From Flavonifractor plautii ATCC 29863 (lineage in GTDB: Bacteria; Bacillota; Clostridia; Oscillospirales; Oscillospiraceae), in the NCBI RefSeq assembly GCF_000239295.1, contig NZ_JH417703.1:15411-56118 (forward strand): a stretch of 40,708 nt of DNA. The letters run 5' to 3'. Shown in pieces: positions 1 to 40,708 of this stretch; position 1 is the stretch's first letter; every line of letters begins with the position of its first letter. The notes below the pieces were generated by a model that did no database searches, was not told where the DNA came from, and was given only the letters and a program-made list of their open reading frames with translations. Position numbers and translations under genes: made by a program.

Positions 1-27
1 CCGGCGCGCGGCAAAGCCGTGCGCCGG
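1..27 (-). terminator. Terminator hairpin at window edge
   Basis: A hairpin with arms at 1-12 and 16-27 (one internal mismatch) and an AAA loop lies just after the minus-strand ferritin-like gene. The expected T tract would fall outside the window, so its role as a terminator is inferred from position. Confidence 0.5.
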
Positions 28-35
28 GGGTGTTC

Positions 36-680
36 TTATAGCTGCTCCAGTACGCTGCGCAGGAGCCAGGCGTGGGAGTCCTCCTCCCCCGCCAGCTCCA
101 GAAAAAGCTCGTGGAGGCAGGGATCGGCAGTCTCCGCCGCCGCGGTCTGGTAGGCGGCCGCCCCCCGCTGCTCCTCCATGAAGTGCTCCCGCAGGGCGGC
201 GGAGAAGGGGGCGGGGGATGGATTGGGTACCCGGTCTACCGGCCAGTACCGCACCCCGGAGATGAGAAAATAGGCGGTGGAAAGCCGCTTGGCGTGGCGG
301 CGTTCGTCGGCGGCGATGGTGGCCAGCACCCGCCCGCTGTTTCCCTGGGCCCGGCGGGATAGGGCCTGATAGGCCCTCCAATCCGCCAGTTCCCGGTCAA
401 TGAGCCGCTGGAGCTGGGCGCCGTACACCGCCGAGGACGCCCCCAGGCAGGGCACGTCGTGCTCTTCTCCCACCACGGGCCGGGAGGGCGCCTGTTCGCC
501 GGCTGGAGCAGTATGTACCACGGCAGGCAGAGCCGCTGCGGGGGGCTGGACGGCCGGAGGGGCGGCGGCGTCCTCGCCCAGGGTAAAGGGGCAGTCGGGC
601 CGGTCCTCGGGCATCACCCGCCGCCACACCCGCTCAAAGACCTCCTGGTCGCAGGAGCAGGGCAAATGATCTTGTTCCAT
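36..680 (-). CDS. Ferritin-like / rubrerythrin-type diiron protein
   Basis: The 214-aa product has a C-terminal four-helix ferritin-like domain (about residues 85-212). Candidate diiron ligands are E97, E126 with H129 (DERRH), E169/E170 and E199/E200 with H203 (EEDSH), in the ExxH spacing of rubrerythrins. The first 35 residues hold C8, C10 and C30, followed by an Ala/Pro-rich linker (about 37-75). No rubredoxin CxxC pair is seen, so it is not a classical rubrerythrin. The likely role is peroxide or oxygen protection, or iron handling, in the cytoplasm. The start is set by AGGAGG about 10 bases upstream; an in-frame ATG ten codons earlier lacks a ribosome site. It diverges from the suf operon, which fits oxidative or iron stress, but that link is inference. 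Confidence 0.75.
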   Translation of the reverse strand: MEQDHLPCSCDQEVFERVWRRVMPEDRPDCPFTLGEDAAAPPAVQPPAAALPAVVHTAPAGEQAPSRPVVGEEHDVPCLGASSAVYGAQLQRLIDRELADWRAYQALSRRAQGNSGRVLATIAADERRHAKRLSTAYFLISGVRYWPVDRVPNPSPAPFSAALREHFMEEQRGAAAYQTAAAETADPCLHELFLELAGEEDSHAWLLRSVLEQL

Positions 681-751
681 AGACAAAGCCTCCTGATGAT
701 TTGGATTCACCTTATCCTATGCGAATAGTGTGGTTTTTGCGCCCGGCAGGG

Positions 752-780
752 TTGTATTTTCCCCCCCGCCGTGATAAAAT
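752..780 (+). promoter_or_regulatory. Promoter of the suf operon
   Basis: TTGTAT at 752-757 and TAAAAT at 775-780 are separated by exactly 17 bases, 44 bases before the sufC start. No operator was recognised. Confidence 0.55.
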
Positions 781-823
781 AATATCTCATGAGAAGAAGC
801 ATAGTACAAAGGAGAGACCGCGT

Positions 824-1561
824 ATGCTGGAGATAAAGCATCTCAGCTACCAGGTGGAGGGGGAGTCCGGCGAGGAGCTGGGTATCCTCAACGACGTCTC
901 CCTCACCGTAGCTGACCATCAGTTTGTGGTCATCACCGGCCCCAACGGGGGCGGCAAGACCACCCTGGCGAAGGCCATCATGGGCCTGGTGCGGCCCACC
1001 GGGGGCACCATCGCCTGGAATGGCACCGACATCACCGGCCTGGACATCACCCAGCGGGCCCGCCTGGGGGTGAGCTACGGCTTTCAGCAGCCGCCCCGCT
1101 TCAAGGGCCTGCGGGTGCGGGATCTGCTGGCCCTGGCCGCGGGCAGCGAGAAGCTGACCCGGGAGGAGGGTTGCCAGTATCTGACCCGGGTGGGCCTGTG
1201 CGCCGCCGACTATATCGACCGGGAGGTGGACGCCTCCCTGTCCGGTGGCGAGGTCAAGCGCATTGAGATCGCCACGATTCTCGCCCGCAAGTCGGGGCTG
1301 ATGATCTTTGACGAGCCGGAGGCGGGCATCGACCTGTGGTCCTTTGCCAAGCTGACCGAGACCTTCAAGGCCATCCACCAGAAGCGGGAGGCCACGCTGA
1401 TCGTCATCTCCCACCAGGAGCGCATCATTGACCTGGCCGACGAGATTGTGATGATCCGCGACGGGAAAATCGCCAAGCACGGGCCCAAGGACGAGATTTT
1501 CCCCCAGATCCTGGCCAACACCTCGGCCGGGTGCAGCTATATGTCGGAGGGGGCGAGGTAA
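824..1561 (+). CDS. sufC: Fe-S cluster assembly ATPase SufC
   Basis: This 245-aa ABC ATPase shows Walker A GPNGGGKT at 39-46, signature LSGGE at 139-143 and Walker B LMIFDEPEAGID at 159-170, followed by the H-loop region (ISHQE). The DEPEAGID form is typical of SufC. It powers the cytoplasmic scaffold that builds Fe-S clusters. The ATG at 824 follows AAGGAGAG at 809-816. Only two bases separate it from the SufB-like gene, so the two are co-transcribed. No sufS, sufU or sufD lies in the window, which matches the minimal SufBC (SMS) arrangement known from anaerobes and archaea. Confidence 0.9.
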   Translation: MLEIKHLSYQVEGESGEELGILNDVSLTVADHQFVVITGPNGGGKTTLAKAIMGLVRPTGGTIAWNGTDITGLDITQRARLGVSYGFQQPPRFKGLRVRDLLALAAGSEKLTREEGCQYLTRVGLCAADYIDREVDASLSGGEVKRIEIATILARKSGLMIFDEPEAGIDLWSFAKLTETFKAIHQKREATLIVISHQERIIDLADEIVMIRDGKIAKHGPKDEIFPQILANTSAGCSYMSEGAR

Positions 1562-1563
1562 GC

Positions 1564-2487
1564 ATGGATCAGGCTGAGTGGAAACTGCTGAAAGAGATCG
1601 CGGAGCTGGAGAAGACCCCCCAGGGGGCCTACAACATCCGCCGCAACGGCGCGCTGGACTCCCGGAACAGCACCGCCAACATTGAGATCACCACCAAGAC
1701 CGAGCCGGGCAAGTCGGGCATCGACATCCGCATCAAGCCGGGCACCAGGCACGAGTCGGTCCACATCCCGGTCATCATCAGCCAGACCGGGCTGAGCGAG
1801 ATGGTATACAACGACTTCTTCATCGGCGAGGACTGCGATGTGGACATCGTGGCCGGCTGTGGCATCCACAACACCGGCTGCGAGACCAGCCAGCACGACG
1901 GCGTGCACACCTTCTACGTGGGCAAAAACTCCAAGGTCCGCTATGTGGAGCGCCACTACGGCGAGGGCCCCGGCACCGGCAAGCGCATCATGAACCCCCA
2001 GACCGTCGTGTATCTGGAGGAGGGGGCCACCATCAATCTGGAGAGCACCCAGATCCGCGGCGTGGACTCCACCAAGCGGGAGACGAAAATCGTGGTGGGG
2101 AAGGACGCCGAGGCCATCATCACCGAGAAGCTGCTCACCCACGGGGAGCAGACCGCCGAGAGCGATATGGAGATCATTCTGGACGGCGAGGGGGCCAACG
2201 GCCGGGTGGTGTCCCGCTCGGTGGCCCAGGACCAGTCCCAGCAGGTGTTCTACCCCAAGGTGACGGGCAACGCCAGGTGCTTCGGCCATGTGCAGTGCGA
2301 CTCCATCATCATGGGCGACGCCAGAATTTCCTCCATCCCCGCCATCGTGGCCAACCATGTGGACGCCCAGCTCATTCACGAGGCGGCCATCGGACGCATC
2401 GCGGGCGACCAGATTCTCAAGCTCATGACCCTGGGCCTCACCGAGCAGGAGGCGGAGGAGAAGATTCTCGATGGATTCCTACAGTAA
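1564..2487 (+). CDS. sufB: SufB/SufD-family Fe-S scaffold protein
   Basis: The 307-aa product is the beta-helix core of the SufB/SufD family and is much shorter than E. coli SufB (495 aa) or SufD (423 aa), as in minimal SufBC (SMS) systems. Visible conserved elements include GCGIHNTGCETSQHDG near residues 98-113 and RCFGHVQCD near 239-247, with cysteines and histidines that may hold a nascent cluster. It would pair with SufC and assemble [4Fe-4S] clusters for the many Fe-S enzymes of an anaerobe, such as the oxidoreductase at 35054-38689. The ATG at 1564 follows the sufC stop almost directly. Its last 17 bases overlap the thioesterase gene. Confidence 0.85.
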   Translation: MDQAEWKLLKEIAELEKTPQGAYNIRRNGALDSRNSTANIEITTKTEPGKSGIDIRIKPGTRHESVHIPVIISQTGLSEMVYNDFFIGEDCDVDIVAGCGIHNTGCETSQHDGVHTFYVGKNSKVRYVERHYGEGPGTGKRIMNPQTVVYLEEGATINLESTQIRGVDSTKRETKIVVGKDAEAIITEKLLTHGEQTAESDMEIILDGEGANGRVVSRSVAQDQSQQVFYPKVTGNARCFGHVQCDSIIMGDARISSIPAIVANHVDAQLIHEAAIGRIAGDQILKLMTLGLTEQEAEEKILDGFLQ

Positions 2488-2878
2488 GCTTCTGGAGCTG
2501 GTGAATACCAGCGGCTGCTTCGCCCCCGCCAACCACATGTACGTCACCGAGCTGCGGCCGGATCACAGCGCCGTGGGCGTGCTGGAGGTGCAGCCCTCCA
2601 GCCTCAACCCCATGGGCATCGTCCACGGCGGGGCGCTGGTCACCCTGGCGGACACCGTGTGCGGCACGGCGGCCTTCACCACCGGGCACATGTGCGTCAC
2701 CCTGGACTGCTCCATGCAGTATCTGGCCCCGGCGTCCGGAGCGCGCATCACCTGCACGGCCACGCCCAGGAAGCTGGGCAAAACCGTCCTGGTGTACGAG
2801 GCCGTGCTCACCGACGACACGGGCCGGACGGTGGCCACCGGGGTTTATACCTTTTTTGCCAAGGGGCCGGCAAACTGA
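2471..2878 (+). CDS. PaaI-type hotdog thioesterase
   Basis: The 135-aa product fits one hotdog fold. The motif NPMGIVHGGALVTLAD carries the helix-capping HGG and Asp typical of PaaI / YbgC-like acyl-CoA thioesterases. The substrate is unknown. The start lies inside the SufB gene (17-base overlap, different frame), which implies translational coupling within the suf operon. A link between Fe-S assembly and thioester hydrolysis is not established, so co-transcription may be incidental. Confidence 0.8.
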   Translation: MDSYSKLLELVNTSGCFAPANHMYVTELRPDHSAVGVLEVQPSSLNPMGIVHGGALVTLADTVCGTAAFTTGHMCVTLDCSMQYLAPASGARITCTATPRKLGKTVLVYEAVLTDDTGRTVATGVYTFFAKGPAN

Positions 2879-2891
2879 CCCGCATCCTCGA

Positions 2892-2920
2892 CAGGCGCGC
2901 CGCAGGGCGCGCCTGCTTTA
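2892..2920. terminator. Shared terminator, suf operon / membrane protein
   Basis: A 9-bp perfect stem (2892-2900 with 2907-2915) sits between two genes that end tail to tail and is followed on the plus strand by a short T-rich stretch. Confidence 0.6.
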
Positions 2921-2922
2921 TT

Positions 2923-3318
2923 TCAGATGACCTCCCCCGAGGCATCCCGGGTGCCCAGCAGGTCGTCCAGCCGCAGCAGGGCGGCGAGAAAGACAAACAG
3001 GGAGGCCCACAGGTTGGTGCACGCCGACCGCCGGGCCGCCGGCGTCCCACCCCGGGCGGTCTCCCGCTCTGTCTTGAGGGCCAGACAGAGGAAAAAGCCC
3101 AGCGCTCCCACCACCAGGGCCGAGGCGCTCAGGCGGATGGGGAACACCCGGGGCAGGGCGGCCGCCCCCTCGGCATCCCCCTGGAGGGTTCTGCACAGCC
3201 CCTCCCGCTGTATGCGCACCCCCCAGTAGGAGAGCAGCACCGACAGTACGATCAACAACAGAAACAGCAGGGATTCATCCACCGTCCTGAGCTGCTCCCG
3301 CAGGACTGTCTCTTCCAT
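2923..3318 (-). CDS. Small hypothetical membrane protein
   Basis: I do not recognise this 131-aa protein. It has three hydrophobic stretches, at about residues 15-35, 63-82 and 104-118, with charged Arg/Glu-rich segments between them, so it is probably an inner-membrane protein. GGGAGGTG lies just before the ATG. It is monocistronic, facing away from the ECF S-component gene and ending tail to tail with the suf operon. Confidence 0.65.
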   Translation of the reverse strand: MEETVLREQLRTVDESLLFLLLIVLSVLLSYWGVRIQREGLCRTLQGDAEGAAALPRVFPIRLSASALVVGALGFFLCLALKTERETARGGTPAARRSACTNLWASLFVFLAALLRLDDLLGTRDASGEVI

Positions 3319-3472
3319 TTTTCCACCTCCCTGCCCTATTTTATGGGGATGGGGCAGGTTTTGTGTGTTTCCTCCGCCTCGCCTGACCTTTTAAAATAGA
3401 TTTATTCTGATACTTTTAACAAGGTCAGACGGAGCGTACAATGGGGACAGACAAAAAAAGGAGGGAGCCCCT

Positions 3473-3991
3473 GTGCGCGAATCGAAAAAACTCCGGCTGC
3501 TCTGCCTGGCCGCCCTGTTCGCCGGAGCCATTGCGGTCACCACCGCCTATCTGCTCCATATCCCCATCCCCACCGGCGGCTACATCCACCTGGGAGACGC
3601 GCTGATCTACCTGGCGGCCTGTCTGCTGCCCGCCCCCTACGCCGTGGGCGCCGCCATGGTGGGGGCCGGGCTGGCGGATCTGCTCACCGCCCCTCTGTGG
3701 GTGGTCCCCACGCTGCTCATCAAGGCCCTGGTGGCCCTCCTGTTTACCAGCCGGGCCCCGCGGCTCCTCTGCCCCCGGAACGGGGCGGCCCTTCTGCTGG
3801 CCTGCCTGCTCTCCCCGGCGGCGTACGGCCTGGCCGCCTGCCTGCTGCTGGGCGGCGTCAACGCCTTCTGGCCCCAGTTCCTGGGCACGCTGGTACAGGC
3901 GGTGGGCAGCGGGGCGGTCTTTGCCGTCTTGGCGCTGGCCCTGGACCGGGCAGGCGGTAAAGCCAGGCTCGCTCCCCATAGCCAGGGCTGA
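3473..3991 (+). CDS. ECF transporter S component (TIGR04002-like)
   Basis: The 172-aa, very hydrophobic product has about six membrane segments and the N-terminal layout of ECF S components (basic start, TM1, then PIPTGGYIHLGDALIYLAA near residues 31-49). S components bind a vitamin-like substrate in the membrane and share an EcfA-EcfA-EcfT energising module, which is not in this window. The substrate cannot be told from sequence; TIGR04002 is my best family guess. The start is GTG at 3473 behind AAGGAGGGA at 3458-3466. A nearby ATG at 3441 is out of frame. Confidence 0.75.
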   Translation: MRESKKLRLLCLAALFAGAIAVTTAYLLHIPIPTGGYIHLGDALIYLAACLLPAPYAVGAAMVGAGLADLLTAPLWVVPTLLIKALVALLFTSRAPRLLCPRNGAALLLACLLSPAAYGLAACLLLGGVNAFWPQFLGTLVQAVGSGAVFAVLALALDRAGGKARLAPHSQG

Positions 3992-4085
3992 CTTTTCCAC
4001 CCGTTTAGTCCCCCGTGTGGAAAACTTCCCCTTGCCCAATGCCCTTGAGCGGTGCTATCCTATTCTCACACGAGGAGGAATTGTC

Positions 4086-4430
4086 ATGAAGCGCGTGAAA
4101 ATTACCGTTCTGAAAACCACCCTGGACCGGGAGCTGGCAGAGGAATACGGCGCCGAGGGGCTGACGGCCTGTCCCATGCTGCGGGAAGGGCAGGTCTTTT
4201 ACGCCGACTACGCCAAGCCGGAGGGCTTCTGTGACGAGGCGTGGAAGGCGGTCTACCAGTACGCCTTCGCCCTGGCCCACGGCGCGGGGGAGGGGCTGTT
4301 CTACTACGGAGACTGGATTCGCAAGCCCGGCGTGGCCATTTGTAGTTGCAACGACGGCCTGCGGCCCGTTATCTTCAAGCTGGAGGCCACGGACGAGGAG
4401 GCCGTCCCCAGCTACACCCCCGTGCGGTAA
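4086..4430 (+). CDS. TIGR04076 family protein, copy 1
   Basis: This 114-aa protein matches the uncharacterised TIGR04076 family: an N-terminal strand (MKRVKITVLK), a conserved CPMLREGQVF element, a central Trp/Tyr-rich helix and the ending CSCNDGLRPVIFKLE. The function is unknown. Conserved cysteines (C44, C66 and the CSC near 93-95) could bind metal. GAGGAGGAA sits just before the ATG. It stands alone between the S-component gene and a terminator. A second copy lies at 28831-29136 in a LexA-box operon. Confidence 0.8.
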   Translation: MKRVKITVLKTTLDRELAEEYGAEGLTACPMLREGQVFYADYAKPEGFCDEAWKAVYQYAFALAHGAGEGLFYYGDWIRKPGVAICSCNDGLRPVIFKLEATDEEAVPSYTPVR

Positions 4431-4440
4431 CCGACGCGGC

Positions 4441-4480
4441 AAAAAACCGCCCCCCGGCGCAGGCCGGCGGGCGGTTTTTG
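4441..4480. terminator. Bidirectional terminator
   Basis: An 11-bp stem (4442-4452 with 4469-4479) carries an A run at its left base and a T run at its right. It therefore serves both the TIGR04076 gene (+) and prfC (-). Confidence 0.85.
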
Positions 4481-4486
4481 ATTTTA

Positions 4487-6088
4487 TCAGAACTTGGTAC
4501 CCCCGAACTCGTGGAAGGTGAGGTTCTTGTTCCGCTCCTCGGTCCAGCCGATGGCCCACTGGGAACCGAACAGCAGGAGCTGGTTGCCCTTGTAGTCCTC
4601 CACCAGCTTCACGTCGGTGCCCAGGATGAGATCCTCCTCCTTGACCGGCTCGCCGTCGTCGGTCTCGATCCACCGCAGGTATTCGTAGGGCAGGCCCTCC
4701 ATATAGAGCTCCACGTTGTACTCGTTCTTGAGGCGGTACTCCAGCACGTCGAACTGGAGGGTGCCCACCACGCCCACGATGACCTCCTCCATGCCGGTGT
4801 AGGGGGTCTTAAAGATCTGAATAGCGCCCTCCTGGGCGATCTGCTCCATTCCCTTCAAAAACTGCTTGCGCTTCATGGTATCCAGGGAGCGCACCCGCTT
4901 GAAGTGCTCGGGGGCGAAGGTGGGGATGGGGTCGAAGCGGAACTTTTTGCCCGGGGCGCACAGGGTGTCGCCGATGGAGAAGATGCCCGGGTCAAACACG
5001 CCGATGATGTCGCCGGCGTAGGCCTCCTCGATGATCTCCCGCTCGGCCGCCATGAGCTGCTGGGGCCGGGACAGGCGGAGCTTCTTGCCGCCCTGGACAT
5101 GGTACACCTCCTTATCCGCGTCAAAGCGGCCGGAGACGATGCGCATAAAGGCGATGCGGTCCCGGTGGGCCTTGTTCATGTTGGCCTGGATCTTGAACAC
5201 AAACGCGGAGAAGTCGTCGTCCAGGGAGTCCACCACCAGCTCGCCCGCCCGCCGGGGCAGGGGGGCGGTGGTCATCTGGAGGAAGTGCTCCAGGAAGGGC
5301 TCCACGCCGAAGTTGGTGAGGGCGGAGCCGAAAAACACCGGGGAGAGCTTGCCGTGGCGCACCCGGTCCAGATCAAACGCGGCGGCCGCGCCGTCCAGCA
5401 GCTCGATCTCGTCGGTGAGCTGCTGGTGGAGCCGCTCGCCGATCAGTCCGTCCAGGTTGGGATCGCCCAGCTCCACCTCGGTGGCGGTGGCCGCCTTGGC
5501 TCCGCCGTTGGAGGTGAAGTGGATAATCTTGCGGCTGCCCCGGTCATATACGCCCTGGAAGTCCTTGCCGCAGCCGATGGGCCAGTTCACCGGGTAGGTC
5601 TCGATGCCCAGCTCCTTCTCCAGCTCCTCCAGCAGCTCGAAGGAGTCCCGCGCCTCCCGATCCATCTTGTTGATAAAGGTGAAGATGGGGATGTCCCGCA
5701 TGGCGCACACCTTGAACAGCTTGCGGGTCTGGGCCTCCACGCCCTTGGCCGCGTCAATGACCATCACCGCGCTGTCGGCGGCCATGAGGGTGCGGTAGGT
5801 GTCCTCGGAGAAGTCCTGGTGGCCGGGGGTGTCCAGGATGTTGATGCAGTAGCCCTCGTACTGGAACTGCATGACGGAGGAGGTGACCGAGATGCCGCGC
5901 TGCTTCTCAATCTCCATCCAGTCGGAGGTGGCGGCCCGGGTGTTCTTTTTGCCCTTGACCTGCCCGGCCTGGGCAATGGCCCCGCCGTAGAGCAGGAATT
6001 TCTCGGTCAGGGTGGTCTTGCCGGCGTCCGGGTGGCTGATGATGGCAAAGGTACGCCGGCGGTTGATTTCTTTCTCGTATTGTGACAA
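4487..6088 (-). CDS. prfC: Peptide chain release factor 3
   Basis: The 533-aa translational GTPase matches RF3 (529 aa in E. coli) over its whole length. G1 SHPDAGKT lies at 18-25, DTPGHQDF is the G3 box and NKMD the G4 box; the later domains follow the RF3 pattern. RF3 uses GTP to remove RF1 or RF2 from the ribosome after peptide release. I chose a TTG start at 6088 because AAGGAGGAC lies six bases upstream; an ATG further out has no ribosome site. A terminator follows the stop directly. The HAD phosphatase gene lies 121 bases upstream on the same strand. Confidence 0.95.
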   Translation of the reverse strand: MSQYEKEINRRRTFAIISHPDAGKTTLTEKFLLYGGAIAQAGQVKGKKNTRAATSDWMEIEKQRGISVTSSVMQFQYEGYCINILDTPGHQDFSEDTYRTLMAADSAVMVIDAAKGVEAQTRKLFKVCAMRDIPIFTFINKMDREARDSFELLEELEKELGIETYPVNWPIGCGKDFQGVYDRGSRKIIHFTSNGGAKAATATEVELGDPNLDGLIGERLHQQLTDEIELLDGAAAAFDLDRVRHGKLSPVFFGSALTNFGVEPFLEHFLQMTTAPLPRRAGELVVDSLDDDFSAFVFKIQANMNKAHRDRIAFMRIVSGRFDADKEVYHVQGGKKLRLSRPQQLMAAEREIIEEAYAGDIIGVFDPGIFSIGDTLCAPGKKFRFDPIPTFAPEHFKRVRSLDTMKRKQFLKGMEQIAQEGAIQIFKTPYTGMEEVIVGVVGTLQFDVLEYRLKNEYNVELYMEGLPYEYLRWIETDDGEPVKEEDLILGTDVKLVEDYKGNQLLLFGSQWAIGWTEERNKNLTFHEFGGTKF

Positions 6089-6124
6089 GGTAATGTCCTC
6101 CTTGATAGAGTTGGTGCATGGGTG

Positions 6125-6206
6125 CCGGGCGGATGTGGGCATCCGCCCCTACGGCTGGAACAGGCCCGCATTTGGACGTTGTAGGGGGCGATGCCTACAT
6201 CGCCCC
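6125..6206. repeat. Pair of palindromic repeat units in opposite orientation
   Basis: Two hairpins, each with a perfect 9-bp stem and a 4-base loop, lie at 6127-6148 and 6185-6206. Both read as a GC stem ending in GATG/CATC, and each is flanked by a CCCCTAC-type tail, the second in reverse orientation, so the pair forms a larger imperfect inverted repeat around about 35 bases. This resembles the dispersed REP-like palindromes of gut Clostridia. It fills the gap between the HAD gene and prfC. Confidence 0.7.
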
Positions 6207-6209
6207 GCC

Positions 6210-6857
6210 TTACGGCGGAGTGAGGCGGCGGATGGCGTCCGGGATCGCCTCAAAGGCGGCCACCGAGGGCACAGGGCGGTCAATGCGCCCGAAGCCGTAG
6301 GCGGCATGGAGGAAGGGAACCCCCGCCTTGGAGGCGGCGTCATAGTCCCCCTGGGTGTCCCCGATGTAGAGGGGCCGCCTCAGGCCGTTCCGCTCCGCCA
6401 CCAGGGCGATGTTGTCCGCCTTGGGCAACCCCGTGCGGCCGGGGTTTTCGTAGTCCGTAAAATAGCGCCCCAGTCCGTGGGCCCGGAAAAAGGCCTCAAT
6501 ATACCCGTCCTGGCAGTTGCTGACGAGAAAGAGGGGCCAGCGGGCGGAGAGCGCCGCCAGGGTCTGCTCCACCCCGGGGTAGAGGACGCCCCCGTGGGCG
6601 GCCACATAGGCGTTTTCCTCCGACAGCACCTCCTCCAGAATGGGCTTCATCCGCTCCTGGTCCAGCTCCGGCACCAGGCGGTGGAGGATATCGGGCAGCA
6701 GCATCCCCATACACGGCAGCAGCCGCGCCCGGGTCACGGTGCCGGCATACTCCGGCGCAAGCCGCTCCAGGGCCCGGTTCCAGGAGATGCAGATGGCATC
6801 CACCGAATCCCACAGGGTCCCGTCCAGATCAAACAGAAGTCCGTCAAACACGTCCAT
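6210..6857 (-). CDS. HAD-family phosphatase (phosphoglycolate phosphatase-like)
   Basis: The 215-aa haloacid-dehalogenase-type hydrolase has all four motifs: FDLDGTLWDS near 8-17 (nucleophile and acid/base Asp), LVSNCQ (motif II Ser), LPKADN (motif III Lys) and YIGDTQGDYDAA (motif IV). The alpha-helical cap between motifs I and II is typical of Gph / PpaX-like enzymes. The natural phosphoester is not predictable. A GGGGG ribosome site precedes the ATG, and a promoter lies at 6924-6953. It may be co-transcribed with prfC through the palindrome pair. Confidence 0.85.
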   Translation of the reverse strand: MDVFDGLLFDLDGTLWDSVDAICISWNRALERLAPEYAGTVTRARLLPCMGMLLPDILHRLVPELDQERMKPILEEVLSEENAYVAAHGGVLYPGVEQTLAALSARWPLFLVSNCQDGYIEAFFRAHGLGRYFTDYENPGRTGLPKADNIALVAERNGLRRPLYIGDTQGDYDAASKAGVPFLHAAYGFGRIDRPVPSVAAFEAIPDAIRRLTPP

Positions 6858-6923
6858 CCCCCCGGTTCCGTCTCACAAAAACGACCACATCCGAAGGGAT
6901 GCAGCCGATACCAATACCTTGAT

Positions 6924-6953
6924 ACTATATCATACCCAAGCCGCCCTTTTCAA
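6924..6953 (-). promoter_or_regulatory. Promoter of the HAD phosphatase gene
   Basis: On the minus strand TTGAAA (6948-6953) and TATAGT (6924-6929) are 18 bases apart, with a TG just before the -10 box. Confidence 0.6.
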
Positions 6954-6980
6954 GCCTCCCTGTCCCATATTTTGCACAAA

Positions 6981-7009
6981 AAGCCGGGGCCGCTGGGCGG
7001 CCCCGGCTT
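6981..7009 (-). terminator. Terminator of the SLH surface protein gene
   Basis: A perfect 12-bp stem (6981-6992 with 6998-7009) is followed on the minus strand by a T run. Confidence 0.9.
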
Positions 7010-7019
7010 GGGAGCTGGG

Positions 7020-9425
7020 TTACAGGGTGAGGGCGCGGTGGAGAATGACGGCCATCTCCGCCCGGTTCAGGGTTCCGGTGGGGTTGAGCTTGCCCTGCTC
7101 GTTGCCCTGGATCACGCCGGCCTGGGCCATGGCGGCCATGGCCGTGCGGGCGTAGTCCGCCACGGAGGCCCCATCCGGGAAGCGGCTCAGGTAGCTGTCA
7201 TAGGCGTTGGGCACAGACCGGTTGACGGCCTGCATGGCCCGCAGGAGGAACACCATGGCGTCCTGCCGGGTGACGGGGTCGTTGGGGCGGAAGCTCCCGT
7301 CCGCCTCGGCGGTGGCGATGCCCAAAGCCTTGGCATGGGCCAGGGCCTCGGCGTAGTAGCTGCCGGCGGCCACGTCAGTAAAGTTGCCTGCGGCGGCGGT
7401 GCTGCTGAAGCCAAAGGTGCGGTAGAGCATCAGGATATAGTCGCCGCGGGTGAGGGTGGAGGCGGGGCTGAAGGTGGCGCCGTCGCCCGTACCGGTGGTA
7501 ATGCCGTAGGCGGCCAGGAATTCCACGGAAGCTCCCGCCCAACTGTTATAGCTGCCCATGTCGCTGAAGCGGGAGGAGGCGGAGGGCGTGACCATCACCT
7601 GAACGGTGCCGGTATACTCGATGCCGTCGGCATCGGTACCCACATAGGGGATGGTTACAACGCCGCTGTAACCCGCCTTGGGCAGGAAGGTGACCTCGCC
7701 CAGCAGGTAGACGCCGCCCACGGAGTAGTCCACGGTGGAAACCACCTCGCCGCGGTACTGGGTGGGAGTGTGGAAGTTGTAGTAGAGCTGCCCGCCGGTG
7801 GTGTCGGGGGCGGGGAACCGGACGGAGGTCAGGGCCTTGCCGCCCCGGGCCGCGCAGGCGGCGGTAAAGTCGGCGGCGTTGAAGTCCACGGCCAGGCCGG
7901 TGGAGGTGTAGGTGATGATGGTGGGCTCACTCAGCGTCACATAGGTCAGCTTGACCTCGCCGTAGAAGGACTTGCCGTTGGTGGCCTCCCCCTCAAAGGG
8001 GATGCGCACGGAGCTGCCAGTGCCGCTGCCGGGGACAAAGGAAACCTGGTCCAGCCGGGGAGAGGAGGCGCGGTAATAACGGCCGGAGCCCACCTCAGAC
8101 TCGCCGGACTCGCCGTGCTGGTAGTACAGATAGCCGCCGCGGCCGGAGTCGTAATCAAAGATCACATAGTTCAGATTGGCGCCGGTCTCCTTCACGCAGG
8201 CCTCGTTGAACGCGTCCGTCTGGAAGTTGACGGTGGAACCGTTGCCGGCCTGGAGCTCCACGGTAATGTCGGCGCCGCCGGCATCGCCCACCCGAATGAC
8301 CAGCTCGCCGGCGAACTTGTCGCCGTCGTCCGCCCTGCCCTCAAAGGGGATGGTGACCGCCCCTTCAAAATTGCGCTTGGGTACGAAGGTCAGGTCGTCG
8401 ATCTCGTCGTGGCGGATTTCCTCGTCCTCGTCAATCTCCTCCTGATCCCGCTTGTCATAGTCCCGGTAGAGGGTGCCCTCCCGGGAGGAGGGCAGATCGG
8501 TGAACCAGACCCGTCCCACCTCGGTACCGCTGGTCTCGTCGTAGACGAACTCGTCGAAGTCGTCATAGTCGAAGTCCACCGTGTCGTTGACGTCCACATC
8601 GTACGTCACGTCGCCCCTGGCGGCGCTGCTGCTCCGGCCGCCGCCCACCTCGATGACCAGGTCGCCGTAGAACTTATCCCGGGCGTCCGACCGGCCCTCG
8701 AAGGACAGGGTAACCGTCCCCTCATAATTCCGCTTGGGCACAAAGGTCAGGTCGTCGATCTCGTCCCGGTCGAACTCCTCTTCCTCCTCTACTTCGCGTT
8801 CACTGGAGTAGCCATAGTCGTAGTAGAGGGTGCCCTTGCTGGAGGAGGGCAGGTCGGTGAAGAAGATGTAATCGACCTCGGTGCCGTCCGACTCGTCGTA
8901 GGCATAGTCGTCAAAATCGTCCACGTCCAGATCCACGGCGTCGTTGACATCCACCTCATAGGTCACTTCGCCGTCAGAGGATGAACGCCCTGTGCCATTG
9001 ACCTCAATATAAAGTGTACCAGAAAAATTCTCACCCTGGTCGGACTCACCGCTAAAACCGATCGTTACGGAACCATCGTAGTCCTCATCTGGCACAAAGG
9101 CGAGATCATCTAGGTCTCTGCGGGTAAAGCTCTCTCGCTTTTCGACCTCATATTCGTCTCGGCCGTCATAGTCAAAATATAGCACACCCTTACTGGACGA
9201 GGGTAAGTTTGTAAACCAGAGCTCATCCACCTCGGTACCCTGTGACGTTTCGTCATACACAAATTTATCGAAGTCCTCCTTTTCCAAGTAGAGGACCTCA
9301 TCCGCATCCACCTCGTATTCTACATTTCGGCTCGCCGCCGTGGCCCCGGGTACCAGGCTCGTTAAAAGGGCCAGACTCATACCCGCGGACAGCAGCCGGG
9401 CAAGCCCTCTATGGGTTCGCTTCAT
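7020..9425 (-). CDS. S-layer-homology surface protein with five acidic repeats
   Basis: An 801-aa exported protein. The signal peptide covers about residues 1-31 (LVPGATAA end). Five tandem modules of roughly 108 residues follow, at about 35-142, 153-260, 272-379, 386-495 and 501-612. Each carries GTEV..FTDLPSS..GTLYYDY, an acidic turn, then DDLTFVPK..Y.G.VTI.F.G. Modules 1-3 are extremely Asp/Glu-rich; 4 and 5 are not. Three SLH domains end the protein (about 619-670, 681-735, 748-800) and would anchor it to cell-wall polymer. The acidic loops suggest calcium binding, which is inference. I chose the second ATG (9425) because its distance from AAGGAGAG is better than that of the ATG at 9431. 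The DNA for module 1 is clearly more AT-rich than the rest. Confidence 0.85.
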   Translation of the reverse strand: MKRTHRGLARLLSAGMSLALLTSLVPGATAASRNVEYEVDADEVLYLEKEDFDKFVYDETSQGTEVDELWFTNLPSSSKGVLYFDYDGRDEYEVEKRESFTRRDLDDLAFVPDEDYDGSVTIGFSGESDQGENFSGTLYIEVNGTGRSSSDGEVTYEVDVNDAVDLDVDDFDDYAYDESDGTEVDYIFFTDLPSSSKGTLYYDYGYSSEREVEEEEEFDRDEIDDLTFVPKRNYEGTVTLSFEGRSDARDKFYGDLVIEVGGGRSSSAARGDVTYDVDVNDTVDFDYDDFDEFVYDETSGTEVGRVWFTDLPSSREGTLYRDYDKRDQEEIDEDEEIRHDEIDDLTFVPKRNFEGAVTIPFEGRADDGDKFAGELVIRVGDAGGADITVELQAGNGSTVNFQTDAFNEACVKETGANLNYVIFDYDSGRGGYLYYQHGESGESEVGSGRYYRASSPRLDQVSFVPGSGTGSSVRIPFEGEATNGKSFYGEVKLTYVTLSEPTIITYTSTGLAVDFNAADFTAACAARGGKALTSVRFPAPDTTGGQLYYNFHTPTQYRGEVVSTVDYSVGGVYLLGEVTFLPKAGYSGVVTIPYVGTDADGIEYTGTVQVMVTPSASSRFSDMGSYNSWAGASVEFLAAYGITTGTGDGATFSPASTLTRGDYILMLYRTFGFSSTAAAGNFTDVAAGSYYAEALAHAKALGIATAEADGSFRPNDPVTRQDAMVFLLRAMQAVNRSVPNAYDSYLSRFPDGASVADYARTAMAAMAQAGVIQGNEQGKLNPTGTLNRAEMAVILHRALTL

Positions 9426-9472
9426 GTTCATTCTCTCCTTCCAATGCAGGTTTTTTCTTGGTTATATATTCC

Positions 9473-9501
9473 ATTATCCAACATTACAGACGAAATGTCC
9501 A
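9473..9501 (-). promoter_or_regulatory. Promoter of the SLH surface protein gene
   Basis: TGGACA (9496-9501) and GATAAT (9473-9478) on the minus strand are 17 bases apart. Confidence 0.55.
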
Positions 9502-9550
9502 GAGCAAGGTTCCCGGTTTTCATTAAAAAAATCTTAAAGTTTGATCAGAA

Positions 9551-9587
9551 CAGCCGGGAGGGAGCCCGCAGGCTCCACTCCCGGCTG
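9551..9587 (-). terminator. Probable terminator of the exported phosphatase gene
   Basis: A long hairpin has an outer 9-bp stem (9551-9559 with 9579-9587) and an inner 6-bp stem (9561-9566 with 9571-9576). On the minus strand the T-rich tract comes only about 15 bases later, so termination may be weak. Confidence 0.55.
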
Positions 9588-9619
9588 CCGCCGTATATGA
9601 AATTGCGCTTATGCCTGCC

Positions 9620-11095
9620 TTACTCGGCGGGGCGGACCAGCACCTCGTCGGTCTCACCCAGCAGGATGGACTTCTCGCTGGGGCGCAGTTCGCCGGTGTT
9701 CTCGTCGCGGCCCTGGAGGACAAAGCGGGCGTCAGGATCGCCGATGGACTGGGCGGCCTCGTTGGAGCCCTGCCAGATGGGGTCGCTGCCGGGCTTGCGG
9801 TAACGGTTGAAGATGACGCCCAGCTCGGTGTCGCCGCTCTCCATCCAGTCGGTCATCATGTTCCAGTCGCCGGAGCTGTCGCCAAAGACCATCAGGGGGC
9901 CGGCGTTGTCATACTGGGGCGCGATGAAGTTGGTGATAATGGTGCTCTTGCCCTCACCCTGGGTCTGGGCGTACTTGCCCTCGCCGCCCCAGTCGTAGTT
10001 ATACTCGTTAATGTAGCGGCCGTCCTCGCCCAGCTTGTTGCGCATGGCGTAGACGTGGTCCTCGGGCAGGTTGTAGCCCATGGTCTCATTGGCGGCCAGC
10101 ACGGTGTCGATGGGGGAGGCGGAGACGATATACACGTCGATGCCGTTGGCCTGGAGGGTGGCATACAGGTCCTTCAGCTCGTCGGTAAAGGTCAGGCCGG
10201 TGATAAAGTCAATCGAGACAATGCCGGTCTTGCCGGGCAGCTCCACGGGAGAGGTCCAGGTTTCCTCGGCATAGCGGCCGTAGTCTGCCCAATACTGGTG
10301 GGAGGCGGCAGCCAGCTTCTGCACCTCGTCGGGGGTCATGCCGGTGAACAGATAGCCAACCCAGGGGTAAGAGACGGCGTGATCAAAGTAGTCGCCCAGG
10401 TTGCCGTACATGAAGCGCAGCTTGGCGGCGAAGTCCTGGTACTGGTTGGACGCGTGGATGTAGTTGAGGTCCTTGTCCCCCTCAAAGCCCTCGTAGTTGG
10501 CATAGATCCACTCGTAATCGCTGGTGATGTCGGCCACCAGGGTGGCGGGGGTGATGTTCTTGCCGTCCAGGCTGGTGCCCATGGACTTGTTCAGGTCGGG
10601 AATGCCGGTCTCCAGAACGGCCTCCATGTCGGCGGGGTCGATCTTGAATTGCAGGTTCTCAATCTGGTAGATGAGCAGGGCCTCCTGAATGTCGAAGATA
10701 ACGGAGGTGTTGTCAAAGTCAAAGACCACGTACTTGCCCTGGTTGGCGTTCTCGTCAATCACGGCCTGGATGCGGGCGCGGGTAGCGGGGGCCCAGTTGC
10801 CGGTGATGAGCTGGGTGGCGTCGGGCTTGTAGTGGGAGCCGGTGTCGATGGCCGCAGTGTCGGTAGCCTTATCCCAGGTCAGGCCCACGTCCAGCGCGCT
10901 GGCGAAATCGCGCAGCTTGTAATAGTTGTTGCCGTTGTCAATATTGTATCCCTCGACAGCGGCCGCCTTACCGTCCACCGTGACCTTGGTGGAGGCGGGC
11001 ACCAGAGAACTGGCTGCCAGCGCCGCAGGAATGCTCAGGCCCATGGTGAGGGTGAGCCCCAGAGCGATCAGTTTGGATGGCTTATGGGATTTCAT
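9620..11095 (-). CDS. Exported HAD phosphatase with copper-amine-oxidase-type N-domain
   Basis: The 491-aa product starts with a signal peptide (about 1-28). Residues about 36-86 (TVDGKAAAVEGYNIDN, YYKLRDFASAL, W) match the copper amine oxidase N-terminal-like stalk domain common in clostridial exported proteins. The rest is a HAD domain of the phosphoserine-phosphatase-like class: motif I FDFDNT with D126 and D128, motif II SAS at 325-327, candidate Lys K383, motif IV GDSSGD at 405-410. It should hydrolyse a phosphoester outside the membrane; the substrate is unknown. The start was chosen at 11095: AGGAGG lies about 9 bases upstream, whereas the ATG at 11100 is stopped after two codons. A promoter and a structured leader lie upstream. 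Confidence 0.8.
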   Translation of the reverse strand: MKSHKPSKLIALGLTLTMGLSIPAALAASSLVPASTKVTVDGKAAAVEGYNIDNGNNYYKLRDFASALDVGLTWDKATDTAAIDTGSHYKPDATQLITGNWAPATRARIQAVIDENANQGKYVVFDFDNTSVIFDIQEALLIYQIENLQFKIDPADMEAVLETGIPDLNKSMGTSLDGKNITPATLVADITSDYEWIYANYEGFEGDKDLNYIHASNQYQDFAAKLRFMYGNLGDYFDHAVSYPWVGYLFTGMTPDEVQKLAAASHQYWADYGRYAEETWTSPVELPGKTGIVSIDFITGLTFTDELKDLYATLQANGIDVYIVSASPIDTVLAANETMGYNLPEDHVYAMRNKLGEDGRYINEYNYDWGGEGKYAQTQGEGKSTIITNFIAPQYDNAGPLMVFGDSSGDWNMMTDWMESGDTELGVIFNRYRKPGSDPIWQGSNEAAQSIGDPDARFVLQGRDENTGELRPSEKSILLGETDEVLVRPAE

Positions 11096-11120
11096 TTCAT
11101 GTTTCCTCCTCTTTTTCTTT

Positions 11121-11182
11121 CCTTGCGACCGGGAGTCCTCCGGCGCGGAGTCTCCAGTGGTCAGAGCCCCGACCCCGCAAGG
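11121..11182 (-). ncRNA. Structured 5' leader of the exported phosphatase gene
   Basis: The start predicted from the promoter at 11191-11219 puts this 62-base element at the very 5' end of the transcript. A 7-bp closing stem (11121-11127 with 11176-11182) encloses two smaller hairpins, giving a three-way-junction-like fold that ends just before the ribosome site. I do not match it to a known riboswitch class, and it could be only a stabilising leader. Confidence 0.4.
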
Positions 11183-11190
11183 TGTTTTGC

Positions 11191-11219
11191 ATGATACCAT
11201 GAGCATCTTCCAATTGCAA
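11191..11219 (-). promoter_or_regulatory. Promoter of the exported phosphatase gene
   Basis: TTGCAA (11214-11219) and TATCAT (11191-11196) on the minus strand are 17 bases apart. A 6-bp inverted repeat (11201-11206 with 11222-11227) brackets the -35 box and could be an operator. The whole gap 11096-11448 holds this promoter, the leader and an AT-rich stretch (about 11220-11360). I see no other gene in it. Confidence 0.55.
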
Positions 11220-11448
11220 CCATGCTCACATTATTCTGCCTTTTGCCCGATTTCAGCCACTCCATTTTGTTTAGATTGTATATATTTATCCTCTTATTTG
11301 TCATTATTTTTAGTTAGCATGCTCTACAAATGCGGTAAACTCCAATTATTTACCTCCCTTTTACAGCACCATGGTGGCAGTTGGGCTCTGATCCGGCCTA
11401 CACTGGACGGGAACCGTACCTCCCGCCCCCGCAGAAAGGAGAACCCCC

Positions 11449-11643
11449 ATGCTTCCCTGTCAGAGCCAATGTCCCTCCTACCACAGCGGCTGCCACAAGA
11501 GCTGCGCCTGCTGGAAGGCCTTTCAGGAGCGCCAGCGCCTCCAGCGCCAGGCAAAAAAGAAGTATCTGAAGTTCTACGGCGCGCTGTGCGCCCAATCCCT
11601 CCGCCAGCTCACTGCCGGACAGTCCCGCCGTCCGGCGTGGTGA
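11449..11643 (+). CDS. Cys-rich small protein, function unknown
   Basis: A 64-aa basic protein with five cysteines in its first 21 residues (C4, C8, C15, C19, C21), in the pattern CQSQCPSYHSGCHKSCACWK. A helix rich in Gln, Arg and Lys follows (FQERQRLQRQAKKKYLKFY). The Cys/His cluster suggests a small zinc-binding site; function is unknown. A good AAAGGAG ribosome site lies 8 bases upstream and a strong terminator follows, which supports a real gene. I recall similar short Cys-rich ORFs in other Oscillospirales but cannot name a family. Confidence 0.65.
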   Translation: MLPCQSQCPSYHSGCHKSCACWKAFQERQRLQRQAKKKYLKFYGALCAQSLRQLTAGQSRRPAW

Positions 11644-11678
11644 CTGCATGCCCGCGCTCTCCTGTCACGGCGGCGGCA

Positions 11679-11714
11679 AAGGCCCCTCTCCGCCGGACGG
11701 CGGGGAGGGGCCTT
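11679..11714 (+). terminator. Terminator after the Cys-rich protein gene
   Basis: A hairpin with a 10-bp outer stem (AAGGCCCCTC paired with GAGGGGCCTT) and further inner pairing is followed by a T/C-rich tract. It also lies just beyond the end of the minus-strand iron operon and may work in both directions. Confidence 0.75.
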
Positions 11715-11726
11715 CTCTGCCTTGCT

Positions 11727-11807
11727 TTACTTGCGGCGCTTGCCGGTGTAGATGCACATGAGCATACAGAACACGGCGCCCCAAGCCCAGAATCTATGCT
11801 GTTTCAT
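11727..11807 (-). CDS. 26-aa membrane microprotein overlapping the P1B ATPase gene
   Basis: This minus-strand ORF of 27 codons encodes a basic-hydrophobic-basic peptide: MKQHRFW, then AWGAVFCMLMCIY, then TGKRRK. That is the form of a single-pass membrane microprotein. AAGGAG lies 7 bases before the ATG. The ATG sits inside the last codons of the ATPase gene, overlapping it by 14 bases in another frame, so translation is probably coupled. It is the last gene of the iron operon. It is too short for most gene finders. I know of comparable tiny ORFs after such ATPases only as a vague memory, so the family is left open. Confidence 0.65.
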   Translation of the reverse strand: MKQHRFWAWGAVFCMLMCIYTGKRRK

Positions 11808-13926
11808 TGCCAGGCTCCTTTCCCTGGGCCCTGCGCCCGCCGGGCGCGGGCAGATAGGGCCGCATGCTGGCGGCGCTGATGGCCATGGTAGAGGCATTGT
11901 GCAGCAGGGCCGTGGTGGTCGGCGGCAGTATGCCGAAAATCCCCAGCGCCAGCAGGCTGGTGTTGATGGTCAAAATCGACCTGTAGTTGCGGTTAATGCG
12001 CTCCAGCATCCGCTGGGAGAGGCGGCGCAGGGCGGCCAGCTCCCGCAGATCGGAGGAGAGGAGGGTAATATCCGCCACCTCCCGGGCCAGGTCGGAGGCA
12101 TCCCTCATGGCCACGGATACATCCGCGGCGGCCAGGGCGGGGGAGTCGTTGACCCCGTCGCCCACCATGATGAGCCTGCTGCCGCCCTCCTTGTAGCCCT
12201 CGATCAGGGAGGCCTTGTCGGCTGGGAGCACCTGGGCGCGGAACGTGTCGATGCCCAGCCGCTCACACACCGCCCGGGCGGCGGTCTCCTGGTCGCCGGT
12301 GAGCATGATCACCCGGCGCACCCCCAGCGCCCGCAGGGCGGCGATGGCCTCAGCGGCCTCGGGGCGGGGCGGATCGCTGATCAACAGCACGCCGGCCAGC
12401 CTGCCGCCGATGGCCAGATAGAGCACCGAACGGCCGCGGGCGGCCGCGGCGATCCGCCTAGCCTGTTCGTCGGTACAGGCAACGCCCTCGTCCTCGAAGA
12501 TGAAGTGGCGGCTGCCGATGAGGGCCCGCTCCCCCTCCAGGGTGGTGGCCACGCCGTGGGCCACCACATACTCCACCTCGGCGTGGCGCTCCTCGTGGTT
12601 GAGGCCCCGCTCCTCGGCGGCGCGGGTGACGGCCCGGGCCATGCTGTGGGGGAAGTGCTCCTCGATGCAGGCCGCGCACCGCAGCAGCTCGTCCTCCCCC
12701 CGGCCGGTGAAGTCCAGAACCTCCTCCACCCGGGGGCAGGCGGCGGTGAGGGTGCCGGTTTTGTCGAATACGATGGTATCCGCCTCGGCAAAGGCCTCCA
12801 GGTATTTGCCGCCCTTGACCATAATACGGCGGGCGGAGGCCTCCCGCATGGCGGAGATGATGGAGATGGGGGTGGACAGCTTGATGGCGCAGGAGTAGTC
12901 CACCATCAGTACGGACAGAGCCCGGGTCACATTCCGGGTCAGCAGGCCCACCGCCAGGGCCCCGGCAAAGCTGAAGGGCACGATGGCGTCGGCCAGCCGC
13001 TCGGCCTGGCTCTGGGCTCCGGCCTTCAGCGCCTCGGAATTCTCAATGAGGCCCACGATCTGCTGAATCCGGCTCTCGCCGGCCAGGGCCGCGGCCTGGA
13101 TGACCAGACTGCCCTCCTCCAGCACGGTGCCGGCGTAGACGGTGGAGCCCTGGCGCTTGTGGACGGGGAGGGGCTCGCCGGTCATGGACGCCTCATTCAC
13201 CATGGCGTCGCCGTCTGTGACAGTGCCGTCCACCGGGATCAGGGCGCCGGAGCGCACCCGGATACGCTCCCCCAGAGCCAGGCGGCCCATGGGGATGGAT
13301 TCCTCGGAGCCGTCCTCCGCCACCCGCCACACGGTGTCCACGTGGATGGCCAAGCTCTGGGTCAGGGTGGTCTGGGTGCGCTTGCGGGTGTAGTCCTCCA
13401 GTAGGGCGGACAGGCCCAGCAGGAACATGACCGAGCCGGCGGTGGACCACTCCCGCCGGGCGATGGCTCCGGCGATGGAGGCCGCATCCAGCACGGCCAC
13501 GTCCAGCCGCCCCCCGCCCAGGCTTCTCAGGCCCTCCCGCCAGTAGCCCGCCGCGTTCCACAGAGTCACGGCGCAGCGGACAGGGAAGGGGAAAAACCAC
13601 TTTTTCAGGAAATGGCGGGCGGCCATGGAAAGGAGCCGGCCCAGAAACAGGCTGTCCACCTGGCGGAGCTGGTCATCGTCGGCGGCGGTCCCCACCGGCA
13701 GGGCGTCCCGCCGGAGCCCCCGGAGTACTGCCAGGGCCTCCGCCCGGCCCTCCCCCTCGTAGCACACCAGCACGCTGCCATTGAGCGCACAGGTGACGGC
13801 CTCCCGCACGCCCGGACGGCCCAGGAGCAGGGCGGCAATGCCGTAGCCCTGCTCCTGGGTAAACGCATCCGGGCCGAAGCGCACCCGAAGGCGGCCGGGC
13901 TGGTCGTATGCGATGCGATATCTCAT
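11794..13926 (-). CDS. P1B-type metal ATPase, FezB-like
   Basis: This 710-aa P-type ATPase has TGE at 249-251, the phosphorylation site DKTGT at 388-392, an HP-type motif HFPHSM at 424-429, TGDQ at 543-546 and GDGVNDSP at 589-596. The membrane metal site that is CPC, SPC or CPH in most P1B pumps reads DYSCAIKLSTP at 343-353: Cys kept, Pro absent. There is no CxxC metal-binding domain; the N-terminus instead has the Arg-rich PGRLRVRFG (10-18). These features recall the P1B-6 class that includes FezB of ferrosomes, so iron is the likely substrate. The start is 8 bases after the stop of the 79-aa gene; the ribosome site is weak, so coupling is likely. It would work in a membrane, perhaps that of an internal vesicle. 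Confidence 0.8.
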   Translation of the reverse strand: MRYRIAYDQPGRLRVRFGPDAFTQEQGYGIAALLLGRPGVREAVTCALNGSVLVCYEGEGRAEALAVLRGLRRDALPVGTAADDDQLRQVDSLFLGRLLSMAARHFLKKWFFPFPVRCAVTLWNAAGYWREGLRSLGGGRLDVAVLDAASIAGAIARREWSTAGSVMFLLGLSALLEDYTRKRTQTTLTQSLAIHVDTVWRVAEDGSEESIPMGRLALGERIRVRSGALIPVDGTVTDGDAMVNEASMTGEPLPVHKRQGSTVYAGTVLEEGSLVIQAAALAGESRIQQIVGLIENSEALKAGAQSQAERLADAIVPFSFAGALAVGLLTRNVTRALSVLMVDYSCAIKLSTPISIISAMREASARRIMVKGGKYLEAFAEADTIVFDKTGTLTAACPRVEEVLDFTGRGEDELLRCAACIEEHFPHSMARAVTRAAEERGLNHEERHAEVEYVVAHGVATTLEGERALIGSRHFIFEDEGVACTDEQARRIAAAARGRSVLYLAIGGRLAGVLLISDPPRPEAAEAIAALRALGVRRVIMLTGDQETAARAVCERLGIDTFRAQVLPADKASLIEGYKEGGSRLIMVGDGVNDSPALAAADVSVAMRDASDLAREVADITLLSSDLRELAALRRLSQRMLERINRNYRSILTINTSLLALGIFGILPPTTTALLHNASTMAISAASMRPYLPAPGGRRAQGKEPGNETA

Positions 13927-13933
13927 GGCTGCG

Positions 13934-14173
13934 TTACGCCTCTTCGGCGGTCTCCTGGGCCGCCTTCTGCTTGGCCTCCGCACACAGATCCTGAGCGTCC
14001 TCCTTCATGTTCTGGAGGGTCACCCTGGCGTCCTGCTGGAGCTTCATGCCCTTGGCCATGCCGGCCACGCAGAGCTCACGGGTCTTGGGGGACTTGGCAA
14101 CCTTGGCTCCCACCAGGGCGGCGGCCACGCCGCCGGCAAAGCAGAGGACCTTCGGATTCTGATACCACTTCAT
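13934..14173 (-). CDS. 79-aa one-helix membrane protein, FezA-like (DUF6110-type)
   Basis: The N-terminal hydrophobic helix (about residues 9-25, FAGGVAAALVGAKVA, small-residue and Gly-rich) is followed by a basic stretch (KSPKTREL), a segment VAGMAKGMKLQQDA and a long acidic helix ending in EDAQDLCAEAKQKAAQ. I believe this is the DUF6110 family found beside heavy-metal P-type ATPases. Its place directly before a FezB-like ATPase and its single Gly-rich membrane helix suggest a FezA-like ferrosome membrane protein, which is an inference. Its ATG overlaps the regulator stop by four bases (ATGA), so it is translationally coupled. Confidence 0.75.
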   Translation of the reverse strand: MKWYQNPKVLCFAGGVAAALVGAKVAKSPKTRELCVAGMAKGMKLQQDARVTLQNMKEDAQDLCAEAKQKAAQETAEEA

Positions 14174-14556
14174 GATTGGAAAACTTCCTTTCTCTGTCTG
14201 TCTGGAACATGGATGGGCTCAAAACAGTGGCGGGGCAGCTCGGAGACTGCCGCGCAGGCGGCCTTCCACGCCTCCTCATAGGACAGCTCCATCCGGTTTT
14301 GCAGCGTCTCGGCCAGTTTGTCCGTCTGGCTGGCCAGCACCCGGGCCCACCGGCAGCCGTCGTCGGTCAGGTGTACCTTGCCGTACCGCTCCTTGGTCAC
14401 CAGGCGCTTGTCTGTCAGAATGGACATCATGCTGGTGACGGAGGCGCGGGACACGTCCAGGGTCTGGGCGATATCCTTGGAGGACACCTCCAGCCGGGCC
14501 TGCGAGAGGTGGTAGATGGTCAAAAGATAGCGTACGTTGGTATTGGTCAGCTCCAT
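14170..14556 (-). CDS. DtxR-family metal-dependent repressor (short form)
   Basis: The 128-aa protein begins with the winged helix of DtxR/MntR regulators: NVRYLLTIYHL, KDIAQTLDVSRASVTSMM as the helix-turn-helix (about residues 27-44), then a wing with GKVHLTDDG. It lacks the C-terminal SH3 domain of long DtxR/IdeR proteins; the rest (about 66-128) is the helical dimerisation and metal-binding part. It sits in the middle of the iron operon, so it probably senses Fe(II) and represses the same operon, for which operator candidates lie at 17542-17636. AAGGAGT precedes the ATG. It follows the Cys-rich gene by 14 bases. Confidence 0.8.
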   Translation of the reverse strand: MELTNTNVRYLLTIYHLSQARLEVSSKDIAQTLDVSRASVTSMMSILTDKRLVTKERYGKVHLTDDGCRWARVLASQTDKLAETLQNRMELSYEEAWKAACAAVSELPRHCFEPIHVPDRQRKEVFQS

Positions 14557-14570
14557 GTATGACTCCTTAA

Positions 14571-14780
14571 CTAAGGGGCGCCAGCCGCGCCCCGGCGTGT
14601 CGGCGGTTGCTTCTCAGGGTGGCACAGCCCGGACGAGGCGCAGTGGCCGCACCCTCCGCCGCAGGAGCCCCCGCAGGAGCAGGAGCTCTTGCCATGGCGG
14701 CGGTTGTAAATGCCCTTTCCCACAATGGCCGCAAACACGGCCAGAATGATCAGGCCAATGATAATTGTTGGTGCATTCAT
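14571..14780 (-). CDS. FeoB-associated Cys-rich membrane protein
   Basis: The 69-aa product has one N-terminal membrane helix (about 4-23), a basic stop (NRRHGK), then a Gly/Cys cluster (CSCGGSCGGGCGHC) and a later Cys-His (CHPE). This is the layout of the small proteins that follow feoB in many Firmicutes and are thought to help ferrous iron transport, possibly by handing on Fe(II). It starts 9 bases after feoB behind AAGGAG. Confidence 0.85.
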   Translation of the reverse strand: MNAPTIIIGLIILAVFAAIVGKGIYNRRHGKSSCSCGGSCGGGCGHCASSGLCHPEKQPPTRRGAAGAP

Positions 14781-14789
14781 AGGCGCTCC

Positions 14790-16958
14790 TTACTTGGCCG
14801 CGGCGGCGACGGCGGAAATGGAGAGGGTGTTCTCGTCGTACTTGTTTCTGCGGACAAGGAGGTAGACCAGGCCGACGAGGGCGGCAGCGGCGGCGATGGT
14901 GCCGATGCCGAAGGAGACCTCGCCGGTGATAAGCCCGCCGAGCTGGTAGACGATGAGGGAGACCACATAGGCAAAGCCGCACATATAGCCGATGGCGCCC
15001 AGGGTCCACCTGGCGTTGTTCATTTCCCGCTTGATGGCGCCCATAGCCGCAAAGCAGGGGGCGCACAGCAGGTTGAAGATCATAAAGCTGTAAGCGCTCA
15101 GGGCGGTGAAGTGGGTGCCCACGGCGGCCAGCAGGCCGGGGTCCTCCTCCGTCAGATCGGCGCCCAGACCGAAGAGCACGCCGAAGGTGGACACCACGTT
15201 CTCCTTGGCGATGAGGCCGGTAACGGTGGCCACGGTGGCCTGCCAGGTGCCGAAGCCCAGGGGTGCAAAGAGAAAGGCCACCGCGCCGCCAATGGCCGCC
15301 AGCAGGGAGGTGTTGTTGTCCTCCACCATGCCGAAGCCCGCCTCGGTAAAGCCGAAGCCCTGGAGGAACCAGAGGATGATGGAGGAGGCCAGGATGATGG
15401 TGCCGGCCCGCTTGATGAAGGACCAGCCGCGCTCCCAAGTGGCCCGCAGGACGTTGCCCACAGAGGGCACGTGGTAGGCGGGCAGCTCCATAACGAAGGG
15501 GGCGGGGTCGCCTGCAAACGCCTTGGTCTTTTTCAGGATGATGCCGGAAAAGATGATGGCCGCCACGCCGATGAAGTAGGCGGACACCGCCACCAGGCCG
15601 CTGCCGCCGAACAGGGCGCCGGCGAACAGGCCGATGATGGGCATCTTGGCCCCGCAGGGCACGAAGCAGGTGGTCATGACCGTCATCCGGCGGTCGCGCT
15701 CGTTCTCAATGGTACGGGAGGCCATGACGCCGGGCACGCCGCAGCCGGAGCCGATGAGCATGGGGATAAAGCTCTTGCCGCTCAGGCCAAACTTGCGGAA
15801 GATACGGTCCATGATGAACGCCACGCGGGCCATGTAGCCCACATCCTCCAGGATGGACAGCATCAGGAACAGCACCAGCATCTGGGGCACGAAGCCCAGC
15901 ACCGCGCCCACGCCGGCAATGATGCCGTCCACAATCAGCCCCTGCAGCCAGGGGGCGGTGCCGATGCCCTCCAGCCAGCCGCTCACCGCCGGCGGCACAA
16001 TCTCGCCGAACAGCACGTCGTTGGTCCAACCGGTCACCCAGTCGCCCACCGTGCCGATGGCCACATAGTACACCGCAAACATAACCGCCGCGAAAATCGG
16101 CAGGGCCAGAATCCGGTTGGTCACAATCCGGTCAATCTTGTCAGAGGTGGTCAGGCTGTGGGCCGCCGCCTTCTTCTTCACGGCCTTGTTCACAACCCCG
16201 TTGATGTACGCGTACCGCTGGTTGGTGATGATGCTCTCCGCGTCGTCGTCCAGCTCCTTCTCGCAGTCGGCGATGTGGGCCTCCAGGTGGGCCTTCAGCT
16301 CACCCGTCAGATTCAACTGGGCCATCACCTTGTCGTCCCGCTCAAACACCTTGATGGCGTACCACCGCAGGTAACGGTCGTCCACCAGCCCCGCAATGGA
16401 CTCCTCGATGTGGGCGATGGCGTGCTCCACGCTGCCCGTGAACACGTGGGGCAGCTCACCCGCCCGGTGGGACTTGGCCAGCGCCACGGCCTTCTCCGCC
16501 GCGGTCATGCCGCCCTCGCCCTTCAGCGCGCTCATGCTCACCACCTCGCACCCCAGGGCCTCCCCCAGCCTGCCGAGGTCGATCTTGTCCCCGTTCTTCC
16601 GCACCAGGTCGATCATGTTGACCGCAACCACCACCGGAATCCCCAGCTCGATGAGCTGCGTCGTCAGGTACAGGTTGCGCTCGATGTTCGTGCCGTCCAC
16701 GATGTTCAGAATCGCGTCCGGCTTCTCACCCACCAGATAGCTCCGCGCCACCACTTCCTCCAGCGTGTACGGAGACAGCGAGTAGATGCCGGGCAGGTCC
16801 TGAATGACCACCTCCTTGTGGCCCTTCAGCTTGCCCTCTTTTTTCTCCACTGTTACGCCGGGCCAGTTGCCCACGTACTGGTTTGAACCGGTCAGGGCGT
16901 TGAACAGCGTCGTCTTGCCGCAGTTCGGGTTCCCCGCCAGCGCGATCTTAAGCTCCAT
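14790..16958 (-). CDS. feoB: Ferrous iron transporter FeoB
   Basis: The 722-aa protein has an N-terminal G domain with G1 GNPNCGKT (9-16), G3 DLPG (54-57), G4 NMID (114-117) and G5 SALKG (143-147). A helical spacer and the polytopic membrane domain follow, including the Gate-type repeats (SGCGVPGVM and CVPCGAKMPI type motifs). It imports Fe(II) across the cytoplasmic membrane, the main iron route under anaerobic conditions. Two feoA genes precede it and the Cys-rich partner follows. The ribosome site before the ATG is AAGGAAGGG. The 112-base gap to feoA holds two small hairpins that may tune expression. Confidence 0.95.
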   Translation of the reverse strand: MELKIALAGNPNCGKTTLFNALTGSNQYVGNWPGVTVEKKEGKLKGHKEVVIQDLPGIYSLSPYTLEEVVARSYLVGEKPDAILNIVDGTNIERNLYLTTQLIELGIPVVVAVNMIDLVRKNGDKIDLGRLGEALGCEVVSMSALKGEGGMTAAEKAVALAKSHRAGELPHVFTGSVEHAIAHIEESIAGLVDDRYLRWYAIKVFERDDKVMAQLNLTGELKAHLEAHIADCEKELDDDAESIITNQRYAYINGVVNKAVKKKAAAHSLTTSDKIDRIVTNRILALPIFAAVMFAVYYVAIGTVGDWVTGWTNDVLFGEIVPPAVSGWLEGIGTAPWLQGLIVDGIIAGVGAVLGFVPQMLVLFLMLSILEDVGYMARVAFIMDRIFRKFGLSGKSFIPMLIGSGCGVPGVMASRTIENERDRRMTVMTTCFVPCGAKMPIIGLFAGALFGGSGLVAVSAYFIGVAAIIFSGIILKKTKAFAGDPAPFVMELPAYHVPSVGNVLRATWERGWSFIKRAGTIILASSIILWFLQGFGFTEAGFGMVEDNNTSLLAAIGGAVAFLFAPLGFGTWQATVATVTGLIAKENVVSTFGVLFGLGADLTEEDPGLLAAVGTHFTALSAYSFMIFNLLCAPCFAAMGAIKREMNNARWTLGAIGYMCGFAYVVSLIVYQLGGLITGEVSFGIGTIAAAAALVGLVYLLVRRNKYDENTLSISAVAAAAK

Positions 16959-17055
16959 AATCTCTCAGTCCCTTCCTTTTCCGTGAGTTTGATATAACTA
17001 ATTCACAGATGCAGTACCGCTCCGCTGTGCCGCCTTTGGCGGCGCGGCCGTATCC

Positions 17056-17070
17056 GGGGAAGCGCTCCCC
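17056..17070 (-). other. Small hairpin between feoA and feoB
   Basis: GGGGA and TCCCC form a short stem directly after the stop of the second feoA. A further GCCGCC/GGCGGC stem lies just downstream on the minus strand (about 17030-17045). There is no T tract, so a mild processing or attenuation role is more likely than termination. Confidence 0.35.
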
Positions 17071-17292
17071 CTAGGCGATTTCGATCATCTCCGCATCGGC
17101 CTTGCGCACGCTCAGCTCATAGCCGCGCACGTTCAGCTCCATGGGGTCGCCCAGAGGGGCGACCTTGCGCACGTGCAGCGCCACGCCCTTGGTGATCCCC
17201 ATGTCCATGATCCGGCGCTTGACCGCCCCCTCACCGTGGAGCTTGACCACCGTGACAGTGTCTCCTACCTTTGCATCCCGCAGTGTCTTCAT
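17071..17292 (-). CDS. feoA: FeoA protein (second of two)
   Basis: This 73-aa SH3-like FeoA domain carries the family patterns VGDTVTVVKLHGEGAVKRR, MGITKG and DPMELNVRGYELSVRKADA. FeoA is a small cytoplasmic partner needed for FeoB iron uptake. GAGGAGAGGAGA precedes the ATG, and it starts 16 bases after the first feoA. Confidence 0.9.
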   Translation of the reverse strand: MKTLRDAKVGDTVTVVKLHGEGAVKRRIMDMGITKGVALHVRKVAPLGDPMELNVRGYELSVRKADAEMIEIA

Positions 17293-17308
17293 GTTCTGTC
17301 TCCTCTCC

Positions 17309-17521
17309 TCAGATCATAACCCGGTGGGCCATAGTCCTGTCCAGAGCAATGCGGCTGTCCTTGACCTGCACAATCAAGTTGCCGCCCAGCTCGCTGACCA
17401 CCGTAACCGTTCCGTCCACCACAAATCCAAGCTCGGCCAGGTGCTGGCGGATCTCATCCTTCCCGGTAATCTTCCGAATGGTCACCGTCTCGCCCTGCTT
17501 TGCCAGCGTCAGAGGCATCAT
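17309..17521 (-). CDS. feoA: FeoA protein (first of two)
   Basis: A 70-aa FeoA domain: LAKQGETVTIRKITGKDEI, LAELGFVVDGTVTVV and GGNLIVQVKDSRIALDRTMA. It differs clearly from the second copy, as usual in Firmicutes with feoA-feoA-feoB. It is the first gene of the iron operon. Two Met codons open the frame; the first (17521) follows AAGGGAGAG. The upstream region 17542-17639 carries the promoter and three inverted repeats. Confidence 0.9.
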   Translation of the reverse strand: MMPLTLAKQGETVTIRKITGKDEIRQHLAELGFVVDGTVTVVSELGGNLIVQVKDSRIALDRTMAHRVMI

Positions 17522-17541
17522 CGTGGCTTCTCTCCCTTACA

Positions 17542-17599
17542 GGTTAACTTCTGCTAACCAATTTTCTTTTATCAGGCGGTTAGCTAATGCTAACCGCCT
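17542..17599 (-). promoter_or_regulatory. Two GGTTA-type inverted repeats in the feo leader
   Basis: 17574-17599 is a perfect 26-base palindrome: an 11-bp arm containing GGTTAGC, the loop TAAT, then the matching arm. 17542-17559 is a related shorter repeat (GGTTAAC / GCTAACC, one mismatch). The GGTTAGC half-site recalls DtxR/IdeR-type operators (TTAGGTTAGSCTAACCTAA). The likely ligand is the DtxR-type protein encoded in the same operon; this is inference. Confidence 0.6.
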
Positions 17600-17602
17600 A
17601 GA

Positions 17603-17639
17603 ACAAATTGAGTTTACACCCGCTAACTCAATTTGTCAA
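17603..17639 (-). promoter_or_regulatory. feo operon promoter inside a 12-bp inverted repeat
   Basis: On the minus strand TTGACA (17634-17639) and TAAACT (17611-17616) are 17 bases apart. A perfect 12-bp inverted repeat (17603-17614 with 17625-17636) overlaps both boxes, so a protein bound there would block RNA polymerase. Confidence 0.75.
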
Positions 17640-17670
17640 TAGTCTTCTGCATATTTTTCCCTCTGCACAA

Positions 17671-17706
17671 AATTGCCCCGGTGCGCAGAGCCGCACCGGG
17701 GCAATT
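17671..17706. terminator. Terminator of the 110-aa protein gene
   Basis: A perfect 15-bp stem (17671-17685 with 17692-17706) has T-rich sequence on both sides. It separates the LexA-box gene from the feo promoter. Confidence 0.9.
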
Positions 17707-17714
17707 TTTCGGTT

Positions 17715-18047
17715 CTATCCCGCGAAAAAGCGCAGCACCACCGCCGCCAGCAGCACAACCACCGCGCCAGTGGCCGCCAGATCCACGGTCAGCGCCAGCG
17801 TGCGCCGCCGCCGGACCGGCCGGGGCCGGCCGGGCGCCTCCTCCCGCGGGGCATACTCCTCCGGGTGGGCGGCCTGCCGGTAGGCGGTGAAATCCACCAC
17901 CTTCCCGCCCGCAGGCGTCACCGGGCGGCGGGGCCGGGGGACAAAGGCATAGCAGACCGTCTCCTGCCCGCCGCTGGCCCTGCGGCCCGCGGCTTCTCCG
18001 CAGACAGTGAGTCGTTTGGCATCCAGACTGTAATAGATGGTCTCCAT
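17715..18047 (-). CDS. Tail-anchored protein behind LexA boxes
   Basis: I do not recognise this 110-aa protein. Residues 1-50 look like a small folded domain (METIYYSLDAKRLTVCG). A Pro/Arg-rich linker follows, ending in RPRPVRRRR, and a single C-terminal membrane helix (about 86-108) closes it. The basic side before the helix predicts a cytoplasmic N-terminus. AGGAGGG precedes the ATG. The promoter holds two LexA-like boxes, so expression is probably induced by DNA damage. Small one-helix proteins under LexA are often cell-division inhibitors (YneA in Bacillus, SidA and DidA in Caulobacter), so that is a reasonable but unproven role. No LysM domain is seen. Confidence 0.6.
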   Translation of the reverse strand: METIYYSLDAKRLTVCGEAAGRRASGGQETVCYAFVPRPRRPVTPAGGKVVDFTAYRQAAHPEEYAPREEAPGRPRPVRRRRTLALTVDLAATGAVVVLLAAVVLRFFAG

Positions 18048-18150
18048 GTCGTTCCCTCCTGCATCGGTTTTCCAGTTGACAAACCGATTTTACTCCATGC
18101 TCTGTCCCATAGACCGGGCTGGGTCGAAAAAAAGATCCAATGGGTTAAAT

Positions 18151-18198
18151 AGAACTTTCGTTCGATTTTAGTATACAACATTTGTTCGATTTTTGCAA
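18151..18198 (-). promoter_or_regulatory. Promoter with two LexA-like boxes
   Basis: On the minus strand TTGCAA (18193-18198) and TATACT (18170-18175) are 17 bases apart. One LexA-like box (18175-18188, CGAAC-N4-GTTGT) fills the spacer. A second (18151-18164, CGAAC-N4-GTTCT) lies just downstream of the -10 box. The Firmicute consensus is CGAAC-N4-GTTCG, so each box has one perfect half. Confidence 0.65.
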
Positions 18199-18222
18199 GC
18201 CCCATTTATGTACGGCAGCACA

Positions 18223-18258
18223 AAAAACGGGACAGCCCGCCAGGGCCGTCCCGTTTTT
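18223..18258 (-). terminator. Terminator of the ABC exporter gene
   Basis: An 11-bp stem (18223-18233 with 18248-18258) is followed on the minus strand by a T run. Confidence 0.9.
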
Positions 18259-18269
18259 GGGAGGTTATA

Positions 18270-20024
18270 CTATACAGATACCGATTTCTGCGCAAGATAT
18301 AACTGTGCGTATTCTCCGCCCTTGGCCATAAGCTCCTCATGGGTCCCCTCCTCCTGAATGCCGTTGCCGTCAATGACGAGAATACGGCTGGCAGAGCGGA
18401 TGGTGGACAGGCGGTGGGCGATGATGAGGGTGGTGCGGCCCTTTGCCAGCTCGTCAAAGGCGGACTGGATGCGGGCCTCGGTGACCGAGTCCAGGGCGGA
18501 GGTGGCCTCGTCCAGAATAAGGACGGGCGGATTTTTCAGGAAAATGCGGGCAATGGACACCCGCTGCTTCTGGCCGCCGGAGAGCATGGCGCCCCGCTCG
18601 CCCACCTGGGTCTGGAAGCCGTCGGGCATGTCCAGGATGTCGTCGTAGATCTCCGCCCGCTTGGCGGCCTCCACGATCTCGGCCTCGGTGGCGTCAGGCC
18701 GGCCGTAGCGGATGTTGTCGTAGATGGTGCCGGCAAAGAGAAAGACATCCTGCTGGACGATCCCGATATTGGCCCGCAGGGAGTGCTGGGTGAGGGTGCG
18801 CACGTCCTTTTCGTCCACCAGCACCCGGCCCCCGGTGACATCGTAGAACCGGGGGATGAGCTGGCACAGGGTGGACTTGCCGCCGCCGGAGGGGCCCACC
18901 ACCGCCACAGTCTCGCCGGGCCGGACGTGGAGGGTGACGTGCTCCAGCACCGGCGGATCGGAGGGCTCATACCGGAAGGTCACGTCCTCCACCCGGATGT
19001 CCCCCTTCACGTCGGTGAGCTCCTGGGCGTCCGGCTCGTCCTGGATGTCGGGCTCCACCCGCATCAGGGCCACAAACCGCTTGAAGCCCGCCATGCCCTG
19101 CATAAACTGCTCCACGAAGGCGGAGAGCTTGCGGATGGGGGTGATGAAGGTGGAGATGTAGAGGAAGAAGGTGGTCAAGTCGATGAGATCCATCCGCCCC
19201 CGCATGAGCAGGAATCCGCCGAAGGCGATGACAACCACGGACAGGATGCCCATGAAGAACTCCATACCCGACTGATAGAAGGCCATGGCCCGGTAGTAGC
19301 CCCGCTTGGCCCCCCGGAACTGGTCGTTGGCCTGGTCGAATTTGGCGCTCTCCGCCGCCTCGTTGGCGAAGGCCTTGGCGGTACGCATGCCGGAGATGGA
19401 GGACTCAACCTCCCCGTTAATGCCCGCCAGCTTGGCCTTCACCTCAGTGGAGGCTCGCATCATCCGCTTGCGGCACAGGGTGGTGAACAGGATGAACAGG
19501 GGGATTACCGCAAATACGATCAGGGCCAGCTCCCACCGGATGGTGAGCATGACGCAGAAGGCCCCCAGGATGGTGATGGAGGAGATGAACAGATCCTCCG
19601 GGCCGTGGTGGGCCAGCTCGGTGATCTCAAACAGGTCGCCGGTGACCCGGCTCATGAGCTGGCCGGTGCGGTTTTTGTCATAGAAGGAAAAGGACAGATC
19701 CTGCATGTGGGAGAACAGATCCCGCCGTATGTCGGCCTCCATCCGTACCCCCAGCAGATGCCCCCAGTAGGTGATGATATAGTAAAAGCACCCCTTGAGC
19801 ACGTAAGCCCCGGCCAGCACCGCCATTACCACGAAAAACGCCGTGAACATCTGTCCGGGCAGCAGCGTCTGCATGGAAAAGCGGGAGACGATGGGGAAGG
19901 CCAGGTCCACCAGGCAGATGCACAGGGCACACACCATATCCAGTGCAAACAGCTTCCAGTGGGGCCGGTAATAAGAGGCGAATATCCTCAGATATCCGTC
20001 CGTTTTCCACCTCTTTTGCTTCAT
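18270..20024 (-). CDS. ABC exporter half-transporter (MsbA/LmrA type)
   Basis: The 584-aa product fuses six membrane helices (about residues 20-310) to an ATPase domain with Walker A GPSGGGKST (about 377-385), signature LSGGQKQR (about 478-485) and Walker B LILDEATSALD (about 500-510). The D-loop and H-loop (IIAHRLST) are intact, so it could work as a homodimer. Substrates of this class are lipids, drugs or peptides and cannot be told here. It stands alone, with its own terminator and no adjacent second half-transporter. AGGAGT lies before the ATG. Confidence 0.85.
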   Translation of the reverse strand: MKQKRWKTDGYLRIFASYYRPHWKLFALDMVCALCICLVDLAFPIVSRFSMQTLLPGQMFTAFFVVMAVLAGAYVLKGCFYYIITYWGHLLGVRMEADIRRDLFSHMQDLSFSFYDKNRTGQLMSRVTGDLFEITELAHHGPEDLFISSITILGAFCVMLTIRWELALIVFAVIPLFILFTTLCRKRMMRASTEVKAKLAGINGEVESSISGMRTAKAFANEAAESAKFDQANDQFRGAKRGYYRAMAFYQSGMEFFMGILSVVVIAFGGFLLMRGRMDLIDLTTFFLYISTFITPIRKLSAFVEQFMQGMAGFKRFVALMRVEPDIQDEPDAQELTDVKGDIRVEDVTFRYEPSDPPVLEHVTLHVRPGETVAVVGPSGGGKSTLCQLIPRFYDVTGGRVLVDEKDVRTLTQHSLRANIGIVQQDVFLFAGTIYDNIRYGRPDATEAEIVEAAKRAEIYDDILDMPDGFQTQVGERGAMLSGGQKQRVSIARIFLKNPPVLILDEATSALDSVTEARIQSAFDELAKGRTTLIIAHRLSTIRSASRILVIDGNGIQEEGTHEELMAKGGEYAQLYLAQKSVSV

Positions 20025-20146
20025 TTGACGACTCCTCTCTGCAGGTCGATTGTCATATCCGGTCGAGCCGTGCGCCGCGCCGCCGGCATGGCCCTCTTAT
20101 TTTAATGATATCCCGCCCCAATGTCAACTGAGCTTCCTCCTCCGCC

Positions 20147-20175
20147 TTGCAAAGAAGGGCTAGGCCGCTTATAAT
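20147..20175 (+). promoter_or_regulatory. deoD promoter
   Basis: TTGCAA (20147-20152) and TATAAT (20170-20175) are 17 bases apart, 29 bases before the start codon. Confidence 0.75.
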
Positions 20176-20204
20176 AGAACCACCAGAAATAAGGGGGAAG
20201 AACG

Positions 20205-20927
20205 ATGGGTACACCACACAATGAGGCCGCCCAGGGGGCGTTTGCAAAGACCGTACTGATGCCCGGAGACCCACTGCGGGCCAAATTCATCGCGGAGCAT
20301 TTTCTCGACGGCGCCAAACTGGTCAACAATGTCCGGGGCGTACAGGGCTATACCGGTACCTACCGGGACACGCCTGTGTCCGTCATGGCCTCAGGCATGG
20401 GCATGCCCTCCATGGGCATCTACTCTTACGAGCTGTTTCACACCTACGACGTGGACAACATCATCCGCGTGGGCAGCGTGGGCTCGATCTCTCCCCGGCT
20501 GAAGCTGCGGGATGTGGTGCTCGGCCAGGCCGCCTGCACCGACTCCAACTACCCCAGGCAGTACGGGCTGGACGGCACCTTCTCTCCCATCGCGGACTTT
20601 ACGCTGCTGGAGAGCGCCGTGTCGGCGGCCCGCCGCCTGGGCGTGAAGACCGCCGTGGGCAACCTGCTCAGCTCCGATGTCTTTTACCGCCGGACGGAGG
20701 ATACTCTGGCCTGGGGCCGGCTGGGCGTGCTGGCCGTAGAGATGGAGAGCGCGGCCCTTTACTGCAACGCGGCGGAGGCCGGCAAGCGGGCTCTGGCCGT
20801 CTGCACCGTTTCGGACGACCTGCTGACCGGCGAGGCCCTCTCCACCACCGAGCGCCAGACCTCCTTCACCCAGATGATCACCCTCGCCCTGGAGGTGGCC
20901 GTGGACATGGCCGCCCGGCGCGCGTGA
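20205..20927 (+). CDS. deoD: Purine nucleoside phosphorylase, DeoD type
   Basis: This 240-aa enzyme matches the hexameric DeoD family in length and motifs: LMPGDPLRAKFIAEHFL near 18-34, the phosphate-binding region VGSVGSIS, EMESAALY for ribose binding, and VSDDLLTG carrying the catalytic Asp. It splits purine (deoxy)nucleosides with phosphate to give the base and (deoxy)ribose-1-phosphate, for salvage. AAGGGGGAAG precedes the ATG. It is a single-gene unit with its own promoter and a hairpin after the stop. Confidence 0.95.
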   Translation: MGTPHNEAAQGAFAKTVLMPGDPLRAKFIAEHFLDGAKLVNNVRGVQGYTGTYRDTPVSVMASGMGMPSMGIYSYELFHTYDVDNIIRVGSVGSISPRLKLRDVVLGQAACTDSNYPRQYGLDGTFSPIADFTLLESAVSAARRLGVKTAVGNLLSSDVFYRRTEDTLAWGRLGVLAVEMESAALYCNAAEAGKRALAVCTVSDDLLTGEALSTTERQTSFTQMITLALEVAVDMAARRA

Positions 20928-20932
20928 ACGGG

Positions 20933-20970
20933 CGTGGAAAGAGCCGCCCATCGGGGCGGCTCTTTCCACG
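20933..20970 (+). terminator. Hairpin after deoD
   Basis: A perfect 17-bp stem (20933-20949 with 20954-20970) has a 4-base loop. No T tract follows on the plus strand, so it may protect the mRNA end or work as an imperfect terminator. Confidence 0.55.
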
Positions 20971-21021
20971 CGAAACAATAAGGGAGGACATAACCCCTGT
21001 GGGTCATGTCCCCCGCTAATC

Positions 21022-21097
21022 TGGTGGACGATACAGGACTTGAACCTGTGACCTCCCGCACGTCAAGCGGATGCTCTACCAGCTGAGCTAATCGTCC
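21022..21097 (-). tRNA. tRNA-Val (GAC)
   Basis: Read on the minus strand, the 76-base cloverleaf begins GGACGAT, has the D-arm TAGCTCAGCTGGTAGAGC, an anticodon loop TTGACGT (anticodon GAC), a T-arm with GGTTCAAGTCC, and an encoded CCA (21022-21024). The 7-bp acceptor stem closes perfectly. It decodes GUC. Confidence 0.95.
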
Positions 21098-21111
21098 AGA
21101 CAGCGTAGATT

Positions 21112-21140
21112 ATTATATCCGTACAAGCTCTATTTGTCAA
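21112..21140 (-). promoter_or_regulatory. tRNA-Val promoter
   Basis: Consensus TTGACA (21135-21140) and TATAAT (21112-21117) on the minus strand, 17 bases apart: a very strong sigma-A promoter. Confidence 0.9.
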
Positions 21141-21153
21141 TACTTTTTTTGAT

Positions 21154-21189
21154 TTTCCCCTTTTCAAAGGGGAAACCGGCTGGTATACT
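21154..21189 (+). promoter_or_regulatory. Promoter and inverted repeat before the esterase-SDR pair
   Basis: An extended -10 box, TGGTATACT (TATACT at 21184-21189), lies 34 bases before the esterase start. A 9-bp inverted repeat (21154-21162 with 21167-21175) covers the -35 region and is an operator candidate. Confidence 0.5.
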
Positions 21190-21222
21190 CGGATCAAAGT
21201 GGATTGGAAAGGGGTGGCGGGC

Positions 21223-22017
21223 ATGCTCTGCCGACGGGTCTCTCTGGATGAGCTCCATCCGGCGCTGGGCGGGGGCGCCCCGGAGACGGGGCTGGACATA
21301 TACTGCCGGGGCCGCACCGGCCTGCTGGCCGACGACGGGGCGCGGTGGGCGGTGCTGATCCTCCCCGGCGGGGGATACGAGCGCATTGCCCCGGCGGAGG
21401 GAGAGCCGGTGGCCCTGGCCTTTCTGGCCGCAGGGATACAGGCCTTTGTGCTGTCCTACAGTGTGCTGCCCGCCCTCTGGCCCAGGCAATTCCTGGAGGG
21501 GGCGGCCGCTCTGGCCTGGATGCGGGCCAACGCCCCGGAGCTGGGCTTCCGGCCCGACCAGGTGGCAGTGTGCGGCTTTTCCGCCGGGGGACATCTGGCG
21601 GGCTGCCTGGCCGGCGGGTACGCCGAGCCCCTCCTGAACGAGCGGCTGGGGCTGACGCCGGAGCAGGTGCGGCCGGACGCGGCCATACTGGGCTATCCGG
21701 TGGTGCACGAGGCCCGCTATCTGGACCCCCTGGGTGGGGCGGAGGTGCTGCGGCCGGACCGTCGGGTGGGTCCGGGCCACCCGCCCGCCTTTCTCTGGGC
21801 CACGGTGGGGGACGCCACGGTGCCGGTGGAAAATACCCTGGACTATGCCCACGCCCTGCGGGCGCGGCAGGTGCCCTTTGAACTGCACCTGTTTCAGGAT
21901 GGGCCCCATGCCATGGGGCTGGCCGACCGGGAGAGCGCCCGGGACGGGGCCCACTATAACGCCCACGCAGCGGCCTGGCATCCGCTGTGCATAGACTGGC
22001 TGAAAGGAAGAGGATGA
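21223..22017 (+). CDS. Alpha/beta hydrolase (acetylesterase-like)
   Basis: This 264-aa enzyme has an oxyanion-type LPGGGY (48-52), the nucleophile elbow GFSAGG with S120, and likely triad partners D197 (GDATVP) and H229 (GPHAMG). It resembles the Aes / acetyl-xylan esterase-like group (COG0657), which removes small acyl groups from sugars or other compounds. No signal peptide is seen, so it acts in the cytoplasm. I start it at the ATG 21223, behind AAAGGGG, rather than the GTG at 21199, which lacks a ribosome site. Its stop overlaps the SDR start by four bases (ATGA), so the two are coupled. Confidence 0.85.
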   Translation: MLCRRVSLDELHPALGGGAPETGLDIYCRGRTGLLADDGARWAVLILPGGGYERIAPAEGEPVALAFLAAGIQAFVLSYSVLPALWPRQFLEGAAALAWMRANAPELGFRPDQVAVCGFSAGGHLAGCLAGGYAEPLLNERLGLTPEQVRPDAAILGYPVVHEARYLDPLGGAEVLRPDRRVGPGHPPAFLWATVGDATVPVENTLDYAHALRARQVPFELHLFQDGPHAMGLADRESARDGAHYNAHAAAWHPLCIDWLKGRG

Positions 22018-22739
22018 TGGAGCAGAAGGTGGTCCTGATCACCGGCGGAAGCCGGGGCATCGGCGCGGCAACCGCCCGGCGCTTTGCCGCCGGGGGCTGT
22101 AAGGTGGTTATCAACTACCACCGTTCCCAGGCCCAGGCGGAGGCCCTGGCGGCGGAGATTGGGGGCTGGGCGGTGCAGGCAGACGTGGCCGATCCGGTCC
22201 AGGTGGGAAGAATGGTTGACAATGTGTTGGATAAATTTTGTCAACTTGACATTCTGATATGTAACGCCGGCATTGCACAGCAGAAATTGTTTGGCGATTT
22301 GACCGATGACGACTGGCGGCGGATGTTCGCCGTCAACGTGGACGGCGTGTTTCACGCCGTCCGGGCCGCCCTGCCCCACTTCATCCACCGCAAGGCGGGG
22401 CGGATCGTCACCGTGTCCTCCATGTGGGGGCAGGTGGGCGGCTCCTGCGAGGTGGCCTATTCCGCCGCAAAGGCCGCGGTGATCGGCCTCACAAGGGCTT
22501 TGGCCAAGGAGCTGGGCCCTTCGGGCATCACGGTGAACTGCGTGTCTCCCGGGGTTATTTCCACGGAAATGAACGCCCATCTGGACCGGGAAGCCCTGGC
22601 CGCCCTGACGGAGGAGACCCCCCTGGGGGCCATCGGCACCCCGGAGGACGTGGCGGAGGCTATCTGGTATCTCTCCTCCGACGCCGCCCGGTTTGTTACC
22701 GGCCAAGTGCTGGCCCCCAACGGCGGGCTGGTAATTTAA
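22014..22739 (+). CDS. Short-chain dehydrogenase/reductase (FabG-like)
   Basis: A 241-aa classical SDR. The NAD(P)-binding motif TGGSRGIG lies at 10-17, NAG at 84-86, and the catalytic set is S136, Y149 and K153 (YSAAK). The end, TGQVLAPNGGLVI, is FabG-like (usually VDGG). It reduces or oxidises a keto/hydroxy group; the partner esterase suggests work on a deacylated small molecule rather than fatty acid synthesis, but that is inference. The ATG at 22014 overlaps the esterase stop; 22017 is an equally possible start. An unusually AT-rich stretch (about 22205-22310) lies inside the gene. Confidence 0.85.
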   Translation: MMEQKVVLITGGSRGIGAATARRFAAGGCKVVINYHRSQAQAEALAAEIGGWAVQADVADPVQVGRMVDNVLDKFCQLDILICNAGIAQQKLFGDLTDDDWRRMFAVNVDGVFHAVRAALPHFIHRKAGRIVTVSSMWGQVGGSCEVAYSAAKAAVIGLTRALAKELGPSGITVNCVSPGVISTEMNAHLDREALAALTEETPLGAIGTPEDVAEAIWYLSSDAARFVTGQVLAPNGGLVI

Positions 22740-22768
22740 GTGTCCGTTTCACAATTTGTTCATATTTT

Positions 22769-22808
22769 ACACAAGGGCGGTCTCTCACAGGCCGCCCTTG
22801 TGTATTTT
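22769..22808 (+). terminator. Terminator of the esterase-SDR operon
   Basis: A perfect 12-bp stem (22769-22780 with 22792-22803) is followed by ATTTTGC. Confidence 0.85.
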
Positions 22809-22812
22809 GCTA

Positions 22813-22849
22813 GTTGACAATTTCAAGTGCACAGAATATAATTGTCAAC
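22813..22849 (+). promoter_or_regulatory. liv operon promoter inside a 10-bp inverted repeat
   Basis: Consensus TTGACA (22814-22819) and TATAAT (22837-22842) lie 17 bases apart. A perfect 10-bp inverted repeat (22813-22822 with 22840-22849) covers both boxes, so it is a likely repressor site. Confidence 0.75.
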
Positions 22850-22871
22850 AACTTCAAAGGAGGATACCACT

Positions 22872-24086
22872 ATGAAAAAGACTCGCTTCCTGTCTCTTGC
22901 ACTGACGGGTACTCTCTGCGTGTCCCTGCTGGCCGGCTGCGGCGGCAGCGGTGACGGCGGCGGGGCAGCCCAGACCCCCGACGCGGCCAACACCAGCGCC
23001 GTCCAGGAGAACACCGGCTCCGCCTTCAAGCTGGGCGGCACCGGCCCTCTGACTGGCGACGCCGCCATCTATGGCCTGGCTGCCCAGCGCGGCGCCCAGA
23101 TCGCCGTGGATGAAATCAAAGAGGCCGGCGGCGACATTCAGTTCGCGCTGAAGTACGAGGACGATGTGAACGTCCCCGAGACTGCGGTCAACGCCTACAA
23201 CGCCCTGAAGGAGTGGGGCATGCAGATCTCCCTGGGCTCCGTCACCTCCCAGCCCGGCGTCAGCACCTCCGCCCTGGCCTTTGAGGACCGCATCTTTACC
23301 ATGACCCCCTCCGGCAGCTCCCCCGATGTCATCAGCGGCAAGGACAACGTCTACCAGATGTGCTTCTCCGACCCCAACCAGGGCCTGGCCTCCGCCCAGT
23401 ATATCACCGAGCAGGGCCTGGGTGAGAAGGTCTTTATCATCTGGAAAAATGACGATGTGTATTCCACCGGCATTAAGGAACAGTTTGTGAAGGAGGCCGA
23501 GACCCTGGGCCTGGAGGTGGTGGGCGACGCCACCTTTACCACCGACACCGCCACCGACTTCTCTGTTCAGCTCACCCAGGCCCAGCAGGCCGGGGCCGAC
23601 CTGGTGTTCCTGCCCATCTATTATCAGCCCGCCTCCCTGATTCTGAGCCAGGCCGACGCCATGGGCTACACCCCCACCTTCTTCGGCGTGGACGGCATGG
23701 ACGGCATCCTGACCATGGACGGCTTTGACGCCTCCCTAGCCGAGGGCGTCATGCTGCTGACCCCCTTCAACGCCGACGCCACCGACGAGGCCACCGTCAA
23801 CTTCGTGACCAAGTACCAGGAGCTCTACGGCGAAACCCCCAACCAGTTTGCCGCCGACGCCTATGACTGCGTCTACGCCTACAAGATGGCCCTGGAGGCC
23901 GCCGGCTGCACCCCCGACATGAGCAATGAGGAGCTCTGCGACGCCCTGATTGCCACCTTCCCCACCATTACCCTGACCGGCCTGACTGGCGACGGCGCCG
24001 GCATCACCTGGGATGCCTCCGGCGAGGTATCCAAGAGCCCCAAGGGCATGGTTATCGAGAACGGCGCTTACGTGGGCATGGACTGA
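22872..24086 (+). CDS. livJ: Branched-chain amino acid ABC transporter, substrate-binding lipoprotein
   Basis: The 404-aa product opens with a lipoprotein signal peptide ending in LLAGC (lipid-modified Cys about residue 21), then a Gly/Ala/Thr linker. The rest is a type I periplasmic-binding fold of the Leu/Ile/Val family (GPLTGDAAIYGLAAQRG, AVDEIKEAGG, FVTKYQELYGETPN, TAVNAYNALKEWG). It is anchored on the outer face of the membrane and delivers leucine, isoleucine or valine, or another amino acid, to LivHM. AAAGGAGGA lies before the ATG at 22872. It leads the liv operon and is followed by two strong hairpins. Confidence 0.9.
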   Translation: MKKTRFLSLALTGTLCVSLLAGCGGSGDGGGAAQTPDAANTSAVQENTGSAFKLGGTGPLTGDAAIYGLAAQRGAQIAVDEIKEAGGDIQFALKYEDDVNVPETAVNAYNALKEWGMQISLGSVTSQPGVSTSALAFEDRIFTMTPSGSSPDVISGKDNVYQMCFSDPNQGLASAQYITEQGLGEKVFIIWKNDDVYSTGIKEQFVKEAETLGLEVVGDATFTTDTATDFSVQLTQAQQAGADLVFLPIYYQPASLILSQADAMGYTPTFFGVDGMDGILTMDGFDASLAEGVMLLTPFNADATDEATVNFVTKYQELYGETPNQFAADAYDCVYAYKMALEAAGCTPDMSNEELCDALIATFPTITLTGLTGDGAGITWDASGEVSKSPKGMVIENGAYVGMD

Positions 24087-24119
24087 TCGCCAGTCCCAGC
24101 GTTCACAAAACACGGTTCC

Positions 24120-24152
24120 GGGAGGGCTGCCGGCACGGTCGGCGGCCCTCCC
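24120..24152 (+). terminator. Hairpin after livJ (attenuator)
   Basis: A 13-bp stem with one G-U type pair (24120-24132 with 24140-24152) has no T tract. It probably limits read-through or stabilises the livJ message so that the binding protein is made in excess over LivHMGF. Confidence 0.55.
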
Positions 24153-24174
24153 GCCAACTGCTTACACAGAACAA

Positions 24175-24228
24175 ATGGATGATTGCGGCCGGGCAACGGC
24201 CCGCCATTGCCCGGCCGCAATCATCCAT
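24175..24228. repeat. 22-bp perfect inverted repeat between livJ and livH
   Basis: Arms 24175-24196 and 24207-24228 match perfectly around a 10-base loop. It ends 18 bases before the livH start, so the folded RNA could also cover the ribosome site. No T tract follows. Confidence 0.75.
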
Positions 24229-24246
24229 GACAGAGAGGTGTGTGTT

Positions 24247-25167
24247 ATGGTCTTCCTCAACTACCTGATCAACGGGATCAGCCTGGGCAGCATCTACGCC
24301 ATCATCGCCCTGGGGTACACCATGGTCTACGGCATCGCCAAGATGCTCAACTTCGCCCACGGCGATGTCATCATGGTGGGCGCGTACATCTGCTTTTTCA
24401 GCATGAACGGGCTGTCCTCCCTCTTCGCCCCGGGCAGCCTGGCCGCGCTGGTGGTTCCCGCCCTGGCTGGTACGGTGCTGGCCATGGTGGTGTGCACCGT
24501 GCTGGGCATCACCATCGAGCGGCTGGCCTACAAGCCCCTGCGGCAGGCCACCTCCCTGGCGGTGCTCATCACCGCCATCGGCGTGAGCTACTTCCTCCAG
24601 AATGCGGCCCAGCTCCTGTGGAGCTCCAGCCCCAAGGTGTTTACCCCCGTGGTGAGCCCATCCGCCAAGCTGACCCTGTTTGACGGCCAGCTCTCCATCT
24701 CCTGGCTGACCATCGTGACCGTCCTGGTGTGCGTGGCCATCATGCTGGCCCTCACCGCCTTTACCGGCCGCACCAAGATGGGCAAGGCCATGCGGGCCTG
24801 CTCGGAGGACAAGGCGGCGGCCCAGCTCATGGGCATCGACGTCAACCGCACCATCTCCATGACCTTTGCCATCGGCTCCGCCTTGGCGGCCATCGCAGGC
24901 GTCCTGTTCCTGTCCACCTACACCAGCCTGACCCCCACCACCGGCTCCATGCCCGGCATCAAGGCCTTTACCGCCGCCGTGTTCGGCGGCATCGGCTCCA
25001 TCCCCGGCGCCCTGCTGGGCGGCCTGCTGCTGGGCGTCATTGAGACCTTTGCCCGCGCCTACATCTCCACCGAGCTGTCCACCGCCATCGTGTTCGGTGT
25101 GCTGATCATCGTCCTGCTGGTGAAGCCCGCCGGCCTGCTGGGCAAGACCGTCCGTGAGAAAGTGTGA
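24247..25167 (+). CDS. livH: Branched-chain amino acid ABC transporter permease LivH
   Basis: This 306-aa permease has about eight membrane helices and family motifs NGISLGSIYAIIALGYTMVYGI near the start, the cytoplasmic coupling segment GRTKMGKAMRACSEDKAAAQLMGID, and IKAFTAAVFGGIGSIPGALLGG near the end. It forms the channel with LivM. The ATG at 24247 follows GAGAGGTG. The gene is 160 bases after livJ, with two hairpins between, and 10 bases before livM. Confidence 0.95.
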   Translation: MVFLNYLINGISLGSIYAIIALGYTMVYGIAKMLNFAHGDVIMVGAYICFFSMNGLSSLFAPGSLAALVVPALAGTVLAMVVCTVLGITIERLAYKPLRQATSLAVLITAIGVSYFLQNAAQLLWSSSPKVFTPVVSPSAKLTLFDGQLSISWLTIVTVLVCVAIMLALTAFTGRTKMGKAMRACSEDKAAAQLMGIDVNRTISMTFAIGSALAAIAGVLFLSTYTSLTPTTGSMPGIKAFTAAVFGGIGSIPGALLGGLLLGVIETFARAYISTELSTAIVFGVLIIVLLVKPAGLLGKTVREKV

Positions 25168-25177
25168 GGTGGACGCG

Positions 25178-26260
25178 ATGAGACAACTTGGACAGATGAA
25201 AAAATCCACCAAAAACAGCCTGTTTACCTACACGCTGGTCATTGCGGCCTTTGTGGTGGTGCAGGCCCTGCGGATGGGCCCTGGCGTGGGCGCCATGCTG
25301 GAGGGGCAGCTCATCCCCATCTGCGCCTACATCGTCATGGCGCTGGCCCTGAACCTGGTGGTGGGCGTCTCCGGCGAGCTGAGCCTGGGCCACGCCGGTT
25401 TCATGAGCATTGGAGCCTTTGCCGGCTCTGCCCTGGCCCTGGCTCTCCAGAGCACCGTCACCCTTTCCCCCCTGCGCCTGGCCCTGGCCATGGTATTCGG
25501 CGCGGTCATCGCCGCCGCGCTGGGCTTTCTCATCGGCATCCCCGTGCTGCGCCTCAATGGCGACTACCTGGCCATCGTCACCCTGGCCTTTGGCGAGATC
25601 ATCAAGAGCATCATCACCAACGTCTACCTGGGCGTGGATGAAAACGGCCTCCAGTTCAGCTTCCTCTCCAACAAAAACGAGCTGGCCGACGGCGGGGTGG
25701 AGCTCATCCGCGGTCCCATGGGCGTGATGAACACCCAGCGCATCTCCACCTTTATTGCCGGCTTTGTACTGGTGCTGGTGGCCCTGGTGGTCATCTTCAA
25801 CCTGGTCAACAGCCGCACCGGCCGGGCCGTCATGGCCGCCCGGGACAACCGCATCGCCGCCGAGAGCGTGGGCATCAGCGTCACCAAGTACAAGATGATC
25901 GCCTTTGTGGTCTCCGCCGCCCTGGCGGGCGCGGCGGGCACCCTGTACGGGTGCAGCCAGACCACCTTTGCCGCCACCAAGTTCGACTTCAATACCTCCA
26001 TTCTGATTCTGGTGTTCGTGGTGCTGGGCGGCCTGGGCAACATGTGGGGCTCCGTCATTGCCGCCGCCGCCCTCACCATTCTGCCCGAGGCCCTGCGCCA
26101 GTTCTCCAACTACCGCATGCTGGTGTACGCCATTGTGCTGATCCTGGTCATGCTGGCCACCAACAATCCCACCCTGAAGGGCTTCTTCTCCCGGCTGTTC
26201 CACCGGGAGCGGGCGGACGCGCCCCATGCGGCGGCGGTGAAAGGAGGCGGCAAGCAGTGA
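25178..26260 (+). CDS. livM: Branched-chain amino acid ABC transporter permease LivM
   Basis: The 360-aa partner permease shows the LivM patterns ALNLVVGVSGELSLGHAGF, NGDYLAIVTLAFGEI, the coupling segment GRAVMAARDNRIAAESVGI and VLGGLGNMWGSVIAA. I chose the ATG at 25178 behind GAGGTGG. A GTG at 25154 in the same frame would overlap livH and lacks a good ribosome site. It overlaps livG by four bases (GTGA). Confidence 0.95.
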   Translation: MRQLGQMKKSTKNSLFTYTLVIAAFVVVQALRMGPGVGAMLEGQLIPICAYIVMALALNLVVGVSGELSLGHAGFMSIGAFAGSALALALQSTVTLSPLRLALAMVFGAVIAAALGFLIGIPVLRLNGDYLAIVTLAFGEIIKSIITNVYLGVDENGLQFSFLSNKNELADGGVELIRGPMGVMNTQRISTFIAGFVLVLVALVVIFNLVNSRTGRAVMAARDNRIAAESVGISVTKYKMIAFVVSAALAGAAGTLYGCSQTTFAATKFDFNTSILILVFVVLGGLGNMWGSVIAAAALTILPEALRQFSNYRMLVYAIVLILVMLATNNPTLKGFFSRLFHRERADAPHAAAVKGGGKQ

Positions 26261-27108
26261 GCAGCATAAAGCGACCCGAGACCAAGCTGGTCCCGGTGCC
26301 CAGCGTCAACAAGATTCCAGAGCGGGACGTGGACAAGAGCCCCATCCTGGAGGCCCAGCACCTGGGCATCGACTTCGGCGGCCTCACCGCCGTCAACGAG
26401 TTCAACATGGCCATCGGCCGCACTGAGATCGCCGGCCTGATCGGCCCCAACGGCGCGGGCAAGACCACGGTGTTCAACCTGCTGACCAAGGTGTACCAGC
26501 CCACCCGGGGCACCGTTCTGCTGGACGGAGTGGACACCCACAACATGAACACAGTGCAGGTCAACAAGGCGGGCATCGCCCGTACCTTCCAGAACATCCG
26601 CCTGTTTAACAACCTGAGCGTGGAGGACAATGTCAAAATCGGCATGCACAATTCCATCCACTGCGGCCTGTTCAGCGGCATTCTCCGCCTGCCCCGGTAC
26701 TGGAAGGAGGAGAAGACCGCCCATGAGCGCGCGCTGGAGCTGCTCTCCATTTTTGACATGCAGGATTTGGCGGGGGCCAAGGCGGGCTCCCTGCCCTACG
26801 GCGCCCAGCGCCGGCTGGAGATCGTCCGCGCCCTGGGTACCAACCCGTCCCTGCTTCTGCTGGACGAGCCGGCGGCGGGCATGAACCCCTCTGAGACGGC
26901 GGAGCTGATGGAGAACATCGTCAAAATCCGCGACACCTTCCAGATTGCCATTCTCCTCATCGAGCACGACATGAACCTGGTTATGGGTATCTGCGAGGGC
27001 ATCTGCGTGCTCAACTTCGGCCAGATCATCGCCAAGGGCACCCCCACGGAAATTCAGAACAACCCGGAGGTCATCAAGGCCTACCTGGGCGGCGGAAAGG
27101 AGGGCTGA
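26257..27108 (+). CDS. livG: Branched-chain amino acid ABC transporter ATPase LivG
   Basis: This 283-aa ATPase has Walker A GPNGAGKTT (about 63-71), the LivG-type insert with RTFQNIRLFNNLSVEDNV, a degenerate signature LPYGAQRRLE in place of LSGGQ (usual for LivG) and Walker B LLLLDEPAAGMNP. A 25-residue N-terminal extension rich in Pro and charged residues (RPETKLVPVPSVNK) precedes the domain. It starts with GTG at 26257, overlapping the livM stop, behind AAAGGAGG. Confidence 0.95.
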   Translation: MSSIKRPETKLVPVPSVNKIPERDVDKSPILEAQHLGIDFGGLTAVNEFNMAIGRTEIAGLIGPNGAGKTTVFNLLTKVYQPTRGTVLLDGVDTHNMNTVQVNKAGIARTFQNIRLFNNLSVEDNVKIGMHNSIHCGLFSGILRLPRYWKEEKTAHERALELLSIFDMQDLAGAKAGSLPYGAQRRLEIVRALGTNPSLLLLDEPAAGMNPSETAELMENIVKIRDTFQIAILLIEHDMNLVMGICEGICVLNFGQIIAKGTPTEIQNNPEVIKAYLGGGKEG

Positions 27109-27111
27109 GAG

Positions 27112-27822
27112 ATGGCTGTGATGCTGGATGTCAAGAACATCAACGTCTATTACGGCGCCATTCACGCCGTCAAGGACATCTCCTTTCAGGTCAACGAGGG
27201 GGAGATTGTCACCCTCATCGGCGCCAACGGTGCGGGCAAGACCACCACACTGCAAACCGTGTCCGGTCTGCTCCACACCCGCACCGGCTCCATTGAGTTC
27301 CTGGGGCAGCCCATCCAGAACGTCCCCGCCTCCAAGCTGGTGGGCCGCGGACTGGCCCAGGTGCCGGAGGGCCGCCGGGTCTTTCAGCAGATGACAGTGG
27401 AGGAGAACCTGGAGATGGGCGGCTTCACCCAGCCCGCCTCCACCATCGCCCCCGGCCTGGAGCGGGTGTACGAGCAGTTCCCCCGGCTGAAGGAGCGCCG
27501 CCGTCAGGTGGCGGGCACCCTGTCCGGCGGCGAGCAGCAGATGCTGGCCATGGGGCGGGCCCTCATGTCCAACCCCAAGCTGCTCATGCTGGACGAGCCC
27601 TCCATGGGCCTGGCCCCCCTGCTGGTGGAGCAGATCTTCGCCATCATCAAGGAGCTCCACCGGGCGGGCACCACGATTCTCCTGGTGGAGCAGAACGCCC
27701 AGATGGCCCTGAGCGTGGCCGACCGGGGCTACGTGCTGGAGACCGGGCGGGTCACCCTCACCGGCCCCGGCCGGGAGCTGCTGGCCGACGAGGCCGTCAA
27801 AAAGGCATACCTGGGCGGTTAA
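27112..27822 (+). CDS. livF: Branched-chain amino acid ABC transporter ATPase LivF
   Basis: The 236-aa second ATPase has Walker A GANGAGKTT (about 37-45), AQVPEGRRVFQQMTVEENLEMG typical of LivF, signature LSGGEQQML and Walker B LLMLDEPSMGLAPL. It pairs with LivG to drive the LivHM channel. The ATG is three bases after livG behind AAAGGAGG. A terminator follows the stop. Confidence 0.95.
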   Translation: MAVMLDVKNINVYYGAIHAVKDISFQVNEGEIVTLIGANGAGKTTTLQTVSGLLHTRTGSIEFLGQPIQNVPASKLVGRGLAQVPEGRRVFQQMTVEENLEMGGFTQPASTIAPGLERVYEQFPRLKERRRQVAGTLSGGEQQMLAMGRALMSNPKLLMLDEPSMGLAPLLVEQIFAIIKELHRAGTTILLVEQNAQMALSVADRGYVLETGRVTLTGPGRELLADEAVKKAYLGG

Positions 27823-27826
27823 ACGG

Positions 27827-27860
27827 CAGCCCGGCGGAGCGCGCTCCGCCGGGCTGTTTT
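27827..27860 (+). terminator. liv operon terminator
   Basis: A GC-rich stem (27827-27838 with 27845-27856, closing further inward) is followed by TTTT. Confidence 0.9.
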
Positions 27861-27883
27861 CCATTTCCTCCCCTTGACTGGCG

Positions 27884-27892
27884 TGCTATAAT
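27884..27892 (+). promoter_or_regulatory. Extended -10 promoter of the phospholipase-like gene
   Basis: TGCTATAAT (27884-27892) is an extended -10 box. The TTGACT nearby is only seven bases before TATAAT and cannot be the -35 box. Confidence 0.55.
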
Positions 27893-27945
27893 ATGGTCAG
27901 CAAGGCAATATCGCCGCGTTGTGCAAGGAGGCGCTGATCCATACC

Positions 27946-28794
27946 ATGCCCAATTACTACGCGCACCTGACGTTTGGCCAACGGGTGCTGGCGGACCTGC
28001 CCGCCGGCCTGTCCGAACTCATTGAGCAGGAGCGGGAGGCCTTTGACCTGGGCTGTCTGGGCCCCGACCCGCTGTTCTTCTACCAGCCCATCCGCCCCAA
28101 CGCCGTCCGGCGGGAGGGGATCAAGATGCACCGCCGCTCCGCCCTGCCCGCGGTGGAGCGTCTGCGCCAGGCTATCGAGGACGGCGTACCCATGTCCACC
28201 GGCTACGGAGCTGGCTTCCTCTGCCATTTGGCCCTGGACAGCGCCTGCCACGGCTACGTGGACGACCGGGCCGCCGACGGCCCCATCTCCCACATGGCCA
28301 TTGAGGGGGAGTATGACCGGATGCTGATGGAGCGGGACGGCCTCAATGCCGCCGAGCAGTCCCCACTGCCCAGCGCCCCGGCCAACCGCGCCGTCTGGGA
28401 GGCGGCGTCCCAGGCCTTTGTCCACGCCTCCCCTGACCAGATGCGGCGGGCCTACCGCTCCATGGCCTTCTTCTCCGGCTTCCTGGCCCGCTCCAACGGC
28501 CGCATGACCGGCAAGGTCATTGGTGCGGTGAGCCACATGCTCCCCATTCCCTCCGCCAAGGGCATCGCCCTGAAGGAGACGCCCCACCCCTCGGCGCAGG
28601 AGAGCAACGCCGACCTCAACCGTCTGCTGGAGGCGGCCATCCCTGAGACAGCGGAGCAGATCACCGCCTTTTTCCAGGCCATTTCGGCGGAAACTCCCGT
28701 GCCGCGCTGGTTCGACCGGGACTTCAAGGGCAATCCGCCCCCCATCCCCCAGCGCATCCGCTGGCAGGACATCCCAGAGCACTCCGTTACATGA
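27946..28794 (+). CDS. Zinc-dependent phospholipase C family protein
   Basis: This 282-aa protein begins MPNYYAHLTFGQRVL, the typical opening of the clostridial zinc-dependent PLC-like family, with DLGCLGPDPLFFY near 37-49 and HLALDSACHGYVDD near 90-103 supplying His/Asp residues for a metal site. No signal peptide is present, so unlike secreted alpha-toxin-type enzymes it stays in the cytoplasm; the substrate is unknown. The ATG at 27946 fits the family start, although AAGGAGG lies rather far upstream (27923-27929). It is monocistronic. Confidence 0.8.
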   Translation: MPNYYAHLTFGQRVLADLPAGLSELIEQEREAFDLGCLGPDPLFFYQPIRPNAVRREGIKMHRRSALPAVERLRQAIEDGVPMSTGYGAGFLCHLALDSACHGYVDDRAADGPISHMAIEGEYDRMLMERDGLNAAEQSPLPSAPANRAVWEAASQAFVHASPDQMRRAYRSMAFFSGFLARSNGRMTGKVIGAVSHMLPIPSAKGIALKETPHPSAQESNADLNRLLEAAIPETAEQITAFFQAISAETPVPRWFDRDFKGNPPPIPQRIRWQDIPEHSVT

Positions 28795-28795
28795 C

Positions 28796-28828
28796 AAGCG
28801 CCGCCCCCGCATTGTGGGGGCGGCGCTT
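28796..28828. terminator. Terminator between the phospholipase-like gene and the radical SAM operon
   Basis: A perfect 13-bp stem (28796-28808 with 28816-28828) is followed by TTCTC on the plus strand. It lies between convergent genes and probably serves both. Confidence 0.8.
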
Positions 28829-28830
28829 TC

Positions 28831-29136
28831 TCATTGGGCCTCCAACAGGAAGGTCACCGGGCGCAGCCCGTCGGTACAGCACACCACATTGACCCCCTCC
28901 CGCCGCTGCCAGGGGGTATAGGAGGCACCGCAGGACAGGGCGGACACCGAGCGGTAGAGATCGATCCACGCCCAGGGGCAGAAGCCGGCTGGCATTTCCG
29001 CGCCCCCGGTATAGAGGAACTGGTCCCCCTCCCGGAAGAAGTCGCAGACGCACTCCTCCGGAGGCTCGGTGAGGTGCTCCCGGATCAGATCGGGGTAAAA
29101 TCCCTTGCGCAGCACAGTGATTTTCACGTTCTTCAT
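28831..29136 (-). CDS. TIGR04076 family protein, copy 2
   Basis: This 101-aa paralogue of the protein at 4086-4430 shares MKNVKITVLRK, CDFFREGDQFLY, PAGFCPWAW and CTDGLRPVTFLLE. The family has no known function. Its ATG overlaps the TIGR03915 stop by four bases, behind AAAGGAGC, so it is the last gene of the LexA-box operon. That context ties this copy to the response to DNA damage, by inference only. Confidence 0.8.
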   Translation of the reverse strand: MKNVKITVLRKGFYPDLIREHLTEPPEECVCDFFREGDQFLYTGGAEMPAGFCPWAWIDLYRSVSALSCGASYTPWQRREGVNVVCCTDGLRPVTFLLEAQ

Positions 29137-29909
29137 GGTGCAAGCTCCTTTCGCTCCCCCGGTTCGTTTTGAAACTCTGTCATAGTACCCCAGAACCGCT
29201 TGGGCATCTGGGTCATGCGGCACCGGGGGTTCTCCCGCCCCTCGATGGCGATGGTGTCGTAAAACCGCCGCCACAGGCGGCGGAAGTCCCGCTCCTCCCG
29301 GCCGGGGGCGGCGGCGCGGAACGCCTCCAGGGGCACGATGGCCCACCGCCGGGGCCGGTAAAACAGCGCCTCCCGGTGGGTGCGGTCGTAGAGGACGAAG
29401 GACTCCTCCGGATAGCGGGCGCAGAAGTGGGGCCGGAGGAGGGGGAGCACCCGGTTTTTGGGGGCGATCTCCCCCACCAGCACCCCCTCCTGCTCGGAGA
29501 AGCGGGTGAAGCCCTTGAGCAAATGGGCCTCCCCGGTCAGGTGGCCCACCGCGCGGGTCAGCACCGCCACCCGGTCGTCGGTGAGATCCCGCACCACCCA
29601 CGGCCCCCGGTCGTACCCCAGGCGGAGAAACCGCCACAGGTGGAGCTCCCGCTCCTCCAGGCAGGTGAGAAAGCCGTACACCGCCAGCCGCCGCCCCTCC
29701 TGCCCCAGCCTGGGGGCCAGGGAGCGGTACACCCGCTGGGCGCGGGCCTCGTCGGTGTCCACCGTCCGCTCCGGCCAGAGGGAAATCCGCCCGTCCTCCG
29801 GGGTGGAAAAGCTCATGGGCTCCTCCCGGTGGGCGTAGCTGGCAAATACACAGGTCAAAAAGCCAGCAAAGCTGCCGTCGTAGGCATAGGAAACCGGTGT
29901 CCAGTCCAT
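29133..29909 (-). CDS. TIGR03915-family putative DNA metabolism protein
   Basis: The 258-aa product matches the TIGR03915 family (DUF4130), which nearly always sits beside a TIGR03916 radical SAM gene. It opens with YAYDGSFAGFLTCVF, has LRLGYDRGPWVVRDLTDD and HLLKGFTRF in the middle, and ends in a basic segment (RRLWRRFYDTIAIEGRENP). Some relatives are fused to uracil-DNA glycosylase, which suggests DNA repair or base modification. AGGAGGC precedes the ATG, nine bases after the radical SAM stop. Confidence 0.85.
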   Translation of the reverse strand: MDWTPVSYAYDGSFAGFLTCVFASYAHREEPMSFSTPEDGRISLWPERTVDTDEARAQRVYRSLAPRLGQEGRRLAVYGFLTCLEERELHLWRFLRLGYDRGPWVVRDLTDDRVAVLTRAVGHLTGEAHLLKGFTRFSEQEGVLVGEIAPKNRVLPLLRPHFCARYPEESFVLYDRTHREALFYRPRRWAIVPLEAFRAAAPGREERDFRRLWRRFYDTIAIEGRENPRCRMTQMPKRFWGTMTEFQNEPGERKELAP

Positions 29910-29918
29910 GGCCGCCTC

Positions 29919-31184
29919 CTAACCCGTCTGCTCGAAGAGGGAGAGCTGCTCCGGCGCGCCCTGGGCCAGCATGGGCCGCTCCTGGGCCACCAGGTGGCGG
30001 AGCACCCCGTCGAGGGAGACCCGCAGGCCCTCCAGGTACTTGCCGCCGCAGGTGAGGAAATACTGGGCCCGCTTGAGCACCACCCCCAGCTTTTTCAGCC
30101 CCGCAAAGGTGAGGGGCGCGCACCGGCGGGCAACCAGGATGCGCCGGGCGGAGGTCACCCCGATACCCGGCACCCGCAGCAGGGCCTCGTAGTCCGCCCG
30201 GTTGACCTCCACCGGGAAGAACTCCGGGTGGTTCAGCGCCCAGGAGCACTTGGGGTCTACCAGGGGATTGAAGTTGGGGTGGGCCTCGTCCAGCAGTTCC
30301 TCGGCCCGGAAGTGGTAGAACCGCAGCAGCCAGTCCGCCTGGTAGAGCCGGTGCTCCCGCAGCAGGGGCGGCTTGAAGTCCCGCCGGGCGGGGAGAAGGG
30401 CGCTGTCCGACACCGGCATGTAGGCGGAGTAGAACACCCGCTTGAGCTTGTACTTGTCGTAGAGAGCCTGGGTGAGGGTGAGGATGTGCCTGTCGCTCTC
30501 CGGCGTGGCGCCGATGATCATCTGGGTGGACTGCCCCGCCGGGGCGAAGCGGGGGGCGTGGCGGAACCGGGCCAGCTCCCCCCGGCTGGCCTGAATGCCA
30601 TCCCGGATCTGGGCCATGGGGGCCAGGATGGCGGCCTTGGCCTTGTCGGGCGCCAGGCGGCCCAGGCTCTCCTCGCTGGGCAGCTCGATGTTGACGGACA
30701 GGCGGTCGGCCAGCAGGCCCAGCTGCCGGGTGAGGAGGGGGTCGGCCCCCGGGATGGCCTTGGCGTGGATATAGCCGCGGAAGCCGTACTCCTCCCGCAG
30801 CAGGCGCAGGGCCTCAATCATGGCCTCGGTGGTGCGGTCGGGGCCGCCCCACACGGCGGAGGAGAGGAAGAGTCCCTCGATGTAGTTGCGCCGGTAAAAG
30901 CCGATGGTGAGCTCCGCCAGCTCCCGTGGGGTGAAGGCGGCCCGGCGCACATCGCTGGAGCGGCGGTTGACGCAGTAGGCGCAGTCGTAGACGCACCGGT
31001 TGGTAAGCAGCACCTTGAGCAGGGAGATGCACCGGCCGTCGGCGGAGAAGGAGTGGCAGCATCCGGCGGCCAGGGTGCTCCCCAGGCCGCCGGGCCGGCC
31101 CGCCCGATCCAGCCCGCTGGAGGTGCACGCCGCGTCGTACTTGGCCGCGTCGGCCAGAATGGTCAGCTTGTCCAGCAGCTCCAC
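29919..31184 (-). CDS. Putative DNA modification/repair radical SAM protein (TIGR03916)
   Basis: This 421-aa radical SAM enzyme has the cluster motif C64-x3-C68-x2-C71 (CVYDCAYC) in the usual position for TIGR03916. It opens MELLDKLTILADAAKYDAAC. Near the C-terminus a helix-hairpin-helix (VPGIGVTSARRILVARR) indicates DNA contact. The reaction is unknown; the family is thought to modify or repair DNA. The start is GTG at 31184 behind AGGAGAGG. The promoter at 31217-31245 contains a LexA-like box, so it should be part of the SOS response, in line with the proposed role. Confidence 0.9.
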   Translation of the reverse strand: MELLDKLTILADAAKYDAACTSSGLDRAGRPGGLGSTLAAGCCHSFSADGRCISLLKVLLTNRCVYDCAYCVNRRSSDVRRAAFTPRELAELTIGFYRRNYIEGLFLSSAVWGGPDRTTEAMIEALRLLREEYGFRGYIHAKAIPGADPLLTRQLGLLADRLSVNIELPSEESLGRLAPDKAKAAILAPMAQIRDGIQASRGELARFRHAPRFAPAGQSTQMIIGATPESDRHILTLTQALYDKYKLKRVFYSAYMPVSDSALLPARRDFKPPLLREHRLYQADWLLRFYHFRAEELLDEAHPNFNPLVDPKCSWALNHPEFFPVEVNRADYEALLRVPGIGVTSARRILVARRCAPLTFAGLKKLGVVLKRAQYFLTCGGKYLEGLRVSLDGVLRHLVAQERPMLAQGAPEQLSLFEQTG

Positions 31185-31216
31185 ACTGCCGCCCCCTCTC
31201 CTTTTTCTTTAGCTTT

Positions 31217-31245
31217 ATTATATATCGAACATTTGTTTCAGTCAA
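31217..31245 (-). promoter_or_regulatory. LexA-box promoter of the radical SAM operon
   Basis: On the minus strand TTGACT (31240-31245) and TATAAT (31217-31222) are 17 bases apart. The spacer is filled by a LexA-like box at 31226-31239 (plus strand CGAACATTTGTTTC against consensus CGAAC-N4-GTTCG). LexA bound there would block the promoter. Confidence 0.75.
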
Positions 31246-31260
31246 GAGGGGGATAATGGA

Positions 31261-31293
31261 AACCCACCCCGGAGCCAAGGCCCGGGGTGGGTT
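31261..31293 (-). terminator. Terminator of the SLH/M15 peptidase gene
   Basis: A perfect 12-bp stem (31261-31272 with 31282-31293) is followed on the minus strand by TTTCC. It lies directly upstream of the radical SAM promoter. Confidence 0.8.
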
Positions 31294-31299
31294 GTTGGG

Positions 31300-32766
31300 T
31301 CAACCTCCCATGTAGGAGAAGTGCATATAGTCGTGGTAGCCCTCGGAATCGTCGCTGCTGTAGGCCCAGGCGCCGCCGCCCCAGCTCCAGCCGTGCTCGG
31401 CAAAGATGCGCACCACAGAGGAGTCGGGGGAGATGGAATAGTCATTGCTCCCCGGCTCCCAGCAGCTGCCGGCCAGCACCTGGCCGTCGCGGATCTGATA
31501 GTTCTCGTTGGCGTTGATGTCGATGGCGGTGCCGCAGTTGTGCTCACCGGTGGCGGAGTCGCCCCGCCAGGCGTAGCCGCCCACATCGTGGATGGGGAAG
31601 CGCTCAGGATCGTTGTAGATCTCGGTAAAGATCTCCTTCACGTCCTCCGCCAGGGCGGCGTGGACGGAGAGGGTAAGGGTGGAGGACACCTTCTCCCCGC
31701 CGGAGAGCTGCCACACCGGCACGGTGACGGTAGTCATGGCAGCGGCGGCCTCCTCCTGGCTGGCAAAGCGGCTCTTGCTCTCGTCGCCGAAGAGGAGGAT
31801 GTGCTTGCGGGCGTTGTCCCCCTGGAAGCTGAGCCAGAAGTCCTGCTTATAGTAGTCCTCATAGGCGGCCTCGCCCCGCTCCACCTTCTCCCAGAACTGT
31901 TCCTCCTGAATCTCGGCCCCGGTCATGGGCCGGAAATACAGGGTATAGCTGTCGCAGGCAGTGCTGGTATACGATGCCGTCTCCCGGTCGTAGTCGTAGA
32001 CGTAGTAGCCCACGTCCAGCCCGTTCGACAGGCTGGACAGGTAGGTACTCACCTCCGTCTCCACCTGCTGGTCGGGCAGGAGGGCCTCGCCGGTGTCGGC
32101 GTTCAGAATGTGAAGGGTGACGGTCTGGCTCTCGCCGCGGCAGCTATTGTCCACCTGCTCCAGCACCCGCATCAGCAGCACCGCGCCGTCGCAGCGCTGA
32201 AGGGGATCGGCATAGCCGAAGGAGCCGTCGGCCTTGCCCTGGATGACGCAGCGGCGGGCCAGCTCGGCCACCGCCTCCTGGCGGAGGCTGTCCATCCGCC
32301 CCCAGTCCGACAGGGCTGTGGGATCAATCGGCTGATCCCAGAAGGAGGGGGTATATTCCTCCGGCAGAGCGTTGCAGAGCACCACCGCGGCATCCTGGCG
32401 GGTGACCGCCCCGGTCAGCGCGGCCTCGTCCAGCCCCTCCAGCAGGCCGGCGCTCCGGGCGGCATCCAGCCCCGCCTGATCCCAGGCCGCGCCGGAAGCG
32501 GCGCTGCGGGCATATTCCTCCGGGGCAAAGGCCCGGGCGGCCATGGCCAGGAACTGGGGCCAGGTCAGGGGTGCGGAGGGGCTCATGGTGTTGGCCCCGG
32601 TGCCCTGGAGGATGCCATAGCCCGCGGCCTCCGTCATGGCGATATAGGCCCAGTGACTGGAGGGCAGGTCGGAGAAGGATGCGGCCGCTGCCCCCGCGGG
32701 GGCGGCCATGGGCAGGGCCAGCAGGCCCGTCAGGACCAGTGTGCAGACTCTCTTTACCGTGTGCAT
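31300..32766 (-). CDS. SLH-domain M15-type D-Ala-D-Ala carboxypeptidase
   Basis: The 488-aa exported protein has a signal peptide (about 1-28) and SLH repeats (about 30-205; FSDLPSSHWAYIAM opens the first). A middle region with no recognised fold follows (about 215-380). The C-terminal M15 (VanY/CwlK-like) peptidase has likely zinc ligands H409 and D416 (GEHNCGTAID) and H482 (DYMHFSY). It would bind the cell wall through SLH and trim peptidoglycan peptides. AAAGGAGAGA precedes the ATG. It lies 62 bases after the nitroreductase on the same strand and may be co-transcribed with it. Confidence 0.85.
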   Translation of the reverse strand: MHTVKRVCTLVLTGLLALPMAAPAGAAAASFSDLPSSHWAYIAMTEAAGYGILQGTGANTMSPSAPLTWPQFLAMAARAFAPEEYARSAASGAAWDQAGLDAARSAGLLEGLDEAALTGAVTRQDAAVVLCNALPEEYTPSFWDQPIDPTALSDWGRMDSLRQEAVAELARRCVIQGKADGSFGYADPLQRCDGAVLLMRVLEQVDNSCRGESQTVTLHILNADTGEALLPDQQVETEVSTYLSSLSNGLDVGYYVYDYDRETASYTSTACDSYTLYFRPMTGAEIQEEQFWEKVERGEAAYEDYYKQDFWLSFQGDNARKHILLFGDESKSRFASQEEAAAAMTTVTVPVWQLSGGEKVSSTLTLSVHAALAEDVKEIFTEIYNDPERFPIHDVGGYAWRGDSATGEHNCGTAIDINANENYQIRDGQVLAGSCWEPGSNDYSISPDSSVVRIFAEHGWSWGGGAWAYSSDDSEGYHDYMHFSYMGG

Positions 32767-32828
32767 GCTCTATCTCTCCTTTACAAGCAACGGATTCCGC
32801 GGCCCGGCCGCAGCACCTGTTTTCCTCC

Positions 32829-33353
32829 CTACCGGACCCGGTAGATGTAGTGCTCCTTGCGGGGGGCAGGTGCAGGGGCCGTGTCCGCCCGGTAGCCCAG
32901 GATACAGTGGCCGATGCCCTCGTAGTCGCCCTCCACGCCCCACTGTTGGAGCAGGGCCTTACCCTCCTCGGAGTCAAACACCTCTTTGGCCCGGTGAACC
33001 CAGCAAGAGGCCAGCCCCACCGCCTTAGCTGCGTTCATCAGGTTGCTCATGACGCAACTGCCGTCATATACCCGGTTGGTGTTATCCCTGGCCGCCAGCA
33101 CCACCAGCACGGTGGGCGCACCGTAGAAGGGGTCGGCCTCCGGGGTGCCCAGCACTGCGGCATTCATCTTCCGCAGCTGCTCCACCACAGCGGGATTCTG
33201 CACTGCCACGATGATCGGGGACTGCTGGCCCCGGGCGGTGGGGGCATAGGTGCCCGCCTCCAGCACCGCGTCCAGTTCCGCGTCGGTAATCTGCTCCGGC
33301 CGGTAGCTGCGGCAGCTCCGGCGCTCCTTCAAAACCTTCAACACTTCGTTCAT
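32829..33353 (-). CDS. Nitroreductase family protein
   Basis: This 174-aa FMN-dependent nitroreductase has the N-terminal RRSCRSYRPEQITDAEL, the FMN-binding APTARGQQSPIIVAV and a C-terminal AAKAVGLASCWVHRAKE. It would reduce nitro compounds, quinones or similar acceptors with NAD(P)H in the cytoplasm. The start at 33353 fits the family length; the ribosome site (AGGCAGGT) is modest, and the longer in-frame extension to 33440 is not conserved-looking. Confidence 0.85.
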   Translation of the reverse strand: MNEVLKVLKERRSCRSYRPEQITDAELDAVLEAGTYAPTARGQQSPIIVAVQNPAVVEQLRKMNAAVLGTPEADPFYGAPTVLVVLAARDNTNRVYDGSCVMSNLMNAAKAVGLASCWVHRAKEVFDSEEGKALLQQWGVEGDYEGIGHCILGYRADTAPAPAPRKEHYIYRVR

Positions 33354-33389
33354 TGCCAAATTACCTGCCTTTCTTATGAGAGATCGGTT

Positions 33390-33408
33390 GTATTTTACCG
33401 GAAAATAC
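33390..33408. promoter_or_regulatory. Inverted repeat between divergent nitroreductase and CmpB genes
   Basis: GTATTTT and AAAATAC (33390-33396 with 33402-33408) form a 7-bp inverted repeat in the only AT-rich part of this 111-base divergent gap. It is a plausible operator for one or both genes. Confidence 0.45.
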
Positions 33409-33464
33409 GATAAGATACAATCCTCAGATTCTCTTCCCACCAGTGTTGATGAAAAGAAAGGCGG

Positions 33465-34769
33465 ATGCTTGTGCCTCTGTTTCCCCTCCTATGGCTCTTT
33501 TTCTGTTATTCCTTCCTCGGCTGGGTGCTGGAGACGGCGGTTTCCGCCGTCCGCCTTCACCGCTATGTGGACCGCAGCGTGCTGTTCGGCCCGCTGTGCG
33601 CCTGCTACGGCATCACTGCCGTTCTGCTTACCGTGGGTCTGCCCGAGCTGCGGGGCAACTACTTCTTCCTCTTCCTGGGCAGCGCTATCTGCTCCACGGT
33701 GGTGGAATGGATCGCCGGTCACCTGCTGGAGAAGGCCACCCACACCCGCTGGTGGGACTACTCCAACCGGCGCGGCAACCTGGACGGCTACATCTGTGTC
33801 GGCGCCTTCCTCCTGTGGGGCGTGCTGGGCCTGGCGGCCGTACAGTGGATCAACCCGCTGCTCCTGGCCCTCTACCGCTGGCTGCCCCCGCTGGTGGGAG
33901 AAATCCTGCTGTGGGTGCTGCTGGCCCTGCTGGCGGCGGACATCGCGGGCACCGTGCTGACCCTCTGCGGCGTCCGCAGCAGCCTGCCCCCGCTGGAGAA
34001 CCTGAACAGCCGTCTGGCCGCCCTCTCCGTCCGGCTTGGGGAGTGGATTCTCCGCCGCGCCGAGGGGCGCATTCAGAAGGCCCACCCCGGCGCGGTCTTT
34101 TCCCGCCGGCGGGAAAGGACCACCGTCAGCCCCTTTGCCCGGGGGGCCAGCTTTTACAGCATCCTGCTCCTGTTCTTTATCGGCGGAGTGGCCGGTGATC
34201 TGGCCGAAACCATCTTCTGCCGCCTCAAAATGGGCTGGTGGATGAGCCGCAGCAGCGTGGTGTGGGGCCCCTTCAGCATCGTGTGGGGCCTGGCCCTGGC
34301 CGCCGCCACCCTGTTCCTCTACAAATACCGGGACCGCTCGGCCTCCTTTTTCTTTGTGGCGGGCACCCTGCTGGGCGGCCTGTATGAGTACCTGTGCAGC
34401 GTCTTTACCGAGCTGGTGTTCGGCACCGTGTTCTGGGACTACAGCGCTATTCCCTTCAACCTGGGCGGGCGCATCAACCTGCTGTACTGCTTCTTCTGGG
34501 GCTTCGCCGCGGTGGCCTGGTTCCGGGGGCTCTACCCCATCCTGGCCCGCTGGATCGCCAAGATTCCACCGCGCCCCGGGAAAGCGGTGGTCTGGCTGCT
34601 CATCGCCTTCATGTCCGTCAATATGGCGGTCAGCGGCCTGGCCCTGGCACGCTACAGCGCCCGGGCCGCCGGAGAGCCCGCCGACGCGGCCTGGGAACAG
34701 TACATGGACGCCCACTACGGTGACGACGTGATGGAGCGCATCTACCCCTATGCCAAGATGACTGGCTGA
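33465..34769 (+). CDS. CmpB-type putative ABC transporter permease, duplicated
   Basis: The 434-aa polytopic protein has two copies of the CmpB-like (COG4905) unit. Copy 1 starts FFCYSFLGWVLETAVSAVRLH with VLFGPLCACYG; copy 2 starts FFIGGVAGDLAETIFCRLKM with VVWGPFSIVWG. Each ends in a hydrophobic block with GxxxxxY/LC (DGYICVGAFLLWGV; INLLYCFFWGF). Despite the family name no ATPase partner is nearby and transport is unproven. The ATG at 33465 follows AAAGGCGG directly. A strong terminator follows. Confidence 0.75.
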   Translation: MLVPLFPLLWLFFCYSFLGWVLETAVSAVRLHRYVDRSVLFGPLCACYGITAVLLTVGLPELRGNYFFLFLGSAICSTVVEWIAGHLLEKATHTRWWDYSNRRGNLDGYICVGAFLLWGVLGLAAVQWINPLLLALYRWLPPLVGEILLWVLLALLAADIAGTVLTLCGVRSSLPPLENLNSRLAALSVRLGEWILRRAEGRIQKAHPGAVFSRRRERTTVSPFARGASFYSILLLFFIGGVAGDLAETIFCRLKMGWWMSRSSVVWGPFSIVWGLALAAATLFLYKYRDRSASFFFVAGTLLGGLYEYLCSVFTELVFGTVFWDYSAIPFNLGGRINLLYCFFWGFAAVAWFRGLYPILARWIAKIPPRPGKAVVWLLIAFMSVNMAVSGLALARYSARAAGEPADAAWEQYMDAHYGDDVMERIYPYAKMTG

Positions 34770-34783
34770 GTCCAAGCCGTCAA

Positions 34784-34819
34784 GCACCCTCCGGGTCATG
34801 AGACCCGGAGGGTGCCTTT
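34784..34819 (+). terminator. Terminator of the CmpB-type gene
   Basis: A perfect 14-bp stem (34784-34797 with 34802-34815) with a 4-base loop is followed by CTTT. Confidence 0.85.
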
Positions 34820-34893
34820 ACATGGGGCGGAGAGAGCCGCGTGGGAGGGCGTCGGCTCTGCCCCGCCGGGGCCCCCATCTTTATTTTATCTGT

Positions 34894-34985
34894 CCGGCGG
34901 AACTGAATTCCGCCGGCATCAAGGTTTTGGGCCCACGGCCCAAAACGCTTGGACGGCGCAAAGCGCCGCCCCGCCGTCGGCGGGG
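34894..34985. repeat. Cluster of short palindromes
   Basis: Four hairpins lie side by side: 34894-34902 with 34908-34916 (9 bp), 34924-34933 with 34937-34946 (10 bp), 34954-34959 with 34963-34968 (6 bp) and 34969-34975 with 34979-34985 (7 bp). The whole gap 34820-35011 has no gene I can support, and the cluster looks like a composite palindromic repeat element. Confidence 0.6.
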
Positions 34986-35011
34986 CCCCCGAAGAGGCCG
35001 CCATATAAAAC

Positions 35012-35039
35012 GGGCCCCGGACGTTTTCGTCCGGGGCCC
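35012..35039 (-). terminator. Terminator of pyruvate:ferredoxin oxidoreductase
   Basis: A perfect 12-bp stem (35012-35023 with 35028-35039) is followed on the minus strand by CGTTTTATAT. Confidence 0.9.
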
Positions 35040-35053
35040 TTGTGCGAGCTTGT

Positions 35054-38000
35054 TTACTTGTAGAGCTCCACCAGTCTGGTGAGATGCTCATAGCGCTCCT
35101 TGGCGGCCTCTTCGTTCTGGGCAAACAGCTCCTTGGCGCGCTCGGGGAAGGCGCGGGTCAGGGAGGAGTAGCGGGCCTCGTTCATCAGGAACTCCTGATA
35201 GCCGCCGGCGGGGGCCTTGGAGTCCAGGGTGAACGGGTTCTTGCCCTCGGCCTTCAGAGCGGGGTTGAACCGGAACAGGTTCCAGTAGCCGCACTCCACG
35301 GCCTTCTTCATCTCAACCTGGCAGTTGGCCATACCGCCCTTGATGGAGTGCATCTCACAGGGGGCGTAGCCGATGACCAGGGAGGGGCCGTGGTAGGCCT
35401 CAGCCTCGGTGATGGCCTTCAGAGTCTGGTTGGGGTTGGCGCCCATGGCCACCTGGGCCACGTAGACGTAGCCGTACTGCATGGCGATCTCCGCAAGGCT
35501 CTTCTTGGGCTGGTTCTTGCCGGCGGCGGCAAACTGGGCCACCTGGCCGATATTGGAGGACTTGGAGGCCTGTCCGCCGGTGTTGGAATAGACCTCGGTA
35601 TCGAAGACGAAGATGTTGACGTCCTCGCCGGAGGCGATGACGTGATCCAGGCCGCCGTAGCCGATGTCGTAAGCCCAGCCGTCGCCGCCGAAGATCCACA
35701 CGGACTTCTTAACCAGATACTCCTTCTCCTGGAGAATCTCAGCGGCCAGCTTGCAGGCGTCACACTGGCAGAGCTTCTCACCCTTGGCCTGCAGCTCTTT
35801 GCCAAACGCCTGGATCTCGGGCTTGGAGCTGGCCAGCAGCTCGTCCACCGTGCACAGGCCGTCCTCCAGAGCGGCGATGTAGGCCTTGGTGGCCTCGGCG
35901 TTGGCCGCGCCGTCCTCCATGGTATCCAGCCACTTCTGGGCAGTCTCCTTAATGGCTGGAGTGCACCACTCCACGGCCAGCAGGGCGCGGGTCTTGTCGG
36001 CCAGGCGGCTGCGGATGGCCTTCTGGCCCAGGTGCAGGCCAAGGCCGTGCTCGGCGTTATCCTCGAACAGGGAGTTGGCCCAGGCGGGACCCTTGCCCTC
36101 CTTGTTGACGGTGTAGGGAGAGGTGGCAGCCGGGCCGCCCCAGATGGAGGAACAGCCGGTGGCGTTGGAAATATACATACGGTCGCCGCAGACCTGGGTG
36201 ACCAGGCGGGCATAGGCGGTCTCGGCGCAGCCGGCGCAGGAGCCGGAGAACTCCAGCAGGGGCTGCTTGAACTGGCTGCCCTTGACGGTATTGGTGTCCT
36301 CCACGTCGGCCTTGGGGGCCACCTTGGCCACCATGTAGTCAAAGACCTCCTGCTCGGCAGCCTGGGACTCCTGGGGCTTCATGGTCAGGGCCTTGACGGG
36401 GCAGGTGCTCACACACACGGAGCAGCCCATGCAGTCCAGCGGGGAAATGGCAATGGCAAACTTGTATACACCCTTGCCCTTGCCGGCCTTGATGTCCACG
36501 ATCTTGGCCTGAGCGGGGGCGTTCTTGGCCTCCTCCTCAGTGAGGGCATAGGGCCGGATGGTGGCGTGGGGGCAGACATAGGAGCACTGGTTGCACTGGA
36601 TGCACTTGGTCTGATCCCACTCGGGCACGCTGACGGCCACGCCGCGCTTCTCATAGGCGGAAGCGCCCTGGCAGAAGGTACCGTCCTCGTGGCCGTTGGC
36701 AAAGGCGGAGACGGGCAGGCTGTCGCCGTCCATGCGGCCCACGGGCTCCATGATCTCCTTGACCATCTTCACGGTGGCGGCGTTGCCCTCCACGTGCTCG
36801 GCCACGGTCTCGTCCTTGGCGTCCTTCCAGGAGGCGGGCACCTCAAACTTGTGGAACGCGGTGGCGCCCATGTCGATGGCCTTGTGGTTCATATCCACCA
36901 CGTCCTGGCCCTTCTTCAGGTAGGAGTGGGTGGCGGCGTCCTTCATGTAGCCAATGGCCTCCGCCTCGGGCATGACCTTGGCCAGCTTGAAGAAGGCGGA
37001 CTGGAGGATGGTGTTGGTGCGCTTGCCCATGCCGATCTCGATGGCCAGGTCGATGGCGTTAATGGTGTAGACCTGGATGTTGTGCTCAGCGATGTAGCGC
37101 TTGGCCACGGCGGGCATGTGGTGATCCAGCTCCTCGTCAGACCACTGGCAGTTGATGAGGAACACGCCGCCGTCCTTCACGTCGCGGACCATGGGGAAGC
37201 CCTTGACGATGTAGGCGGGCACGTGGCAGGCGACAAAGTCGGCCTTGTTGATGTAGTAGGGGGCGCGGATGGGCTCGTCGCCGAAGCGCAGGTGGCTGAT
37301 GGTTACGCCGCCGGTCTTCTTGGAGTCGTACTGGAAGTAGGCCTGCACGTACTTGTCGGTGTGGTCGCCGATGATCTTGATGGAGTTCTTGTTGGCGCCC
37401 ACGGTGCCGTCGCCGCCCAGGCCCCAGAACTTGCACTCGATGGTACCGGGGGCCGCGGTGTTGGGGGAGGGCTTCTCCTCCAGGGAGGTGTGGGTCACGT
37501 CGTCCACGATGCCGACGGTGAACTGGCGCTTGGGCGCGGACTTGGTCAGCTCCTCATACACGGCGAACACGTTGCTGGGCGGGGTGTCCTTGGAGCCCAG
37601 GCCGTAGCGGCCGCCGATGATGGTGGCCTGCCGGCCGGCGTTGGCGAAGGCGGTGACCACGTCCAGGTACAGGGGGTCACCCAGGGCGCCGGGCTCCTTG
37701 GTGCGGTCGAGCACGGCGATCTTGGTGGCGGTGGCGGGGATGGCCGCCAGCAGCTTGTCGGCGCGGAAGGGCCGGTACAGACGGACCTTCACCAGGCCCA
37801 CCTTCTCGCCGTGGGCGTTCAGGTAGTCGATGACCTCCTCGGCCACGTCGCAGATGGAGCCCATGGCGATGATGACCCGGTCGGCGTCGGGTGCGCCATA
37901 ATAGTTGAAGAGCTGGTAGTTGGTGCCCAGCTTGGCGTTGACCTTGCCCATGTACTCCTCCACGATCTCGGGGAGGGCGTCATAGTACTTGTTGGCGGCC

Positions 38001-38689
38001 TCGCGGTGCTGGAAGAAAATGTCGCCGTTCTCGTGGGAGCCGCGCATCACGGGGCGCTCGGGGTTGAGGGCGCGCTTGCGGAAGGCCTCCACGGCGTCCA
38101 TGTCCACCATGTCGGCCAGATCCTCGTTGTCCCAGATGGCGATCTTCTGGATCTCGTGGGAGGTGCGGAAGCCGTCAAAGAAGTTGATAAAGGGGACGCG
38201 GCCCTTGATGGCTGCCAGGTGGGCCACGGCGCCCAGGTCCATGACCTCCTGGGGGTTGGACTCGCACAGCATGGCAAAGCCGGTCTGGCGGCAGGCCATG
38301 ACGTCGGAATGGTCGCCGAAGATGTTCAGCGCGTGGGTGGCCACGGTACGGGCGGACACGTGAAACACGGTGGGCATCAGCTCACCGGCCAGCTTGTACA
38401 TGTTGGGAATCATCAGCAGCAGGCCCTGGGAGGCGGTGTAGGTGGTGGTCAGCGCGCCCGCGGCCAGAGAGCCGTGGACCGTACCGGCGGCGCCGGCCTC
38501 GGACTGCATCTCGATGACATTGACGGTGGTGCCGAAGATGTTCTTGCGGCCCTGGGCGGCCCACTGGTCCACATTGTCGGCCATGGGGCTGGACGGGGTG
38601 ATGGGGTAGATGCCTGCCACCTCGGTGAAGGCGTAGGACACGTGCGCTGCCGCCGTGTTGCCGTCCATGGTTTTCAGCTTTCTCGCCAT
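35054..38689 (-). CDS. nifJ: Pyruvate:ferredoxin (flavodoxin) oxidoreductase
   Basis: The 1211-aa single-chain enzyme has the full domain order: the N-terminal domain I (YAFTEVAGIYPITPSSPMAD), the gamma-type and CoA regions, two [4Fe-4S] ferredoxin motifs (CIQCNQCSYVCP near 696 and CMGCSVCVSTCP near 755), and the C-terminal thiamine-diphosphate domain, with SGSCAGCAET near 818 and GDGWAYDIGYGG near 1003. It converts pyruvate and CoA to acetyl-CoA and CO2, giving electrons to ferredoxin, the central step of anaerobic energy metabolism. The start at 38689 is set by AAGGAGGA; longer upstream frames lack a ribosome site. It is monocistronic, with a structured leader and its own promoter. It is oxygen-sensitive, so its need for Fe-S clusters links it to the suf and feo genes here. 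Confidence 0.97.
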   Translation of the reverse strand: MARKLKTMDGNTAAAHVSYAFTEVAGIYPITPSSPMADNVDQWAAQGRKNIFGTTVNVIEMQSEAGAAGTVHGSLAAGALTTTYTASQGLLLMIPNMYKLAGELMPTVFHVSARTVATHALNIFGDHSDVMACRQTGFAMLCESNPQEVMDLGAVAHLAAIKGRVPFINFFDGFRTSHEIQKIAIWDNEDLADMVDMDAVEAFRKRALNPERPVMRGSHENGDIFFQHREAANKYYDALPEIVEEYMGKVNAKLGTNYQLFNYYGAPDADRVIIAMGSICDVAEEVIDYLNAHGEKVGLVKVRLYRPFRADKLLAAIPATATKIAVLDRTKEPGALGDPLYLDVVTAFANAGRQATIIGGRYGLGSKDTPPSNVFAVYEELTKSAPKRQFTVGIVDDVTHTSLEEKPSPNTAAPGTIECKFWGLGGDGTVGANKNSIKIIGDHTDKYVQAYFQYDSKKTGGVTISHLRFGDEPIRAPYYINKADFVACHVPAYIVKGFPMVRDVKDGGVFLINCQWSDEELDHHMPAVAKRYIAEHNIQVYTINAIDLAIEIGMGKRTNTILQSAFFKLAKVMPEAEAIGYMKDAATHSYLKKGQDVVDMNHKAIDMGATAFHKFEVPASWKDAKDETVAEHVEGNAATVKMVKEIMEPVGRMDGDSLPVSAFANGHEDGTFCQGASAYEKRGVAVSVPEWDQTKCIQCNQCSYVCPHATIRPYALTEEEAKNAPAQAKIVDIKAGKGKGVYKFAIAISPLDCMGCSVCVSTCPVKALTMKPQESQAAEQEVFDYMVAKVAPKADVEDTNTVKGSQFKQPLLEFSGSCAGCAETAYARLVTQVCGDRMYISNATGCSSIWGGPAATSPYTVNKEGKGPAWANSLFEDNAEHGLGLHLGQKAIRSRLADKTRALLAVEWCTPAIKETAQKWLDTMEDGAANAEATKAYIAALEDGLCTVDELLASSKPEIQAFGKELQAKGEKLCQCDACKLAAEILQEKEYLVKKSVWIFGGDGWAYDIGYGGLDHVIASGEDVNIFVFDTEVYSNTGGQASKSSNIGQVAQFAAAGKNQPKKSLAEIAMQYGYVYVAQVAMGANPNQTLKAITEAEAYHGPSLVIGYAPCEMHSIKGGMANCQVEMKKAVECGYWNLFRFNPALKAEGKNPFTLDSKAPAGGYQEFLMNEARYSSLTRAFPERAKELFAQNEEAAKERYEHLTRLVELYK

Positions 38690-38716
38690 AGAAACGATTC
38701 CTCCTTGTTCATGGTT

Positions 38717-38783
38717 CCAGGGCAATGGGAATCCGTCCCCGTCCATCCCCCGGACTGACCGGGCCCGATTCCCATTACCCTGG
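38717..38783 (-). ncRNA. Long-stem 5' leader of pyruvate:ferredoxin oxidoreductase
   Basis: In the leader RNA a 17-bp stem with one G-U pair (38717-38733 with 38767-38783) encloses a smaller hairpin (38749-38753 with 38759-38763). The base of the stem lies about 10 bases before the ribosome site. It could set mRNA stability or be a regulated element. I match no known riboswitch. Confidence 0.5.
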
Positions 38784-38831
38784 CTGATTACAGCTGCCTC
38801 CGGGCGGAGCCTGTCCCCCCGGGGCGCATAC

Positions 38832-38860
38832 ATTTTATCACCTTCATTGACGTTTGTAAA
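38832..38860 (-). promoter_or_regulatory. Promoter of pyruvate:ferredoxin oxidoreductase
   Basis: TTTACA (38855-38860) and TAAAAT (38832-38837) on the minus strand are 17 bases apart, giving a leader of about 135 bases. Confidence 0.6.
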
Positions 38861-38950
38861 TCAAATCTTACTCTGAATTATTATTTTTCTTTTTATTCCT
38901 GAATTAGAAGAAATAATTGGATTTTTTCCCTTCTCCTTTGAGAAAAATTA

Positions 38951-38974
38951 TTTAGTTATATATCACTAACTAAA
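38951..38974. promoter_or_regulatory. TTTAGTTA inverted repeat in the nifJ-comM gap
   Basis: TTTAGTTA and TAACTAAA (38951-38958 with 38967-38974) face each other across eight bases, about 90 bases upstream of the nifJ promoter, in an AT-rich block (38840-39000). It may bind an activator or repressor. The rest of the gap 38690-39132 holds the nifJ leader and promoter and the comM promoter; I see no gene in it. Confidence 0.45.
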
Positions 38975-39086
38975 CTGAGCATGCTAAAATATGCAGTTTT
39001 AAAAGCAGTCCTTTGCCGTATCCTGTTCTCCCCTTCCCTCCGCCGGTACAGGGCCGCTTTTCACCCTTTCGGCGGCGGGTCCGGTA

Positions 39087-39095
39087 TGCTATAAT
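39087..39095 (+). promoter_or_regulatory. Extended -10 promoter of comM
   Basis: TGCTATAAT (39087-39095) lies 37 bases before the start codon; no clear -35 box is visible. Confidence 0.55.
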
Positions 39096-39132
39096 GGATG
39101 CAACATGACGAAAGGGAAAGGAGGCGGCACCC

Positions 39133-40647
39133 ATGCTCTGTGAAGTGCGCTCCCTGGGGCTGAGCGGGATCTCCGGCTATGAGGTGCGGGCAGAGTGCGA
39201 CCTGTCGGCCGGTCTGCCCGCCTTTGAGATCGTGGGCCTGCCTGACGCGGCGGTGAAGGAGGCCCGGGACCGGGTGCGCGCCGCCATTAAAAACTGCGGC
39301 TTCACCTTCCCGGTGTCCCGCATCACGGTCAACCTGGCTCCCGCCAACCAGCGCAAGGGGGGCACGGTGTACGATTTGCCCATTCTGGCGGGTATTCTGG
39401 CCGCCGGGGGGCAGCTCAGGCTGGACGGGCCGGACAGCGCCTACGTGGGGGAGCTGTCTTTGTCCGGCTCCCTGCGGCCGGTGGTGGGGATGCTGCCCAT
39501 GGCCCTGGCCGCCCGGAGGGCGGGCATCAAGCGGCTGTACGTCCCCGCCCCCTCCGCCGCCGAGGCCACCCTGGCCGGCGGGCTGGAGGTCTACCCGGTG
39601 GAGAGCGTGGGGCAGCTGGCGGCCCATCTGAGGGGGGAGGCCCCTCTGGAGCCGGCGGCGGCCTGGACGCCGGGGCCGGACGACTTTGCCTGCCCCGACT
39701 TTGCCGACGTGAAGGGGCAGGAAAACGTGAAGCGCGCCCTGGAGATCGCCGCCGCCGGCGGCCACAACCTCTGCATGGTGGGCCCGCCCGGATCGGGCAA
39801 GTCCATGCTGGCCCGCCGCCTGCCCTCCATCCTCCCTGATCTGACCCGGCGGGAGGCCCTGGAGGCCACGGAGATCCACTCCGTCCTGGGCCTCACCACC
39901 TCTGAGCACCCCCTGCTGGTGCGGCGGCCCTTCCGCTCCCCCCACCACACGGTGTCCGCCATGGGCATGGCCGGAGGCGGCTCCAGCCCCCGGCCGGGAG
40001 AGATCTCCCTGGCCCACAACGGGGTGCTCTTTCTGGACGAGCTTCCCGAGTTCTCCAAGGAGGCCCTGGAGACCCTGCGCCAGCCTCTGGAGGACGGGCG
40101 GGTGCAGATCAGCCGGGTGTCGGGCACGGCGGTGTTCCCCGCCCGCTTCATGCTGGTGTGCGCCATGAATCCCTGCAAGTGCGGCTGGTACGGCTATTCG
40201 GACCGCTGCCGCTGCTCGCCCCAGGCGGTGGAGAAGTACCTCAGCCGCCTGTCCGGGCCCCTGCTGGACCGCATCGACCTGTTCGTGGAGGTGCCGCCAC
40301 TGGACTTTGACGCGCTCTCCCGCCGGACCCCGGCGGAGCCCTCCGCCGCCATCAAGGCCCGGGTGGACGGGGCCCGGGCGGTGCAGGCCGCCCGCTTCGG
40401 CCCCGGCGGCCCGGCCTGCAACGACCAGATGGGCCCGGCGGAGCTCTCCCGCTTCTGCGCCCTGGACGACGCCTGCCGCGCCGTGATGAAGGGGGCCTTC
40501 GACCGGATGGGCCTCACCGCCCGCAGCTACGACCGCATCCTCCGTGTGGCCCGCACCATCGCCGATCTGGACGGGGCGGGGGCCGTCGCCGTGGAGCACC
40601 TGGCCGAAGCCCTCCAGTACCGCCCGCCGGAGTACCTGCGGCGGTAG
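39133..40647 (+). CDS. comM: ComM/YifB-family Mg-chelatase-like AAA ATPase
   Basis: This 504-aa protein has the N-terminal Lon-protease-like fold of the family (AFEIVGLPDAAVKEARDRVR, NLAPANQRKGG), then the AAA core with Walker A GPPGSGKS (217-224), Walker B VLFLDELPEF (about 298-307), a Cys-rich insert (CKCGWYGYSDRCRCS) and the C-terminal Mg-chelatase-type helical domain. In proteobacteria ComM is a hexameric helicase that aids branch migration in natural transformation; in Firmicutes the role is less clear. AAAGGAGG precedes the ATG. Nothing annotatable follows in the last 61 bases (40648-40708). Confidence 0.95.
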   Translation: MLCEVRSLGLSGISGYEVRAECDLSAGLPAFEIVGLPDAAVKEARDRVRAAIKNCGFTFPVSRITVNLAPANQRKGGTVYDLPILAGILAAGGQLRLDGPDSAYVGELSLSGSLRPVVGMLPMALAARRAGIKRLYVPAPSAAEATLAGGLEVYPVESVGQLAAHLRGEAPLEPAAAWTPGPDDFACPDFADVKGQENVKRALEIAAAGGHNLCMVGPPGSGKSMLARRLPSILPDLTRREALEATEIHSVLGLTTSEHPLLVRRPFRSPHHTVSAMGMAGGGSSPRPGEISLAHNGVLFLDELPEFSKEALETLRQPLEDGRVQISRVSGTAVFPARFMLVCAMNPCKCGWYGYSDRCRCSPQAVEKYLSRLSGPLLDRIDLFVEVPPLDFDALSRRTPAEPSAAIKARVDGARAVQAARFGPGGPACNDQMGPAELSRFCALDDACRAVMKGAFDRMGLTARSYDRILRVARTIADLDGAGAVAVEHLAEALQYRPPEYLRR

Positions 40648-40708
40648 GCCCCCGGACGCGGGTGGAGACAGGCCCGCCTGTAGGTTTGTCAAACATATTG
40701 GACGGTGA

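Follow-up and report, generated by a model that had tools for sequence, protein, structure and literature searches.

A Fe(II)-import operon joined to a putative ferrosome-type FezA/FezB module in Flavonifractor plautii

Genes and boundaries of the locus

The window, a stretch of 40,708 nucleotides from Flavonifractor plautii ATCC 29863, carries eight open reading frames on the minus strand of positions 11727-17639. Recomputing their starts, upstream sequences and gaps reproduced the gene set and gap sizes of a preliminary description that had placed these genes end to end. In the direction of transcription, the features are as follows.

17611..17639, minus strand: promoter TTGACA-17-TAAACT preceding the first feoA (promoter search)
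17612-17627, within this promoter, between -35 and -10: weak operator pair GTTAG-N6-TAAAC
17578..17595, no strand assigned: operator box 1, GGTTAG-N6-CTAACC, an exact palindrome (operator pattern search)
17542..17559, no strand assigned: operator box 2, one mismatch (operator pattern search)
17309..17521, minus strand: feoA, 70 aa (PF04023, 67.4 bits, over the cut-off)
17071..17292, minus strand: second feoA, 73 aa (PF04023, 70.4 bits, over the cut-off)
14790..16958, minus strand: feoB, Fe(II) importer, 722 aa (TIGR00437, 560 bits against a cut-off of 315.65)
14571..14780, minus strand: FeoB-associated Cys-rich one-helix protein, 69 aa (PF12669; position after feoB)
14170..14556, minus strand: degenerate DtxR-family regulator, 128 aa (PF01325; alignment)
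13934..14173, minus strand: FezA-like, DUF6110-related one-helix membrane protein, 79 aa (PF19605; HHalign; hydropathy)
11794..13926, minus strand: FezB-like P1B-6 ATPase, 710 aa, ATG start (TIGR01525, 497 bits; tree; motifs)
11727..11807, minus strand: one-helix microprotein MKQHRFWAWGAVFCMLMCIYTGKRRK, 26 aa, DUF6219-related (profile, conservation, surveys)
11678..11715, minus strand: GC-rich hairpin, probable operon end (-38.8 kcal/mol, z -5.2, weak T tail)

The first four genes encode a Feo Fe(II) importer, with FeoB above its NCBIfam cut-off and two FeoA proteins above theirs, and a Cys-rich partner that matches PF12669 under the cut-off (23 bits against 27, E 9.9e-5) and has a hydropathy helix at residues 1-27. 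From the first feoA to the 26-aa gene the intergenic gaps measure 16, 112, 9, 14, -4, 7 and -14 bases, the 7-base gap being the one between the 79-aa protein gene and fezB. A second species of the genus (G017/L052) has all eight genes in unchanged order, with 68-99% identity per protein, so the arrangement is more than chance. At the equivalent place after its last gene, that species has a hairpin followed by TTTTTT. A scan of 11400-18300 gave two promoter-like sites, one before the first feoA (17639-17611) and another upstream at 18198, and two terminator-like minus-strand sites within the feoB coding sequence. Between feoB and the regulator, where a separate promoter and terminator would have divided the proposed operon, the scan found neither. 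The eight genes look like one transcription unit and are probably co-transcribed.

The ATPase and its small membrane partners

The ATPase carries HN in TM6 (LHN within ALLHNASTMA) and no CPC in TM4, which reads VDYSCAIKLSTP (YSCAIK); this combination marks P1B-6 pumps. No CxxC is present within its first 150 residues. The HN/TM6 motif of P1B6 ATPases is described in the excerpts of PMC9374683; HN alone is not decisive, because some CPC pumps carry it too. A scan of genome contigs with generic P-ATPase motifs gave about 18 useful loci among the 80 matches listed, which were mostly other pumps. The first tree drew on 54 extracted sequences, three of which (323, 862 and 977 aa) did not pass a length filter. 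The second tree, of 42 rows, included L052, left out L057 and took as its C. difficile FezB reference the protein of locus L119, the probable fez locus of that species. It places the window ATPase inside a P1B-6 clade of 24 rows (support 100/98), in which SCA-x-[KR]-L is found in TM4 of 21 rows and HN in TM6 of 23. The CPC pumps of the same genome, a CtpC-like row, copper- and zinc-type rows and two rows with an SPC motif, which we take to be the mark of P1B-4 pumps, fall outside. A copper, zinc or P1B-4 identity, an objection foreseen in the preliminary description, is ruled out by tree and motifs. The window ATPase shares only 40% identity with the probable C. difficile FezB (L119) and, by its position in the tree, lies in a clade that is sister to the one holding that protein. 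C. difficile FezB is termed a putative iron transporter in the literature excerpts, so the substrate assigned to P1B-6 pumps is putative as well.

The 79-aa protein, with its hydropathy peak at residues 7-28, matches DUF6110 (PF19605) under the cut-off (19.7 bits against 26, E 9.6e-4), and same-clade relatives reach 41.1 (L123), 26.4 (L124) and 26 bits (L127). HHalign against nine DUF6110 proteins, the probable C. difficile FezA among them, gives a probability of 98.1% (E 6.6e-14). The protein is thus a distant FezA (DUF6110) homologue, and the similarity to FezA on which the earlier proposal depended was found at the profile level. According to passages of PMC9374683, the DUF6110 family is typically encoded alongside P1B6 ATPases. 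The Fez identity first proposed for the pair therefore stands at the family level, through the P1B-6 clade and the DUF6110 homology, and needs amending in that FezB lies in a sister clade.

The 26-aa protein is encoded by a sequence under purifying selection, and its gene adjoins fezAB in many relatives. It matches DUF6219 (PF19727), a family not mentioned in the literature searched, at 26.1 bits, just under the cut-off of 27; a canonical relative exceeds the cut-off (28.1 bits) and another relative scores 23.1. A 70-aa DUF6219 member at L243 contains the motif twice in tandem, where the window copy has it as a single unit. In two surveys, all 18 other positive genomes (a marginal match, G120, was dropped) are also DUF6110-positive. 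Not every FezAB system includes the microprotein: among the 33 DUF6110 genomes in the class sample, 22 gave no match to it, and its profile likewise has none in the probable C. difficile genome (L119). Some copies are standalone genes, with neighbours (named by eye) such as pirin and a zinc-ribbon-like membrane protein, a glycosyltransferase-like gene, purine biosynthesis and others. A second function suggested by these genes was rejected; their neighbours have nothing obvious in common, and no exact operator box was found at the six standalone loci. Most likely, the microprotein is a small stabilising or regulatory membrane subunit that would bind FezB or FezA and work like KdpF, the peptide of about 30 residues that is encoded with the P-type ATPase of the KdpFABC potassium pump and is described in literature excerpts as a supposed stabiliser; the proposed likeness is one of mode only. 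As a conserved protein that tracks fez-type genes, it is a candidate for a missing ferrosome component, and one that annotation easily misses at a length of 26 residues.

Operator and regulator

The layout with an operator pair between -35 and -10 is repeated in L052 and likewise, with exact boxes, at the feo and fez promoters of L113. Across 58 fez loci (674 kb), 67 GTTAG-N6-CTAAC cores compare with 1 for a reversed half-site control, and the same half-sites with other spacer lengths occur at most 7 times. Exact cores number 14 in 15 named fez loci (254 kb) against 1 in 60 non-fez P-ATPase loci (1.06 Mb). When up to two mismatches are allowed, the pattern is not enriched in the genome itself (28 sites against 77 for the reversed control), and the two matches in the window are not unusual, as that number was reached in 24 of 100 shuffles. 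The case for the operator rests on the strict matches, their placement and their conservation. Regulation varies among fez loci, because 27 of the 58, the probable C. difficile locus L119 included, have no exact box. In the genome of the window, a predicted box is also found upstream of two further operons, one DUF3793-flavodoxin and one FecCD-type ABC. Their genes are classical for iron starvation, and the fact that they share the predicted DtxR-type operator points to an iron-starvation regulon. The shared operator would predict when the system is on and which further genes belong to it.

The regulator encoded in the operon matches the N-terminal DNA-binding domain PF01325 (36.3 bits, E 6.7e-9, cut-off 26), and no match to the metal-binding/dimerisation domain PF02742 appears among the 21 families with E values up to 1. 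In the alignment, AACAAVSEL stands at the place of AC..EH in L056 and L113, residues (C-x2-E-H) that are presumably metal ligands in DtxR-type proteins. The regulator thus appears to retain its DNA-binding half without a recognisable metal-binding half and is, owing to this loss, unlikely to be the iron sensor itself. Its earlier designation as a DtxR-type, iron-type repressor holds for the DNA-binding domain and fails for the metal-binding half. An intact DtxR paralogue is encoded on contig C213 of the same genome and is the best candidate for the DtxR protein acting at the operator.

The operator also bears on what the pump may do. In one alternative reading, the ATPase would export Fe(II) across the plasma membrane, gathered into efflux platforms by the FezA-like protein much as CtpC is by PacL, and would serve as a safety valve for over-import by FeoB. 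P1B ATPases are usually exporters, and making one together with an importer could protect the cell from Fe(II) toxicity. DUF6110 is moreover related to DUF1490/PacL, the scaffold of efflux platforms, in the excerpts of PMC9374683 and PMC13043812. However, iron exporters are normally induced by iron excess, whereas this promoter has its boxes in common with flavodoxin and FecCD-type ABC genes; in the tree, the CtpC-like row is not part of the P1B-6 clade, and the window FezA lacks the His-rich C-terminal metal-binding motif of PacL. An exporter role is hence rather unlikely. Another divalent metal (Mn, Co or Zn) could be handled instead, for example by a Mn-type FeoB with a matching pump. Passages of PMC11651100 credit a Feo system of Porphyromonas gingivalis with a part in manganese import, and the naming of FezB as a putative iron transporter leaves the P1B-6 substrate to inference, but the common operator with flavodoxin and FecCD-type ABC genes and the action of C. 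difficile FezB in iron storage (PMC12574912, in excerpt) make this reading improbable.

Coupling of import to storage and known systems

Ferrosomes are a recently recognised bacterial organelle; the ferrosome system of D. magneticus includes a cytochrome, FezC. Among the fezAB carriers is Anaerotignum lactatifermentans DSM 14214 (L156). In 10 of 32 class-level loci, the distance from fezB to feoA/feoB is no more than 5 kb (binomial p 5e-13 to 2e-8 under assumed chance rates of 1-3%). The linkage recurs in several families with differing gene orders and is, as judged from these genomes, recurrent in the class rather than peculiar to the window. That the two modules share an operon by chance and act independently would agree with the 43 of 56 fez loci in which feo is not within 5 kb, and with gene orders that differ between lineages. 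Recurrence in several families above the assumed chance rates speaks against it, as does L113, where feo and fez have separate promoters that carry the same operator boxes; mere neighbourhood is very improbable. A literature search found nothing that joins P1B6, ATPase and feoB, and the ferrosome passages that treat ferrosomes and FeoB describe no feo-fez operon.

The explanation we consider probable, with reservations, is a unit, induced by iron starvation, in which Fe(II) import (FeoA-FeoA-FeoB and the Cys-rich protein) is combined with a ferrosome-type module composed of the FezA-like scaffold, the P1B-6 ATPase FezB and the 26-aa protein as an accessory membrane protein. At low iron, a metal-dependent DtxR repressor would come off the boxes that overlap and follow the promoter, allowing joint production of importer and pump. 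Once Fe(II) returns, FeoB would import it, FezA would gather FezB into membrane patches or vesicles, and FezB would pump surplus Fe(II) from the cytosol into a membrane-bound store. Storage rather than export by the pump is suggested, since making an importer and a plasma-membrane exporter from the same transcript would be a futile arrangement, whereas pairing an importer with an organelle pump would not. Ferrosomes form upon a shift from low to high iron (PMC12748827, in excerpt), and those of C. difficile need FezA and FezB and are Fur-repressed according to passages of a review (PMC12574912), which name only these two proteins. A ferritin is present in the genome (126 bits), so a ferrosome would not be the sole possible iron store; the operon as a substitute for missing ferritin is ruled out by the same finding.

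More tentatively, and with less than even confidence, Clostridial ferrosome-type systems may have a missed third component, namely a one-helix peptide with the P1B-6 pump or FezA as its binding partner, overlooked because it is only 26 residues long. In this lineage, importer, scaffold, pump and peptide might then form one channelling unit under iron-starvation control by a DtxR-type operator with a six-base spacer, in which FeoB passes newly imported Fe(II) on to FezB for delivery into the organelle. An importer joined to a ferrosome-type pump in several families offers a genetic handle on the source of ferrosome iron.

Among known systems, PacL/CtpC of mycobacteria similarly pairs a small one-helix protein, a distant relative of DUF6110, with a P1B ATPase carrying the HN motif. 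The excerpts link these efflux platforms to zinc and cadmium tolerance (PMC13043812) and give CtpC a CPC in TM4 (PMC9374683), unlike the window ATPase. Membership of the window pair is ruled out by a DUF1490 score under the cut-off (17.3 bits against 28.4), the C-terminus KQKAAQETAEEA without a metal-binding motif, and YSCAIK rather than CPC in TM4.

The clusters of Hahella sp. (L162), Rhodobacter capsulatus DSM 1710 (L166) and a gammaproteobacterium (L172), which we take to be the published fez type, share a P1B-6 pump of the same clade (34-35% identity) preceded by a small membrane protein, and feoAB is found at a distance of about 1 kb in L172 and of about 5.5 kb in L162. They differ in having Pro-rich proteins and in the small protein itself; homology of the window FezA to it was rejected, as profile comparison with the three sequences gave 1.6%.

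The C. difficile FezA/FezB ferrosome system was reportedly described by Pi et al. in 2023 and is treated in passages of PMC12574912 and PMC11651100. Its probable locus (L119) likewise has a FezA-type membrane protein directly before the P1B-6 ATPase, and the low-iron control stated for C. difficile in the literature excerpts is predicted for the window too. In the window, however, FezB belongs to the sister clade, DtxR-type boxes take the place of Fur, a 26-aa protein is present for which the profile gave no counterpart in the L119 genome, and the fez genes are joined to the feo genes in what appears to be one operon.

Operon layout and the FezA- and FezB-like proteins

The operon occupies 11727-17639 of the minus strand, and its eight ORFs lie where the preliminary description had placed them; every gap was recomputed and has the same value. 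A predicted promoter (TTGACA-17-TAAACT) begins at its upper limit, 17639. The operon is maintained, since G017, a second species of the genus, keeps all eight genes in identical order at locus L052, with 68-99% identity per protein. Two ORFs with 0 Pfam matches at E 1e-3 adjoin it:

11449-11643 (+), 64-aa Cys-rich ORF (MLPCQSQCPSYH...), heading towards the operon end; G017 counterpart at the same place, 73% identity over 60 aa
17715-18047 (-), 110-aa protein with a hydrophobic C-terminus, directly upstream of the operon; 57% identity to its G017 counterpart (L052 1144-1479)

Family searches on the 710-aa ATPase yield only "heavy metal P-type ATPase". In a tree of 42 P1B sequences it lies inside a 24-row clade (support 100/98), and the suspected separation from other P1B pumps is borne out: the CPC pumps of its own genome fall outside, as do a mycobacterial CtpC-like row and the remaining P1B rows. 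The clade is characterized by SCA-x-[KR]-L in TM4 (21/24 rows; exceptions L058, L165 and L166) and HN in TM6 (23/24; exception L165). Excerpts from PMC9374683 name HN in TM6 as a P1B6 mark; as it also occurs in several CPC pumps of another clade, the P1B-6 assignment rests on the tree. The pump belongs to a nine-row clade (100/99), whose sister is a ten-row clade (97/97) that contains L119, the locus of a probable C. difficile FezB.

The genome harboring L119 (G358) can be placed within or close to the genus of C. difficile, and we infer that it belongs to that species or to a close relative. Its fez region has 29% GC, and a GTPase of this genome shares 78% identity with its counterpart in Clostridioides mangenotii, 74% with the one in Faecalimicrobium dakarense and 50% with the one in genome G161; the 4-hydroxyphenylacetate decarboxylase family is over cut-off in both G358 and G161. 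The gene spacing in G358 fits the fezAB locus tags given for C. difficile in excerpts of PMC11651100, at the map distances that we assume for these tags.

Among 20 genomes of the window's genus (E 1e-150), two carry the window-type ATPase (the window's genome and G017), nine more only the other P1B-6 type (46-55% identical) and nine neither; G017 has both types. A second, partial FezB-like copy with an internal stop and a match of about 240 aa is present on contig C12 of genome G004 (L064 2081-2794), about 9 kb from the intact copy.

With 19.7 bits the 79-aa protein stays below the DUF6110 threshold of 26 bits. Its proposed likeness to the FezA family emerges from a profile alignment of nine window-type with nine DUF6110 proteins (98.1% probability, E 6.6e-14, 64 columns).

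The predicted operator and probable iron-starvation control

The operon leader harbors two boxes, GGTTAGCATTAGCTAACC and GGTTAGCAGAAGTTAACC, of a predicted DtxR-type operator (GGTTAG-N6-CTAACC), and a third, weaker pair is located between -35 and -10; G017 has the same three boxes. In locus L113 an exact box lies between -35 and -10 in the feo promoter and in a separate DtxR-fezA-fezB promoter, and Anaerotignum lactatifermentans DSM 14214 (L156), which can be cultured and whose pump shares the window pump's clade, has a weak box in promoter-like sequence directly before fezA. The core GTTAG-N6-CTAAC occurs 67 times, in 31 of 58 fez loci (674,015 bases), compared to one copy with a reversed half-site and at most seven with other spacers, and 14 times in fifteen named fez loci (254,014 bases) versus once in sixty non-fez P-ATPase loci of similar mean GC (1,061,776 bases), counts that overstate independence through near-copies among the fez loci.

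Exact or one-mismatch 18-base boxes stand at five places in the window's genome, two of them at this operon; the other three precede a DUF3793-flavodoxin operon, a FecCD-type ABC operon and an HMA protein. An ABC transporter pair is additionally preceded by a box with the exact core and two flank changes. Only strict sites were used, because the pattern with up to two mismatches lacks enrichment across this genome (28 versus 77 for the control). Flavodoxin and FecCD-type uptake are markers of an iron-starvation regulon, and judging from these sites the operon is likely under iron-starvation control. In the minus-strand gap from the feoA end at 17071 to the feoB start at 16958, the window has ATTAG-N6-CAAAC, and L052 has ATTAG-N6-CTAAC; this degenerate operator may mark a second start site before feoB.

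Of the iron-type repressor that had been proposed within the operon, the DtxR DNA-binding half is kept and is the only half retained, so that the iron sensor is probably another protein. An intact DtxR with both domains adjoins the flavodoxin operon on contig C213.

A pair of flavodoxin and DUF3793-like genes recurs, either adjoining fez clusters or preceded by this type of box, with Pfam confirming both proteins in L261 only, and flavodoxin in L056 and L124:

L261 8266-9299
L056 12175-12964
L124 3840-4856
L120 2735-3836

Given this pairing, DUF3793 is probably an iron-starvation protein.

Linkage to feo and the 26-aa protein

Of 393 class-level genomes, 33 have a DUF6110 match at E 1e-3, and in 27 of them it exceeds the cut-off. 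The 33 genomes provided 34 loci, 32 with a FezB as scored here (L112 and L129 without). A feoA or feoB gene lies within 5 kb of fezB in ten of the 32, of which L124 and L139 are near-identical and L110 has FeoA only; the same linkage is seen in 3/24 further genus- and family-level loci.

Gene orders in feo-linked fez loci
L136: feoA-feoA-feoB-Cys-fezA-fezB
L127: feoB-Cys-fezA-fezB-DtxR (contig ends before feoB start)
L124: feoA-feoA-fezA-fezB
L109: fezA-fezB-feoA-feoA-feoB-Cys
L056: feoA-feoB-DtxR-micro-fezA-fezB (one other gene in between; micro, 26-aa protein)

The binomial p for the linkage is 5e-13 to 2e-8 at an assumed chance rate of 1-3%. Because the orders differ and p is low, the linkage probably arose more than once.

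The 26-aa gene adjoins fez in 25 of the 56 loci surveyed for feo (read by eye). Many loci have a relative immediately ahead of fezA (micro-fezA-fezB), whereas in the window, L052, L057 and L118 the gene follows fezB. The window's protein shares 42-77% identity with twelve other copies in a 13-row alignment. Ten pairs have dN of 0-0.25 and dS of 0.23-3.4 (one dS not computable), and 14 copies differ 382, 173 and 927 times at codon positions 1, 2 and 3.

With the 13-row profile, 13/393 class-level genomes are positive at E 1e-3. G120 was dropped (E 9.8e-4, match inside a 482-aa frame, not DUF6110-positive); without it and the window's genome, 11 carriers remain, and every one of them belongs to the 33 genomes with DUF6110 (p 2.7e-13, kinship ignored). 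The gene is next to fez in five of these and elsewhere in six, including G468 with a 70-aa DUF6219 form that doubles the 26-aa motif. The family-level sample has 8/61 positives; leaving aside the window's genome, the remaining seven all belong to the sample's 11 DUF6110-positive genomes (p 8.5e-7); the window's own genome is under the DUF6110 threshold in both surveys. At E 1e-3 the protein was not found in 22/33 and 4/11 DUF6110 genomes, including the probable C. difficile genome, with a profile that was built from fez-adjacent copies and may miss remoter members.

Five fez-positive genomes have solitary 26-aa genes of this family (L238-L242), which lie on a different contig from fez or at a long distance from it, and their neighbors show no obvious common theme. 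Locus L243 encodes two DUF6219 proteins of about 70 aa, tandem doubles of the motif:

5971-6180 (-), first DUF6219 protein
9096-9308 (+), second DUF6219 protein, the one on which Pfam was run

DUF6219 has no mention in the literature searched. KdpF, described in abstracts, offers a precedent for a P-type ATPase with a small one-helix partner, and by analogy the 26-aa protein could be such a partner.

Proposed storage and possible efflux compared with known systems

DUF6110 proteins are found mainly in Firmicutes, typically have P1B6 transporters as genetic partners and are kin of PacL (excerpts from PMC9374683). The main rival explanation is that the ATPase is an efflux pump gathered into clusters in the manner of PacL; the operator speaks against this reading, which we regard as less likely. 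Storage is favored by the likely starvation control, by the kinship to FezA and FezB and by the apparent sharing of one transcript with the importer; the operon would then represent storage primed for iron return, in the way described for ferrosomes. Since ferritin is present in the window's genome (126 bits), iron storage has an alternative route. According to excerpts from the respective papers, C. difficile ferrosomes need FezA and FezB, both of which are Fur-repressed (PMC12574912), ferrosome genes are raised by calprotectin (PMC12004955), and ferrosomes accumulate when iron rises from low to high levels (PMC12748827).
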